Assembly (NCBI GenBank): GCA_026027325.1
Contig: JAMSLZ010000002.1
Location: forward strand, 3,100,001-3,164,000
Source of the DNA: Actinomucor elegans
Taxonomy: Eukaryota; Mucoromycota; Mucoromycetes; Mucorales; Mucoraceae
Reading direction: 5' to 3'
Length of the DNA: 64,000 nt
Shown here: positions 1 to 64,000 of the stretch, piece by piece
How the letters are laid out: each line of letters begins with the position of its first letter
Position numbering within the stretch: position 1 is the stretch's first letter
Notes under the pieces: model-generated
The model's input: only the letters and a program-made list of their open reading frames with translations
The model's database searches: none
Told to the model about the DNA's origin: nothing
Position numbers and translations under genes: made by a program

Positions 1-32
1 ATGAATTTCGACATGCTGATTTCCATTGGTAG

Positions 33-1202
33 GTATTACAAATGGATCTGGTAGAGGTCCTCAACTTTCTGTTTCAACTCGGTTCATTGGAATTGGGAGA
101 GGTACGAAAACAATTAGAATCAATTGGTTCATGTATTCATATGAGAGTAATTAGAATTATCCAGTTGAAACTTTGACCCAAACACAACTTCAAATGCTGG
201 AAGATCTTCGTGATTATGGCATTGTATACCAGAGAAAGGTAAGCCCAGGGACATTATGGTTGAAATTGGATGCTGAATTCTTGTTTAATTTACTAGAAAG
301 TGTCCAAGCGATATTATCCTACCAGATTAGCCACCACATTGACGTCAGGAAACTCGGCCCTTGCAAGTGCAACAATCAAACAGAATCATGGTGCTGGCCA
401 GCCTTCTACCGAGACAAAGCCTTCTGATACAGAGCAAATAGATCAAGGGTTTGTTATATTGGAAACAAATTATAAACTTTATGCATATACCGGTAAAGAA
501 AAAACACCGTAAACAAAATGTCTGATAGTGGTTCTAATACGTCTAGCTAGATTCCCCACTACAGATTGCTGTCTTAAACCTGTTTGTACAACTCCAATCT
601 CGATTCAGAAATATGGTTACAGGTGTAATTACAAGAGATAGTATCCGAAACGCATTAATGAAAGGAATTACAGCAGAGCAGGTAAGTTATATACGGTAAA
701 TAGAATAAGCATTTTATTCTTATGTTCTATATAGATCATTTACTATATGCAATCGCACGCTCACTCACAAATGAGAAAAAAGGTATGCTTTTCATTTGCA
801 TTATAAAGTTTATTGAGATAACTTTTTTTTTAGACGCCTATATTACCGCTCACTGTAATCGATCAAATTAGATTATGGGAGATGGAAAGAAACAGACTAA
901 AACCTACAGCATGTAAGTTATGTAGTACATTTGGTTCTTGAGAATATTTAACTTAGTGTGTGTGTGTGTTTATAGCCTATCTCTATCACGAGTTTAATGT
1001 GCAAGCTGACTTTGATGCAGCAGAGAAATATGCTAGAGATCTGGGTGTTTTGCTTTGGTCTAATACTCAGAAGCGTACGATGGTTATATCTGAAGCGTAA
1101 GTAGAATGATGCATTTTGTCGAGACGCAAAAGCTAACACCTATATCTTAGTGGTCATGATAATGTCAAGGGATTCGTTAAGAGAAGATTGCAAAGAGCAT
1201 AA
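33..1202 (+). CDS. TFB2: TFIIH core subunit TFB2/p52 (5'-partial)
   Basis: Subunit of the TFIIH core, which helps open promoter DNA and acts in nucleotide excision repair by stimulating the XPB/Ssl2 ATPase; nuclear. The window opens inside an intron. The first visible exon begins after an AG at 32 and encodes [19 protein letters not shown], followed across introns by [24 protein letters not shown] and [15 protein letters not shown], all hallmark p52 blocks in the right order. The end encodes [23 protein letters not shown] (given here only as landmarks FDAAEKYA and LGVLLW) and [14 protein letters not shown], matching the p52 C-terminus that contacts p8/TFB5. At least seven exons are visible; one intron near 953-971 holds a short (GT)n run. 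Stop TAA at 1200-1202. The N-terminal half lies outside the window. Identification is from motif recall and is secure. Confidence 0.93.
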
Positions 1203-2403
1203 CAAATAGCTTTCCAGCTAACACCCTGTACTGTATATAATAAAAATGCATATGAACGTAATGTTGTATATCTAAATAGTCTGCATTCTTATTCACTTAA
1301 TTCACGGTAACTGAGAATAACAGGACAAATTTGACATATTTCATACTCCCGACTCGTCATCATTACTAAATGTGCTTTAGTGTATTAATTTATGCGTATA
1401 GCGTCTTTATAGCATCATTTTATATTATTGCTCAAGAGAATTCAAGCTTTTTTTTTTTGACAACTTTACATTCATTATCTCCTAGATCGTGACTTCAATT
1501 TTAGGCTTAGAAAATTGACATGGCGCTACTAATCCTCCAGATCTGTTAACCGATCTCGGTCCAATGTCGCATCAGATGGATAACGTATGTTTAGAATGAC
1601 TTACTACATCCAGTGAAACCAAATATCTGTTAGAATAGCTTTTGTTTCATTAAATCACATATGTGAATTTATGACCGAATGGTTCAGTAACAAGCCACTT
1701 GTTTTCATTGTCTACTTTTTAACGCATTTACCATTGTTCGTTATCGATAAAATTTGTATAACGTTTGGGTCTGCACCATGACCAACTTTAAACTGGATCA
1801 TCTTTGCTTTATAAATAAGATAGACAATGATCCAGACCTCACATGATGATTTTGATAGATACAATGCCATCACACCACCTGGCAAGATTTTTGTTTCATA
1901 TCCCTTTGGCTGTTTCTAAAAGAGAGTCAACCCGGAACAGGAAACTAACTGGTAAAGAAAAAAAAAAAGAAAAAAGAAAATTGGACGAATCGGATAAAAT
2001 CGGATTCCTATTGGGCGTTGGACCCCCTTGTGCGGTTCCGTTCCTGCTAAAGTCATATGAAATTCAGGCTATTTTTTTGGAATCTTTAGCGCTAGTTCTG
2101 CCTGTCAATAGAAATGCACTAAATAAGATCTAAGGTGCCGTCTAAGCGCGTTTTTGCCAATGAATAGAAAGGAGCAATGGCTATGATAAAAAGACAATTG
2201 AAATGCTAGGCTCATGGATAAACTATAGCTGGATCCCAAGAGTTACTATACCCTTACGTGTACGGCGATGGAAAAATCTATTGATGGTAATGGTATGTTT
2301 ATTATTTGATGACGGGTCTGTACTAAAATTTTTCATATAAATACTGCAATGTCCAATTCCTTTTGTTCTTTTTTTTTTTTTACTTTACTTTTAATATAAT
2401 ACG
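1203..2403. other. Intergenic region after TFB2
   Basis: No convincing gene. It holds one antisense copy of the dispersed ~60-bp element (about 1550-1612). A 96-codon frame at 1843-2133 has low-complexity lysine-rich composition and no family resemblance. A long pyrimidine tract just before 2404 looks like promoter/5' leader sequence for the next ORF. Confidence 0.5.
1550..1612 (-). repeat. Dispersed ~60-bp element, copy 1
   Basis: On the minus strand this reads GATGTAGTAAGTCATTCT then a variable spacer, then ATCTGATGCGACATTGGACC and GAGATCGGT. It matches the element found at about ten places in this window. Confidence 0.7.
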
Positions 2404-2709
2404 ATGACTCTATCTTTTGCACTGCCAAAGTTCTCTGGATCCACCTTGGAACCAAGTTCAGAACCAATTATGCTCTATGAGCCGCAATACTATCAAAAAG
2501 GTGCAGGAAGAGCGACACACATTAAATTAGTACCAACTAGACCTACAGCGCCGTTAAAGCGTGCATTCAAACCACCTCATATTGTTATACCCAAGCCCAA
2601 CTTTGATGACATGTATCTTGATGATGATGAATTCTCTGCTTGGTCTTATAATGAATCTAGTTCGGCTCTATGGGATCCGATCTCTTATTCTGCTTATGAA
2701 TCAGATTAA
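2404..2709 (+). CDS. Orphan 101-aa hypothetical protein
   Basis: Single-exon ORF of 101 codons starting right after a T/C-rich leader and an A/T-rich stretch, the usual look of start sites in this genome. The product is rich in Pro, Ser and Tyr, has a basic middle (TAPLKRAFKPPHIVIPKP) and an acidic tail (DDMYLDDDEFSAW), and shows no signal peptide or membrane segment. I recognise no family. Codon usage resembles the neighbouring real genes, and the short linear-motif character (basic block followed by an acidic/aromatic block) looks designed rather than random, so it is kept as a likely gene. It converges on the DUF1748 gene with a (CA)n microsatellite (2755-2775) between them. Confidence 0.55.
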   Translation: MTLSFALPKFSGSTLEPSSEPIMLYEPQYYQKGAGRATHIKLVPTRPTAPLKRAFKPPHIVIPKPNFDDMYLDDDEFSAWSYNESSSALWDPISYSAYESD

Positions 2710-2754
2710 AATTCACACGATCACTGTACAACCCGCTCTCTCTATAGCTTAAAA

Positions 2755-2775
2755 ACACACACACACACACACACA
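2755..2775. repeat. (CA)n microsatellite
   Basis: About ten CA units in the short space between two convergent genes. Confidence 0.9.
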
Positions 2776-2829
2776 TATTTAAATACGCATGCATCTTTCC
2801 CCATTCTATCAAATATATATTCGTTTTTA

Positions 2830-3109
2830 TCATTTTTTACGCTCAAAATAAGGTGAATTATTCATGAATACGATACTAGAGTCCAAGACCCATTCACCAA
2901 TATCAAGATATTTGTCTACATATTTGCGTACATCTTCGTTTTCAATTTTCGTAGTAGCCGGTCTATGTAAATTACATATGAGTATCATCCGTACATGTTT
3001 GTATTGTTGAGTTTCTACTTTACTGTAATCCCGCGTTTCTTTTAATGCCTGCAAGCACAGCTGAAATTAAAACAGCATCTGCTGTAAAATGAAATAGACG
3101 ACCCCACAT
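2830..3109 (-). CDS. DUF1748-family microprotein (72 aa)
   Basis: Two exons on the minus strand: 3109-3024 and 2962-2830, split by a GTAAAG...TAG intron of 61 nt, give 72 codons plus TGA. The start MWGRLFHFTADAVLISAVLA followed by GIKRNAGLQ and the end VDKYLDIGEWVLDSS...YFERK match the fungal DUF1748 pattern (xFHFxxDAVLxSxxLAGIKRxxGL ... WxxKYLxxGEWxxD...YFER). The N-terminal half is hydrophobic. Family members are about 75 residues, so the length fits exactly. Molecular role is not established to my knowledge. A longer unspliced frame through the intron exists but destroys the family match. Confident family call, unknown function. Confidence 0.85.
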
Positions 3110-4191
3110 GAGTTATTCCAAATGGTATGAATGGAGAGATTCTTTTTTATAAAAAAAAGAAAAAGAGGGCATGAAGGATGATCCTTTTTCGCCGCGCGTT
3201 CGTGGTGGGGGTCGGAGAGATATACAGCATGTGACTGTACTTGGTTATTACACAATGTCAAACACAGTTACCGTACTCTTTGTTGCATTTGCACCTTGAT
3301 CTTTCTTTTTCCCAGAGTACTAAGCCCATAATGCGAACTCAATTCCATTCTCCAGGGCGTTCTCTAGGGCGTAATTTCAGTGTTCCTGGCTGCTAACAAA
3401 AACAGCTGACTTGGGCGCCACTGCTGACAGATAAGTGTTTGAATTTTTTTATGCATAATTGTGATTGGCATTCGGAAATAGTAAACAGATCATTTTTACA
3501 TCTCCGAATGTAACAAGTAAGATGCTATTTCATTGGCTGCTAATAATTCAAAATCTAGATTCCAGTTTATACTTCGATTTTTATAGTTTGCATTCTTTAG
3601 CAGATGTCCATGTTGTTAAACAAGTATAAGTTTCAGTCAATATAATACTATATCCTTTTGCTGTTTGTTACCCGAAACCCAAAGAAAAATCTCGGTTTTT
3701 TGCGGATCTACATACGATTCTGTGATCCATATTTTGTATTGGGCAACGGTTGTTTAACATTTAAAGACAGACTTGATTCATTTTTGTATTAGGAATTGTA
3801 CTGTTGATACTTTAATGTCACCTTGTGATATAAATTTGTTGTAGATTCGAATGGTTTGAATAAAAAATAAAACAAACTCAACGAATTGAATTGCATGTCA
3901 GAGGATGCAAGTATTATATCCTATTTTCTTTAGAAATAAAGAGTTATTTTTGAATTACAAGCATTTATAATATAATCGATTTAATACGTTTTTCATATAA
4001 ACAAAAATATGAGCAGCAACATTTTTTTGATGCATAGAATAGTTTTTTCATTATAAATGACTTCCTTAAAATGAAATGACTACAGCCAAATGATCTAGTT
4101 AAAATTTTGAAAATTCGGAGCGAAAGGGCAGTTTTTTGCATTATTTTGATAGGGTGGCTTTTTTTATTTATTTTTTCTCTCTTTGTTAACT
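3110..4191. other. Intergenic region between divergent genes
   Basis: Shared upstream region of the DUF1748 gene (-) and RRP36 (+). AT-rich, no supported gene. The 64-codon minus frame at 3067-3261 overlaps the DUF1748 start and has no family match. Confidence 0.5.
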
Positions 4192-5476
4192 ATGGCAATT
4201 AAAAAGAGACAGCAAGCGATCGAGTCTGAATCGGAAGAAGAAGAATATGGCTACGATTATGACGATCAAGAAGAACAAGTAATGTACTGCTTGGTTAATT
4301 CCGAGATCGCCGAAACTTATTGCGATTGATTTAGGATCAAGAAGATTCAGATCTAGAGGAAGACGAAGACGAAGATGACGATGACGAAGAAGAAGAAGAA
4401 GAAGAAGAAGAAGAAGACGATGACGAGGAAGATGAGGAAGAGTTAAAGGCTGCTCAATTAGCCAAGATCAAGAGAGGTATTGAACGCGATCTTGTACTTT
4501 TCTTGCAATTACTTTTTGCTCATTTTATTTCTTATGTATAGATCTCGCTCACGTGTCTTTTGAACAACTTGCCGAAATAAAAGGAAAGATGGGAATGAAG
4601 GAATTCAGTAGTAATGCGGCAACTAAAGATAAGCCCAAGGTATCAAAGGATCAAATCTTGAAAGATTTGCAAGGTGCTGCTGGAAAATTGAAAAAGCCCA
4701 ATAAAGTCAGATTGAGCAAAGAACAAATGAAGCGAGAAAGTAAACACAGGTAAATTAGGACCCGTTCAAAGTGATTAAGCCAATGTTATTGATAATATAT
4801 TAGACCAATGGAAATCTCATCCAAACGTGCAGTCAGTCGTCACAGAGATGTAGTACAATTACAAGCAGAGGTAATAATTTACGCGCAACTCAAATCAAGT
4901 ATCTAAACCATATATTAGAAACGTCGTGACCCAAGATTTGATAGACTCTCTGGTCAATTGAATCAAGATCTGTTCGAAAAATCATACAATTTCTTGAATG
5001 ATTATAAAAAGTCTGAAGTAGATATGCTCAAAGAACGTATCAAGAAAGAAAAAGATCCTGAACAACAAGAACATATGAAGGGATTGCTATTAAAGATGGT
5101 AAAAAAAAAAAAAGAAAGCACATACCATTCTTCAATAATTAATATGCCATTTGCAACAGATTTCTGCTGATAAACAAGAGCAAGAAAAGAAGAGAAAGCA
5201 AGCGCTGTTACGTGAACGCAAGAAGCAAGAAGCTGAGCTGGTGAAACAAGGAAAAACACCTTATTTCCTCAAGAGATGTAAGTTAATTTTTAGTGATTTT
5301 TCAATGTCACCTAATCGTATTTTGATATAGCCGAGAAACGTAAGCTTGATTTGATGGATAGATATGAGAAATTGGGAGCAAAGAGCGTGGATCGTATTCT
5401 TGAAAAGCGTCGCAAGAAGAACACGACCAAAGACAGAAAGCACTTGCCTTTCAACAGACGATCAGCCAAAGACTAG
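4192..5476 (+). CDS. RRP36: rRNA processing protein RRP36 homologue
   Basis: Nucleolar factor needed for early cleavages of 35S pre-rRNA and 18S rRNA production. Seven exons (4192-4278, 4335-4476, 4542-4749, 4804-4870, 4919-5098, 5160-5277, 5331-5476) join in phase to 315 aa. An acidic Glu/Asp run fills exon 2; then come SFEQLAEIKGKMG, SSKRAVSRHRDV, RRDPRFDRLSGQLN and KSYNFLNDYKKSEVDMLK, followed by a long basic coiled coil and the ending GAKSVDRILEKRRKKN...DRKHLPFNRR. The block RDPRFD...YNFLxDY...E and the terminal KxxPxxRR are the RRP36 signature. Length is typical. The first ATG follows a T-rich leader. Confidence 0.93.
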
Positions 5477-5642
5477 AACTTTATATCCAATTGTACAAAT
5501 ACGGTTATTTCATAATAAACACAAATCAGATAGCAATTTAGACACATACATGTCCAATCAAGTAATTCACCTATATAAAAGCAGATTAAAAGAGCTTTTT
5601 TTTATTATTTGAATCAAACTTTTTTTTTTTTTATTAAAAACA

Positions 5643-7119
5643 ATGCGTTATTTGATAGCCTTTTGGTTTGCACTCTTGTGCGTATTTGTCTCTTCCATCA
5701 GTGCGGCTTCTTCCAAGAAGATTTACGGCAAGCACAAATTGATTACTTATGTGGTGGACTGGGAGGTGCCAAAGAAGGTCAATTGGTCCCAATTAGACCA
5801 TGTCGCATACGCGTTTGCAGAGCCTGATAAATCTGGGTCACTGAAGTCTTTTACTAGCAGCACTTTGAAATCATGTAAGCACGCTTTAATGCCATTGCGT
5901 TCAAATAGATACTGATATTGTATATCCTAGTTACTTCTGAAGCCCACAAGCACCATGTTGGAGTTAGTATCAGTGTTGGAGGGTAATTACTGCTTGGGTT
6001 AACTATGCACACAGTATTTATTTCTTTATTTAGTTGGAGTGGATCCAAGTATTTTAGTTCCTTGGTTGCTTCCAATTCCAAACGTCAGGCATTAGTGAAG
6101 AATATCGTTCAAATGGTTGAAAAGTACAATTTAGATGGTGTTAATCTTGACTGGGGTACTGTATTGCAAAACATACAAGATAATGGAAATTAATAATTTA
6201 TCTAATAGAGTATCCAAATGACCCTAATGGAGTCTCTTGTAACCAAAGGTATGACAGTTCAATATCGGACAAAAGAGAAGAAATATGCTAATTTAAATGA
6301 ATAGAAACTCAAAGGATACTGCTAATTACTTGAAAATGGTTCAACAGTTACGCAAATCATTAGATGTTAAATATCCCAAGGTTCACAAACTAATTACTTT
6401 GGCAGTGGGCACCAGTCCTTTCAACGATGAAAAACAACGACCTATCAAGAAACTCAACAAGAGCTGGGCCAGCGCTGTTGATTCTTTCTATGTGATGGTA
6501 GGACAAATCACGTCTTATCTCTTTTCCGAATTATTATTAACACGTTTTATACAAGACATACGATGTAAGTGGTAGCTGGATGCCCAAAGCAGGTCCCAAT
6601 GCTCCTTTCAAAAAGTCTACTCGCTATGATACAAGTGTTATTGCCTCTGTAGAAACATGGCGGAAGGCTGGTATTCCTAACAATAAGATCGTGATCGGTA
6701 TCCCATTTTACGGATCTGCTATCAAAACCAGTCGCGCCGTTACATCTTCAAGTGGGCTTTACGTGAAATTGGCTTCCAACAGCAATATCAAAGGCGATAA
6801 ATACGATACACTAAGCGCTGATGCTTGTCCTGGCGCTAAAAAGAGTTATAGTGGCTCGGTTCAATGGCGCTCAATTGTTGCTGATAGTGTCTTGAATAAC
6901 AAGAACGGATGGAAGACTTATTGGGATAATGTGTCTGGTACACCCTATGCTTTCCATAATAGCAATAACAAGCTTGTATCGTTTGATAATGCCAAGTCCA
7001 TCAAAAGCAAGGTTGCTTATGCCAAGAAGCAAAAACTGGGTGGTGCTATGGTTTGGTCGTTGGAGATGGATGATAGCAAGCATACGCTATTGACTTCGCT
7101 TCAAGGTGTGCGGAAGTAA
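5643..7119 (+). CDS. Secreted GH18 chitinase-like glycoside hydrolase
   Basis: Six exons (5643-5874, 5931-5982, 6034-6155, about 6208-6248, 6305-6497, 6556-7119) give about 400 aa. An N-terminal signal peptide (MRYLIAFWFALLCVFVSSIS) indicates secretion. Then follow LITYVVDWEV (first TIM-barrel strand), VGVSISVGGWSGS (SxGG motif), the active-site block DGVNLDWEYP near residues 129-138, YDVSGSWMP near residue 220 and GGAMVWSLEMDD (last strand Trp). The catalytic Glu is present; the second Asp of the usual DGxDxDWE block is Asn, which is seen in some fungal members. No chitin-binding module or GPI signal is evident. Likely role: chitin remodelling at the cell wall or degradation of external chitin. 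It starts 166 bp after RRP36 on the same strand. Confidence 0.9.
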
Positions 7120-7582
7120 CCATTGTGGTTTCTATCTAACACATGTTGACTGAATATCTAGATAAAATGTACTTTTACTATGAATAAACCCAAGATTATT
7201 TTGGTAATGATGAATAACCACAGTATTTTAGTTTTTCTTTCTTTCTTTTAGAGCAGTAAGTTGTATATAATGCAGCAAAATTTCTTGCTTTGAAAAGTCT
7301 ATTTTACCCAAATTCAGCTAGAATATAAAGTGGATTAGTATATCAAATGAAGGCTCTATATATTATTAGATGCAGTAACCCATTCGGAGTATAGAACACT
7401 AGTCAGATGGGGTATTACACTGAAATCTGTAGAGAGATGAAAAGAAAGACGAAAAGAACCACTCGAAGAACACAAACAGTAAACGTAAGTGCTTTAGGAA
7501 GAAATTGAAAAGCCAAGGTAAAAATTACAGTAAAGTGTATGATGTACTTCTCAACTTGTAAACCAGCTCTTTAAATATAGAG

Positions 7583-8600
7583 TCAAGGGCGTCGCATATG
7601 AGGTATTATTGAGAGGACTGAACAATGTATTTCCAAAAATTCAAAAGAGTGATAAGTTATATCGCAAGAACATCTTTTATATATACAGCTAGAGATATAC
7701 CCAAGTGGTGTGGCTTTTATTACCAAATATTTTCTTTCAGCCCTGGAGCCAAATGTTTTCTCAGTAATGCATTTGTTAGCGTAACATTTAGGGTTGCTTT
7801 TTGAGCTCATTGATTTCTTTTTCAAGCTCATAGATTTGCATTTAAGCCTCTTTAAGCTGTTGATACTGTTGACCTAATATCATGATACAATGGGCTTCTA
7901 TTTTTTTTAAAAAAAAAATATTGAGCTTGAGCTTACTGGAAGTGTTCTTGAAAGATAGATACATAGCCTACTCTAACTTCTTTTAGCAATTGCTTTATAT
8001 ATACGCCCCTCTTTGATTCCATGTTGTAGTAAACTCTCCCTAGGCTGTCACTTTATTCTAAAGATCGTCAATTTGTTCCTTGTATAACAAGATACCATGG
8101 ATAATTCAAATGTCAAAAATAGGTGTAGAAGAGGGCTAAAGAAAGCCATTAAGGTCGTCTCATCTCCAGTTATTGTGTTGACACATAGTATAGAAAATTT
8201 GAGGACCACCCATTATTGAAAGAGTACAAGGAATAGGTGGTAGCATATATTATATTTAATAGGTGGAAAGAGCAGGTGAATCAATTGAAACTTTTATTGA
8301 ATCACAATTATCACTACAGAGGATTTTATATACACGCTACTTGTTTTAATGTTTAAAAGAAGCATCTTTTTTTTTCTCGAAATGTGGGATTTATGGATAA
8401 AGGCTTTTTATATAAAATGAGGCTCTTTATTAGCTTTTATTATAATAGGGTTGTGCTGCCTACTCAGAGCGCAAAATAAATTCGTAACTTTGGGATAAGG
8501 ATTGGTGGTGGCTCTTCTCTTCAAACCTGAGAATTCAGCTTGTGGTCGAAGGAATACCTTCCCAGGTTCCTTTTGTTCCTCTTAAGATATATATATATAA
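7583..8600 (-). pseudogene. Eroded protein-coding relic, coiled-coil type
   Basis: Reading the minus strand from about 8577 down, long protein-like stretches appear that are broken by isolated stops: LRPQAEFSGLKRRATTNPYP (ends at a stop near 8410), then MGGPQIFYTMCQHNNWR-stop-DDLNGFL-stop-PSSTPIFDI, then YKEQIDDL-stop-NKVTA-stop-GEF, then RGAYIKQLLKEVRVGYVSIF, then YQQLKEA-stop-MQIYELEKEINELKK. The stops are largely TAG/TAA where Gln would suit a coiled coil, as expected from CAG/CAA decay. I do not recognise the parent family. It could also be a living gene with introns I failed to place, but the number of stops inside otherwise continuous helices argues for decay. Confidence 0.4.
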
Positions 8601-8971
8601 AAGCAAATTACGCTTCCAGCTATATTCAGATAAAAACAACAGATTTACCAAGCTGAACCACCACTAAAGGAGTACGCTTCTCTCTGTTTCGACGATTTTC
8701 TAATAACAATGACATGAATAGCAACATGTAATGTTTTCAAAGATCGATATAGTTTATTACTTGATTATAAAGAAATACAAATGACCAAAGCTTGGAGTCA
8801 CAGGTTAACTCATATTGCTCTTTCTTGTATAGTTTTGTGTTTTTCTTGAACGCTTTCAAAACATGAACTTATAGGACTTTTTTGAATGCAAAACAGTGAT
8901 TTTCAAAACACTACTTTTGGTCAGAGATAAAATATTCAATAGAGATAACGTTAATATTTTTAATGTAGTTA

Positions 8972-9175
8972 CTAATTGATAATAATAATAATAAATTCAA
9001 AATAAGATTGCATATATGCGTACAGTATCACGTTTTTGTAATCATCAGGTATCTTTTTAAACGTCGATACTTTAGCTGCATCTCCCAGTTGTTTATTGCT
9101 GTTATTATTATTGCTAGCTTTCCATTGTGCTACGAGTAAGATCGTCAGACATAATCCTAAGAATAAAACTACCAT
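8972..9175 (-). CDS. Possible small membrane-anchored protein or exon
   Basis: A 67-codon frame beginning MVVLFLGLCLTILLVAQWKA (a clear N-terminal transmembrane or signal-anchor segment), then an Asn-rich linker and STFKKIPDDYKN, after which a GTGATA could act as a weak donor. It starts after a short pyrimidine-rich leader. No family recognised. It may be the first exon of the decayed minus-strand gene just downstream, or a chance ORF. Confidence 0.25.
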   Translation of the reverse strand: MVVLFLGLCLTILLVAQWKASNNNNSNKQLGDAAKVSTFKKIPDDYKNVILYAYMQSYFEFIIIIIN

Positions 9176-9194
9176 TAGAAAAAAGAAATCAACG

Positions 9195-9740
9195 TACTCG
9201 CAATTAAGCTAGTTGAAATTAAAGATGAGCTGACTGATTATATAACTCTTCTTGAATAAGAGAGAAATACTCTGTCGCAAAAAGCGCATGCATTTGGACA
9301 CTTTCTCAAGTTACTTGATTAAATGGAAAAGGTGCTCTTCGAAAGAGAACACTTGGTAAAAAGCAAATAATTTCACAGATCTGACTATTATCCAACAGTT
9401 GCTGGATAAACAAAGAGAACTATAACATTTAGATTATGCTTGAGCAGAATAATCGGTTTTAAATTCTGAATCTACATGACGCAAAAAAAAAACAGAACCA
9501 AGATTTCCAGATGTGATGAGAATGAGTTGTCTAATATTGCAATTGGGGTATCAAGTAATGAATGAACAACAACTGCTGCTATAAGTAGAGATGAGGGCGT
9601 ATTAAATAGAAGATTAGGCAAAAAAAGTCATAATGCTGAACTGGAGCATAATAGGAAGTATGCCTGATGAGCAAGCCGATAAAACTCAGCCGCATGAATG
9701 TATTACTGGATGGAACTTGTATGTTTGTCGAGTCAATACA
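9195..9740 (+). pseudogene. Eroded coiled-coil coding relic
   Basis: The plus strand encodes KLVEIKDELTDYITLLE-stop-ERNTLSQKAHAFGHFLKLLD-stop-MEKVLFEREHLVKSK-stop, and farther on LTIIQQLLDKQREL-stop, DENELSNIAIGVSSNE-stop and KSHNAELEHNRKYA-stop. The pieces are heptad-like and charged; the stops interrupting the first two pieces are TAA, compatible with CAA to TAA decay of Gln codons. No family can be named. It lies back to back with the minus-strand relic, so the two may once have shared a promoter near 9180. Confidence 0.35.
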
Positions 9741-10271
9741 AGTATATTTGATCCTGGTAGAGGATAATGTTGCAAACGTTCATAATTATATCAATAAGAG
9801 AGTATTATACAGATATAAGACCATATAGGTATCCTTATAAATAACTGTAGACGTATTAAAGCATTATTATCTAGAATCAGATTGCAAATGACTGTGTTTG
9901 GATTATTTATATCTCTCACTGAACAAACAGCAGTAGCTGGTAGATACTATTTTCTAATATCCAAGTACAAATCCAATACCATCCTCTCTTTATTATCATT
10001 TATCTCGATCAAACCTTTGCCAACCTTGGACCTTCTCTTTGACTATCCCAATTACAAACTAGTGCTCTCTATATAAATGATCTGCACATGTTTTTATTGA
10101 TTCTGGTTAAATGTCGTATCAGATGATTATATCCCCTACTCGTAGTAAACTGTTGTGTCTATTCGAGTCTGTATTTAGCTAAAGTATACTCGAAATATTG
10201 TAATTTGCCAATGATAAATTATGCTATGTGTAGTCTATACAACTGAATCTAATGATCAACAGAATTCTACT

Positions 10272-10338
10272 CCGATCACTGTTGAATGTTGCATCTGATT
10301 AATCTTCAGCATTTAGAATGAACTGCTATTGCATCTAC
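10272..10338 (-). repeat. Dispersed ~60-bp element, copy 2
   Basis: Minus-strand reading GATGCAATAGCAGTTCATTC ... AATCAGATGCAACATTCAAC ... GATCGG matches the family consensus in order and spacing. A shorter partial match lies at about 10106-10140. Confidence 0.65.
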
Positions 10339-12208
10339 TACTGTTCTCATTTAAATGAAATAGAGTAAATACATGAAATTTATTAATAATAGTCTCATTG
10401 AAACTTAATCAATAGATTTACAAAACTCTCGCTCAATCCCGACTTAATGTTACATGAAGGAAATGAATTGCTGCATCTGACAAAAGTACATACTTATTCT
10501 AGTGCCTTAATTTCGCTTACCCATTTATACTGTATAATAATCGGCTACTGGGGCTTCTTCTTTTCTTCTAATCAAAGTCTCTACGCTACAAAACGGAGAA
10601 CAAACTGCATAATAATCTCCAGAAAGCTTCTTTTTTTTTGTTAATGCAATGTCTACCTTAACATATTACACTATTCCTTTAGATGTATGCGCCGGATGAC
10701 TGGTGTCTGTATCTAGTTGCACTATTTTCGGTATCAAGCCAACAAAGATTTGCGCGACTGGCGGTGATTTCCTATTGACAGAAGCATTATATGCAGTGTT
10801 CTGCAAGTCTTAATGGTAATTAATTATCTCAATAATATACCAGCTGTTCTTTGTAGAAGAAGAACAAGACAATCTGATTAGAAATGTTTGGGGTCTTGAT
10901 ATCTACTATCAAAAAGTCCGCTTATACACTCACATGTTTCTGTGTAATTTAAGGGTGTTCTCTAACCTGTGATCTCATTTTTTTTTTGAAAGCGCAACCG
11001 TGGAACAAATGTAGAAGATCTTTAATGTGAAACTATCAATTTAAGTATTCTTATTCAATACAAGCCAGGATTCATATTTTACATATCCCGATACGATTTT
11101 ATATTACCCCATTCACAAACATAGAGTATGCATTCAATAGGTTTCTCTATAGTATTAAATACATCCGTTTGTTAACAATGCGCTACAGGCGCTATTTAAG
11201 ACGAAAACTAGCGCACGGTTGTATAACAGAATAAACAAAGGTGGGGTACATACTTGCGAAACGCATAATAAGTGACTTTCATGAGACAGCTTTACGCGTT
11301 ACTCAGGCTGATCTTCTATAAGCAGTTAAACTCTCTATTACAAATTAGGGTTCATACTCCATCTTCAGGCCGATTGAATTACTTTTTTTATACTTTTTGT
11401 CCTATGTATAATGGTGAATATGTAGAAAAAGGAAACAAACTGTAATGAATGCAAAAGCGTCTACAACAGATACCCCCCGCAAAAGCTTCATCTTTGTGCA
11501 AAAAGCAATATCTATCTAACAATATCATCTTTTTTGATCTTCAAAGTTTACAGAGATTTTTGCTGTTATCAAAAGGTAAGGAGCTCAAATTTATCTGTTC
11601 AGCATTACTATGACAGTAGATCGAGAAATGTTTTATAACTTAACTGTATCTAGAAATTTACATCTTCCAGTATGCATGCTTTGTGTAAGTCATGTAATAT
11701 AAGATAAAAGCGGTTCGATACCATGCTGCAAAATTAGTCGATTCATATGCTGGTTTTTGACAATGTTTTTGTATGTATTCAGTAATAGACAGGCAGATAG
11801 TGGTATAGTAGGTTGCATTTCATATGCTAGCCCATTAGCTAAATAGTCAGTATATGTAGCAATGTAACGCAAAAAGCTAGAAGGAATTAAAAACAGGCTG
11901 CAGTAGTTCCCACAAGAAGTCTTAATCAAATGATAGTTGAGCACTGATGGGAAAGAACGTGTTTTCTTCTAGAGCCTTTGACTTTTAGTAGATATCCAAG
12001 ACAATAAACTGGATGTTATTAACCATATATGCCTCATAAGTGCTATTACATCGTTACTAAATTTCTCAATGAGTTACAATGGACTTTGATATGATATGAT
12101 TATTTTGTGCCCCAAAAATCATAAAGACCGTGCGGGTATCTTTGTTCAACACCTTAATAGGTGGCAATCCTACACTCAGCTTCAAAGTCCTGTTTTTGTT
12201 AGCTTTGT

Positions 12209-12234
12209 CACACACACACACACACACACACACA
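12209..12234. repeat. (CA)n microsatellite
   Basis: Thirteen CA units about 100 bp before the start of the CRAL-TRIO gene. Confidence 0.9.
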
Positions 12235-12335
12235 TTATTATCTAAAAAAAGGGACTACTTTTTTTCTTTATAAACCGTAAAGGTGGAACACGTTGAAATC
12301 TAAAAAAAAAAAAACTATCTTCTTTTACTTTTAAT

Positions 12336-13796
12336 ATGTCTCCTGCTGCTTCAACCAACACTAATGCCACTACCGAGCCATTGCCCGGACATGTTGGCAA
12401 TTTAACAGTGAAGGAAACCGATATGCTCAAGCAAATTTGGGTTCGCCTTTTCGATCTTTTCAAACAAGCAGGTACCGAATATACACCTCCTGCCAAAGAA
12501 GAAGAAGCACCCGTCAAAAAAGGTGGATGGTTCTCAAAGAAAGAAGCACCTGCTGAAAAAAAGGATCTTTTTATTGGCACTACAACTGATCCTACTTGGT
12601 TGACCTTGCCTCTGGACAAAGCCTTGCCTTTGATCTCTGGTGTTGCTCTTCAAAGCACTTTTTGGAACATGGTTGCTACCGATAACCCAGATGCTGTCGT
12701 ACTTCGTTTCTTACGTGCTCGTAAGTGGGATTTAGATGCTGCTTATAACATGTTGGCCAACACTCTCCGTTGGCGTGTATGCAACCGCATTGATGATGTG
12801 GTTGCTCTTGGTGAAAACGGGCTCCGTGATGAGCTCAACAGACTTAAGCCTGGATTCGGTGATTGCTTCATTACTCAACTGAACTCTGGTAAGGCTTATT
12901 TGGGCGGTCCTGACAAGGCCGGTCGTGGTATTTGGTAAGTTTTGGACGGGCAGTTTAATAAACATACTTGAAACTCATACTGTATGTAGTTTCATCAATG
13001 TTAGATTCCACAACAAAGATGATCAACCCCTTGAAGCTATCAAACTCCTGACAATGTATGTTATGGAAACTTCTCGCGTTGTTGTCCATCAGCCAGTGGA
13101 AGCTGCTTGTATTGTATTCAATATGGAAGGCTTTACATTAAAGAACATGGTAAGTTTTGTTTGGGGTTGGAATTAACTCGTACGAAGTGTAACAATCAAT
13201 ATTAACTCTATTTCGTACAGGATTTCGAATTTGTCAAGTTCTTGGTTACCTGCTTTGAGGCTTACTACCCAGAAACACTTGGCTCTTGCTTAATCCATAA
13301 GGCTCCTTGGGTATTCTCCACTGTATGGAATTTGATTACACCTCTCTTGGATCCTGTTGTTGCTAGCAAGATTCACTTTACTAAGGATGTAAAGGAGTTA
13401 ACAAACTATGTTGATATGGGTGCTTTACCTGGTTTCATCTCAGGCGATACTACAAAGAAGACTTTGGATGAAGCTACTGATATTGAGCCTGTCCAGCCTG
13501 GTACTTTGGCTACACCTACCGCCCCTACCTACAAAGACTATCAGGATATGATCAAAGAATTCCAGATCGAAACCACTGAATGGGCTAAAAAGAAGACTAC
13601 TGAAGAAGGTGATAACGGTGCTCGCCATGAGCTTGCTAGACAATACCGTCTTGCTCGCATCAAGGCTGAAATGGATATCAGAGGCCCCACTGGCTACCAA
13701 GCCAAGGGTTTGGTCACTATCTCTCCTGAAGGTCGTGTTATGCTCAATTATGGTAGTGAAGGATGGGTTCCTTTGGATATCACTGAAATGGTCTAA
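12336..13796 (+). CDS. CRAL-TRIO (Sec14-like) lipid-transfer protein
   Basis: Three exons (12336-12934, 12990-13149, 13221-13796) give 444 aa. An N-terminal low-complexity region with a Lys/Glu/Pro-rich linker leads to a CRAL-TRIO N motif (VVLRFLRARKWDLDAAYNML, about residues 120-139). The lipid-binding CRAL-TRIO domain follows (INVRFHNKDD, then CIVFNMEGFTLKNMDFEFVK, then EAYYPETLGSCLIHKAPWVF, then HFTKDVKELTNYVD). Such proteins bind and exchange phosphatidylinositol or other lipids between membranes in the cytosol. The C-terminal ~100 residues are charged and helical and end in GWVPLDITEMV. The arrangement resembles the yeast Csr1/Sfh type more than Sec14 itself, but I cannot assign a subfamily. 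No GOLD domain is visible. Confidence 0.9.
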
Positions 13797-15728
13797 GTAC
13801 ATTTTATTTCTTTACATATACATATTATTTGATCTACAAGACACACAATATTCTACATAGATAGCTATAATATTTTTTCTTCTGGAAAAGAAAAAAAGGG
13901 GGTTCCTTTTTCTAGTTATCTTCACTCAATCACCCAATTCCTTATTAAAAACATCATACCCTCTCAAATGCCTTTTTTTTTTGGAAATTATAATCAATAA
14001 ACTATAGTTTATTATTCAATCCAGCAAATAGAGATGATAGTTGAAGCGAACATATTTAATAGAATAATATGTTCTAAAGACCTAAATATATCGAGTCTTT
14101 CGTACAAATTACTCTATCATCGTGGATATCAAGAGCCAAGTTTTGAACTTCTACGGCGAATGCCCAAGAAAATCTGAGATTTGTCAAACCTTTCTTGGCA
14201 TGTTACACGACGAAAAGTAGATCAATATAGACTTGGCGATGCCGCTGATAGAAAGAAGGTAGTAGACTGATAAAATAACTTGCACTCACAACACTTTGCG
14301 TTACTGTGATTGATGACCTATGTAGCTCTTATATACCATTTTTGTACTAGTTTATATCGGTGCTCATTGATGGGCTAAGTAGCTTCAACTTAACAAACAT
14401 TGATTTCATTGGTTGATGGATGGCTGAAACACTTGTTTACCTTTAGCACATTCGAGAAAAGTCTAATATTACATCTAGATTAATAGATAAACGCGATAAA
14501 ATTAGCTTCCAAGAAGCACATAGGTCAAAATACTCTCTTTCAAATGAAAAAAAAAAACGTGGTTGTAACATTAAAAGCTATACTCTATATAAATCGGACA
14601 GCATATTTTGGAGTTAAATACCCCATTTAATAAACAGTATGAGGCCAACCGGAAACTTACACCGCCATTTCAAAGAGGCCATCTTTATATAAATAATTCT
14701 AACTCTCCCTAACTTTAACTAAGAAATCTTAAATGTATCTCCTCAATCATCATCCGTTATAGCCATATTTTTTATTTTAGATATGCAATTGTCATTGGGA
14801 AGTTGACAAGGTCTATTATTTGACTCGAGCGATCTCATTCAATCTCTGTCTGATCTTGCATCAGAAGAGTAGTCCATGCTCAGAATGAACAGTTGTATCT
14901 TAAAATCCTGAGTTCTACTTCAGATCGCTATTCATTATATTACATTGTCTTTCATTAATTAATGAATACTTTTCTACTTATTAAACGCCATTTTTTTTTT
15001 TTTTTTTTTTTTTTGTTAGTGAATATGTTCTTTATGTTTGTATCAAAATTGAAGATAATAATTTCTTTTGGCCGAGAACGATGAATCTTTTACAACCAAA
15101 GCATAGCAGGACAAAGTAATTACTTCATTAGAGACAAAGTCAGGTGGCTTATGCTTGAACCAGTGCTGTCAGAAGCTACAGCTACCAGGTTCTTATCGCG
15201 TGGTACCTTCTTCTACCACTTTAATTAAGACAGATGAATTTATCAAGTATATCGAACTATACATTATCCATGACATAAGCCAACTGACTGAATATTAAAA
15301 TATATAAACTAAGTTTACCTAGCAGAGATATGAGGTCATTTTTATTCATTAGTCGTTGAAATAGAGCATATTGATAGAAAGAGCTTTCGATGCCTTAAGT
15401 ATCCATTACCAACATACCAAATCAATTATATTATATATATACATATACTATTCTAGATCCTCTTCCCGACAGAAAAAAAATATATGATTTGTTTCATTTT
15501 GAAACCAAAATTTGTTCAGTTATAAAAAAAAAAAATAAAAAAAAAAAAAATACTTGATTTGTGCTTATCGTCACCAGTCGGATTTTATGCAAAACCTGAC
15601 AAAATAGAATGATAGGCTACTTAAAGAGATATGAAATTAACGCTAGTGGTTAGCAATAAAAAAAGTTTAAAAGCGCAAGGGTTCACCTTTTTTCTCACTT
15701 GTTTATTACTTACGCTTGATATAGTAAA
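13797..15728. other. Intergenic region
   Basis: AT-rich, no supported gene. Contains an antisense dispersed-element copy (about 14828-14902), a T24 run (14991-15014) and two A-rich runs around 15525-15552 not far before the trehalase start. Confidence 0.5.
14828..14902 (-). repeat. Dispersed ~60-bp element, copy 3
   Basis: Minus strand reads AACTGTTCATTCTGAGCATG, then GACTACTCTTCTGATGCAAG and a diverged end with GAGATCG. Order and spacing match the consensus. Confidence 0.65.
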
Positions 15729-18315
15729 ATGTTTGGTAATAGACGAGAATCTGTCAGTTCTACAGCCCCAGCCTCTACATATTACACCACAGGACGTAAT
15801 GGGCCTCGTCACCGAACTAGAACATATTCTGTAAGTAAAAATAACCACTATAAATATTTCCAACAGCTCTAATGATAGTCCTTAGAGGAATTCTACGGGT
15901 ATTTTTGCTGGCCACTCGAATGATAACTTGTACGCTGGTGTACAAAGACGTGCATCCTATGGTAAGTCATAAGCATTCCTATCTTTACCAATTCGTACTG
16001 ACCATTATCTATATTCAGAGGACCGAGGAAAGAACCGTCGTTTTCTCATCGATGTTGAATCTACACTGACTCGAATTCTGGAACAAGAAGATACAGATGG
16101 TGACTTTCAAATCACTATCAATGACCTTGGGCCCAAGATCCTATCTCTCGGAACTGCGGATTCTGGTGGATTCAAGCGATTCCAAATCCGAGGTAATTAC
16201 ATGCTGTCCAACTTGCTGCAGGAACTCGCTTTGGCCAAAGACTACGGCAGAAAATATATTGTTCTAGACGAAGACCGATTATCAGAGAACCCCGTTAATC
16301 GTTTGTCCAGAATGATACGCCATCTTTTTTGGGATGGGCTGACTCGTTCTATCGATGGCGATGGCCTTGAATCCATTTGTGCTGATCCCAAAAACAGATC
16401 TAGCGATATTGCGCCTAGAATTTATATTCCATATGATGAGACTGACATCTACGAGTACTATAAACGTGTCTCTGAAGAAAAGAAACATCTTCATCTAGAC
16501 GTTCAATACCTTCCCAAGGATATCACTCCCGAGTATGTGAAGAGTATCAATGACAAACCTGGCATCTTGGCTTTGGCTATGAACAAAACAGTCGATGATC
16601 AAGGTAATGTGGACTATAGCGGTGTTCCGTTTGTTGTTCCAGGCGGTCGATTCAACGAGATGTATGGCTGGGACTCTTATTTTGAAACGCTGGGACTTTT
16701 GGCTGATGGCCGAATCGAATTAGCCAAAGGCATGGCTGAAAATTTTGCATATGAAATCAAGCACTACGGAAAGATTCTCAACGCCAATCGATCATATTAT
16801 CTATGTCGTTCCCAGCCTCCGTTCTTGACTGACATGGCCATCAGGGTTTACGAAAGATTGGATCCCGCCAAAGAAGAAGAAAACAAAGCTTGGCTTCGTG
16901 AGATTTTGAAATCTGCTATCAAAGAGTATCATACCATATGGATGGCTGAACCAAGACTGGATAAAAAGACAATGTTGTCGCGTTATCGACCTGAAGGTCT
17001 TGGTATACCGCCTGAAACCGAGGCTTCTCATTTTGATCATGTAATCTTGAAGTTTGCCAAGAAGCACAATGTCACTATTTCAGAATTCAACATCATGTAT
17101 AATAATGGTGAGGTGCAAGAACCTGAACTGGATGAGTACTTTTTACATGATCGTGCAGTCAGAGAATCCGGCCATGATACAACTTATCGCTTTGAAGGTG
17201 TGTGTGCCAACTTGGCTACAGTCGATTTGAACGCTCTTTTGTACAAGTATGAAACAGATATAGCAGATTGCATTAGGGATTTTTTGGATGATGATCTTGA
17301 AGATTTTGACGGTGTCAAGCAAGCAGCTGAAGTATGGTCGGATAGAGCTTCTGTGCGAAGAAAAAGGATAGACAAGTACTTGTGGAATGACAAGGAAGAT
17401 CTTTATTTTGATTATGATACAGTCAAGGAAAAAATGACTACCTACGAAAGTGCAACTGCTTATTGGATGATGTGGGCTGGCTGTGCCTCTGAAAACCAAG
17501 CTGAACGGTTAAAAAAGAGTCTTTACAAGTTTGAAGTCCGTGGTGGGTTGGTTTCTGGTACAGAGCAATCGCGAGGCCATATTTCACTTGATCGCCCTAA
17601 TCGTCAATGGGATTTCCCATTTGGATGGGCTCCTCATCAAATCATGGCATGGGGCGGCTTTGATAACTACGGAATGTCCGATATTGCAGGACGTTTAGCC
17701 TATCGTTTTCTTTACACGTAAGTCTTTAAAGAAGTTTGAATGATAAGTTATGGTGCTCAATCTTTTTTTTTTTTTAATAGCATCACCAAATCATTTGTCG
17801 ACTTTAATGGCGTGGTTCCTGAGAAGTTTGACGTTGTAAATCTTTCTCATCAAGTCCAAGTTGAATATGGTAATGTTGGAGTTGACTTCAAATTTGTTCC
17901 AAGGGAAGGTTTTGGATGGATGAATGCTTCTTTTGAAATCGGTCTTACATATCTTAGCGTGCAGTTGCTTCGAGCACTTGGCACTCTGACAGATCCTGAT
18001 TTCTTCTTCAAGAAGATGGTTGAAAACGAAACAGAAAGCTTATCTGAGGAAGAAAAGCGTGAAGCAATGTACCGTCGTCGTGTATCTACAATTGCAGCTC
18101 GTGAAATTCTTAGCCATGAGCATGATGCGGTTGTAACCAAGATTAATACAGATGATATCATGAGGCAATCAATGAGTGCTCCCAAAACGCCTGAAATCTT
18201 TGAACATTTCCTAGCTCCATATCCTGAAGAGGTGAAGGAAGACGATGCAACGCTCCTCCCTGTAGCCAACAATTATGGCGACTATCTTGACCCATCAAGT
18301 GCCGAACGCACCTAA
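15729..18315 (+). CDS. NTH1: Neutral (cytosolic) trehalase
   Basis: Hydrolyses alpha,alpha-trehalose to two glucose; GH37; mobilises the stress and spore sugar reserve in the cytosol. Four exons (15729-15830, 15886-15961, 16019-17717, 17781-18315) give 803 aa. The regulatory N-terminus carries RRAS at about residues 55-58, a classic PKA site, and an EF-like Ca2+-binding loop DTDGDFQITINDLGPK at about 84-99. The catalytic domain has signature 1 (PGGRFNEMYGWDSYF, about 267-281), signature 2 (QWDFPFGWAPHQ) and the base-bearing REGFGWMNASF. There is no signal peptide, which separates it from acid trehalase. For the first intron the nearer AG at 15866 leads to a stop, so the acceptor at 15885 is used. 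This start is chosen because it gives the expected Ser/Arg-rich leader. Confidence 0.95.
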
Positions 18316-19355
18316 TCATTGTTTTTTGTATTATAGTACTAGTAGTACAATTATTTTTATTTTTTTTTATAAACATCATGGTATACGTATACATCCTATT
18401 CGTTATCCTTTTTATTATTTTCAATAAAATAGTTTTGACATTTCAGTCTGAACACAAAGTACACTGAAAATGCATGACTTTTTTTTTGCGCTGACGCGTT
18501 TTAGATAACAATCAAGTGGATAGTAGAATAAAAAAGCAGCAGGTGGAAGCTGATTCTCAATATAAAGTACATTACCCCTCAAGATTTACCAATCATTAAA
18601 TCTCTAATAATTTACAAAATATAATATAATCATAGTATTCCTAAATGGTAGTTTTAGTAAAAAATCCCAAGGTATCCCTTAATGCAAAACTTTCAAAGTT
18701 TACTTTTTGTATGGAGCGTAGATAAATAAATCATTTTCATAGAAATCTAGATAGTATATATTTGAGAACACACATAAGCATTTTTTTTGTAAATCTTTCA
18801 TCCTAATATATAGACTCATGGATACATTTAAAAAATAAAAAAGGATGGTCTATTTTTCGTATAACTATTAATTCAAGACATACATAGCGTTCTTTAACAA
18901 GCCAATACATATTCGAATCCTGTACAAAGTCTGTCAGACAAATAAAGCTTTATTATATATATAAAAAAAAGGTCTTGATGAGCCTGTGGTGTTAATTAGG
19001 CACACCTATTCTGCCTAGGCCATTTTCATTACTTGAATGGTTATTTAAATAAAATCACAAGTGTTATCAAAGGTTTATAAACTCATGTGACAAGTCGAAC
19101 TTTTAAGAGCCTCGTTTGAATGGCCGCTTTAATAGCGATTTTATTCACATACCGAGTTTTGGAAGATTATTTTGTAGTTCTGCATTCTCTAATGATCAAC
19201 GCAAACTATTGATATACCCTTCAGTAGTAATAGATATAATGTATGCTATTTTTGTGTCTTCGTTAAAGCATAAAATTTGCTGACTTGCTATTTACTCCTT
19301 CCATGAAGTTATTAGTTACATCTTGGTAGTTGGATTCTGCATACCTTCATTATAT
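18316..19355. other. Intergenic region
   Basis: AT-rich 3' flank of the trehalase gene with T-rich stretches. No gene is supported. It leads into the repeated RNA-like array. Confidence 0.5.
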
Positions 19356-19356
19356 G

Positions 19357-19494
19357 CCTCAAAGTAATCCTTCCCTGTTTGTATATTGTCCGTATGCCAT
19401 ACAAGACTTTATACATTTCAAAAGTTATTGAGGATGATTCGATGCTCTAAAAGCACTTTGAAAAGTACTTTACAGCGATGGCAAGCTGAGTTCG
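19357..19494 (+). ncRNA. RNA-like repeat unit 1 (type A)
   Basis: First of four related ~137-nt units in direct orientation. Predicted pairings: P1 CCTCAA+TAA with TTA+TTGAGG; P2 TGTATA (19380-19385) with TATACA (19410-19415); P3 GTAT/ATAC around a GCC loop; P4 CGATGCTC with GAGTTCG; P5 AAAGCA with TACTTT. A TTTT run that could stop RNA polymerase III lies about 25-35 nt after the conserved end. G-U wobbles in the sister copies favour the plus strand as the transcribed one. Not matched to any RNA family I know. No protein reading is conserved between copies. Confidence 0.55.
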
Positions 19495-19603
19495 TCTCAA
19501 TATAATGAAGCTTTATGTGTGCTCTTTTAAATTCTGGATTAAAGTCATCTACCTGATTCAGACATTGAAATTCTCCAAGCAGGATGAGAAACTTCATTAC
19601 ACA

Positions 19604-19740
19604 CCTCATAGTAATCCTTCCCTGTTTGTATACTGCTTTTTGTGCCACGAAAAGACTATACATTTCAAAAGTTAATGAGTATGACTCGATGCTCTAAGGA
19701 TAATATTGGAAGTATCTTACGGTGATGGCAAACCGAGCTC
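19604..19740 (+). ncRNA. RNA-like repeat unit 2 (type B)
   Basis: Same length as unit 1 but a distinct sequence type. P1 is CTCAT/ATGAG, a swapped A-U to U-A pair relative to type A. P2 TGTATA/TATACA is kept. P3 is rebuilt as CTTTTTGT-GCC-ACGAAAAG (8 bp including one U-G). P5 is AGGATA/TATCTT, with two swapped pairs relative to type A. A TTCTTTT run follows the unit. Confidence 0.55.
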
Positions 19741-19894
19741 ATGTCAGTGTAAAACCGTTCTTTTAAAGTTATTTTATTTTTGGGTAAACTGCAATTTTGT
19801 TCGAATTCCTCAGCATTTTTAATTTTGTTGTTAAACTATTAACAGGTTTTGGTTTAAGAAGTACTCTCATTTTCCTGCGCTCTCTCACCATATG

Positions 19895-20031
19895 CCTCGT
19901 AGTAATCCTTCCCTGTTTGTATATTTTTTTTGTGCCACGAAAAGACTATACATTTCAAAAGTTAATGAGTATGACTCGATGCTCTAAGGATAATATTGGA
20001 AGTATCTTATGGTGATGGCAAACCGAGCTCG
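19895..20031 (+). ncRNA. RNA-like repeat unit 3 (type B)
   Basis: Near twin of unit 2. Differences fall so that pairing is retained: CTCAT becomes CTCGT in P1 (G-U against ATGAG), and the first C of P3 becomes T (U-G). The P4 closing helix CGATGCTC/GAGCTCG is complete. Confidence 0.55.
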
Positions 20032-20166
20032 TGTCGATATGGTTGAAGGGCCGTTATTTATAAAGGTAAATTTGTTCTTTTTATTTGATAGTTTTCCTTT
20101 TGCTTTTTTTATTTTATTTTATTTTATGTAGATTTTCCACTGAGCGAACAAAGTTTACTTCATACA

Positions 20167-20304
20167 CCTCAAAGTAATCCTTCCCTGTTTGTGTATTGTC
20201 CGTATGCCATACAAGACTTTACACATTTCAAAAGTTATTGAGGATGATTCGATGCTCTAAAAGCACTTTGAAAAGTACTTTACAGCGATGGCAAGCTGAG
20301 CTCG
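20167..20304 (+). ncRNA. RNA-like repeat unit 4 (type A)
   Basis: Near twin of unit 1. In P2 both strands changed together: TGTATA/TATACA became TGTGTA/TACACA (20200-20205 with 20220-20225), an A-U to G-C double substitution. P4 is perfect (CGATGCTC/GAGCTCG). The unit is followed after about 16 nt by a T41 run, far longer than any terminator needs. Confidence 0.6.
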
Positions 20305-20318
20305 GATCAGTATGAAGA

Positions 20319-20320
<2 letters not shown>

Positions 20321-20361
<41 letters not shown>
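20321..20361 (+). repeat. Poly-T run of 41
   Basis: Longest homopolymer in the window, directly after RNA-like unit 4. Other T runs of more than 20 occur at 14991-15014, 23407-23427, 27659-27687, 29781-29801, 50727-50751 and 50969-51000. Confidence 0.9.
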
Positions 20362-20362
<1 letters not shown>

Positions 20363-21413
20363 GTCAGAAAGTCTATTGTATGTTATGTAGTTTTGCTAAT
20401 ATCGCAAGAATAATGTCACTTACACTTTTATTAGCTCAAGCAAGTACTTCGATCAAATGTTCTTACTCTTTGTGTTTTCGTCAGTACGTCGACATGATTT
20501 TTTTTTGTGTCAAGTTAAAAACTTGGTCGAGGCGAAAATTTCATTCTGCTTTGTGATTGCGAACTACTAACCATAACTACAGTACTTTGCATTTTTAGCT
20601 GGGCAAAATTACCACAGGTTGAGTATATCACAACACAAATATTGCCTTTCACGGAAGATTGACACCTGTAATAATTAAATATAATAAACTACTCGATAAA
20701 ACTCTGTCCTTTATTATTAAATTATTTATGTTTAATATTAATTCTAGAAACAAGGGATGGGTTGTTCTAGTTCTTTCAATTGATTATATATCCTGAAGAA
20801 CCTAAAAAGATATCCAGCCATGGAAGCCTTCTCATGGGATCTTAGCAATAGTAGCAAATTTGATTGGCTGATCAGATTTACACTATTACAACGCCTTTGA
20901 AGGAACCTGTATCTTAACTGGCTATTGATAAATTTCTGCTGAGATCAGTTTAAGTCGAAATAGAACTTCTCAATACTCTGTAGAAAGACTTTAGATTATT
21001 ATTGTATACTATATTAATTTGCTTATCACACTTGACAAGTATCTTGTATTCAAAATGAACAGAGAAACATCTAATCTTTATGAACGAGTAACACAGAAAG
21101 CCAAAGACGTCTCTATAGAGAGGAATAGTGTCCATAGCTAAAAAGATGTTATTTGGAGTGTTTTTTGCTTCATGAGGCCTTCATATATTCACTCTTGTAG
21201 AGTAAATGGATTTTTTTTACGTAGATATATGGGTAGGAAGACCCAGAGACGTTGTTATTACGTCAATGTATCCCACCCGTTATTATAATGAAAGCAAACA
21301 AAAAAGTGGCGATCTTTCTCTTCCCACTTTAATAGAGTAGACAGCAAGAGTTTCATTTCTTATTGTTTATACTATTCTCATAACGCTACACATATCCATT
21401 TTATATACTTTCA
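20362..21413. other. Intergenic region
   Basis: No supported gene or further RNA-like unit. AT-rich sequence leading to the promoter of the next gene. Confidence 0.5.
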
Positions 21414-23195
21414 ATGCCAACTGAAAAGTTTCCAAAGTGTGCAGCAAGCCTTAAGCAGAAGTGTATCACGGAAAAGTGCAGAAGAGACGCCGCTATTGGT
21501 GATGATTTATTAATGTCAAACTTTGAGTCTTGGTCAATACATGGTTTTATTGAGGAATACTTCTTGACGCACACCATCCATAATCCTAATGGAAGACATT
21601 TATATAATACGATTATAGCAGCTCTGGAAACTCTTAGAGACCATGATGATGTTCCCTCAACTTCGAAAAACTATATATCTAAAGTACGGAATTTTATTGG
21701 CCAAAAAAACGTGAAGCTTGAATTTTTAAAACAATATAAAGATATGGAAAGAAAAACAAGGCTAGAAGAATCTCAAAAAACTTTGGATCAAGAGGTGGAT
21801 ATTACAAGTAATGAGCTTGTTGAAGAGAACTTAGCAAATAGGAGCCGAAAGCGAAGATCTGGAGTACGGATTAGTTTAAGTGCTGGTTTTTTCAATGCTA
21901 TTAACTATGTTTTTGTATAGGGTGATGATGATGAAAATGATGCGCAGCAGAGGGTAAATCCCAACGCAACTGATAAAGTTTAAAAAAAAAGTACTGATTA
22001 TTATCATTTTTTAGGAACCTTTGAAAATAACTGTAAATGATAAAAAATACACTTTATGTACACCCAATACCCTCGTGTCTCCAAATACACCTTTGATTAA
22101 TACCGACAATTACTCAAAATTAGAACAACTCGCCGATGTTTGCCTCAGCTTCAACCAAACTCACGCTTCTCAAGAAACATATGATGAATATACCCATATC
22201 AATACCATTTTCGATAATAATGGTTCGTTAAAGACCATCCCGGGTTCGATTAATTTGTTTAACTCTATGGTGCAGTCTGACGGAGATGATTATTGTGATT
22301 ATCTCGCATTTATTAAATACGAGTCCAATAAGTTCAATCGTTTCATGAAGTTTGCCATGCTTGACTTTGCCATCAACTGTGAGCGTATCACCCCAATCCC
22401 TGTAAACGATGAAAGAACCATTTTTAGTGAAGTTATTATACCTTTGTTTAAGTATTTTGGGAATATAACGAAACTAATATCTTTTCGCTGGCAAGTTTTC
22501 TTTAATTAATCGAAGATCTTAACTTAATATTTACATTTTATATCATCTTTGTTCTATAAGGGGAGAAAAAAAAGACAGGGATGCATCGACAGTGTTATTT
22601 TATGTCAATGAGGGTAAAGTAGATACAAAGTTATTGGATGGCATTGGCGAGGCATGCCATGGGAATAGTTGCCTTGTTGTCGAGTCCTCTGGGAAAGTAT
22701 TTTATTAGTCCATATTATATAATGGGTAACTAAATACTTCGTGTTTAGTTTCAGTTCGATACAGGATATCACACACACACAAGAAGATACTATCAAGAAT
22801 ATAACCAGTGCCACCAACATACTATTAAATATAATGTGCAAGTATAAAAAGGCTTCAAAAACCAATTTAATGAAATTGAAGGCATTCTCCATCCACGAAA
22901 TACAAAAGAAAATAACACTAGTACAGTATTCAAAGAAGGATGACTTCTCATGGAAAGTTATTGAATGTGGTACCGCCGATATTCCACTCACTTTCAAAGA
23001 AAGAAAAAAGATGATCAAAGTATTTGAAATGTTTGCCTTTTTATACGTATGTTTTTATAATAGTTATTGTTATTTATTAATTTCCTTTCTTATTTTACTA
23101 TATTTTTGCAAAAGAATATACTTAATGAACAGAAAGACTTAGTTGAAGTAATTGAGGAGGAAAGCCTGGGACTCAATATTACTGATAACACATAG
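21414..23195 (+). CDS. Mucorales-type hypothetical protein, apparently frameshifted
   Basis: Six exons: 21414-21863, 21921-21953, 22015-22490, 22561-22696, about 22755-23046, 23115-23195. Landmarks: HGFIEEYFLTHTIHNPNG early, a basic KRRS patch, ERTIFSEVIIPLFKYFG, LLDGIGEACHGNSCLVVESS, THTQEDTIKNITSATNILLN, and FKERKKMIKVFEMFAFLY near the end. I recall this layout (an ESSG block, then HTxEDTIK, then a WxxxFE-type end) from an expanded family of unknown function in Mucor and Rhizopus. The third intron needs a GC-AG donor (GCAAGT at 22491) to join W with GEKKDR. At the fourth junction exon 4 ends in phase 0 while the downstream frame requires two more bases, most simply a missing CA unit in the (CA)n run at 22770-22781. 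So the allele may be broken, or the assembly wrong. No membrane segment or signal peptide. Confidence 0.65.
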
Positions 23196-25604
23196 TAATG
23201 ACATTATTGTTTATTCATGTACTCATTTATTTACAGCTTTTAATGCTCCGATATATAGTTATATATCATATAGTATTTACCATAGCAAAATACATCCTCT
23301 ATAAATATAAAATGAACTTAAAGAAATTCATATGAAATTGAAATGGGCATCGCTGACATAAAGAACATTTTATGTTTTCTTTAATTTATAAAGTGATAAA
23401 AAAAACTTTTTTTTTTTTTTTTTTTTTAACTACTTCTTTAACTTAAGTGCTTATTAAGTTAATAGTAATAATAGTATATATGTTACATATATCACTAAAA
23501 AATAATGCACAAAAATGTCATCTTCACGTTCCATAAAAAATGGAAATTGATAAATTTTGATTTGAAGGCTTGCCTTAGGATTTTCTCTGAAACGGATCAT
23601 TTTTATTATATCTATATTTCTCGGTCGATTTAAACTTAATTTCGCATCCGATAACCGGTACATGTTCACAATGAATTTCTTTATCTATTAGAATCATTAC
23701 TTGACTGATCTATTATGTTTGCATTGGTTTTTATGATTGGTTATAAAAGACACACATTCCTGCGATATATAGTTTACACATAATTACTTGCAGAGTATAC
23801 TATATTAATTGAACCGTAGTTTTAGCAGGCTCAGTAACTTCCGAACATACAATGATCATTAGATGCTACATTAAATCAAATCCAGTAGAAATGTTTATAG
23901 CATTAGGAAGCACAAGCCCCTAACTAAGATTGCCGTTGTACACCCAATATCAAATGATTAACTGGCCATAGTTGTACTTTTATCCATCATTTTCAGTTAT
24001 ATTGCGCTTTTTGAGGTAGATGTTATCCTGCTAAACTGATTTTTTAAGCAGTAGATTCACTTGAAGCGTATATTGAATGAGAAATACCATTCACCAATAC
24101 AATTAACATCTGATTATACCTATTTTTTTCGGTTCATCTCGGTCTAAGAAAGCATGCTTTGACTAGTACACATTTGGAATTAACTGATGTATCTACTAGA
24201 GCTATTATTTGATGGTGGTGCTATGAATTTATTAAGGTTGATAATGGTCTTAATGAGTTACATATAAGCATATCTGTTAGCAATAACTACAATGTAATGC
24301 GATCCCTTTTAATATAGTAACGCCTACTCTAATTGGCTGTTTTTGGTATTTTACCAATATTGCTCTTGATTCCCAGCTATATATACGATACATCTTTCGC
24401 TTCAACCATCCGTACAACTTATTCATCAGACAAACACCGCGCCATTAAACAAACTGTGATAGAAATACAATACAGCGTACCTAAGTAGAAAAATTCTTGT
24501 TAGATTTTAGATTTCAAATGAGAGTTGAAAACAGGCCTTATCAATCATTTTAAACATATAAAAAGTTTGATTCAAAGAAACCTAGTTGCTCAATGTATTA
24601 TGATATATACATCAATGTATTTATAAACTATACCTTCACATGTTGCGTATGCATTTCAAGTAGACAGTATCGAGCTTCGAAAGGATGCCCCTTTGGTATG
24701 CCCTTTTAAATTTTCTCTGGAGTTGTTGCATTTGTTTGCTATTGTATTTCTCAACCAATCTCGAGCAAATAACACAATATCAGTTCTTCATATCCAGAAT
24801 GAAACACATAGCCTATCGGTTCTTTTTTTCATGAAGGCACAACCAGCATATTATACTGTTCAGAATAATGCATTATGTCTTTTATCCCATTATTTAGTCC
24901 GAATGCTTCAGCCTTAATGATCCCCTTATTCACATTTATTAATATATTCCATTATCTTCAATATATACACGTTGAGTATATTGAACTGTTTAGATACATT
25001 GAGAATTCATGAAAATATTCTCATATAAACTTGTTTGTACTCAACGATACAGTTCACATGATATGATTCATGTTCCAGAGAAGCAACCCATACACTCTTA
25101 ATTTTGCTCAAATTTAGATGCTATATGTTTGTCCTCAACCAATTAATACGACACAGAAGTTTATGTTGAAAGATTGGGAACAAGTATTCAGCATGAAAGT
25201 GCATCATGATTGTATTATTCAGCATTGCGGCCTTTAAATGCGTCGTTCACCAACTTTGGGTCTATTTGCGTACCAAGTAACAAGACTATTGCTTGATGAT
25301 TCTGATGACCTGGGCAACTGTAAGCCGCGAGATAGTATATATAGTATACAATTTTGCAATACACCACGATAAATGACGAATTTTGGTGTCTGAGCTTTAT
25401 GAAATAGGGTTTATCCTATGGCCATTAGTTAGAAACTTCCATCATTTTATTATCATTGACGAAATTATTCAGCGTATTATTCAGCAAGCAACGGTTCGGA
25501 GTATCTTTCCCCGGATTTATCCTATAAAAGACGTCGCGTCGCGTCTCTTTTTTCTTTTCCATATCAACAACGAAAAAACATTTTTCTTTGAACTAAAATA
25601 TACA
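23196..25604. other. Intergenic region
   Basis: No supported gene. Minus-strand frames near 23454-23696 look weakly protein-like (for example MYRLSDAKLSLNRPRN) but are short and switch frame. Contains a T21 run and a diverged dispersed-element copy at about 24131-24198. Confidence 0.45.
24131..24198 (-). repeat. Dispersed ~60-bp element, diverged copy 4
   Basis: Minus strand reads AGATACATCAGTTAATTCCA ... GTACTAGTCAAAGCATGC ... AGACCGAGATGAACCG; order and spacing are kept but many bases differ. Confidence 0.45.
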
Positions 25605-26450
25605 ATGGCTTCCTCAGGTAGTATTGCAGACAATGGAAGGTTTGGATGAAGTATACTTACACATATTTCAGATAAAATCACTTTTTACAACGCTGTCATC
25701 TGCCCCTACGCTCAACGTGCAGCTATCGCTTTAAGAGAAGTCGGCGCTAATTTCGAAACTGTCAATATTGATCTGCAAAACAAGCCTGATTGGTATAAAG
25801 ACATTAACCCCGAGACAAAGGTCCCTGCTTTGACTGTTGAAGGTCAAAACCTTGCTGAATCTTTGGTCATTATCGAGTATATCAACGACCGTTTCCCCGA
25901 GAAAAAGTAACGTCACACCAAATTAGTTATATATTGTCTTATACTCAATCCATAATAGTTTATTGCCCAAGGAACCTATCAAGCGCGCCAACATTCGATT
26001 CGCCATTGAGTATTTTGCATCCAAGGTCAATGCTGACTTTTTTAAATTCATATTCAATACTTCTGCTGAGAATGCTCGTGCCGATTTCGAAAAGAACCTC
26101 AATGCTGATTTGACTCGCGTATGTAACTAAGTGAACAATACCTTTAGAGTGTTATTCATGCTTTTATTTTCTAGTTTAACCAACTTTTACTTCAACAATC
26201 TGCTACCGGTCCCTACTTCCTCGGAAACGAATTTTCTTTAGCTGATGTTGCAATTGCTCCTTTCTTTTTGCGTATTAATGGTTTCCTCAAGATAGCTTTA
26301 AAGGGATTTGAATTTGAAGCTGTCAAGTCTAACCCTAGACTTGCTGAATTTATTGAGGGTATTTCAAACAGACCTAGTGTCAAGGAAACCTATATTGGCG
26401 ATAAAGAGTACTTTGAAGCCTTGGTCAAAAGATTTAACTTGAAATTTTAA
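25605..26450 (+). CDS. Glutathione S-transferase, omega/Cys-type
   Basis: Four exons (25605-25617, 25672-25906, 25959-26118, 26175-26450) give 227 aa. The first exon is only 13 nt (MASS + 1 nt). The thioredoxin-like N-domain has ITFYNAVICPYAQRAAIAL with a CPYAQR active site, so the catalytic residue is Cys as in omega or lambda GSTs (dehydroascorbate reductase and thioltransfer activity), not Tyr or Ser. Then ETKVPALTVEGQNLAESLVI gives the cis-Pro VPAL and the ES glutathione contact. The all-helical C-domain contains GPYFLGNEFSLADVAIAPFF, the usual GST-C N-capping motif. Cytosolic; no targeting signal. Start follows a strong ACAATGG context. Confidence 0.93.
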
Positions 26451-26629
26451 GATTGATACCCCTAACACCTTGTTAACAGCGCATTTTCAATTGAACATTT
26501 GATATATCTTGTTTAATAAAAAAAAAAATTGTTTTTGTTTCAATATTATCCTGGAGTTTTGATTTACTAAGTAATATTATCAACCACACAGTTCCATACT
26601 GCAATATCACTCAATTACAAGTCCTTCAA

Positions 26630-27359
26630 ATGGGCAAAAAGGTATGTAAAACAATAGGCTAACCGAACTTGTTTATTGACAATACCAGTAAAGCTTGATA
26701 ATTAACATATAATTCAACAATTGAACTAGATGCAGCAACTTGTTCTGAATATTTGCTACTAATCCGATGTGACATTTGACCAACGTCTGTATAGGCATCT
26801 AAGGATGATTAGCTTATCATGCTAATTTCAAATTATGAGGTATCATAGAGAAATAAATTATCTTGCAAATGGTAACAGCACTTTGTTATGGGTGGCGCGC
26901 AACGTGTATAACTTACTGGCCAATGAAATCGGTATGTTTGAATATCAACGGCTTCCTAGTTCATCAGCTTAATTTGTTAGTGTTTGTCCCCTACTAGATG
27001 GTTTTTACCTACAGACGCTCTATTTCATATTGATCCATCCGTTGTCGCCTATTATGGAGGCAATTAGGATTTGCTTGCGTCTTCTCCAAACACTATTCTT
27101 AAACAAGAATACTCGGCATTTCGTCCTATTACTTGCGACGAGTTACAGATAGTTGCTGCTTCGTTCGTTATACAAATTCAACCGTATGTGTTACGTAGCA
27201 GGAATAAAGATAGGCTGATCATCTTATAAGAGACCGAGAAAGTTCAGAATAAAGTTACGACGTGCCGATCTTTTTATTGTACCTGCTGCTGTTGACGCTG
27301 CAGATCGTGAGAGTCGTCAAAAGAATGCTTATACACAAATTCTGGAGAGCTTGTTTTAG
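26630..27359 (+). pseudogene. Degenerate gene of unknown family
   Basis: Good coding pieces in splice-like order: ATGGGCAAAAAG then GTATGT; NGNSTLLWVARNVYNLLANE ending at ATC G then GTATGT; DALFHIDPSVVAYYGGN then an in-frame TAG, then DLLASSPNTILKQEYSAFRP and TCDELQIVAASFVIQIQ; finally ADLFIVPAAVDAADRESRQK ending ...ILESLF and TAG. A dispersed element (26728-26790) sits between the first two pieces. The TAG after YYGGN and unclear junctions suggest decay, although an unusual intron cannot be excluded. Family not recognised. Confidence 0.4.
26728..26790 (+). repeat. Dispersed ~60-bp element, copy 5
   Basis: Reads AGATGCAGCAACTTGTTCTG ... CTACTAATCCGATGTGACAT then TTGACCAACGTC, a close match to the consensus. 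It lies within the degenerate gene. Confidence 0.75.
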
Positions 27360-27654
27360 TAAAGATCATAACTTTAATTATGCTTTCTACTGTACATATG
27401 ATAAATTGGACCATGAACGCAGTCTATTCTAATAAACAAGGAAACCGAGATCGAGGAATTTAGTTTAAAGGAAACTAGCACGGAGAATTAAGACAAGTAG
27501 GCAAGTGAGTAAATAGATAACTAAGTAGCTAGATGATTTTGTAGGCTGTACAGAAAATAAGAAACTTGGACAGAATTTCTTATACGATCTTTAGCTTGTC
27601 ATGGGTAATTAAAAAAAAAACCTCGAGCGAAGACTTTTGATAGTTGTTACAGCG

Positions 27655-27687
<33 letters not shown>

Positions 27688-27795
27688 GGTAGATGATAGA
27701 TGCCTTTTCAACCTTACATTCTTTTCGAGTTTATGGAATTTGCATTAACGCATAGCACGAAACCAGCAATCTAAGACACATGTACTATCACTTGC

Positions 27796-28153
27796 TGAAA
27801 TGCTCAAGCTTAAAAAAGAGAGAGACACCTTATATCCAGAAGGAACACATGTCAGACAATTAATATAGTTTACTTGGTATATAATGCACACATGTTCGAG
27901 AAATAAACATTTTTCTCTAGAATCGCAAGCTACAAGTAGGCGAATCGACCGAGAATCACACGATATAAGAGCTTTGGAGGTTACTGATAAGCATACAATT
28001 GCAGAGTTAGAGTTTATACTAAGTCAAATGACACCACTTGCAACCGAACACAGCGATCTACATAGCGCAATAATGAAGACGCGTCTTATACATTCTCCAA
28101 AAGAGCATAAATTAAATATTTCTCGGATCCCTTGGGATTTCTGTAAGCCATAA
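27796..28153 (+). pseudogene. Coiled-coil coding fragment
   Basis: One frame reads LAEMLKLKKERDTLYPEG ... RQLI-TAG-FTWYI, then continues through an 89-codon open stretch including SRRIDRESHDIRALEVTDK and TIAELEFILSQMTPLATEHS and ends KLNISRIPWDFCKP. Charged heptad-like sequence with a single in-frame TAG suggests a decayed gene; the open part alone could also be a small gene starting at 27884. No family recognised. Confidence 0.3.
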
Positions 28154-28287
28154 TTATCGAGAAAGCTCCTACTTTCTTTAGTGTTTAACCCTTCTTTTTG
28201 ACTCGGTTCCCATTTCGACTTTCAAAGTACTCATATTCTAAACCTCGGCTCTTCTTTCTTTTTTTTTTCTTTTTCTTTACAACTGTT

Positions 28288-29631
28288 ATGCTTGCATTAA
28301 ACCATCTAAAATCTAAGCCCAAAATGAATACTGTTGATAATGATTGTCCGAGATTTCGACCTTTTGTCTCTTCCACACATCGTATCAAGGTCAAAAAGGC
28401 CAACTATACAACTTCATTAGATCCAAGAGGGCACATTCCAGGTAGAATTTCGACATATTAGAGTAAACCTTTGTACTGATATGTTTACAGTGTATGAATA
28501 CCTCATTAATGGACAGTCAATAATGTGGGATAGAGAGTCAGGTAACGTTTGAAATGAATGATTTGCCGTATTCATGTCCCTTACCTTTCCCGTTGAATTC
28601 TAAACCAGGTTATGTTCATTTTACCGGCATCTGGAAATCACTAGGCAACTCTAAAGCCGACATTGTAAAGATGGTGGACTCTAACCCCGAATTACAAGTC
28701 AAAAAGATTCGTGGAGGTTTTCTCAAAATACAAGGCACTTGGTAATCCAATGGATAGCGTAGCCATTGACACAGATAATTAATGCATTGTGTATAGGATG
28801 CCTTATGATCTGGCATATATCCTTTGCAAAAGAACGTCCTGGATGATTCGTAAAGAATTAGTAGCCATATTCGGTCCACGCTTTATCAATGACGTTCTTG
28901 ATCCTACACATCCGGAATACGGTTGTCTCTTACTAGATCCAAAGAAAGCCCTGAGGATGGGAAACCGCCGTAGCGGCTATGCAACCATGCGCCAAGCAAA
29001 TCATCCATATAGACGCGACTTTATGCGTAAAGCAAAGGCCACTCCACCTCGTCTTGCTCGAACCAACAGTAAAAAGGCTACTAACAAGACTATTTCTCAT
29101 CGAATGTCTTTATCAAGTCTTTTGAACTCATCAAACGAACCTCGTGGCTTAATGAAATGCGGCCTTGAGATGGAATTAGATCAAAGACAAGAAGAAATAA
29201 CTCGGAAGTCCTTTTCAGAATCACCCAACACGACACCTTCGCCTACATTTCGCGTAGCGCCCTCTTTCCCTCTGATTGATTGGACACAGCAAGAGAGTAC
29301 TATCGAGAACAAACAGCGGCTATTACCGCCTATCTTTACTGATCATCCATTGATGCGACGTGCATCTGAGCCTCGTATCACGCCTATTTACAGCCCATCA
29401 TGTAGCAGCAGCCAATCCTGGTCACCTGTTTCTCCTGCGCAAGAGTCAATGTCAAGCTCACCTACAACCATGAATGACAAAGACATTATTGACACAATCA
29501 ATGCTACGATTCTCTTGCAGCGATTGTCTCAAGATGATGGAGCACGTCCCTTTAAACCAATGCATTTAAATTCTATCCCTAGCAAAGTGATGATTGGGAA
29601 TCAAGAATTTAGAATCAGTTGGAACAATTGA
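28288..29631 (+). CDS. Xbp1-like APSES/KilA-N transcription factor
   Basis: Four exons (28288-28441, 28491-28541, 28609-28741, 28797-29631) give 390 aa. After an N-terminal basic block the DNA-binding APSES domain covers about residues 50-150. Landmarks are SIMWDRESGYVHFTGIWKSL, then IRGGFLKIQGTWMPYDLAYI, then SWMIRKELVAIFGPRFINDV, ending near PEYGCLLLDP. The order (IMWD ... ITGG/IRGG ... QGxWMP ... IFGPxF ... PEYG) is that of the Xbp1 branch, yeast stress and quiescence repressors, rather than Swi6/Mbp1. There are no ankyrin repeats. The C-terminal 200 residues are disordered, Ser/Pro-rich, with several SP/TP sites. Likely nuclear sequence-specific regulator. An in-frame ATG 12 codons later (28324) is an alternative start. 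Confidence 0.87.
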
Positions 29632-30114
29632 GCCCTTTATTTTACTGTATATAATTATCTACTCTATATATCACGCTGATGAATTAAATAAGATGTCTAG
29701 TAGAGCATAGGCATCCTTGATACATACACTGCAACATGTTTCTCTCCTGCATCATGTCAATCAACAAAACTGTTTATTTGTTTTTTTTTTTTTTTTTTTT
29801 TGGAAGCGCACAGAGTCTCCAAAGAATGAACTGAATTCTTCATGGTTTATTGAGCTTAAACTAGAATATCAGTCACAAATCTCTAGTAAGTAAGTTTCAA
29901 GTAAAACTGAGATTCTTCTTTTTTTTTATACCGAGCTTACAAGATCTTTTTGATATGATTACAAAAAACTTTAACCGCGAGCTTCGTTTCCTGCAAAAGA
30001 AAGACCGAGGTAGTTACACGGCGGCTACTGAAATATAATACTTTACCACTAATAATCCTTTCAATGGGTATCGCCTAATTATAGTCTTTTTTTCTTCTTT
30101 TACTTCTATTATAT
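29632..30114. other. Intergenic region
   Basis: T21 run at 29781-29801 and pyrimidine-rich sequence before the next start; no gene. Confidence 0.5.
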
Positions 30115-32076
30115 ATGACAAAAGATACCAATTTATACAGTATTCCTACTGAAATATGGCAAGCTATTTTTACAGAGCTCTCACTGAAAAACAGATTTAC
30201 GTGCCAGTATATTTGCAAGGCTTGGTATCTTCCAGCAAAGCGCACCTTTCTCGAACATGTCACCCTCCAAACAGTTTACGATGTGGAGCAGTTTCTTGAA
30301 TGCTTCCTCAACTACGCTGAGCCGTCTTCTTTTGGATTCATCAAACAGCTTACAATTGGCCATACTTACACCATGCCCAGGCGATCTCGACTGCACCTGA
30401 AATCCGAAGCAGTATCGAAACTGATACACTACTTTCCCAATATCCAACAGCTTGAAATCTCGGATAACTGTATTGATTTGACCTATTTCACCAAATCAGA
30501 GACGATTGCTGCCATGATAAAACATTGGCCTTTATTACATAGTTTTCGCGTGAACCGAGTACTGATACAGGCAGAAAAACGACAAATTTACTTGGAAACG
30601 GTTTATCAACTGCGGCACTGTATGACAAGGCTGGCTTTATATAAGATGGATAACCCTGCTCTCTTTGTCTCGTCGTTTCCTCAGTTACGATATTTGAACA
30701 TTTTGCCTCAGGATGGGATGGCGAATATGCAAGATTGTCTGGGTATTCTTGAGTGCGCACAGCCGCTCGAATCCTTGAGTGTCTTTACTAAACAAAGCGA
30801 TACTGAGTCGTTTTTCGAAAAATACCAACAGAACAGAACGATCAGCCTACAACAAGCGCTGGAGCATCGTTTGGCGGCCATCAAGACATTGACACTCACC
30901 ACTAATTCATTTTGTGTGAATACTATGCATTTTATTACGCAGTATATGACTGGATTATCGCACTTAACAATGGGATTCGTAACTAACAGCATAGACAAAT
31001 GGAGCCTCCAGCAACGCATCTGTTTCAAGGATGAACTTTTAAACTTTCTGTGCCAGCGGAAAAATTACTTGATTTTACGAATCAAGTTTCATTACAACGA
31101 CGAAAACCATCAGTATACTCGCTCAATCATTGATAAGCACTTTCATTTGAAAAGCGACTTGCATGCACAGACATTGGATCGGCAGCTTCATCTTGTATGC
31201 TTCAACAACCACTTAGAATTTGGTTCCATATATAACAATGCGCTAGCAAGTGAATCCAAATGCTCTCTTGAACTCAGATCTGAAGATATCAGTGCCAAGA
31301 TAATACGACGTACTGCTACATTGACGCACCTTTACGAAAAGACATGTTCTGAAGACATACTTGAAGCATTAAGCTATACTGTGATCATCAAGGATATCAA
31401 TAGACTTATTTTTGATATGTCCAACATATGCATCTTGGCGGAAGAGATGTCGGGCTTGTTTGCAAAGGTGCTAAAGCACTTGTCTCAAGTGAACGCCATT
31501 TCCGTTTATATACCGCGCAATTACCAACATCTAAACTTGTTTCAAGAGGATAATTGCACATATGATCAGGTGAATACGCTTGAAATTAAAAGTGCTAGTC
31601 TAGAGCCTTTGAGCCAGGATACGCTGCACTGTGCTTCCGTCATGTTTCCTCGTCTCAAATATGTATCATTGTGGACTCCCTGTGGGCATTGGCTGCCAGA
31701 GAAAAATACGTTTGTGGTGGATATGCGTACAGCAAGCATTGAACATTTACATTTAGATGCAACTTCATTGCGCACAAAAGTGCTCCATCAAAGGCCACAA
31801 CAGTTGCTAAAAGATGCATTCTTTGTGCTACAAGTGAGGGAATCGTATTATCGCATTTCACTTGATTATTTGCGAATCGTCAAGCTTGAGAAATCAGGTA
31901 TCGCTGATTTATTAACATCGAATGATGCGTATATCACAGTACAGCTCGTGCTTAAACGTCTCGACTTCCTTACCTTGTATTTACATGAGGAGGTTTTCCG
32001 TGATACTGATCCACTCTTTACCAGTTTGGATAAACACAAAATGATCCAATCTTCGCTGTTGTTTTCAGAACAGTAG
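30115..32076 (+). CDS. F-box protein with degenerate leucine-rich repeats
   Basis: Intronless 653-aa ORF. An F-box is at the N-terminus (IPTEIWQAIFTELSLKNRF then TCQYICKAWYLPAKRTF, about residues 9-45), the segment that binds Skp1 in SCF ubiquitin ligases. The remainder is a long array of weak leucine-rich units (for example PNIQQLEISDNCIDLTYF, FPQLRYLNILPQD, FPRLKYVSLWTP) that would form the substrate-binding solenoid. Many such F-box/LRR proteins of unknown target exist in Mucorales. No membrane segment or nuclear signal is obvious. Absence of introns contrasts with nearly all neighbours. Start chosen because the F-box begins eight residues later and a pyrimidine tract precedes it. Confidence 0.87.
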   Translation: MTKDTNLYSIPTEIWQAIFTELSLKNRFTCQYICKAWYLPAKRTFLEHVTLQTVYDVEQFLECFLNYAEPSSFGFIKQLTIGHTYTMPRRSRLHLKSEAVSKLIHYFPNIQQLEISDNCIDLTYFTKSETIAAMIKHWPLLHSFRVNRVLIQAEKRQIYLETVYQLRHCMTRLALYKMDNPALFVSSFPQLRYLNILPQDGMANMQDCLGILECAQPLESLSVFTKQSDTESFFEKYQQNRTISLQQALEHRLAAIKTLTLTTNSFCVNTMHFITQYMTGLSHLTMGFVTNSIDKWSLQQRICFKDELLNFLCQRKNYLILRIKFHYNDENHQYTRSIIDKHFHLKSDLHAQTLDRQLHLVCFNNHLEFGSIYNNALASESKCSLELRSEDISAKIIRRTATLTHLYEKTCSEDILEALSYTVIIKDINRLIFDMSNICILAEEMSGLFAKVLKHLSQVNAISVYIPRNYQHLNLFQEDNCTYDQVNTLEIKSASLEPLSQDTLHCASVMFPRLKYVSLWTPCGHWLPEKNTFVVDMRTASIEHLHLDATSLRTKVLHQRPQQLLKDAFFVLQVRESYYRISLDYLRIVKLEKSGIADLLTSNDAYITVQLVLKRLDFLTLYLHEEVFRDTDPLFTSLDKHKMIQSSLLFSEQ

Positions 32077-32243
32077 AAGGAGGCTAGAATATATTCAAAT
32101 AAATGTTTTGTACCTATGTGAAATCATTTTCAAAGGTTGAATGCTATCTAAAGCCACTCAAACGGAGCATATCAATGGTGGCATCCTTTTCAGCCTTTTC
32201 ATTTATCATTGCTGTGAATATCACTAAAGACTGACAGGCGAAA

Positions 32244-32704
32244 TGGACAGAAACACTGTTCTCAAATTGAAAGATCCAACCAATAGAACCACCGGTATTT
32301 TAGTATCAACATTTACAGATGTATCATCGAGTATTTATTCAATTACTGGTTTCTTTTGAAGATTTGTGTATCATCCGGAATAACTCAACTTCTTTTTAAC
32401 AACAATATCGAGTTTTAGGGAAGAAAACAAAAGTTAATGGCTTTTCAAAGAGAAACAAGTGCGCTTGCCCTGAATAATCTTCAAGGACACTTATCGAGAG
32501 AACCTGATGGATTACATATTAGCATCTCCACCAACAAAGTTTTAATAGATCTAGATTGGGTTTGCTAAAGTTTTCCGAATATGCTCATCTTATATAATAA
32601 ATTTCCTAGGATTGCATAAACTAAAGCAACTGATAAAACTTTTAGGTCAAACACAAGGCATGATGCACTCTATAATATTCTACAAAGTCAATGAAGCTAT
32701 TTAG
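32244..32704 (+). pseudogene. Protein-like fragments, possible gene relic
   Basis: MDRNTVLKLKDPTNRTTGIL and STFTDVSSSIYSITGFF (stop near 32359) are followed by ATG at 32437 giving MAFQRETSALALNNLQGHLS and STNKVLIDLDW, then in another frame FLGLHKLKQLIKLLGQTQG and IIFYKVNEAI ending at TAG 32702-32704. Splice junctions that would join these in phase could not be found, so it is called a relic. Family unknown. Confidence 0.3.
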
Positions 32705-32823
32705 TTGGATCATACTTTTAAATTTTTTCTCATTCGAATGGGACACTTCATTAAAGGGAGTTTACTGAAACTATGAAGAGCGAACTTGTTTTCTCCATGT
32801 GTAGATCTCTTTCTTTTTTTTTT

Positions 32824-32884
32824 GATCAATTGTCAAATATTGCATCTAATCATTATCCCATGTTCAGATTGATCTACTGCATTT
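32824..32884 (-). repeat. Dispersed ~60-bp element, copy 6
   Basis: Minus strand reads AAATGCAGTAGATCAATCTG, then AACATGGGATAATGATTAGA, then TGCAATATTTGACAATTGAT; consensus order kept. Confidence 0.55.
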
Positions 32885-33630
32885 GATTTTACAACCATAT
32901 CATTCGCTCGATTGTGATTTAGGACATACTAATGTGTGTATATATATAAACCCCCCCCCCATCAGTCTGTAGTGTTCCCATTATTTGAAGTAAGAATGTT
33001 CTTTCATTTCTCATACGACTTGAAACATTGGAATATATGAAACTTTGATTTTTCGAAAATTTGATAAAAGAACACCGAAAAAGCAAAGGGGCTAACGTAA
33101 TGAAATCAATAATGTCTTAGCTTCAGAGAAAGGTATTTCAGAGTAGCATCAAACCGCTGTCCTAGTAACTGAATTCCAGTTCAATGTAAAACCCTATATG
33201 TCTCATAATAACCTAGCAATGAATTAGTGATTCAAATCATCATCTACTATTATCAAAGATGAGAGCGAAAATTCCGCTCGATTTTCAGCTCCACATCTCA
33301 ACTCAGCAGTAGCTATGCTTGAATTGGTTTGCGCGCTGTTCACGAAATACGTAGCCTATGCCAGAATGGTAGAAAGAAATGTCTTTTTCTTTTTGATACA
33401 TGAGAGACATCCAAACAACAAGAAACATGGGACTAAAGATTTCATTGGTCTAGATGCATTCATTGATCATAGCGTTCAATTGTATAAGCCACTATTAAAA
33501 AAAAAATCTGATTACTCAAGGAAACAGAGCCAATCATTGGTCGATGCAGTACATTTGGAAATGCTGTTTGTAGCGTACAGTACCCTTTTTTTTTATATTT
33601 CGTTTTTCTCTACTGTTTAATAACACAAAC

Positions 33631-34701
33631 ATGCCGATTCTTTCTGTTACCTCAAATTCAGCTTCTGTTTCGTCCAACAATACGGACACTATGCCTATGG
33701 TTATTGATAAACTTCAACATAACTGCTGTACAAACGCGGTATCTTGTGCCAAGCACAATTTATTGACAAAAGCCGATGCAGAAAATGAAGAAGAATTAGA
33801 GGCTTTACAGAATGCCATTAATGCGCCCCGTAAATTAGCAAAACCTAAAAAACGAAACACATCTCTGGTTTCTCGTGCCGAAGATGATCACTGGGTCGAT
33901 ATATCTGATAAACGATTGAAAAACTCTCGACTGGGAGCACTCTATGACGGTTCCCAGTTCAGAGGTGTACAGAAATGTAATATGAATCAATACAATGTCA
34001 TGGTTGATATTCAGGTAATAAACAAATTTGGATGATGTATACTATTTGAGAAAATATCTCTAATTCTTGTCTATAGCACGTTGATTTGAAAGAGAGTAAA
34101 ATCAGAGGATATCTTAATATCGAAGGACTTACCAATGAATGCCCAGAATTAACAGTACTGTATAAAAGTAGTGTGAAACAGATCAATCCAGCTAATCTAT
34201 AAAATAGACGTTTTTTGAAGGTGAAATCATTGGTCCTCGATACTCTTTTTTGACTAGAAAATGGCAAGCGCAACAATACATTGATGCCTTGCACTGGGTA
34301 AGCTTGAATAGGAAATCAAAAAGCTTGTTACTCATGCTATTGTATAGGGAAAGTTTCCTTCTTTTGAACCCTTCATTTCCAAATTTAACGATGATGATTT
34401 CACATATGATCCATTTGAAAGTGATTTTATTTATATGAGATGGAAAGAACATTTTTTGGTACCCGATCACTGTGTTAGCAACATTGAAGGTGCCAGTTTT
34501 GCTGGATTTTATTATATTTGTTACCAACGATCTGTTAACAAGATCAAGGGCTTTTATTTTTACCATAACAACCCTGAATGGTAAGTCCAATGCTGTTGCT
34601 TTCACGGGAATCAGACGGTTGACAATTTTTTTGTTAGGTTTCAAGAGTTAGTGCTTGAACACGTTGAAGAACGATCCTTTGGTAGTTTTGAATTCCGTTA
34701 G
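33631..34701 (+). CDS. GID4: GID4/VID24 substrate receptor of the GID/CTLH E3 ligase
   Basis: Recognises Pro/N-degron substrates such as gluconeogenic enzymes for the GID (CTLH) ubiquitin ligase, so it controls glucose-induced catabolite degradation. Five exons (33631-34014, 34077-34154, 34208-34297, 34348-34580, 34638-34701) give 282 aa. A disordered ~100-residue N-terminus precedes the beta-barrel: [17 protein letters not shown], then [19 protein letters not shown], then [19 protein letters not shown], then FLTRKWQA, then [13 protein letters not shown], then [13 protein letters not shown], ending [10 protein letters not shown]. These match GID4 block by block, including the FFEGEII and MRWKExFLVPDH motifs that line the degron pocket. 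All introns are in phase. Confident. Confidence 0.96.
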
Positions 34702-37700
34702 ATTCTATCCATCAAACAAGAGATTTTCGATTTATACCTTCCTTACTATGTATATAATAATTCCCTTTTACCTCTTCAACTGGAAGCTACTTTTTATTTT
34801 TTTTTTGAATTAACTGAATCTATACTTCTTCTTTTTTTTCTTATCTTTTGAATACACATTTTATACCTCTCTTGTAAATAAGCAGCTTTTTTTATCATTA
34901 TCAATGATCAAAACAGTAACATATGCTCGGATTGTGTATCTAGCCATTGGCATTTAGATTAACCGATGATTATTGGAAACTAACACCATGTTCTCAGCCT
35001 TCTAACTAGCTATTATTCTGGTCATTGGCGTTAACAGCTGTCCAAAGGAATGTGATTTACCCTCCCCTGGCAGGGTCTAATTCCCACAGATCACTTTTGT
35101 TGCGAATTTTTCCTGACAAGTTTCCTTTGCCGAATTCAGCCGGGCATTTACTATTCTAAAGCGATAATTTGGAAAGAAATCATCTTTGAATTTATGTGGC
35201 CTACGATTGACATCTACAATATCAAGATAGCTTTATACGCACTGGGCTTTTACAATGTTTAGTAATGCCAGAAGCCTAGAATATCCACTGTTATGATTGT
35301 TATTATTGTGCTGACAAGTATCGGGAAAGCACATTTTCGTAGTGATATCAATGATATATCCTTTCTACGGCCCTCTTTTGTGGCTCTTATCCACAAGGAT
35401 ATCGAGCAACGTGTCCAGAAAGGCTAGCTCCATTTTCTACTACAGTATTCGCAGTTAGACTAGTTTAGTTTAAATGTTCTTACATGCTATTCATTTTCTC
35501 TGATTTTCTTATTATTTTTATTTGCATTTGCTTTTCGACCGAGTCTCTTTTCATTCTACACAGAACAATGAATAGATAAACAAACAAGTGTATATGTGTT
35601 CTATAAAGTGGTTTATATAGATATGTAATGATAATGCGTTAACGTGCATGAAGATACTTTGTACAGCTTCTTATTATAAATCTAATGACATGCAGGTCAT
35701 ACTTTTCTTTTTATTAATAGCTGCGAGTTTTTTTTTTTTTTTTTTCGATTTATATACTGATAAAAATGCTTGGTTTTAATTGGCATGAGATACTTGATAT
35801 TTCAAAAAGCACCGTGTTTAAATCTAAGTTTTTTTTCAGATGCAGCAACTCATTTTGAACATGCACTACTAATCTGAAGCAACATTTGACCGAGATCGAT
35901 GGAGAGATCTAGAAATCGATTTTATTCAGAGATTAGTATTTTTATGGTAGTTTTTTTTTATTAAGTGTCTCTCCATCCCATTTTCATGACAATAGTCTTG
36001 GAGAATTAAATGGCGCATCGAATGATATGAAACCCATTTGCTCATTTCGATAATTTATTGAAAAAAATTCTTTTTATAAAAAGCGGCCACAATGCAAGTA
36101 CTTTATATAAAGTAAACTCCGGTAAAAATGGTATTGCATACATTTAATACACCATATCTATAATATGAATAGATAATATCTTTAAAATGTATTTTACTGA
36201 TTTGAATCTAAAGATGATGGAATTCTTCCCGAATTGGAGCGATTCTTAACATCTTCACATTCGTTGAACGATTCCTATTTAAAGCGACATCTGATGATAA
36301 TTGCATATTTAAAATGAAACATTATGTCTATTAGAATAAATGCCTGACCTAAGTACTGTAAGTATATTATTATTTAATGTAAATATTCGAGCTTTTTAAG
36401 TAATTTATCATATCTCTAAACCAATCATAGTTTAATATTACATCTAACAAGTACTCATACCTAAAATTGGCCATTACATCTACAAAAACCTTTATTGTAG
36501 GCCAAATTTTAGCAACTGAACTTGCTTCGTTTTCATTATACAAAGTAGAGATCTGCGAGCCTGTTAATATACAGCGTTTTCTCGCAAACCTCATACCCTA
36601 TTGGAACATGGAGCTTATAAACTAAAACGGTTATGCTTATCGTGTATGTATTAAACCTGCTTACAATGGATTGGGTGTGCCAAGCTATTAAGTTCTGGGG
36701 TTAGGAAGACGCTCATCAAAAAATAACGTTGTAATCGTAGAACGTGTCATTAGCTAGTTTTCTTGCCGTCCAACTAAAAAATTATGGAAGTAAATTCTTT
36801 TTCCATTAACAGAAGGATTTTTTTAAAACAATGAATGAGAAACGATAGCTTCAGATACCATGAATTTCTATGCATTTAAAGTCCTCCAGCTTGTATAAAT
36901 GTTTATGCACAATTCGAGATGTTATTCTTTCCAACATAATACATTTTATGCATGTAGATCCCAGAATTCGAAGCTTTATTATGTTTCGTTGTTGTTAATG
37001 ATCGTATCTTTGTGAGATTTTAGATCTGGCTAGTGTCTGGACCTAGGATCAGTTTTTGCCGATCAATAACAGTGAATCTGTCTGTTAAAAATTTCGAAGC
37101 CCAGACGATTTATGCAATTGCTACAGCAGAGAGCGACATGCACACATTTACACATTGCAGATTTAATATAAGTAGTTTAAATAGGATGTTATTTAGAACG
37201 GCACAATTTTTACTTGAAGCTTAATAGAAACATTGATATACTATGGAAACATGATATTCGTTTATTTACTTACTACTATAAGCCTTTATAATTCAATATA
37301 TGGCTATAAAACCAATGATATTGCAAGGATGTATTTGGTTACATATATTCCTCAATAGTTATAATAGTATTTTGAGTCATCATTGATCTGGACGTAGTTG
37401 TATGATATAAAGGATTTTTGTCGAGAATTCTGTAGATAGGCTTTATTTTCAGTCGTAGTAATTCAATAATTTACGTCCTTGAAAATGAATACCAAGAAAG
37501 GATCTCTGGTTTTACAAGCGCAAATGCTTTGATTATGAACAGGCTACTCGAGTTGCACAACTGATCTGAACAAAGAAAAGATCAACTGGAACCAGTGTAC
37601 ACGAAACTAATATGTATACTTATTGAAAGTGCGTTAAGAAAGAAACGGAGAGATAGAAAGAGCTCCTTTTTTTACAGTAAATAATATCATCCAGCATATA

Positions 37701-37969
37701 TTGTATAGTTGACTTCATCTTAAGAATATAGTACTGTATAGATTTTGCTGCGGGTGCTGCTTCCCATGACCTTTCTGAATCTCAAAAGGAGCACACGCAC
37801 AGGTAATACACACAGACTGATCATTTTCATATGTTTCCGGGTGGCAGAGTTTCATCATATGGCTAAACCAGCTACTCGTGTGATAAAGGATTACTATGTG
37901 TTACAGCATATAAAAGCAGAGGTGCATCTGTTACTTCGTTCTTCTTTCTCATTTTACTTTACACATATA
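34702..37969. other. Intergenic 3.3-kb region
   Basis: No supported gene. A dispersed-element copy lies at 35838-35900 and a diverged one near 36267-36320 (minus). The minus frame 36370-36594 is moderately protein-like (RFARKRCILTGSQISTLYN) but isolated; the plus frame 37033-37224 has no support. Confidence 0.5.
35838..35900 (+). repeat. Dispersed ~60-bp element, copy 7
   Basis: AGATGCAGCAACTCATTTTG, then AACATGCACTACTAATCTGA, then AGCAACATTTGACCGAGATC. Its right flank (GATGGAGAGATCTAGAAATC) recurs at about 45705, so the full unit may be ~110 bp. Confidence 0.8.
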
Positions 37970-39338
37970 ATGGGCCAAGCAGCTTCAATCACTCTTAGTA
38001 ATAAATCTGATATTTTGTACGATATTGACGACTTTCAAGGTCGTTTTCATAAGGCTACCTTAACCACGATCTCTGTGCCTATGATCATTGTTGCTTTTCC
38101 CATTTTGAATGCCTATAAATTCAGCGCTACCGAATATACGGGTGTCAAAGTAGTGGATAGTACTATTGGGGGGTTGCTGGGTGTCGTAGGATGTAAGATA
38201 AAGTTAACAAATTGGCGATTGAAACTTACGCATATTAAATACAGGGCCAATATCTCCCTTTGTTGCTTTTTGGTCTGCTTATCAAGAGATATTTACAGAA
38301 AGTCCCAACAAATCCTTGCAAATATCTGAAGAAACAAAGATGATGGTTCGACGTGCGATGGGATTGGATTGCGACAATTTCTATAACGTTGCAGTCGTTG
38401 GTGCTGCTGGGACAGGAAAGGTAGGTTAGATAGTGGAAATAGCCATTGTTATTCAGATAATAAACAATTAGATATATTTATAGAGCTCGTTAGTCAATGG
38501 TATCCTTGGTTATCCAGATGGTGATCGATATTCAGCACCGATTAATGAAGCAGGCAAACAACTGGATGAACCTCGCGGCTATAGACATCCTGACCTTCGA
38601 ACGATGATATTATGGGATATGCCGGGCGCAGGTACTACTGAACATCCTGGATCAACTTATTTTGAAGACAAGTACCTTCAAGTATTTGATTCATTGATCA
38701 TTGTTACGGCAGAAAGGTAAACCTATTATAGTATACCCGGACTGGGTTAGTACTGATATAGTAAAGATTGTAGGTTACAAAAGATCGATTTAGATATTGC
38801 AGCAAAAGCACAGGAACATCACATTCCAGTACTGATTGTACGAAATCGATGCGACCAGGTATATTGAAAAGGCGCTTATTGGCACATGCAAAAAAAAAGA
38901 GGGGCTGACTAGTTAGACCTTTAGTCTCTTAATTCCAAGATAGTAAGGTATGCATCGCAGTCAAAAGACTTAGATGACAATACCATATGGGCAAAAGCAG
39001 TGGGAGAACTGGTAAAAGAAGTACGGAAAACGGTATTCAAACAGTTGAAAGAAAATAAGATTAGTGCCAGAAAATTATTTTTGTTATCCTCTTGGAGTTT
39101 GCGCGAATTAATGGCAACTGTCAATCAAGCCAAATACCTCAAAGAAAATGTTCGACTGATAGATGAACAGCGGTTTATTCAGGCTTTGATGGAAGCTGTT
39201 CTCAAGAAAAGAAAAGCCAGCAACAGTAACCCACAAAATTGCCGTAGACAGAATTCTGCAGACAGTGGCATCATGATGAATCAATCCAATACCCAGCCAT
39301 CACAACACCAGCAATCCAAAGTCATGGTACAACCTTAG
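37970..39338 (+). CDS. IRG-like (immunity-related GTPase type) protein
   Basis: Five exons (37970-38192, 38245-38420, 38484-38716, 38774-38858, 38925-39338) give 376 aa. The IRG-type G domain shows G1 GAAGTGKS (127-134), G3 DMPGAG (178-183) and a G4-like NRCD (235-238). DMPGAG is followed by a segment (TYFEDKYLQVFDSLIIVTAE, then RLQKIDLDIA) that parallels vertebrate IRGs. The N-terminus MGQAAS fits an N-myristoylation signal. Two hydrophobic stretches (ISVPMIIVAFPIL and IGGLLGVVGWPISPFVAF) precede the G domain. The last exon is helical with a Gln/Ser/Asn-rich tail. Likely membrane-associated GTPase. The frame is open 75 codons further upstream, but MGQAAS follows a promoter-like pyrimidine tract. 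Function in fungi is unknown to me. Confidence 0.82.
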
Positions 39339-39414
39339 AAGCACTTTCTGCAGTCCTTTATTTCCTTGTATATATAAACCTTCTTTTCTTCAAATCTCGT
39401 AAAATTTTCTTTTA

Positions 39415-40116
39415 TTATTGCTCATCAAGTGGTAACAAAGCTGCCGCAACTCTTCTTCCTTCTTCTGCCAATACATTATATGTAGCAGCTGCGTGTTTCT
39501 GTAAATGCAAAAATCATGTCAATAAATTCACAAACATCGAAAAAAAAAAAAGACTTACCGAGTTCATCTGATCCACTTGGATACCCAGGTTAAAGAAATA
39601 TTGACGTACATGTTCAGGAATAGGAGCAAACTCTCTTCCTGTACCAAACATAATCAACTCGGGTCGAGGAGATACGATTTCAAAGATCTTGAATGCATCC
39701 AAGTCCCAATCCTTCATGGGTATGAATCCAGGTGTACGCGCAGGCGCATTCCATAAAAATGGCGATCCATTAAGTAAGATGAGTGGTTGATCTACCTTGA
39801 TATGGTTGGACAGCACGAATCCACGTTTTGTGATCACTTCAATGCCGACATTAGGCCCTCTATCGAACATGTTATTGAAAGCGGCCAACATACTGTTAGG
39901 AATAGCGTTGGAGACAGGCTGAGGAATGGCATGGTTAGCGATGGTGGAAGGATCAATGTTGGCTTGTTCCCAAGCGTCCTCTTCATTAGCTTTGTCTTGC
40001 TTGTGCTTTTCATTATCGTTACTATTTTGTAAATAAGAGGTGCATCCAAAGCGTCTTGTTTGTACGCGACAGGTTGTTGTTAATGGAATAACATGTCGAG
40101 ATAATGAGCGAAGCAT
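39415..40116 (-). CDS. NDUFAF3: Complex I assembly factor NDUFAF3 homologue
   Basis: Two minus-strand exons (40116-39559, 39498-39415) give 213 aa. An Arg/Ser/Thr-rich presequence without acidic residues (MLRSLSRHVIPLTTTCRVQT) predicts mitochondrial import. The Mth938-like domain follows: VITKRGFVLSNHIKVDQPLI, then FLWNAPARTPGFIPMKDW, then FGTGREFAPIPEHVRQYFFN and LGIQVDQMNS, with the second exon giving AATYNVLAEEGRRVAAALLP. The GTG-R...P-R...G-V-MNT/S-A-TYN-L-EEGR-V-AAL-P pattern defines this family. The protein helps assemble the Q-module of respiratory complex I, so this fungus probably has a canonical complex I. Its 3' end converges on the IRG-like gene with 76 bp between stop codons. Confidence 0.93.
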
Positions 40117-40979
40117 ATTTGCGGGTGTAATGCAAGGGATTTAAAGGTAGGCCATATTTTGGCACTGAAGCCATAATTATACAGTTATTCCTTTGTACTT
40201 TAAGCTGAGTAGTTATTAGAGTTGATGGGATTGGTTGGAGGTGAAATACAGCTGCGAAATTTGCTGAGGCCCCAAATTCATTTATTTTAGGATGAACTTT
40301 ACTTAATGGACATGTTCGAGTAGACGCAAGGCTCTTAATAGTATTTATAGATAATTTGAATATGCATTGAAAAATATGAAAATAAATACAATTTGTATTA
40401 TCAAAATGTGAGAATATACTTGATTTATAGCTTAGTCAGTTCTTTATAGTCTTGCGACTCTAAATTTGCTTTTTATACCCAGAAAATTATAAAAAAATGC
40501 AAGTATACACGCTAATGAACAAAAACAAAAAAGATTGTTACCCTAAAATGAATTTCGTGTTAATAAAAAAAAATAGCTAAAGTAGCATTTTGCTCGAACC
40601 ATTGGTGTTTTATAGGCAGTAGAGATATTATTAAAGAGAGTGGGTCTAGTACATGTACTTTACATGGCTTTCACATAGTGAAAAAGCATTACCAATAATA
40701 AGTGCTTAAGAAATGCTTATACAGAATTAAGATACATACATATAATGATACATAAATAATGAATCATCACTTTCTGAAGTTTTAAATTTGATGCATCTGC
40801 TTGAAATCAAGGTATGTGATTTAGCCAACAATACATTCGTAGGTGTTTTTTTAGAAGAAAAAAAAAAGGCAAATCAGTATAGTTAACTTGTGTGTAAGTA
40901 ACAATTAAAAAGCAACAGGTGCTTTAATAGCTGGTAATTTTATTGTGAATATGAAGATAGATGGGTGATTGTATTACTG
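40117..40979. other. Intergenic region
   Basis: Upstream of NDUFAF3 (-) and downstream of the GPAT gene (-). AT-rich, no gene or named repeat seen. Confidence 0.5.
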
Positions 40980-43643
40980 CTACACGTCCTTCTTTGCTTC
41001 TTCTTGTTTCTCTGCTACAACCAATTTACTTACAGTGCGTTCTTCCTCCGCATCCTCTTCTTCATCCTCTTCTACATCATCAATACGAAACATACGCCTT
41101 GAAGTGGCTTTTGTTTCATTCTTTTGTACTAATTGCTGTTGAGAATAATCTTCAATATGAAGATCAGGTATATTATGTTGAGGAGGCAAACTCGTCATGC
41201 TTTCTACTTTGAACCCTTCGCTACTGATACTGTTGGTTCTACTACGAACACGACTGACAGTTCTTGAGTCGGATTCACTGACGGATCCGCTACGGCTACG
41301 ACCGCTGATATTGCCATAGAACTTGTCCAAAAAGAAGAACACATCATCAGCCATATCCGATTCATCCGTACGACCCCAATTAAAGATGTTCTTATCATCC
41401 AACCAATCCATACGCGTTGCTTGTTGAAAGAAACCACTGGCAATTTTGGGCAATTTGCTGGGTGCTGAGGTCCAAGACAAACTGCCTGTGCTGGTGGTGC
41501 GACTGGGAATAGGGCTGTACGCCGTTGTTCTAGAAATATAGTTGGCTACACAAAGAGTATAAGCTTACTTTATGTTACAACTGTTACCTTAACTTACCAT
41601 CAAAATCTGGGAATACTTTGGGCCCATATTCATTGATCAGTTCAGTAATGTTACTCGATAGTTTCTCGCGATTTTGACGAAGTGTTTCGGCACCTTGAGG
41701 ATCTAATAATGCCATTACAGTTGGTTGGATCGATCTATTATTAAGGGTTAGTTTCGTTAAGAATATGTCTTTAGCGGCTTACTTGAAGATATCGTGTCCA
41801 ATCTCTCCAAATCTCAGACTAGCATAAGAAACAAAAGGCAATAAGCTCCAAGTCGCTAAAGGCAGGATAAGCTTCCATTTGAACTCAAGATCTGTTTGTA
41901 ACACGATAACAAACATGATCAAACTGTAAAATGCATAGAGTGTAGGTAACAGGACTAATCCAACCAATAGTTTCCAAGTAGCTAATACATCACGGCCCGC
42001 GATTTTAACTGTAGAACTTTTAAGAGCGGCTATAGATACATTAGTTGACTGTCTTGTAGTCATTTCTCTGCGTATATTTTACCTTGTGCTTTCTTTTGAC
42101 TGATAACTTTGGCCACAATTACAACAGGAAGATTTAAAATAGCGCCCGGAAATGCCCATAAAGCCAGAATGGTCAAGACAAAGATACGCTTTATCAGTAA
42201 AAAGAACAGCCTTCCATTGTTTTCATTGTTGGTCTTTGAGACCTGATGATCTTTGATACCGTGATATTTGAGTAACTGGTTGTAAGCCATGACGCGTTGT
42301 TGCAGCTCTATGACTTTGGGATCTTCTTTGAATAGATTGTATCCAATCAAGAACCGACGATTTAAATCGACTACTTGAGAAAGATGTAACTTCTTGTGTG
42401 CAGGTTTATAGAGCCGTCTAGCAGCTTGGATGAGCTATAGACATACATTAGATGATGCACGGTAATTGTTTGTTATTATGGTTACCATCAGTGTTTCATA
42501 GCTTCCAGCATTGATTGTAACAGTCTTGAGTGCATTATAGATGCTGTCCAATAAAGTAGAACAGGCTTCTCGCTTAGAAGCACCACCTTCTTTGAACTTT
42601 TGAACCAGTTCAGATGATACAGTGATTGGGTTACCAAATTCAATGACTGCACGAGATCTGAAACGATGAGCATGAAAATAGTTTAAACCTGCAAGAGAAG
42701 AGGGTCACTAATGTGTATGGGTGTGCGAATATCTATCTTACCACAAGGTACAATCTTGACGTCCAGCCCTTCATATTTAGCCATAGCGCCCAAAGCCATC
42801 AAAGTAACACCGGCTATTTAATTATAAGTATCTCAACTTTAACCCTTTCTATATTTCTTACCCTTCAATGGTAACATTTCAGCTCTGTCGTGACTTCCAC
42901 CTTCGGGAAAGATCGTGATACACCTTCCATTATTCAATTCATCATGAACGCACTTGTAAACAGCATCTTGTTCTACATGAGGCATACACTTGTAAGCCGT
43001 ACCTTCGCTCCGAGTCAACAGCTCCAACGCTTTCAGTTCTTTAAATTCTTTTTGATCAAAATCTCTGTATCTGATATCACTTCTACAACTTCCGAGATGC
43101 CACAGCCTTTGGGCAACACAATCGAATCGCGTGGTTTTAACTGTTTGGTGAACTGTGTATCTATACCTATAATACGTAAAGGATCTGTCTTGCGATTGAG
43201 GAGTTGAATACGTCCTTGGCCTGGCTTTGCTAGGTCCTGAGGGCGAATCACAGGGACTTCCTTGAGAGTTTAGTAACAACATAACTTGTGTTTTTTTTTA
43301 ATTAAAAAAATAAAAGTACTTACTTGCGCTTATCATTCTTGCAAAGAATCCAATCCCTTTTTGATGCATCGACTTTTCAGCAATAAGAAAAGAAACACGT
43401 CTTCCACACTCTCTCATAAGCACTATAGGATCGACAAACTTGGGAGAGTTAATTTATTGTCTCAGAAAAAAAAAAAATCCTTATTACCTGATTTGCGTGA
43501 GGAGCAACTACAAATATGACTGGGCCATCTTTTGGTATTCTATGTGAACCTCTTGGTCTTACTTCTCGAAAGAAGATATCCAGCATCAAATTAAATAGCC
43601 ATAACGCAAGGTCGTATGCAAGCTTTTGAGCTATTGTCTGCAT
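40980..43643 (-). CDS. SCT1: Glycerol-3-phosphate/DHAP acyltransferase (SCT1/GPT2 type), apparent -1 frameshift
   Basis: First acylation of glycerolipid synthesis, ER membrane. Nine minus-strand exons: 43643-43488, 43438-43328, 43260-42862, 42813-42742, 42688-42486, 42434-42083, 42029-41783, 41734-41598, 41545-40980; about 747 aa, as in yeast Sct1/Gpt2. Motif I APHANQFVDP (H-x4-D analogue), motif III FPEGGSHDR and the fungal insert with IGIDTQFTKQLKPRDSIVLP are clear. Two C-terminal hydrophobic pairs (ILALWAFPGAILNLPVVIVA; LLVGLVLLPTLYAFYSLIMF) anchor it. A Ser/Arg-rich and acidic tail suggests regulation by phosphorylation. Exon 2 to 3 keeps the conserved frame only with a GC donor (GCAAGT at 43327-43322). 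Near 43052 the conserved frame breaks: a run of five A where six are needed. This is either sequencing error or a damaged allele. Confidence 0.88.
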
Positions 43644-44402
43644 ATTATATATATATGTGTGTGGGGTAAAAGAAAAAAAGGGAATACCAATAGGAAGAAC
43701 AATAGTATTTTTTATAAAACGAGATTTTTTACAGTTTTGCTCAGTTTGAACCTTATATAGGTTACCTTTTTAAATCACAAGAGGAGTAAAAGTAGCTTTT
43801 TTTTTTCTGTTACGTATAGAACACGTGTGTATAGGCTCTTATATCAATGTATATGTCTAATATATCTTGTAGATAACTTAGGGTTACTTACCCCAAGGTA
43901 AAAAATCTTTTTTTGTGTGTTTATGACCAGATCTTTAGGTAACAATACTCTAGACACCCATCTTGCAAAAACTCTTAGTGATTTCTAATGGCATACACTT
44001 AAACATCAGACGATATTATCTTTTATGTTAAAGATAACATTTGATAATCATTGTCTTTTCTCTCATTTATCATCATCAAAAGATATCCATTGTAGTACAA
44101 TAGAAGAAAGGATTTTCAAGGTTACATCGCTTTACACTGTATAGTCTGTATGACAGAATGAGCTACACTGGCTGAACATTTTTGCATACATATTGATGAG
44201 ATGATATCTTTAGAAAATCAATTGCAGTTACAACCACTTTTGTTCAGAATATCGTTTATTTGATTGTATTTACCACTCACTTTAGAGATCTTTTACTTTG
44301 CTCAAAATAGTGATTACCATCCTTTGTAGCAATCTGGTGGTTTTGATAATGTAGAAAAAAAATATAAAGCCTAATGTGACCGAGTATAGCCGATGCTTTG
44401 CT

Positions 44403-44465
44403 AGATGCAGCAACTCATTTTGAGCATGGATCGCCAACCAGATGCGACATTTAACCGAGATCGGC
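44403..44465 (+). repeat. Dispersed ~60-bp element, copy 8
   Basis: AGATGCAGCAACTCATTTTG, then AGCATGGATCGCCAACCAGA, then TGCGACATTTAACCGAGATC, followed by an extra GGCCGAGATCC echo. Confidence 0.8.
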
Positions 44466-45520
44466 CGAGATCCTCGCTCGCTCGCCATACCGATTTTCCA
44501 GACCACGAATATCTAATATACTTTTGGGGCTCAGAGGATTAGAATTTTATACTTGAAAATAGAATGATAAGAACAAAAGATAACACACATGTCCTAAAGG
44601 CTTATCTACTTGCTAATCGAAATTACACATAATTGCATTTGTGTTTGAATAGTATTGCTTTTGTCAAAACTCAAATGGAAAATTCGTGTTCTAGAGAAGA
44701 AAAGATACCATTATATCGGAGCTTAGTAGCACATAATTATAACAATAAAAATCAATAAACAATCATATTAAAAAAAACGATACATATTTTAAATGCCAAA
44801 CGTATACATTGGCTCATTATTGATCCGGATACCATTTTATGATTTGAAAGATTTTGCCGAGACCATTTTGTGGAGGAGGAGGATGAGGAGCTGCATTTAC
44901 TCTCCGACATGTAATGGAGGTGATACATAAAGGTTTCGTTGATGATGAGCTTATCGATCAAAACTTCACAAACAATATCCATACACAATAGAGTGATTGT
45001 TTACAAAAAGCTATTTACTGTTGTGCCAATATATACTATCTAATTTACTATAAACTCAATACCAGCATAAGCAGTAACAAAGCGATCCGAGGCATATTCA
45101 GCAAGTTATAACATCAATAGATTTCCAGTGGTCCAAGCAAATGCTGAATAAAATGACATCAAGAAGAAACAATTAGCTGATAGGAAGCGTCAGAGTAATG
45201 AGCGTGTTGGTTTTCTGGCTTGACACTCTGAATTTTTTGAAATTATTTTCATAAAAAGACATGGTATGATAAAGTAGGAATGATATATATATATATATAA
45301 CGACAAGAATTAATAACTCTATAAGTTTGTATTAAAAAGTAAAAAAAATATTTATCTGCTTAGAACCGGCCATTAGGGAGTTCAGTAAGAAAGATTCAAT
45401 ATTTGATTGAGCCGATATCTATTTAAATATGTTTTTATATTAAAGCTACTTCTTGGATCATGTTATCACTCGTCACTATTAACATGCACTTACTTAACTT
45501 TAATCAAATAACTACTTCTG

Positions 45521-45582
45521 TTAATGCAACAGTTCATTTTAAACATACTTGAATAGACAAACACTAAATTTAATCAAGATCA
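45521..45582 (+). repeat. Dispersed ~60-bp element, diverged copy 9
   Basis: TTAATGCAACAGTTCATTTT, AAACATACTTGAATAGACAA and AATTTAATCAAGATC follow the consensus order with many substitutions. Confidence 0.45.
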
Positions 45583-46169
45583 TTATATGTAGCTGATGAA
45601 TGAGAAACCACGTATATAATTTACATTTAGACTCTTGATAATCGAACACGCCGAATGTATTTTTCAATCAAATAAAGTGTATTCAAATGCGAAATTGGAT
45701 CAACATTGATGGAGAGATCTATAAATCATTAGATTTCGATTTCATGAAATTCAAGTATTTTGTAATTAATCGCCCAAAATAGAGTATACTCATAGTACTC
45801 CAATAAGCAATGGCCTCAATAGATGGTGTATTTTGTTAGGATCACGTATTATCCGCCAAAAGCAGCATTAAGTAGAAATTGATCGAAGAATGTATATAAA
45901 AATGTCCAAATAGGCTGATTTCAGAAAAAGCATTCAAAGATGTAATCTATTCTTGACATAGAGGAGGCGTACTTGGGAGTATAAAATATGTACAATATAT
46001 TATATTTTGCAAACTTTAGTCTATCAGAAGTCTCATTGAATGCTTTATATACTTTTTTTTAAACATGTGTCGAGTCTATTGTCAAGTGTTGCGTTTATAT
46101 AGGATCCAAGGTTATATTACTGATTCCAGCTTAGCTTTTTTTTTTTTTTTTGGAAGAATAGCTCACTAA

Positions 46170-46494
46170 ATGTTGGACAGCCAATCAAAAGTGAAGGGTA
46201 CCATAGTAGCAGTGGCGATGATACTCTTTTCTATCACTTTTTATCTGTATTGAAGAGAATTTAAAGATATTGGTTATAATGTAACTATGTGCAACGCGTA
46301 GTAACATATTTATATGAATTTTGGTTTATAATTTTTCTTATATAAAAACTTGACAGATCCTTGTAAAACAAAGTGGATCATCGAACAAGATCTTAGCAAA
46401 GAGAACTTGATGGCTTTGAAGGAAATACGACATTACCTTGATAACATTAAAACACAGCTAAACTCTCTAGAGATACCATTTTACGTGCTTTGAG
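46170..46494 (+). pseudogene. Possible small single-pass membrane protein, structure unresolved
   Basis: ATG at 46170 gives MLDSQSKVKG followed by a clear transmembrane segment TIVAVAMILFSITFYLY, then an in-frame TGA, after which the same frame reads REFKDIGYN. After a plausible acceptor (CTTGACAG at about 46356) a second piece reads DPCKTKWIIEQDLSKENLMA, then LKEIRHYLDNIKTQLNSLEI and PFYVL with TGA at 46492-46494. The pieces look like a membrane anchor plus helical tail, but no in-phase donor joins them without crossing the TGA. Either a nonsense-mutated small gene or one whose splicing I misread. Family unknown. Confidence 0.35.
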
Positions 46495-46962
46495 TATCGA
46501 TCTTTTTTTTTTTTTTTTTTTTATTTTTTTTCACATCATTCAAAGCCAAATGTTCTTGCTCTTCAGATATCCCATACAATCCCGTAAATGAGTATTATAT
46601 TTTGTGTTGAATTAGCATAATCAGTATAGTCTAGTGTCGCAAAGATGATGCAGGGTCGCTATAAACATGAATGAGCACCTTACAATATATATGCAATAAT
46701 GACAATTAGGCAGTACATAATATTGCATGAGATGCGGACCATACAACTTCTAACCATTTATAAAACTAAAACAATATATACATACCCCCACGTAGCATTT
46801 GTCTACAAATAAATCTAGATATATATGCGTAATATAGAGAGAAAAAAAAAAAGAGTATACTGCATTCTATAGTAGGATAGGATACTGAGCGTGTTTTTTT
46901 AATAATAGTATGTTGGAAAAAGAGATGATATATAATTATATGTATAAATTCCAGCGAGCACA

Positions 46963-48978
46963 CTAGGGTGTGTTCTTAACCACTTCCATTTCTTGCAAAA
47001 CACGAAGCCATTCTGTACCTGCTTCTCTTCGCATTGCTTCAATTTTCTTTCTAAATTCTTCAGAAGAATTACTAGGAATAGTTGCTTCACCTCCAATAAT
47101 GGCCGCAGCCAAGGCTTTTTCCTCAGCTGCTGATCCCTTTTTACTACGACGCGATCGCACGGAAGACGCACGACGAGCAGTCACTTGTTCTTGTTGAACT
47201 GCTTCTTCCAAATCAGCCAAACGATGCATATGTTTTTTATCTTGTTCTTGTTCTGCCACAACAGCCGCTGGTGGAATTGGTATATCGTCTAGCTTTTGTC
47301 CCAAACGAATTTGACGTTTATTGCTCTTGGATTTGGCGCGGGCTAATTTTTTACTTTTCACTACAGTGGGTGATGCACTCACGACTACAGCATCCTCTTG
47401 CTGTTCTTGTGGTTGCGCAACAGCATTAGGCCATTTAGGTGTAACAGTATCTGCTGCAATGGTAGCTGAAACGGTAGGGGTATTGGTATTAAGATGATCA
47501 TCTACATGGATACGTCGACGTTCTGCAAAATTGGGTTTGGTGCCATCCAATTCTATGTCAAGATTATTTTGCTTAAACGTAGTAAAGATCTCTACTCTGT
47601 ATTCAGGCTAAAGAGAGAATGAGTAACTAGTACAGGAATGTTTTTCTTTTTCGCTTACCTGCAGTTTGGTAAATGGATTGCCTTCTATCCAAATATCAGA
47701 AATATTAGGAAGGGAGGTTAATCTTCCAACTTCAGCTGCGTCCTCAATACGATTGTCACGTACATCCAATCTCTCCAAAGCCCATAATCGATCCAGACCA
47801 GCAAGCATAGTCAATCGATTGCCTCTCAAGTCCAATTCTTGAATGTTTCCCAACACCGTATAAATACCTGTTGTGGATGAAATCATATTATGTGATAGAT
47901 TCAAGCTAGACAGGTTGTAAAAAGTAGCAAGTGCAGCCGGAATATCAATTAGTAAGTTGCTTGCCAGGTTCAAATGTGATAAAGAACGCAATAGCTGTGC
48001 AGGTTCTGGGTCCAGTGTCGTTAAGCTATTATCCGATAAAGAGAGCATCTTCAACTGAGGCCATGGTTCATCTAGCACGACATCTGTGGCATTATCGATG
48101 TTGGCACCTTTGACGGTCAAGCTTGTTAATGAAGCCTTGAGGGTAGGCCAGTCGTCAATGCAATGGGGATGTACGCTGCTCAGTTCTAAATATTGCAAGT
48201 TTTTGAAACACTTGAGTGACAGTGCGATGGATCCATCTAAAGGCATCGGGTGTTCATAACCTCTGATGGTACGCTGACCGCTTCGTGTCACGCCTTTATC
48301 GATAAAGAGATTCAGGTGCAATTTGAGGGCCGAGACATGAGCAAAATAACGATGGATCCATACAATATCTTCGTGAAGAGGACGTTCAACTTTTGTTTGT
48401 TTGTTAGACCAGAACTGCCAACCTGTTGATAACGACATAGTGGACATGACAGAGCCCACGGAAGAGATAGAAGGTGCTTTCTTATTATTGTTATCATTGC
48501 TATTCGTTGTTGTTTCTGTTTCAACTAGACCTTGTGGAGGAATAGGAAGTTTTGTATCCTCTAGACCTAGATTTTCAAACTGGACCAACAAAAAGTACAA
48601 GTAGTGAATATCAAGGGTTAAACTGGATCGAAGGGGCATATAGGGTGTATTAGAAAGAGCTGTGGCGTTGGGTGAAGTAGCAGCCAACAAGGACATGTAA
48701 GGAATAGGAATACCATACAGTGAAGTAGGTCTTGATCCTATCGTATCACCACTACTATTGGCTGGAGTAATAGGACGTGAAGTAGCGTTATTCCATAAAG
48801 AAGATACTACTTTCAGTAAACCGTTTTCTTTAGTTGGTGGTTCTTCTTTTATTGTGGGTGGATGACTAGATTGTGTTGAGTTGAAATTAGGGTGACTAGA
48901 CAATAGTCGATGTTCGTTTGCTTCCAAATAATGGCGTAATGTTCTTATGAATTTCTCTCCAGTAATTGGAGTAGTCAT
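46963..48978 (-). CDS. Leucine-rich repeat protein
   Basis: Two minus-strand exons (48978-47659 and 47607-46963) give 654 aa. Residues about 220-440 form SDS22-like leucine-rich repeats: LKCFKNLQYLELSSVHPHCI, SLTSLTVKGANIDNATDV, PQLKMLSLSDNSLTTLDP, LSHLNLASNLLIDIPAAL, NIQELDLRGNRLTMLAGL and ALERLDVRDNRIEDAAE, capped by NISDIWIEGNPFTKLQ. The N-terminal 200 residues are Ser/Thr-rich. The C-terminal part (KQNNLDIELDGTKPNFAERR, later KSKKLARAKSKSNKRQIRLG) is basic and low complexity. The layout recalls fungal proteins related to STK11IP/LIP1 or nischarin-type LRR scaffolds, but I cannot assign an orthologue. No membrane segment or signal peptide. Probably a protein-interaction scaffold. Confidence 0.85.
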
Positions 48979-49377
48979 CTTTTACTTATGCAAAAAAGTG
49001 AGTTATGTTTCAAAATAAGGGCGAGAAAAGAGGGTTTAATGTGCAGTGTTTAATCAAACCAAAAATAACAAGTCAGAATAGTGGGGTCTCTTGAGAAAAA
49101 GCGGGCTTGTCTGCTTATGGTAAAAAAGCTGTGTTATGCTGTCATAACAAATTCCAGTACAGGTAGGATAACCGTACGGTTCTCAGACAGAATAACAACG
49201 CGTACATCTCGGTCAGATTTAGATATGCCTATTTCTCATTACAAGGCTTTAGCAAGCTTAGCTACACTCCCTTATCTCTGCTTTAAATACACTGCCATCT
49301 AATCCTCTTTTTCTTTATACAGCTCTGTTTTAAAACACTTGGATAGGTTTATTATGTAGAAACAAAAAAAAAAGTAT
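48979..49377. other. Intergenic region
   Basis: Short spacer between two minus-strand genes; holds the promoter of the LRR gene and the 3' end of eS25. The 73-codon plus frame at 49081-49302 has no support. Confidence 0.5.
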
Positions 49378-50007
49378 TTATTGAGCAGCCTCAACAGCCT
49401 TGGCGGGCTTATCATCACCAGTAGCACGAGCTACGCAAAGAAGATCAGTCATCCATTCATTATAAATCACATCAAAAACTTACTGTAGATAACTTGAGCA
49501 TGGTGGCGAGAGATAGCCTTGATCAAACCTTGAGCTTCGAGCTCACGGATAGCAATACGGGCCAAAGAACCGTTCAACTTGAGACGATCAACCAAAACAG
49601 ATTGAGAGATGAGCTTGTAGGTAGGGACTTCCTTGAACAAACGGTCGTAGGTAGGCTTATCGAGGATAACCAAGTTGTTGGACTTGTCCTTGACCTTCTT
49701 GGCAGACCACTTCTATAAAATCGTGCCACCATGTTAGTCATCGATCATTATTCAATTGCAATATACTTGCCTTCTTGGCCTTCTTTCCACCAGATGAGGA
49801 GCTAGGCTTACCGGCAACGTCTTTCTTAGCCTACAACATAAATGTCGAATTAGTCAAATGGTCTACTTTTTTTTAATTTCAATCCATCTTGTATCTATCC
49901 GTTGATCCATCCATCCATCCATTAAATATTGTATGCTAATCATGGCTGTACTATCCCATCTCTCTCTCTTTTCACACTTGGTTTAGACTGCCCATCTACT
50001 TTACCAT
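49378..50007 (-). CDS. RPS25: 40S ribosomal protein eS25
   Basis: Component of the small ribosomal subunit head. Minus-strand exons 49830-49771, 49712-49484 and 49430-49378 encode [96 protein letters not shown] and the stop. This is a complete eS25 except the initiator Met. An ATG followed directly by GTAAAG at 50007-50005 is the best candidate for an ATG-only first exon (intron about 174 nt), a common layout for ribosomal protein genes. The intron between 49770 and 49713 must begin GC (GCAAGT) because the overlapping GT would shift the frame. The codons are C-ending more often than in neighbours, as expected for a highly expressed gene. Confidence 0.93.
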
Positions 50008-50966
50008 TTGGATGTATTGAGGAAGATTTCAAAATGGTTCCAAATGAATTCAATTCATATAATGCTGCTGCTTCTCAACTTGCATCCTCTCGACAGGCTC
50101 CGAAGCATTTTAAACAGCCGCATCGATTTTTCGCAAGGTAATATCCCTGTGATGCCATTTTCTTTTTTAAATTTGCCACTCAGGTACACTGCATTTTAGA
50201 GGTATAGTATCTAATACTAAAACGCATTGTGCATTTAATGCAATATTCATGTACTAGTGATTTTTCACATCATAAATAATTGCATTTTGAAATATGGCAC
50301 CAACTACCCGAGAGTTAACAAGCTATAGCAGTCCTTTTTTATATGTCTTTCTCGATTTTATGACAGTTCTTGTCTTTGTTGGTGATCCGTCAAATATGTG
50401 CTTTGATCATGTAGTAGCTGATGGATTACATATCGCGTTTAATGAGTGAAAAAGAGCATTCAGTTGCTTGAATTTATTATACGGTATATAGACTTATAAT
50501 ACTTCTCCGCAAATCTCGGCCTCACGTTTCGTTGAAAAGGGGAACTTATGTTCAGAATTACGTACTGAATTTACGATAGCCTTTATTTAGCCGTACACAA
50601 TGAATGCATTGTTATTTAATAGTGATTAATCATCAACTGCACGTATTCCCTTGTGGCCGGGCAATAGATTCTAGCACTTGTGCTTTGACTCCTGAAAAAC
50701 TTATGACTCTAACTTATTCGTATATCTTTTTTTTTTTTTTTTTTTTTTTTTACAAAATATATCAAAATCTAGCGCGTAAATGTGGATACCAGGTAACAGA
50801 TTAGATTTTTGAAGCTGGCATAATGCAATAATCAAACTTGAGAGATTTTTGTCGTTTTTATTCAAATTATCCTATCTTATTCACAATAAAAAAGGTATTA
50901 CCATGCTTGGTTTTTGAATATTCAATATCTATAAACCAATGATGCATTCACAAGAAATAAAAGGAT

Positions 50967-51002
<36 letters not shown>

Positions 51003-51536
51003 ATTGATAGGCCTTGATCCACCATTCTTCAGATTATACCTTAAAGCGCAAATTTTCAAATATTAATTTCTTGTGGAGATGCAGTCCACTCGCAATTAGG
51101 TTGTGTATATTAATCAGTATGTAAATATATTCTGCTTGAGTTTTGATATATACGAAGTACTAGAGTCTGTGGCCACATGTCTAAATGATTCGAAAAAACG
51201 CATTTATTAACGGTAAATCAACCAAATGAATAAAATTAGAAATAAACTTTACAGAGCCCAATGCATAATTCTATTTTACACAAGTCATATTAACACACTT
51301 CCTGCGCACTGATTTTTTTTTTGTTATTAAAGAAACCAAGGCCAAATTTTATTGTTGTTTTCTCAGCAAGACTCCATCACAAATCACCACCACCACCACC
51401 ACACATTAAGTTAAATGACCGTCATCCAATCACAAATGCAGTCAGTTTAAATTCTGTCAAAAAGACGAGGATATACGGATTTCCAGTGCATATCCAACCT
51501 CGTGCTTTTGTATTTGCAACATCTTTAAATTTAGGA
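50008..51536. other. Intergenic region
   Basis: Divergent spacer between eS25 (-) and GWT1 (+). Two long T runs (50727-50751 and 50969-51000) and a CAC-rich stretch (51385-51402). No gene supported. The frame feeding into GWT1 is open from 51321, but its residues (with a Pro run) do not belong to the family. Confidence 0.5.
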
Positions 51537-53130
51537 ATGGAAATAAGTGAAGAAGCTTACAAATTAGCAAAAGAGGCTCATGTTGCCAATTGCACAGGTG
51601 GAAGTATTCAAGAGATCAATATGGTGTGCGCATCGCTTGTGGTAAATGCCTTTTGAAAAGCTCGTAATTCTGTTTGTATTTAACCTCTACCTAGAGCTCT
51701 CACATGCTATGGACATCGCTTGTCCAATCGCACATTATTGATACAAGCACGTTTCTACCCCAATATATGATTTATGTGGTTCCAGTCTTGATGTGTTTGA
51801 CAATAGGAAGCGATTATGCTGATACAATCACAGTGGGTATGGGTATACTCGCCATTTTGATACGTTACATGTTAGTCAAATCGGAAGAACATAAGCAACA
51901 GCAACAACAAGAAGGCAATTATAAACCTTATTTAACTGTTTATCGTGCTGGTACGATGCTTTTAACATGCATTGCTATCTTGGCGGTTGATTTTCAGTTC
52001 TTTCCACGTCGTTTTGCCAAGGTAGAAACATTTGGCACATCCTTGGTATGAATCAATTAGGGATAGTACTATAGCATGCATCACTAATGGCATTATTCAG
52101 ATGGATGTGGGCGTTGGCTCCTTTGTCTTTTCTTCTGGCGTTGTTGCATCCAGAGCCTACCTTACCAAACAGCCTCAGCCAATGCTCAAGACCATGCTCG
52201 CTTCTATTCGATCTGCTTTGCCCATCTTGGTGTTGGGATTTACACGTCTATTATTGACCAAAGGTGTCAACTATCAGGAACACAATTCAGAGTACGGATT
52301 GCATTGGAACTTTTTCTTTACCTTGGGTTTTTTGCCTCCATTTGTTGCAATGCTTGGATTTTTGAGACGATTTGCACCTTTTTCAATGTTGGGTTTGATC
52401 ATTGCTGGTGCATATCAATGGGCTCTTTGTAATGGTTTACAGGACTGGATATTGAATGCACCACGCGTTGATTTGATCAGTGCCAATAAGGAAGGTATCT
52501 GTAGTTTTGTTGGTTATTTGTCTATTTTTTTGTTTGGATTAGAGTGTGGTGTTGCTATCTTCCAAGAAACCATATCAACTTCCAAATTATCGAGATGGTT
52601 GGGTGTTCAAGATAAGCCTGCTATTAAACAATTGACCCTGCATTTGTATATCTTTGCTGCTTCTATGTGGGCTTTATTCCATGCTTGGGTTTTTATGTTC
52701 TCCGAATATTATGTATCGCGTCGCATGGTATGTTTTACATACATCAAAGTAGCACATAGGATCTAATGTTATATAGGCAAATCTTCCTTATATTTTCTGG
52801 GTCCTTGCTTTCAATTTGACCTTGCTATCTTTCCTAGTACTTGTAGAATCAAAAACTGAATTGGGTGGACGTGGGCCTTCATTGTTGGATGCCATAAATA
52901 TCAATGGCTTACCTACCTTCTTGTTGGTAATGAATGATAGGATGACGCGTTCAACTAAATACTTACTCGTTTCTTAGGCCAATATATTGACTGGTACAAT
53001 CAATCTGAGTGTTCGAACTCTGTATGTTGATGACTATTACGCAAGCTTGATAAATAATGTATATATGTTTATTGTCTGTATTGTACCATGGTACTTGTGG
53101 ACCCACCTTAAAATAAGAGTCAAGCTCTGA
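51537..53130 (+). CDS. GWT1: GPI-anchor inositol acyltransferase GWT1/PIG-W
   Basis: Transfers an acyl chain to the inositol of GlcN-PI, an early step of GPI-anchor synthesis in the ER membrane. Five exons (51537-51641, 51695-52045, 52101-52727, 52777-52926, 52978-53130) give 461 aa, near the yeast length. The start [18 protein letters not shown] then [10 protein letters not shown] aligns with the Gwt1 N-terminus, which fixes the initiator. About 11-13 hydrophobic helices follow. Family blocks include [40 protein letters not shown] then [37 protein letters not shown] and a late [15 protein letters not shown]. The conserved EYGxHWNFF loop is intact. This enzyme is the target of gepinacin/manogepix-type antifungals (established knowledge); residues at the drug site were not assessed. 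Confidence 0.96.
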
Positions 53131-53484
53131 GCTTAAATAATAAAATGCGCAAGCCCTCAGTTTTTTTTTTTCTTTCAAAAAAAAACTCTTTTCTCTTTCT
53201 CGGTTGTGTGTATATTGAAAGAGCATATATATATATATAATATATATATACATATTTCCTGTTGCGTTCCTTTCAAATATCTTGTATAAAAACAACTCAT
53301 ATATACACATTGAGGGAAATTTGCAGTTTAGTTTTCCTTCACAATTAGTCACTTGCATTTGAAATTTGATTTGGTAAAATTAGACTTTTTTTTTTCAAAT
53401 TGAACGCGTTACTAACCTTTTGTTTTTAGCACATATTCACTTTTATCTTATACACACATATATATCAACAAGAAAACGTACAAT
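53131..53484. other. Intergenic region
   Basis: Tandem spacer between GWT1 and CHD1 (both +). Contains pyrimidine runs and an (AT)n palindrome near 53226-53250; the CHD1 promoter must lie here. No gene. Confidence 0.5.
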
Positions 53485-56400
53485 ATGAGTTTCCATGGAA
53501 ACAATATCTTTACCGATACCGAATCAGAAGAGGACTATAACAATAATCATAATGATCATACTGCTGCACGCTCTATATCTCCACCTTCCGTATCCAGTAT
53601 CGCTTCTAGCAGTAGCAGCAGTAGCAGCAGTAGCAGTAGTTCTTCTGAATCATCTGAATCATCTGACGAAGCTACTACTTCTATAAATCAACCAGAGAAG
53701 CACTTGCAAGAAACGACAGACGATGAAAATGTCTTGTCTCTTCAAAGCTCACCTTCACCTTATGCTTCCGAAGAAGAAGAGGAGGAAGAAGAGATACTAC
53801 CACCGCCAAAGAAAACAAAGCGTAATCGTGATAACTACTTGGATCCTGACTTGTATTGTTTACGTCGTTCCAATCGACAAAAAGATAAAGCAAGTACAAC
53901 TGTTCGTATCCTATACGCAACAACTAACAAACGCAAACCAAGCAATAGAAACACTAACCCATTTGTCTCATAGCCCGAAGAAGAATCTGAAGAAATGACT
54001 TTTACTACAGACGAAGAAGTACAGGAGTCTAGTTCAGATGATGATTATGGAAAGACATTTTCAACACAAACTAAGAGATCCAGCACTCGTCAAATCAATA
54101 CCAAATTGAAGCAATCAAGAGGTAAGAAACATAGTCGTACCATGTAATAGTACAATGAAAACTTAAACATATGTCATTAGTCCTATACGAAAGCGACCAA
54201 GATGAAGAAGAGCAGGACGAGAGCAGTTCTGACGATGATGAATGGGGCTCAAGGCCCAAGAAAAGATCAATCAGTAAATCAAAGCATCATAGAAACAGAC
54301 ATACTGGTAAATATACATGTAATACACCATGTATATTTTGCTAAAATAATTTTAGGTGCAATCTCACCTAGTGATTTTGCTAGACATTCAACACGTAGTC
54401 GTAAAGTAACCAACTATAACGAAGATAATGCAGAGTTGTGGGGCCTTTCCGATGATGATACAGCAGCTGGCGAATCATATACCCCTGCACCTGCCGAAGA
54501 AGACGAAGGTGAAGTGATTGAAGCAGTGCTGGATCATAGAAAATGTGAAGGCCACGGTAAGTTAGTCTATCTTTGTTTAGAATCATTGGCCAATCAAATC
54601 CATTAGATTCAGAACCAGATGAACCAGAAACCAACATTGAGTATCTGATTAAATGGAAGACATGGTCTCATTTACACGATACTTGGGACAGCTACGAATA
54701 CCTACGCAGCTTTAAGGGCTTCAGAAAACTAGAAAACTATATTCGCAATCGCATTATCGAAGAACAGTCTTTCCGAGCTCATAGTGAGACCACCCAAGAA
54801 GAAATTGAGCAGCAAGACATTAACATTTCTCGACGACGTGATGAGATTCAAGACTGGCGCACAGTCGAGCGTGTTATAGCTGCCCGTGGATCGCCTCCAG
54901 ACATTGAATATTTTGTGAAATGGAAACGTCTTCATTATAATGAATGTACTTGGGAAGCTGCAGATGTGATTGCTGCAGATTATCAGACCCAAATTGACGA
55001 ATTCTTGGATAGAGAGCAAAGTGTACATATTCCTAGTAAATCAACTACATACCCCAAGGATAGTCGACCTGCATTTGTAGCATTCGATAAACAACCTGGC
55101 TATATCACGGGTGGAGATCTGCGCGATTATCAATTACATGGTGTCAACTGGATGTACTATCTCTGGTGTAACAACCTAAATGGTATTTTAGCCGATGAAA
55201 TGGGCCTCGGTAAAACTGTGCAGACGATCAGTTTCTTGAATACCCTGTATCATCACCGCAAGCTTTATGGCCCTTTCTTGATTGTGGTGCCTTTATCGAC
55301 TTCTGATAACTGGATGCAAGAATTCAAGCAGTGGGCTCCTCAGATGAATGTCATCTGTTACTTGGGCAATCGACAATCACGTGAAACCATTCGCAATACT
55401 GAATTCTACGTTGCTGGTTCCAAGAAACTCAAATTCAATGTAGTGATCACCACCTACGAAATTGTACTTAAAGATAAAGACTTCATGGGTGCTCTTCGTT
55501 GGCAATACTTGGCTGTAGATGAAGCACACCGTCTCAAGAATGCTGATTCTCAATTATACGAAGCACTATCCAATTTTCATACCACCAATCGATTGCTGAT
55601 CACTGGTACCCCATTACAAAACAATATCAAGGAGTTATTGGCTCTCGTGCGTTTCCTGATGCCCAACATTGACCTTAGTGAGTACATGTTTGATCTTGAT
55701 GCAGAGGATGACAATCAAGAAGAAAAGATCAAATCACTTCATGGCAAGATCAAGGATTTGATGCTGCGTCGCCTTAAGAAGGATGTCGAGAAATCCTTGC
55801 CCAACAAAATCGAGCGCATCTTGCGAGTGAAGATGAGCGACCTACAGAAAACCTATTACAAACACATTTTAGCCAAGAACTTTGATTTGCTTTCTTCTGG
55901 CACGGAAAACAAGAAACAATGGCTCAATATTGCTATTGAACTAAAAAAGGCCAGTAACCATCCTTTTCTGTTCCCGGATGTCGAAAAGCCTTCTACTAGT
56001 CGTATTACACAACTCAAGGGCTTAATTGAAAATAGCGGTAAGATGGTGCTATTGGATCAATTGCTGACACGACTCAAATCAGACGGCCATCGTGTCTTGA
56101 TCTTTTCGCAGCTTGTCATGATGCTTGATATCTTGTCAGATTACATGACTTTACGTGGTCATCCTTTTCAACGTCTTGATGGTTGTATGAAACCTGAAGA
56201 TCGTAACACAGCCATTGCACATTATAACTCACCCGGTAGTCCTGATTTCGTATTTTTATTGTCAACTCGTGCCGGTGGAATGGGTATCAACTTGGTGAGT
56301 GCAGACACCGTCATTATTTTTGATTCAGATTGGAACCCACAAAATGATCTTCAAGCTATGTCACGTGCTCATCGTATTGGACAAACGAAAACTGTCAATG

Positions 56401-58694
56401 TATATCGATTCGTCACCAAAGGAACAATGGAAGAGAATATTATTGATCGTGCAAAGCAAAAAATGATATTAGAATATTGTGTAATTAAACAAATGGATAC
56501 CTCAGGTCTATCATTGCTGCAAGATAATCAGTCTACCATGACTACCTCCTCTGGTAAAAACCGTGATGTTCCATTCAATCGTGCTGAACTGTCAGCTGTG
56601 CTCAAATTTGGTGCTAAAAACATGTTTGAACAGCCTGATAATACGGAAACACTCAATGACATTGACTTGGATGATATCCTGTCCCGTGCAGAAAAGACTG
56701 AGACAATGGAGGGTGAAGCTAGTGCCTTGGGCTCAGAGGACTTTTTAGCGCAATTCAAGATTACTGATTATGGCGGTACTGCAGACGATTTGAGTTGGGA
56801 TGACATTATTCCTAGTTCTGAAAGAGTGCATATGGAACAAGAGCAGCAACTAGAGGATCAGGCTGCCATGTTTGATCGTGCTGCTAAGAAGGGACGTATC
56901 ACTTATAGTGAGCACATTATTGACGAAGAAGAGGAATCGAACAAGACAAAGAAACGTAGAAGAGCGACTGCCTCTGCAGCAGCAGGCGCTTCATCTAAAA
57001 AGAGATCAAGTAGTAATGGCAAACCTGATGAATTGACTGAACGCGACCGTCGAGCCATTGTCCGTGCTGTGTTGAAATACGGTGATATGGAAGCGCGATA
57101 CACAGAAGCAGTTAGCGACAGTGATTTGGAACATAAAGATAAGGATGTCATCTTGGCTTTATACATGGATTTGATTTCGCAATGTAAAGATAAAGTGCGC
57201 GAGCAAGCAGAAGCAAACAATTCCATTCCCAAGGGTTCTGAACCGACAGAAGAAATGTTGTTGGGTGAGCTTCGACATACCAAGCAAAAGGCTATCTTGT
57301 TTACTTGGCGTGATATTCAAAGTGTGAATGCTGGTCAAGTTTTACAAAGACATCATGATATGAAAATCTTGGCCCGTCGACTCAACACGGTGACAGACAA
57401 GTACAAGTTCCGCGTTTCTCTTAATGCCAAACGCGTTCAAGGCTGGTCTTGCACTTGGGGTCCCAAAGAAGATGCGATGCTGCTGGTCGGTGTCCACCAG
57501 CATGGATTTGGCTCTTGGCCCTTGATTCAAGCAGATACCCCATTGGGACTTTCTGACAAATTCTTTATCGGCGATGAAGATAAAAAGACGCCTAAGGCCA
57601 TTCATTTAGTGAGACGCGCTGAACAAATGATGAAGATCCTAGCTGTAGAAGACAAGATGCGAAGCGAAAGAAATAGAAACACTACAGCTACCAGTAAATC
57701 GGCATCAAATAGCAGTCTTTTGAAAAAGGGGCCTCGTTCTAAACAGCAGCAACGTCAAGAAGCTCAATTATCACAGCAGCAACTGCATGATTCAAAATTA
57801 CCTACATCCACTAATATAAAATCACCCATGGTGGCCACAGGTTCTTCTTCTGAAGCATTACCACCATCATTACCACCTATAAATAGCACATCCACTACTA
57901 ATATATCCAAGAAACGTAAAGCGCGCACTGCTGACACGGCATCTCGACCTTCTGGTAAGCGAGCAGAAAAAGAAAATAAGGTACCAGAACGAGCCTATGA
58001 AAGCTACGATGAAGACTCTGCTTACACTTCTATGCGACCCATCAAACACGTCCTTATTCGATTACGAGATGATTCAGACAAGGCTGAACGCACAGAGAAG
58101 GCCCAAATCATTAAAGATTGCATGATACGTATAGGTCGACATATTGATCGCGAAGTATCTCTGCATCCACGCAACGAAAACTTAAAGCGCGATCTTTGGC
58201 TTTACACACTCGATTACTGGCCTGGTAAAAACATTACTTTGGATAATTTGATTCTTGTTTATGAAAAGATCGTAGCAGCCGTGAAATCGTCTACTAATAC
58301 CGCGACTGCGAGTAACCATCATGAAAGTCGAGATCATCGAGATCATAGAGACCATCATCACCACAGTAGCAGTAATAGCCGCTCACATCATCATCACCAT
58401 CGATCGCCATCCCCAAGCAAAAACCGCCACAGCTCTTCGAGAAAAGAGAGCACCAGTAGTAGTAACGGTAATAAGCGACGAAGCAGCCATAGTTACCATC
58501 CTCATCGACACGAGAAAGATGAAAGCAACGGCCACGATCATAGTAACGGCAGCAACAATAGTAGACGACGACGATCTTCTTCTTCTTCTCATCGAAGTGA
58601 TGATCATCATCGTCGTGATCGTAAAAGCTATGATAGGTATGATAGAGACCGAACCAGTGTCAGTAGCAGCAGTAATAAGGAAAGACGGCGCTAA
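53485..58694 (+). CDS. CHD1: CHD1 chromatin remodelling ATPase
   Basis: Spaces nucleosomes over transcribed genes and binds H3K4me3 in higher eukaryotes; nuclear. Five exons (53485-53889, 53974-54121, 54181-54306, 54356-54556, 54607-58694) give 1655 aa. Disordered Ser/acidic N-terminus with a 14-Ser run; tandem chromodomains (aromatic block YLIKWKTWSHLHDTWDSYEY near 305-325; second YFVKWKRLHYNECTWEAADV near 395-414); SNF2 ATPase with ILADEMGLGKT (K at 496) and DEAH at about 598-601; helicase C with STRAGGMGINL and QAMSRAHRIGQ; SANT-SLIDE-like region; CHCT/DUF4208 domain (IGRHIDREVSLHP, LWLYTLDYWPGKN). The tail is a long His/Ser/Arg low-complexity segment. The first intron is best read as GC-AG (GCAAGT at 53890); a weaker GTTCGT donor 12 nt later would add KAST-like residues and also keep frame. 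Confidence 0.96.
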
Positions 58695-59496
58695 ATGTAC
58701 TTCAATAGCCTGACGTACCTTTGTTCATAAAAATAAGTTTATTGTTAGACAAGTTCGTATTAAAATGAATAGCTAATAAATTTCTATTAAACTTGTATAT
58801 TGGATTGTATCGTAGTAAAGTGAATTCTTGATTTAATGGTGCTTTGTTAGCCAACGGGATTACATATTAATAATATCAATTATAGATAGGAGCAGCATTG
58901 CAGTAGAGTCGAATAAGATTTTTTTTTTCATCAATATAGTCTCTCTCTCTCTAAACAAATATTATTCATCATTTGGAATTCAAGTGTAACTTGTTGATAA
59001 CTTTAAAACCAGTATTTGAATAATGAAAATTTTCAGATACACTGAAAATGTGTTATTATTATGCAGGAAAAAGTCATTTTCGTGTTCTTCAAAAAAAAAC
59101 AACGAAAATTTCTAGTTGGGCCATTTTATCTCATTTTCACCTCGATCAGTTCCTATTTAATGTTGCATCTGATCAGTAATCTGCACTCACAATGCATCAT
59201 TGTGCTTGAATAAGCACTTGTTTCAATCTAATATCCGCATTTTATTGAATGTCGTTTTGGCATTTGCTAATTCATGACATTCATGGATCAAAAAGCTTTA
59301 ATCATTGAAATCTAACTAGAGACAGGGTAAGTAGAGTGATACTTGGCCAAGATCAACAGTTTTATGAGAAAGGTGTGATTTAAATCGACATGATTAGATC
59401 CAAGTGTAGGATATATTATATATATAAAATGAGTATACTTTCCCGAGCCTGAAATTCTTTTTTTACTTTTTTTTTTTTTTATACCGCTCCTCAAAC
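58695..59496. other. Intergenic region
   Basis: Spacer between CHD1 and the CCDC174-like gene. One antisense dispersed-element copy (59141-59205); T-rich leader before the next ATG. No gene. Confidence 0.5.
59141..59205 (-). repeat. Dispersed ~60-bp element, copy 10
   Basis: Minus strand reads ATGATGCATTGTGAGTGCAG, ATTACTGATCAGATGCAACA and TTAAATAGGAACTGATCGAG; the right half matches well, the left half is diverged. Confidence 0.55.
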
Positions 59497-60510
59497 ATGC
59501 AAAGAGGCAAAATAATTAACAATGTCAGCACAACAACGGCCATTGATTTAAAAGCAGAGCTAGCACAACAAGTAGAACAGTTTGAAAAAGTACGGTCGAG
59601 TACGGGTAAACAAGTAGCTGCTAGTAGACCGGAAAAGAAGGTCACTGTTTGGTCTAGACAGAACAAAGGCGTTAATGACCGCAACAAGCGCGATGCAGCG
59701 CAGCAATTACAAGCAGTAGAAAGCGACACATTAGCAAGGAGCCGAGAACAATTAGAAAAAAAAGCCAAGATCTATGAAGCTATGCGATCTGGAAAGTACA
59801 GGGTTGAGGATGAGGATGACGAAGAAAAGATGCCATTGATTGACTTTGATCGAAAATATATGCAAGAGGTAATAAGCAATCCTGATCTGTAACTGATTTA
59901 CTGAACCCAACATAAACATAAATAGCGTGAATTAGAAATAGCAAAAGAGAGCAAACGTAACGAAAAGAAACGAAAACATAATGACGATGAAGAGGATGAT
60001 CCTTGGGTAGAATACGAAGATGAGTTTGGACGTACTCGTATTGTACGTCGCAGCGAAGTACCACGTCGATCATCATCACCTTATAATAGCGAAGATGAAG
60101 AATACGATGAAAATTGTAATGGACCTCGTATAAGTCAAACTAGAATAGATGCAGCTAGTCGAGAAGACATGGAGCATTACGAAGCACACCGAGAAATCCG
60201 TACTAAGGGTGTTGGTTTTTATTCGTTCTCCCTAGATGAACAAGAGCGTCGAGATCAATTGGCTAAGTTAAACAAAATACGTGCAGAAACTGAAAATGCA
60301 CGTCAGTCTCAAGCAAGCGCTGCTTCTAAACGAAAACAAATGCTGGCACAGAATGCAGAAAAGATTCGTGCTCGTAAGGCTGCTCTCAAAGCCAAAAAAC
60401 ACCATCAATTGAAACCTGAACAACAGAAGGAAGAAACTGCGCCTGCACCAGTAGTAACTGAAGATAGTGTGAATGACTTTTTAAAATCAGTGCGAAAACA
60501 AGTGGAATAA
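59497..60510 (+). CDS. CCDC174-like protein (DUF4078)
   Basis: Two exons (59497-59868 and 59926-60510) give 318 aa. The sequence is highly charged with long coiled coil. An N-terminal block (STTTAIDLKAELAQQVEQFE) and KKVTVWSRQNKGVNDRNKRD precede DEEKMPLIDFDRKYMQE, then DDPWVEYEDEFGRTRIVRRS followed by EVPRR, and EIRTKGVGFYSFSLDEQERR. The WVEYxDEFGRTR and GVGxYxFSxDExxR blocks characterise CCDC174, a nuclear protein reported to associate with spliceosome/exon-junction components in animals. Molecular role in fungi is unclear. C-terminal Lys/Ala/Gln-rich helix. Its stop is only 10 bp from the stop of the convergent TAF4 gene, so the two 3' UTRs must overlap. Confidence 0.88.
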
Positions 60511-60520
60511 TAAAATCCTT

Positions 60521-61864
60521 TTATTTCAAATAATTAGCATAAGCCTTTAGTAAGGTGCGACGTGCACTTTCCATCTTATTTTCATATTCGTCTTCCAATA
60601 CATAAAGAGCGTCTATCACTGTGATCTTTCTAGCACCTTGCTCACCTAATCGATGATGAGAGCGGCCGATGGTCGATGGAGGTAAGAATAGCCCACCATC
60701 TTGAGTACCCGAAACGCCTCCAGGAACTGGTATAGCACCGCCTCTGCCCAAGAATCCTTTTGCCTTTTTACCACCGCCAGCCATAATATCAGGTCCACTA
60801 CCAGACTTACGTCTTCTTGGTCTACCTCGGCCTCTTGGCTGCTCGTCTATTGGCTGTTGATTTGTACTTACATCCGTAACAAACATTGTAGAGGGAGGCG
60901 AAGTAGCGCTCATAGGAATACTGTTACTATTGGCAATTGGTGAAGTCAAGTTGTTATTGGGTGCCGCAGCCGCCATAGCTGAAGATTCAATATGTACAGG
61001 ATTGCTATTTTGCCTCGACAAAGGTTGAGGGGTGGCTGTCTTTTCTTTTGCGCTTGTATTCATGCCGGTTAACATCCAACTTTTCATAACACCACCAGCA
61101 ATCATTAAAGCTGTTTCATTGGTTGTCTTATTACGTACATCATCACTCATATATCGTGCGGTAACACCAGGCCCCATCTCTTTCTTTTTCTTCTTTTTAG
61201 CAGGTTTGCCGTCTTCATCACCTGCTTCTCCTATATCTTCACCCAATTGTGCCTTTCTTTCTCGCTCCAAAATCGCTTCTTTGCGCTTACGCTCTTCTTC
61301 TCTCTCCACGCGTTCAATGGCCAAGAGTTGTTTTTTTATGTCCTGTATGTCCACAATTTTAAAAGGGTGTTGACCTTTTTCGTCCATGGCGGGTTGTGTA
61401 AACGTTTGTGAATCGACGCGGTGTTTGGAAGCCAAAATCATCAAATGGATCAGTTTTTGAAGACGTTTCTCGGTAGCAAGAGCGATTAACGTCATTGCGT
61501 CTTTTTCAACATCAAGATCAACATGGGAAGCTAGAGAAAAATCATCAGTTAAAAGGGTGATTCAGGGCTTTCCAAAACAGCTATACATTACTTTTTCTAG
61601 TGATGATTTCAGTTAGCATATCTGTGTTCATGAAATCTTGAGTCATTGTCGTATTCAGGTCTTCAGTTTGAGTCTGATATTTTCACGTAAGCCTTCTTTT
61701 TTTTTTTAAATAGTTCATGCATATAAGTACTTACTTGAACGGGGACAGTATTTGTAGATGAAAAAGTAGGCTCAGCTTGGTTCGATTGATCTGGCAATTG
61801 AGGCGTGACTGGCTGGGACTGTTGCTGTTGAGACTGTTGCTGTTGCTGTTGTTGCTGCTGTTGT

Positions 61865-61896
<32 letters not shown>

Positions 61897-63411
61897 TTGT
61901 TGTTGCTGTTGTTGCTGTTGCTGATGAAATAGTTGCTGTTGCTGATGCTGTTGCATTAGATGCTGTTTCATCTGCTGCTGCTGCTGTTGCTGCTGTAACA
62001 AATGTAAATTCATTTGAGACTGCTGCAAATGTAAATTCATTTGCGCTTGGTGCTGCTGTGGCTGCGATTGTTGTTGCAATTGGGATACAGGTGCAGTATT
62101 AGATCTATACAGAGGTGGTAAAGGCTGTGATGAATTGATGGGTATATCTGAAGTTCTTGACCTTTTAGCCTGAGGAGCACTAACGGTAATATTAGACAAT
62201 TGATCAATGATTGCATTGAATATAATTACATTAAACCTGACATGGCTCGCTGTGTATCTTCTGCTCTTATTTGTGAACTACTCATAGTCTGTGGTGGCTG
62301 TGGTTGTGGTATCATGGCAGTTGGTTGAACAGGTGTATTTACTGGAGCTGAAGTTCCCGGTGTTGATGATTTGCTTTTCAAGTTTTCTAGTTGCTGATAT
62401 TGTTGTTGATCTAATAACATTCTCGCTTGGGCCAGGAATTGATTTGCAGAAACAGCATTATTCTATAAAGATTTAGGAAAATAATAGCTCTATAGTAAAT
62501 TTGGACCTACTTGTAACTGTCTGAATAGCTCAATAAACCTCTCTTTACGATCAGGCGATAATTGAGCCGTAAGATTATCTAATAAAGTCATCGAGGCAAC
62601 TATAACATAGAGTAAGTACATATCTCGGTTATAAACGCATTAACAGCTTACCTCCAGTGGATGGCTGTGATGTAGTTGGTTGATTTGATTGCGACTGTGA
62701 TGGAGGTAACGGTGGTGTTTGGTGAGGTACGACAGGTCTCGGTGAGGGTTGAATTGATGGTGAAGGGCGAGCTGTGATTGAAGTAGGAGATGGCTTCATA
62801 GATGTAATTGCAGGACTACTAGTACTACTAGATTGCTGTACAAGTGGTGATGAAACTGCAATCGCTTGAGGCGAAGATGTCACTGTAGGAGAAGCAGGCT
62901 GCGCCAGTGATAAACTTGTAGGCATAGGTGAGCTTGTATTAGTAGTTGCATGAAAAGGTGAGGATGCGACTGATTCATTAGATGTAATATTGATTTGAGG
63001 CGAAGACTGCACTATGGGTGAAGGAGAAGGTTGAGGCGAAGACTGAATAGGTGAATTGACAGCTGAAGCAGTTACTTCTTGGACAGGTGGAGTAACGAAG
63101 CTTGTAGCAGGAGTGCTGCTTGCGCTTTGTGGTGAACTTTCAGCTACTGCGGCACTTGTACGGTTCCAAGTTTGAGTAGTAGTATTAGGAGACGCGTAAG
63201 AAGATTCTGGTAAATCGAATAAATGCTGTAGTTCAGCAGGCAAATTATTATAGGAAGCTGACTGATTATCTTCATTTCGAAACGTTTGGACAATCGATTG
63301 AAAAGAGTGATTGTTGGTATTTACTTGATCGTCTCCTAACATGTCTTGAAAGAAGGAATTCAAGTCTTTATGACCTTGATCCTCCTTTGAAGGTTCGCCT
63401 TTATCACTCAT
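60521..63411 (-). CDS. TAF4: TFIID subunit TAF4
   Basis: Core TFIID subunit; its histone fold pairs with TAF12. Six minus-strand exons (63411-62652, 62599-62511, 62462-62230, 62179-61735, 61673-61592, 61530-60521) give 872 aa. The first half is disordered: Ser/Thr/Pro-rich repeats such as SSPQINITSNESVASSP, then a short conserved helix (LTAQLSPDRKERFIELFRQL), then Gln-rich sequence with a run of about 30-40 Gln (61810-61935). The C-terminal conserved region has LTEIITRK, DVEKDAMTLIALATEKRLQK (histone-fold helix), QLLAIERVEREEERKRKEAI, the TARYMSDDVRNKTTNETALM block and the final TVIDALYVLEDEYENKMESA typical of TAF4. Intron 3 uses the donor AT-GTAATT, not the nearer TCAG-GTTTAAT, because only the former keeps phase. 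The gene is tandem with GGT, 131 bp apart. Confidence 0.93.
61810..61935 (-). repeat. CAG/CAA repeat encoding poly-Gln in TAF4
   Basis: Mixed CAG and CAA codons in the coding strand give a long Gln run. Interruption by CAA should limit slippage. Flanking sequence is also Gln/His/Leu-rich. Confidence 0.9.
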
Positions 63412-63542
63412 ACTATCGTTAATGTTCGTTTTATCAAGTATTTATTGAACAAAAGGAAAAGCTTTTCTCGAGAAGCGCGCCAGCTAAAACAAAAAAAATG
63501 ATGGCGTCACATATTATCTCTATTTACACGCCGCTTTGTGCA

Positions 63543-64000
63543 CTAATATACAGCAGCTAAACCGAATTTTCGAGGATCACTTGCTGCATCCAAGGTGCCA
63601 TTCTCGTGTCGAAAAATAGCCTGAATAGCTGAAAAGATACCTCCAGCGTCCAGTTGATATAACTACATATTGTGATTAGTTTAAATAATAGCTGGACTAG
63701 TGAAATGCTTTTGGCTTACTTTGTGTCCTCTGTTAGTTAGTTCTTGTAGAATTGCAGCATCAAATCCAGTTTCTGTTCCTACTTGGTTAGGCATTAACTG
63801 ATGGTGAACACGAGGACTACCAACTGCATCAAATAAATCTAGTTTAAAATCCAAAGCGTTGATAATAGTCTATCGAAGCAAAAATATTAGGTCTGAGTTT
63901 TTTATGCTTAAAGAAACTTACATTGGCTGTAGCCGTAATGATTTCTGATCCGCCAGAACCTCCAACTACCATTGTCAGCTCTCCACGTTCATTTTCGATG
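63543..64000 (-). CDS. Gamma-glutamy ltransferase family protein (3'-end only in window)
   Basis: C-terminal part of the small subunit of gamma-glutamyltransferase, which cleaves glutathione and transfers its gamma-glutamyl group, usually at a membrane, vacuole or periplasm. Three exon pieces on the minus strand (64000-63922, 63869-63720, 63662-63543) encode TMVVGGSGGSEIITATANTI (the oxyanion/Gly-Ser loop region GGSGGSxIITA), then LDLFDAVGSPRVHHQLMPN (the SPRxHHQLxPN block) and FGLAAVY at the stop. The catalytic Thr lies upstream, outside the window. The remaining coding sequence continues past the right edge. Confidence 0.92.

Follow-up and report, generated by a model that had tools for sequence, protein, structure and literature searches.

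Four tandem units of a predicted, apparently undescribed structured RNA in an intergenic region of Actinomucor elegans

We analysed a window of 64,000 nt from A. elegans, part of a genome of 36.5 Mb in 27 contigs that set the scope of the genome searches. A repeat array occupies one intergenic gap on the plus strand, between the stop codon of a trehalase gene (18315) and an ORF at 21414. The trehalase gene (Pfam Trehalase) is the upstream neighbor, with its stop codon 1.0 kb before the units. Among the 120 protein matches listed for it, the best named one is from Mucor fragilis (88%), followed by Benjaminiella, Choanephora and other Mucorales; two metagenome proteins on the same list reach 92–93%. 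These matches place the source in or near Mucor. On the other side, 1.1 kb from the units, begins the next ORF of at least 150 aa. This ORF (21414–21920; 168 aa), 3′ of the array, matched itself alone in a protein search and has no Pfam domain. A run of 41 T (20321–20361) starts 3 nt past the last unit. A 21-nt inverted repeat (90% complementary) relates the region after the trehalase gene (18938–18958) to the 3′ closing arm of the first unit (19500–19520), probably by chance.

Four units lie head to tail on the plus strand in the order A-B-B-A, at the places where an earlier, sequence-only reading had put them (Table 1). That reading described units of ~137 nt with spacers of 110–155 nt. The number of units stands, but their lengths are 156–166 nt and the spacers between closing arms are 86, 134 and 114 nt; the units are longer than first described because each is closed by an additional helix, here called P0. 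Units 1 and 4 (type A) are 96% alike, as are units 2 and 3 (type B), while A and B share 77–78%. The spacers had been called unrelated, and indeed 9 of 10 spacer and flank comparisons were no better than shuffles, the sole exception being spacer 3–4 against the downstream flank (p 0.003). With the units 77–96% alike and the spacers and flanks mostly at shuffle level, it is the units that have been kept and not their surroundings.

Table 1. Positions of the units and of selected features within them (window coordinates)
Feature	Position	Strand	Detail
Unit 1 (type A)	19345..19510	+	166 nt, from P0 arm to P0 arm
Unit 2 (type B)	19597..19752	+	156 nt
Unit 3 (type B)	19887..20043	+	157 nt; outward P0 extension past bulges possible
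Unit 4 (type A)	20158..20317	+	160 nt
P0 5′ arm, unit 1	19345..19355	+	partner 19500–19510, 11/11 Watson-Crick
P0 5′ arm, unit 2	19597..19602	+	partner 19747–19752, 6/6
P0 5′ arm, unit 3	19887..19893	+	partner 20037–20043, 7/7 (core)
P0 5′ arm, unit 4	20158..20165	+	partner 20310–20317, 8/8
Arm 1, unit 1	19357..19433	+	P1 (CCTCAA/TTGAGG), invariant internal loop, P2, P3
Loop L3, unit 1	19395..19399	+	TGCCA, identical in 4/4 units
Hairpin P6, unit 1	19473..19488	+	loop L6 GATGGCAA, identical in 4/4 units; its TGGCA can pair with L3
T5 run within unit 2	19637..19641	+	
T8 run within unit 3	19924..19931	+	

Additional copies were sought with the 19-nt core (≤2 mismatches), a whole-unit DNA search and two split patterns, the counts being lower bounds. 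These DNA and pattern searches found no fifth copy in the 36.5-Mb genome; the matches were the four units and a stretch at the end of contig C14. There, C14:258700–267509 copies window positions 15963–24894 (about 8.8–8.9 kb), from which it differs by 2 substitutions, a single added base and the loss of 123 bases spread over 77 gaps. We rejected it as a second genomic locus, since it has only those 2 substitutions but is rich in deletions; it is a redundant, uncorrected contig end, mistakable for a duplication. A covariance model, run on the window only, recovered all four units plus a weak hit (E 0.16) within unit 2 on the minus strand. The 19-mer core was absent from the viral_contigs collection and matched once in genome_contigs, in a Neolewinella contig, which is about chance for a 19-mer in 257 Gb. 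Divergent relatives may lie below these search sensitivities. The sequence-only reading had also raised an RNA-derived repeat or transposon, and this idea found no support, nor did a SINE, for which many dispersed copies would be expected: these searches recovered only this array and its duplicate at the C14 end.

RNAalifold predicts for the four aligned units a consensus fold of 46 pairs (covariation term −7), with a three-way junction and a second three-way junction inside one of its arms. P0 would close the first junction. Arm 1 would comprise P1, a large invariant internal loop (its two strands read approximately AATCCTTCCCTGTTTG and CATTTCAAAAGTT), P2 and P3; arm 2 would be P4 opening into P5 and P6. 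The compensatory changes listed in the sequence-only reading are present in the pair counts: A-U to G-C in P2 of unit 4, A-U to U-A in P1 with a G-U in unit 3, a P3 rebuilt around GCC, and swapped pairs in P5. P6 is new here. Different stem sequences flank its invariant 8-nt loop, namely CAGC-GATGGCAA-GCTG in type A, CGGT-GATGGCAA-ACCG in unit 2, and TGGT, giving a G-U, in unit 3, which makes it, beside P0, a second clear example of a helix kept through sequence change.

Two-sided changes occur in at least one unit at 15 of the 46 pairs, where shuffles lead one to expect 9.8 (1/500 as high), and the covariation score of 0.449 was equalled in none of 500 shuffles. Standard pairs fill 98.9% of the 183 pair cells, falling to 30–42% when the 3′ partners are slid by 1–3 columns. 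The alignment energy was −29.5, compared with −12.0 ± 3.0 for 400 column shuffles (lowest −23.6), a z of −5.9. The count of further pair types showed no excess over shuffles (432/500 as high). Two-sided changes are in excess both within and between the types. Units 1 and 4 differ at 12 places (columns 7–165), yielding 4 two-sided pair changes against 0.16 expected (a number reached in 0/20000 draws); between units 2 and 3, with 15 differences, there are likewise 4, against 0.33 expected (1/20000); and the 39 differences between units 1 and 2 yield 10, against 1.6 expected (0/20000). These figures flatter the structure, which was derived from the same alignment, and the sample is four paralogues of one genome. 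Pair-breaking changes were rarer than chance between units 1 and 4 (0.0096) and units 1 and 2 (0/20000), and not between units 2 and 3 (0.37).

The closing helix P0, absent from the sequence-only reading, differs in sequence in all four units and pairs in each. Of the 24 ways in which the arms can be assigned to one another, the cognate one pairs best, and 0/5000 shuffles and 0/5000 draws from window positions 22000–27500 do as well. Taken singly, some non-cognate pairs do exceed the cognate ones: the unit 1 5′ arm with the unit 3 3′ arm (−11.6 vs −11.5) and the unit 2 5′ arm with the unit 1 3′ arm (−8.0 vs −6.8). The unit 2 5′ arm also ties with the 3′ arms of units 3 and 4 (−6.8).

Pairing on the plus strand includes 12 G-U cells, 1 A-C and 1 other mismatch, although 4 of the 12 G-U cells belong to one invariant pair. 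Because each G-U would read as A-C on the minus strand, plus is the likelier RNA strand, as had been proposed, and a cruciform in the DNA is improbable. Folding energy by itself does not separate the strands, as the minus-strand alignment folds comparably (−30.8, z −5.5). Folded singly, unit 4 is far below its shuffles (z −4.2), and unit 2 is no better than its own (z −0.72; 42/200 as low). Relative to the minimum-energy structure, the consensus fold costs 3.3 kcal/mol in unit 2, 4.1 in unit 3, and 0.5 in units 1 and 4. Folding of type B may depend on a protein or on a tertiary contact, or type B may be weaker. Altogether, sequence that differs while the folded shape is kept points to a functional RNA; that the plus strand carries a real, selected RNA structure is, on this comparison of paralogues, very probable.

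As RNA, the invariant loops are UGCCA (L3) and GAUGGCAA (L6), with 5 bp of complementarity. Complementarity of this kind arises in 0.5% of random draws of loops of these sizes, and 17 of 3162 naive hairpin pairs in the window have it. The match is suggestive of L3–L6 pairing, on which covariation is silent since both loops are invariant.

The unit had been found to fit no known RNA family, and a search with Rfam 15, the check proposed at that time, agrees: no covariance model reached its gathering score anywhere in the window. Four Rfam matches fall within 18900–20700, all far below gathering (E 2.7–8.2), and none covers a unit. Spliceosomal snRNAs carry an Sm site (A T4–6 G); it was found in none of the four units, nor was there a match to an snRNA model. 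ARAGORN, with the bacterial code, predicted no tRNA or tmRNA gene in the window. We also considered telomerase RNA, as TTAGGG repeats are present at 5 of the 20 contig-end stretches examined, and rejected it, a CCCTAA-type 6-mer occurring in 0/4 units.

Our preferred reading, to which as a whole we give a probability of roughly 45%, is that the locus makes a small, structured, undescribed non-coding RNA from four paralogous tandem plus-strand units. L3 and L6 would kiss and so dock the two arms, and the invariant internal loop would be the binding place for a protein or another RNA. The RNA would then act as a ribonucleoprotein scaffold, which we take to be its most likely function. A longer precursor, probably made by Pol II, would release the units, with trimming up to the P0 helices, in the manner of clustered snoRNAs. 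Polycistronic snoRNA clusters likewise place several small RNAs head to tail with short unrelated spacers; they differ in that our units have neither an Rfam snoRNA match at gathering nor box C, and in that P0 encloses each unit.

The units might instead be four independent Pol III genes, with T runs as terminators and promoters that are internal or of unknown type. We consider this somewhat unlikely. The T runs reported after units 1, 2 and 4 are there, and unit 3 has one too, at 32 nt: T4 or longer follows within 40 nt of 4/4 units and T5 of 3/4, where 40-nt stretches drawn at random from intergenic DNA nearby have T4 in 36% and T5 in 17% of cases. These frequencies tilt somewhat to Pol III, at any rate for type A, and the T41 run 3 nt beyond unit 4 fits as well. 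A terminal helix near the 3′ end is a feature of several Pol III RNAs; Y, vault, SRP and RNase P RNAs resemble the units in being closed by their ends, and unit 4 in its following T run. They are set apart by the units' lack of an Rfam match and of a U6-type promoter, and by T5 (unit 2) and T8 (unit 3) lying inside the folded type B units. The three U6 genes of the genome share an upstream CCACAASTTGG and a TATA box; the window has no exact match to this element, nor, with ≤2 mismatches, does the plus strand from 8785 to 20612. TATA[AT]A has a single match between 19077 and 20700, at 20059, 99 nt ahead of unit 4. The window has 23 B-box-like matches where chance would give 25, and with ≤2 mismatches allowed none falls inside a unit. 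Of the earlier proposal of an undescribed Pol III family, the structured RNA of no known family thus survives, whereas Pol III transcription, given the missing U6-type element and the internal T5 and T8, is doubtful. The U6 element seen here contrasts with the genome paper of another of the Mucorales, Lichtheimia, which reports that no Pol III promoter motif was found there (PMC4133162).

It is less probable still that the array acts in cis, within a UTR or intron of a longer transcript, where binding of a ligand or protein would control a neighboring gene. The tight tandem spacing (86–134 nt between P0 arms) would suit this, as would the combination of a three-way junction with possible loop-loop docking, which resembles the plan of several riboswitch aptamers; purine-class aptamers in particular have a closing helix and two arms that may dock through their loops, as in our units. 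But the trehalase stop is 1.0 kb upstream, the ORF 1.1 kb downstream matches only itself, and there is no known host transcript. Unlike purine-class aptamers, the units lack an Rfam match and form a eukaryotic intergenic array with no known controlled gene.

Unlikely, too, is a lineage-specific RNA with a compact fold docked through L3 and L6, in which types A and B would pair in an RNA–RNA or ribonucleoprotein complex, or which would sense a ligand or cleave itself. The VS ribozyme is of similar size and has two three-way junctions and a loop-loop contact; the order of its simple and branched arms differs from that in the units. Were this docked reading true, the units would be eukaryotic structured RNAs of a new class, unrelated to known families.

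It is improbable that the units are atypical snoRNA-like guides, or some other RNA whose invariant internal loop base-pairs with rRNA or with a spliceosomal RNA. Their long invariant single-stranded segments and tandem clustering fit such a role, but no Rfam snoRNA model matched at gathering. Two motifs characterize box C/D snoRNAs, RTGATGA (box C) and CTGA (box D); the first occurs in 0/4 units, and the second in 2/4, type A only. The marks of H/ACA snoRNAs are an ANANNA hinge, present in 4/4 units, and a 3′-end ACA, present near the P0 end in 0/4, where the P0 end may not be the end of the RNA. Both internal-loop strands pair with U2 and U6 no better than shuffles do. Complementarity of four segments to U2 and U6 gave one of eight tests below 0.05 (lowest values: the 7-nt J4 with U6, p 0.016, and L6 with U2, p 0.054), which we took as chance.

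Decayed coding repeats or a transposon relic with coincidental pairing can be dismissed as very improbable: type A has a frame open for 45 codons whose HTH_23 match stays below threshold (E 0.04), but a TGA interrupts that frame in each type B unit, differences between units 1 and 2 are spread evenly over codon phases (7/6/6 over 81 nt), eight of nine genome matches of the type A peptide are at the units or the C14 copy and the ninth is at E 0.11, and covariation is far above shuffles. The protein-coding repeat was rejected on the first three of these points.

None of the publications among the matches listed, judged by title and start of abstract, describes such an RNA, and the four-unit family is apparently an undescribed structured RNA. 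The 15 fungal structured RNA motifs of Li and Breaker (2017; PMC5640933) are also fungal candidates found from sequence; the main text of that paper contains neither 'Mucor' nor 'Rhizopus'. The Lichtheimia genome paper reports RNAs of Rfam families predicted by BLAST and Infernal, some by hand, and mentions further unspecified ncRNA candidates in its supplement (PMC4133162); these may include a previous prediction of the RNA in relatives, made without a label.

In our judgement, early-diverging fungi have seen little work on structured RNAs. The amount of compensatory change among just four paralogues makes this family a strong functional-RNA candidate of a kind invisible to homology searches, and the unit is small and compact enough for probing, deletion, and purification with its partners.
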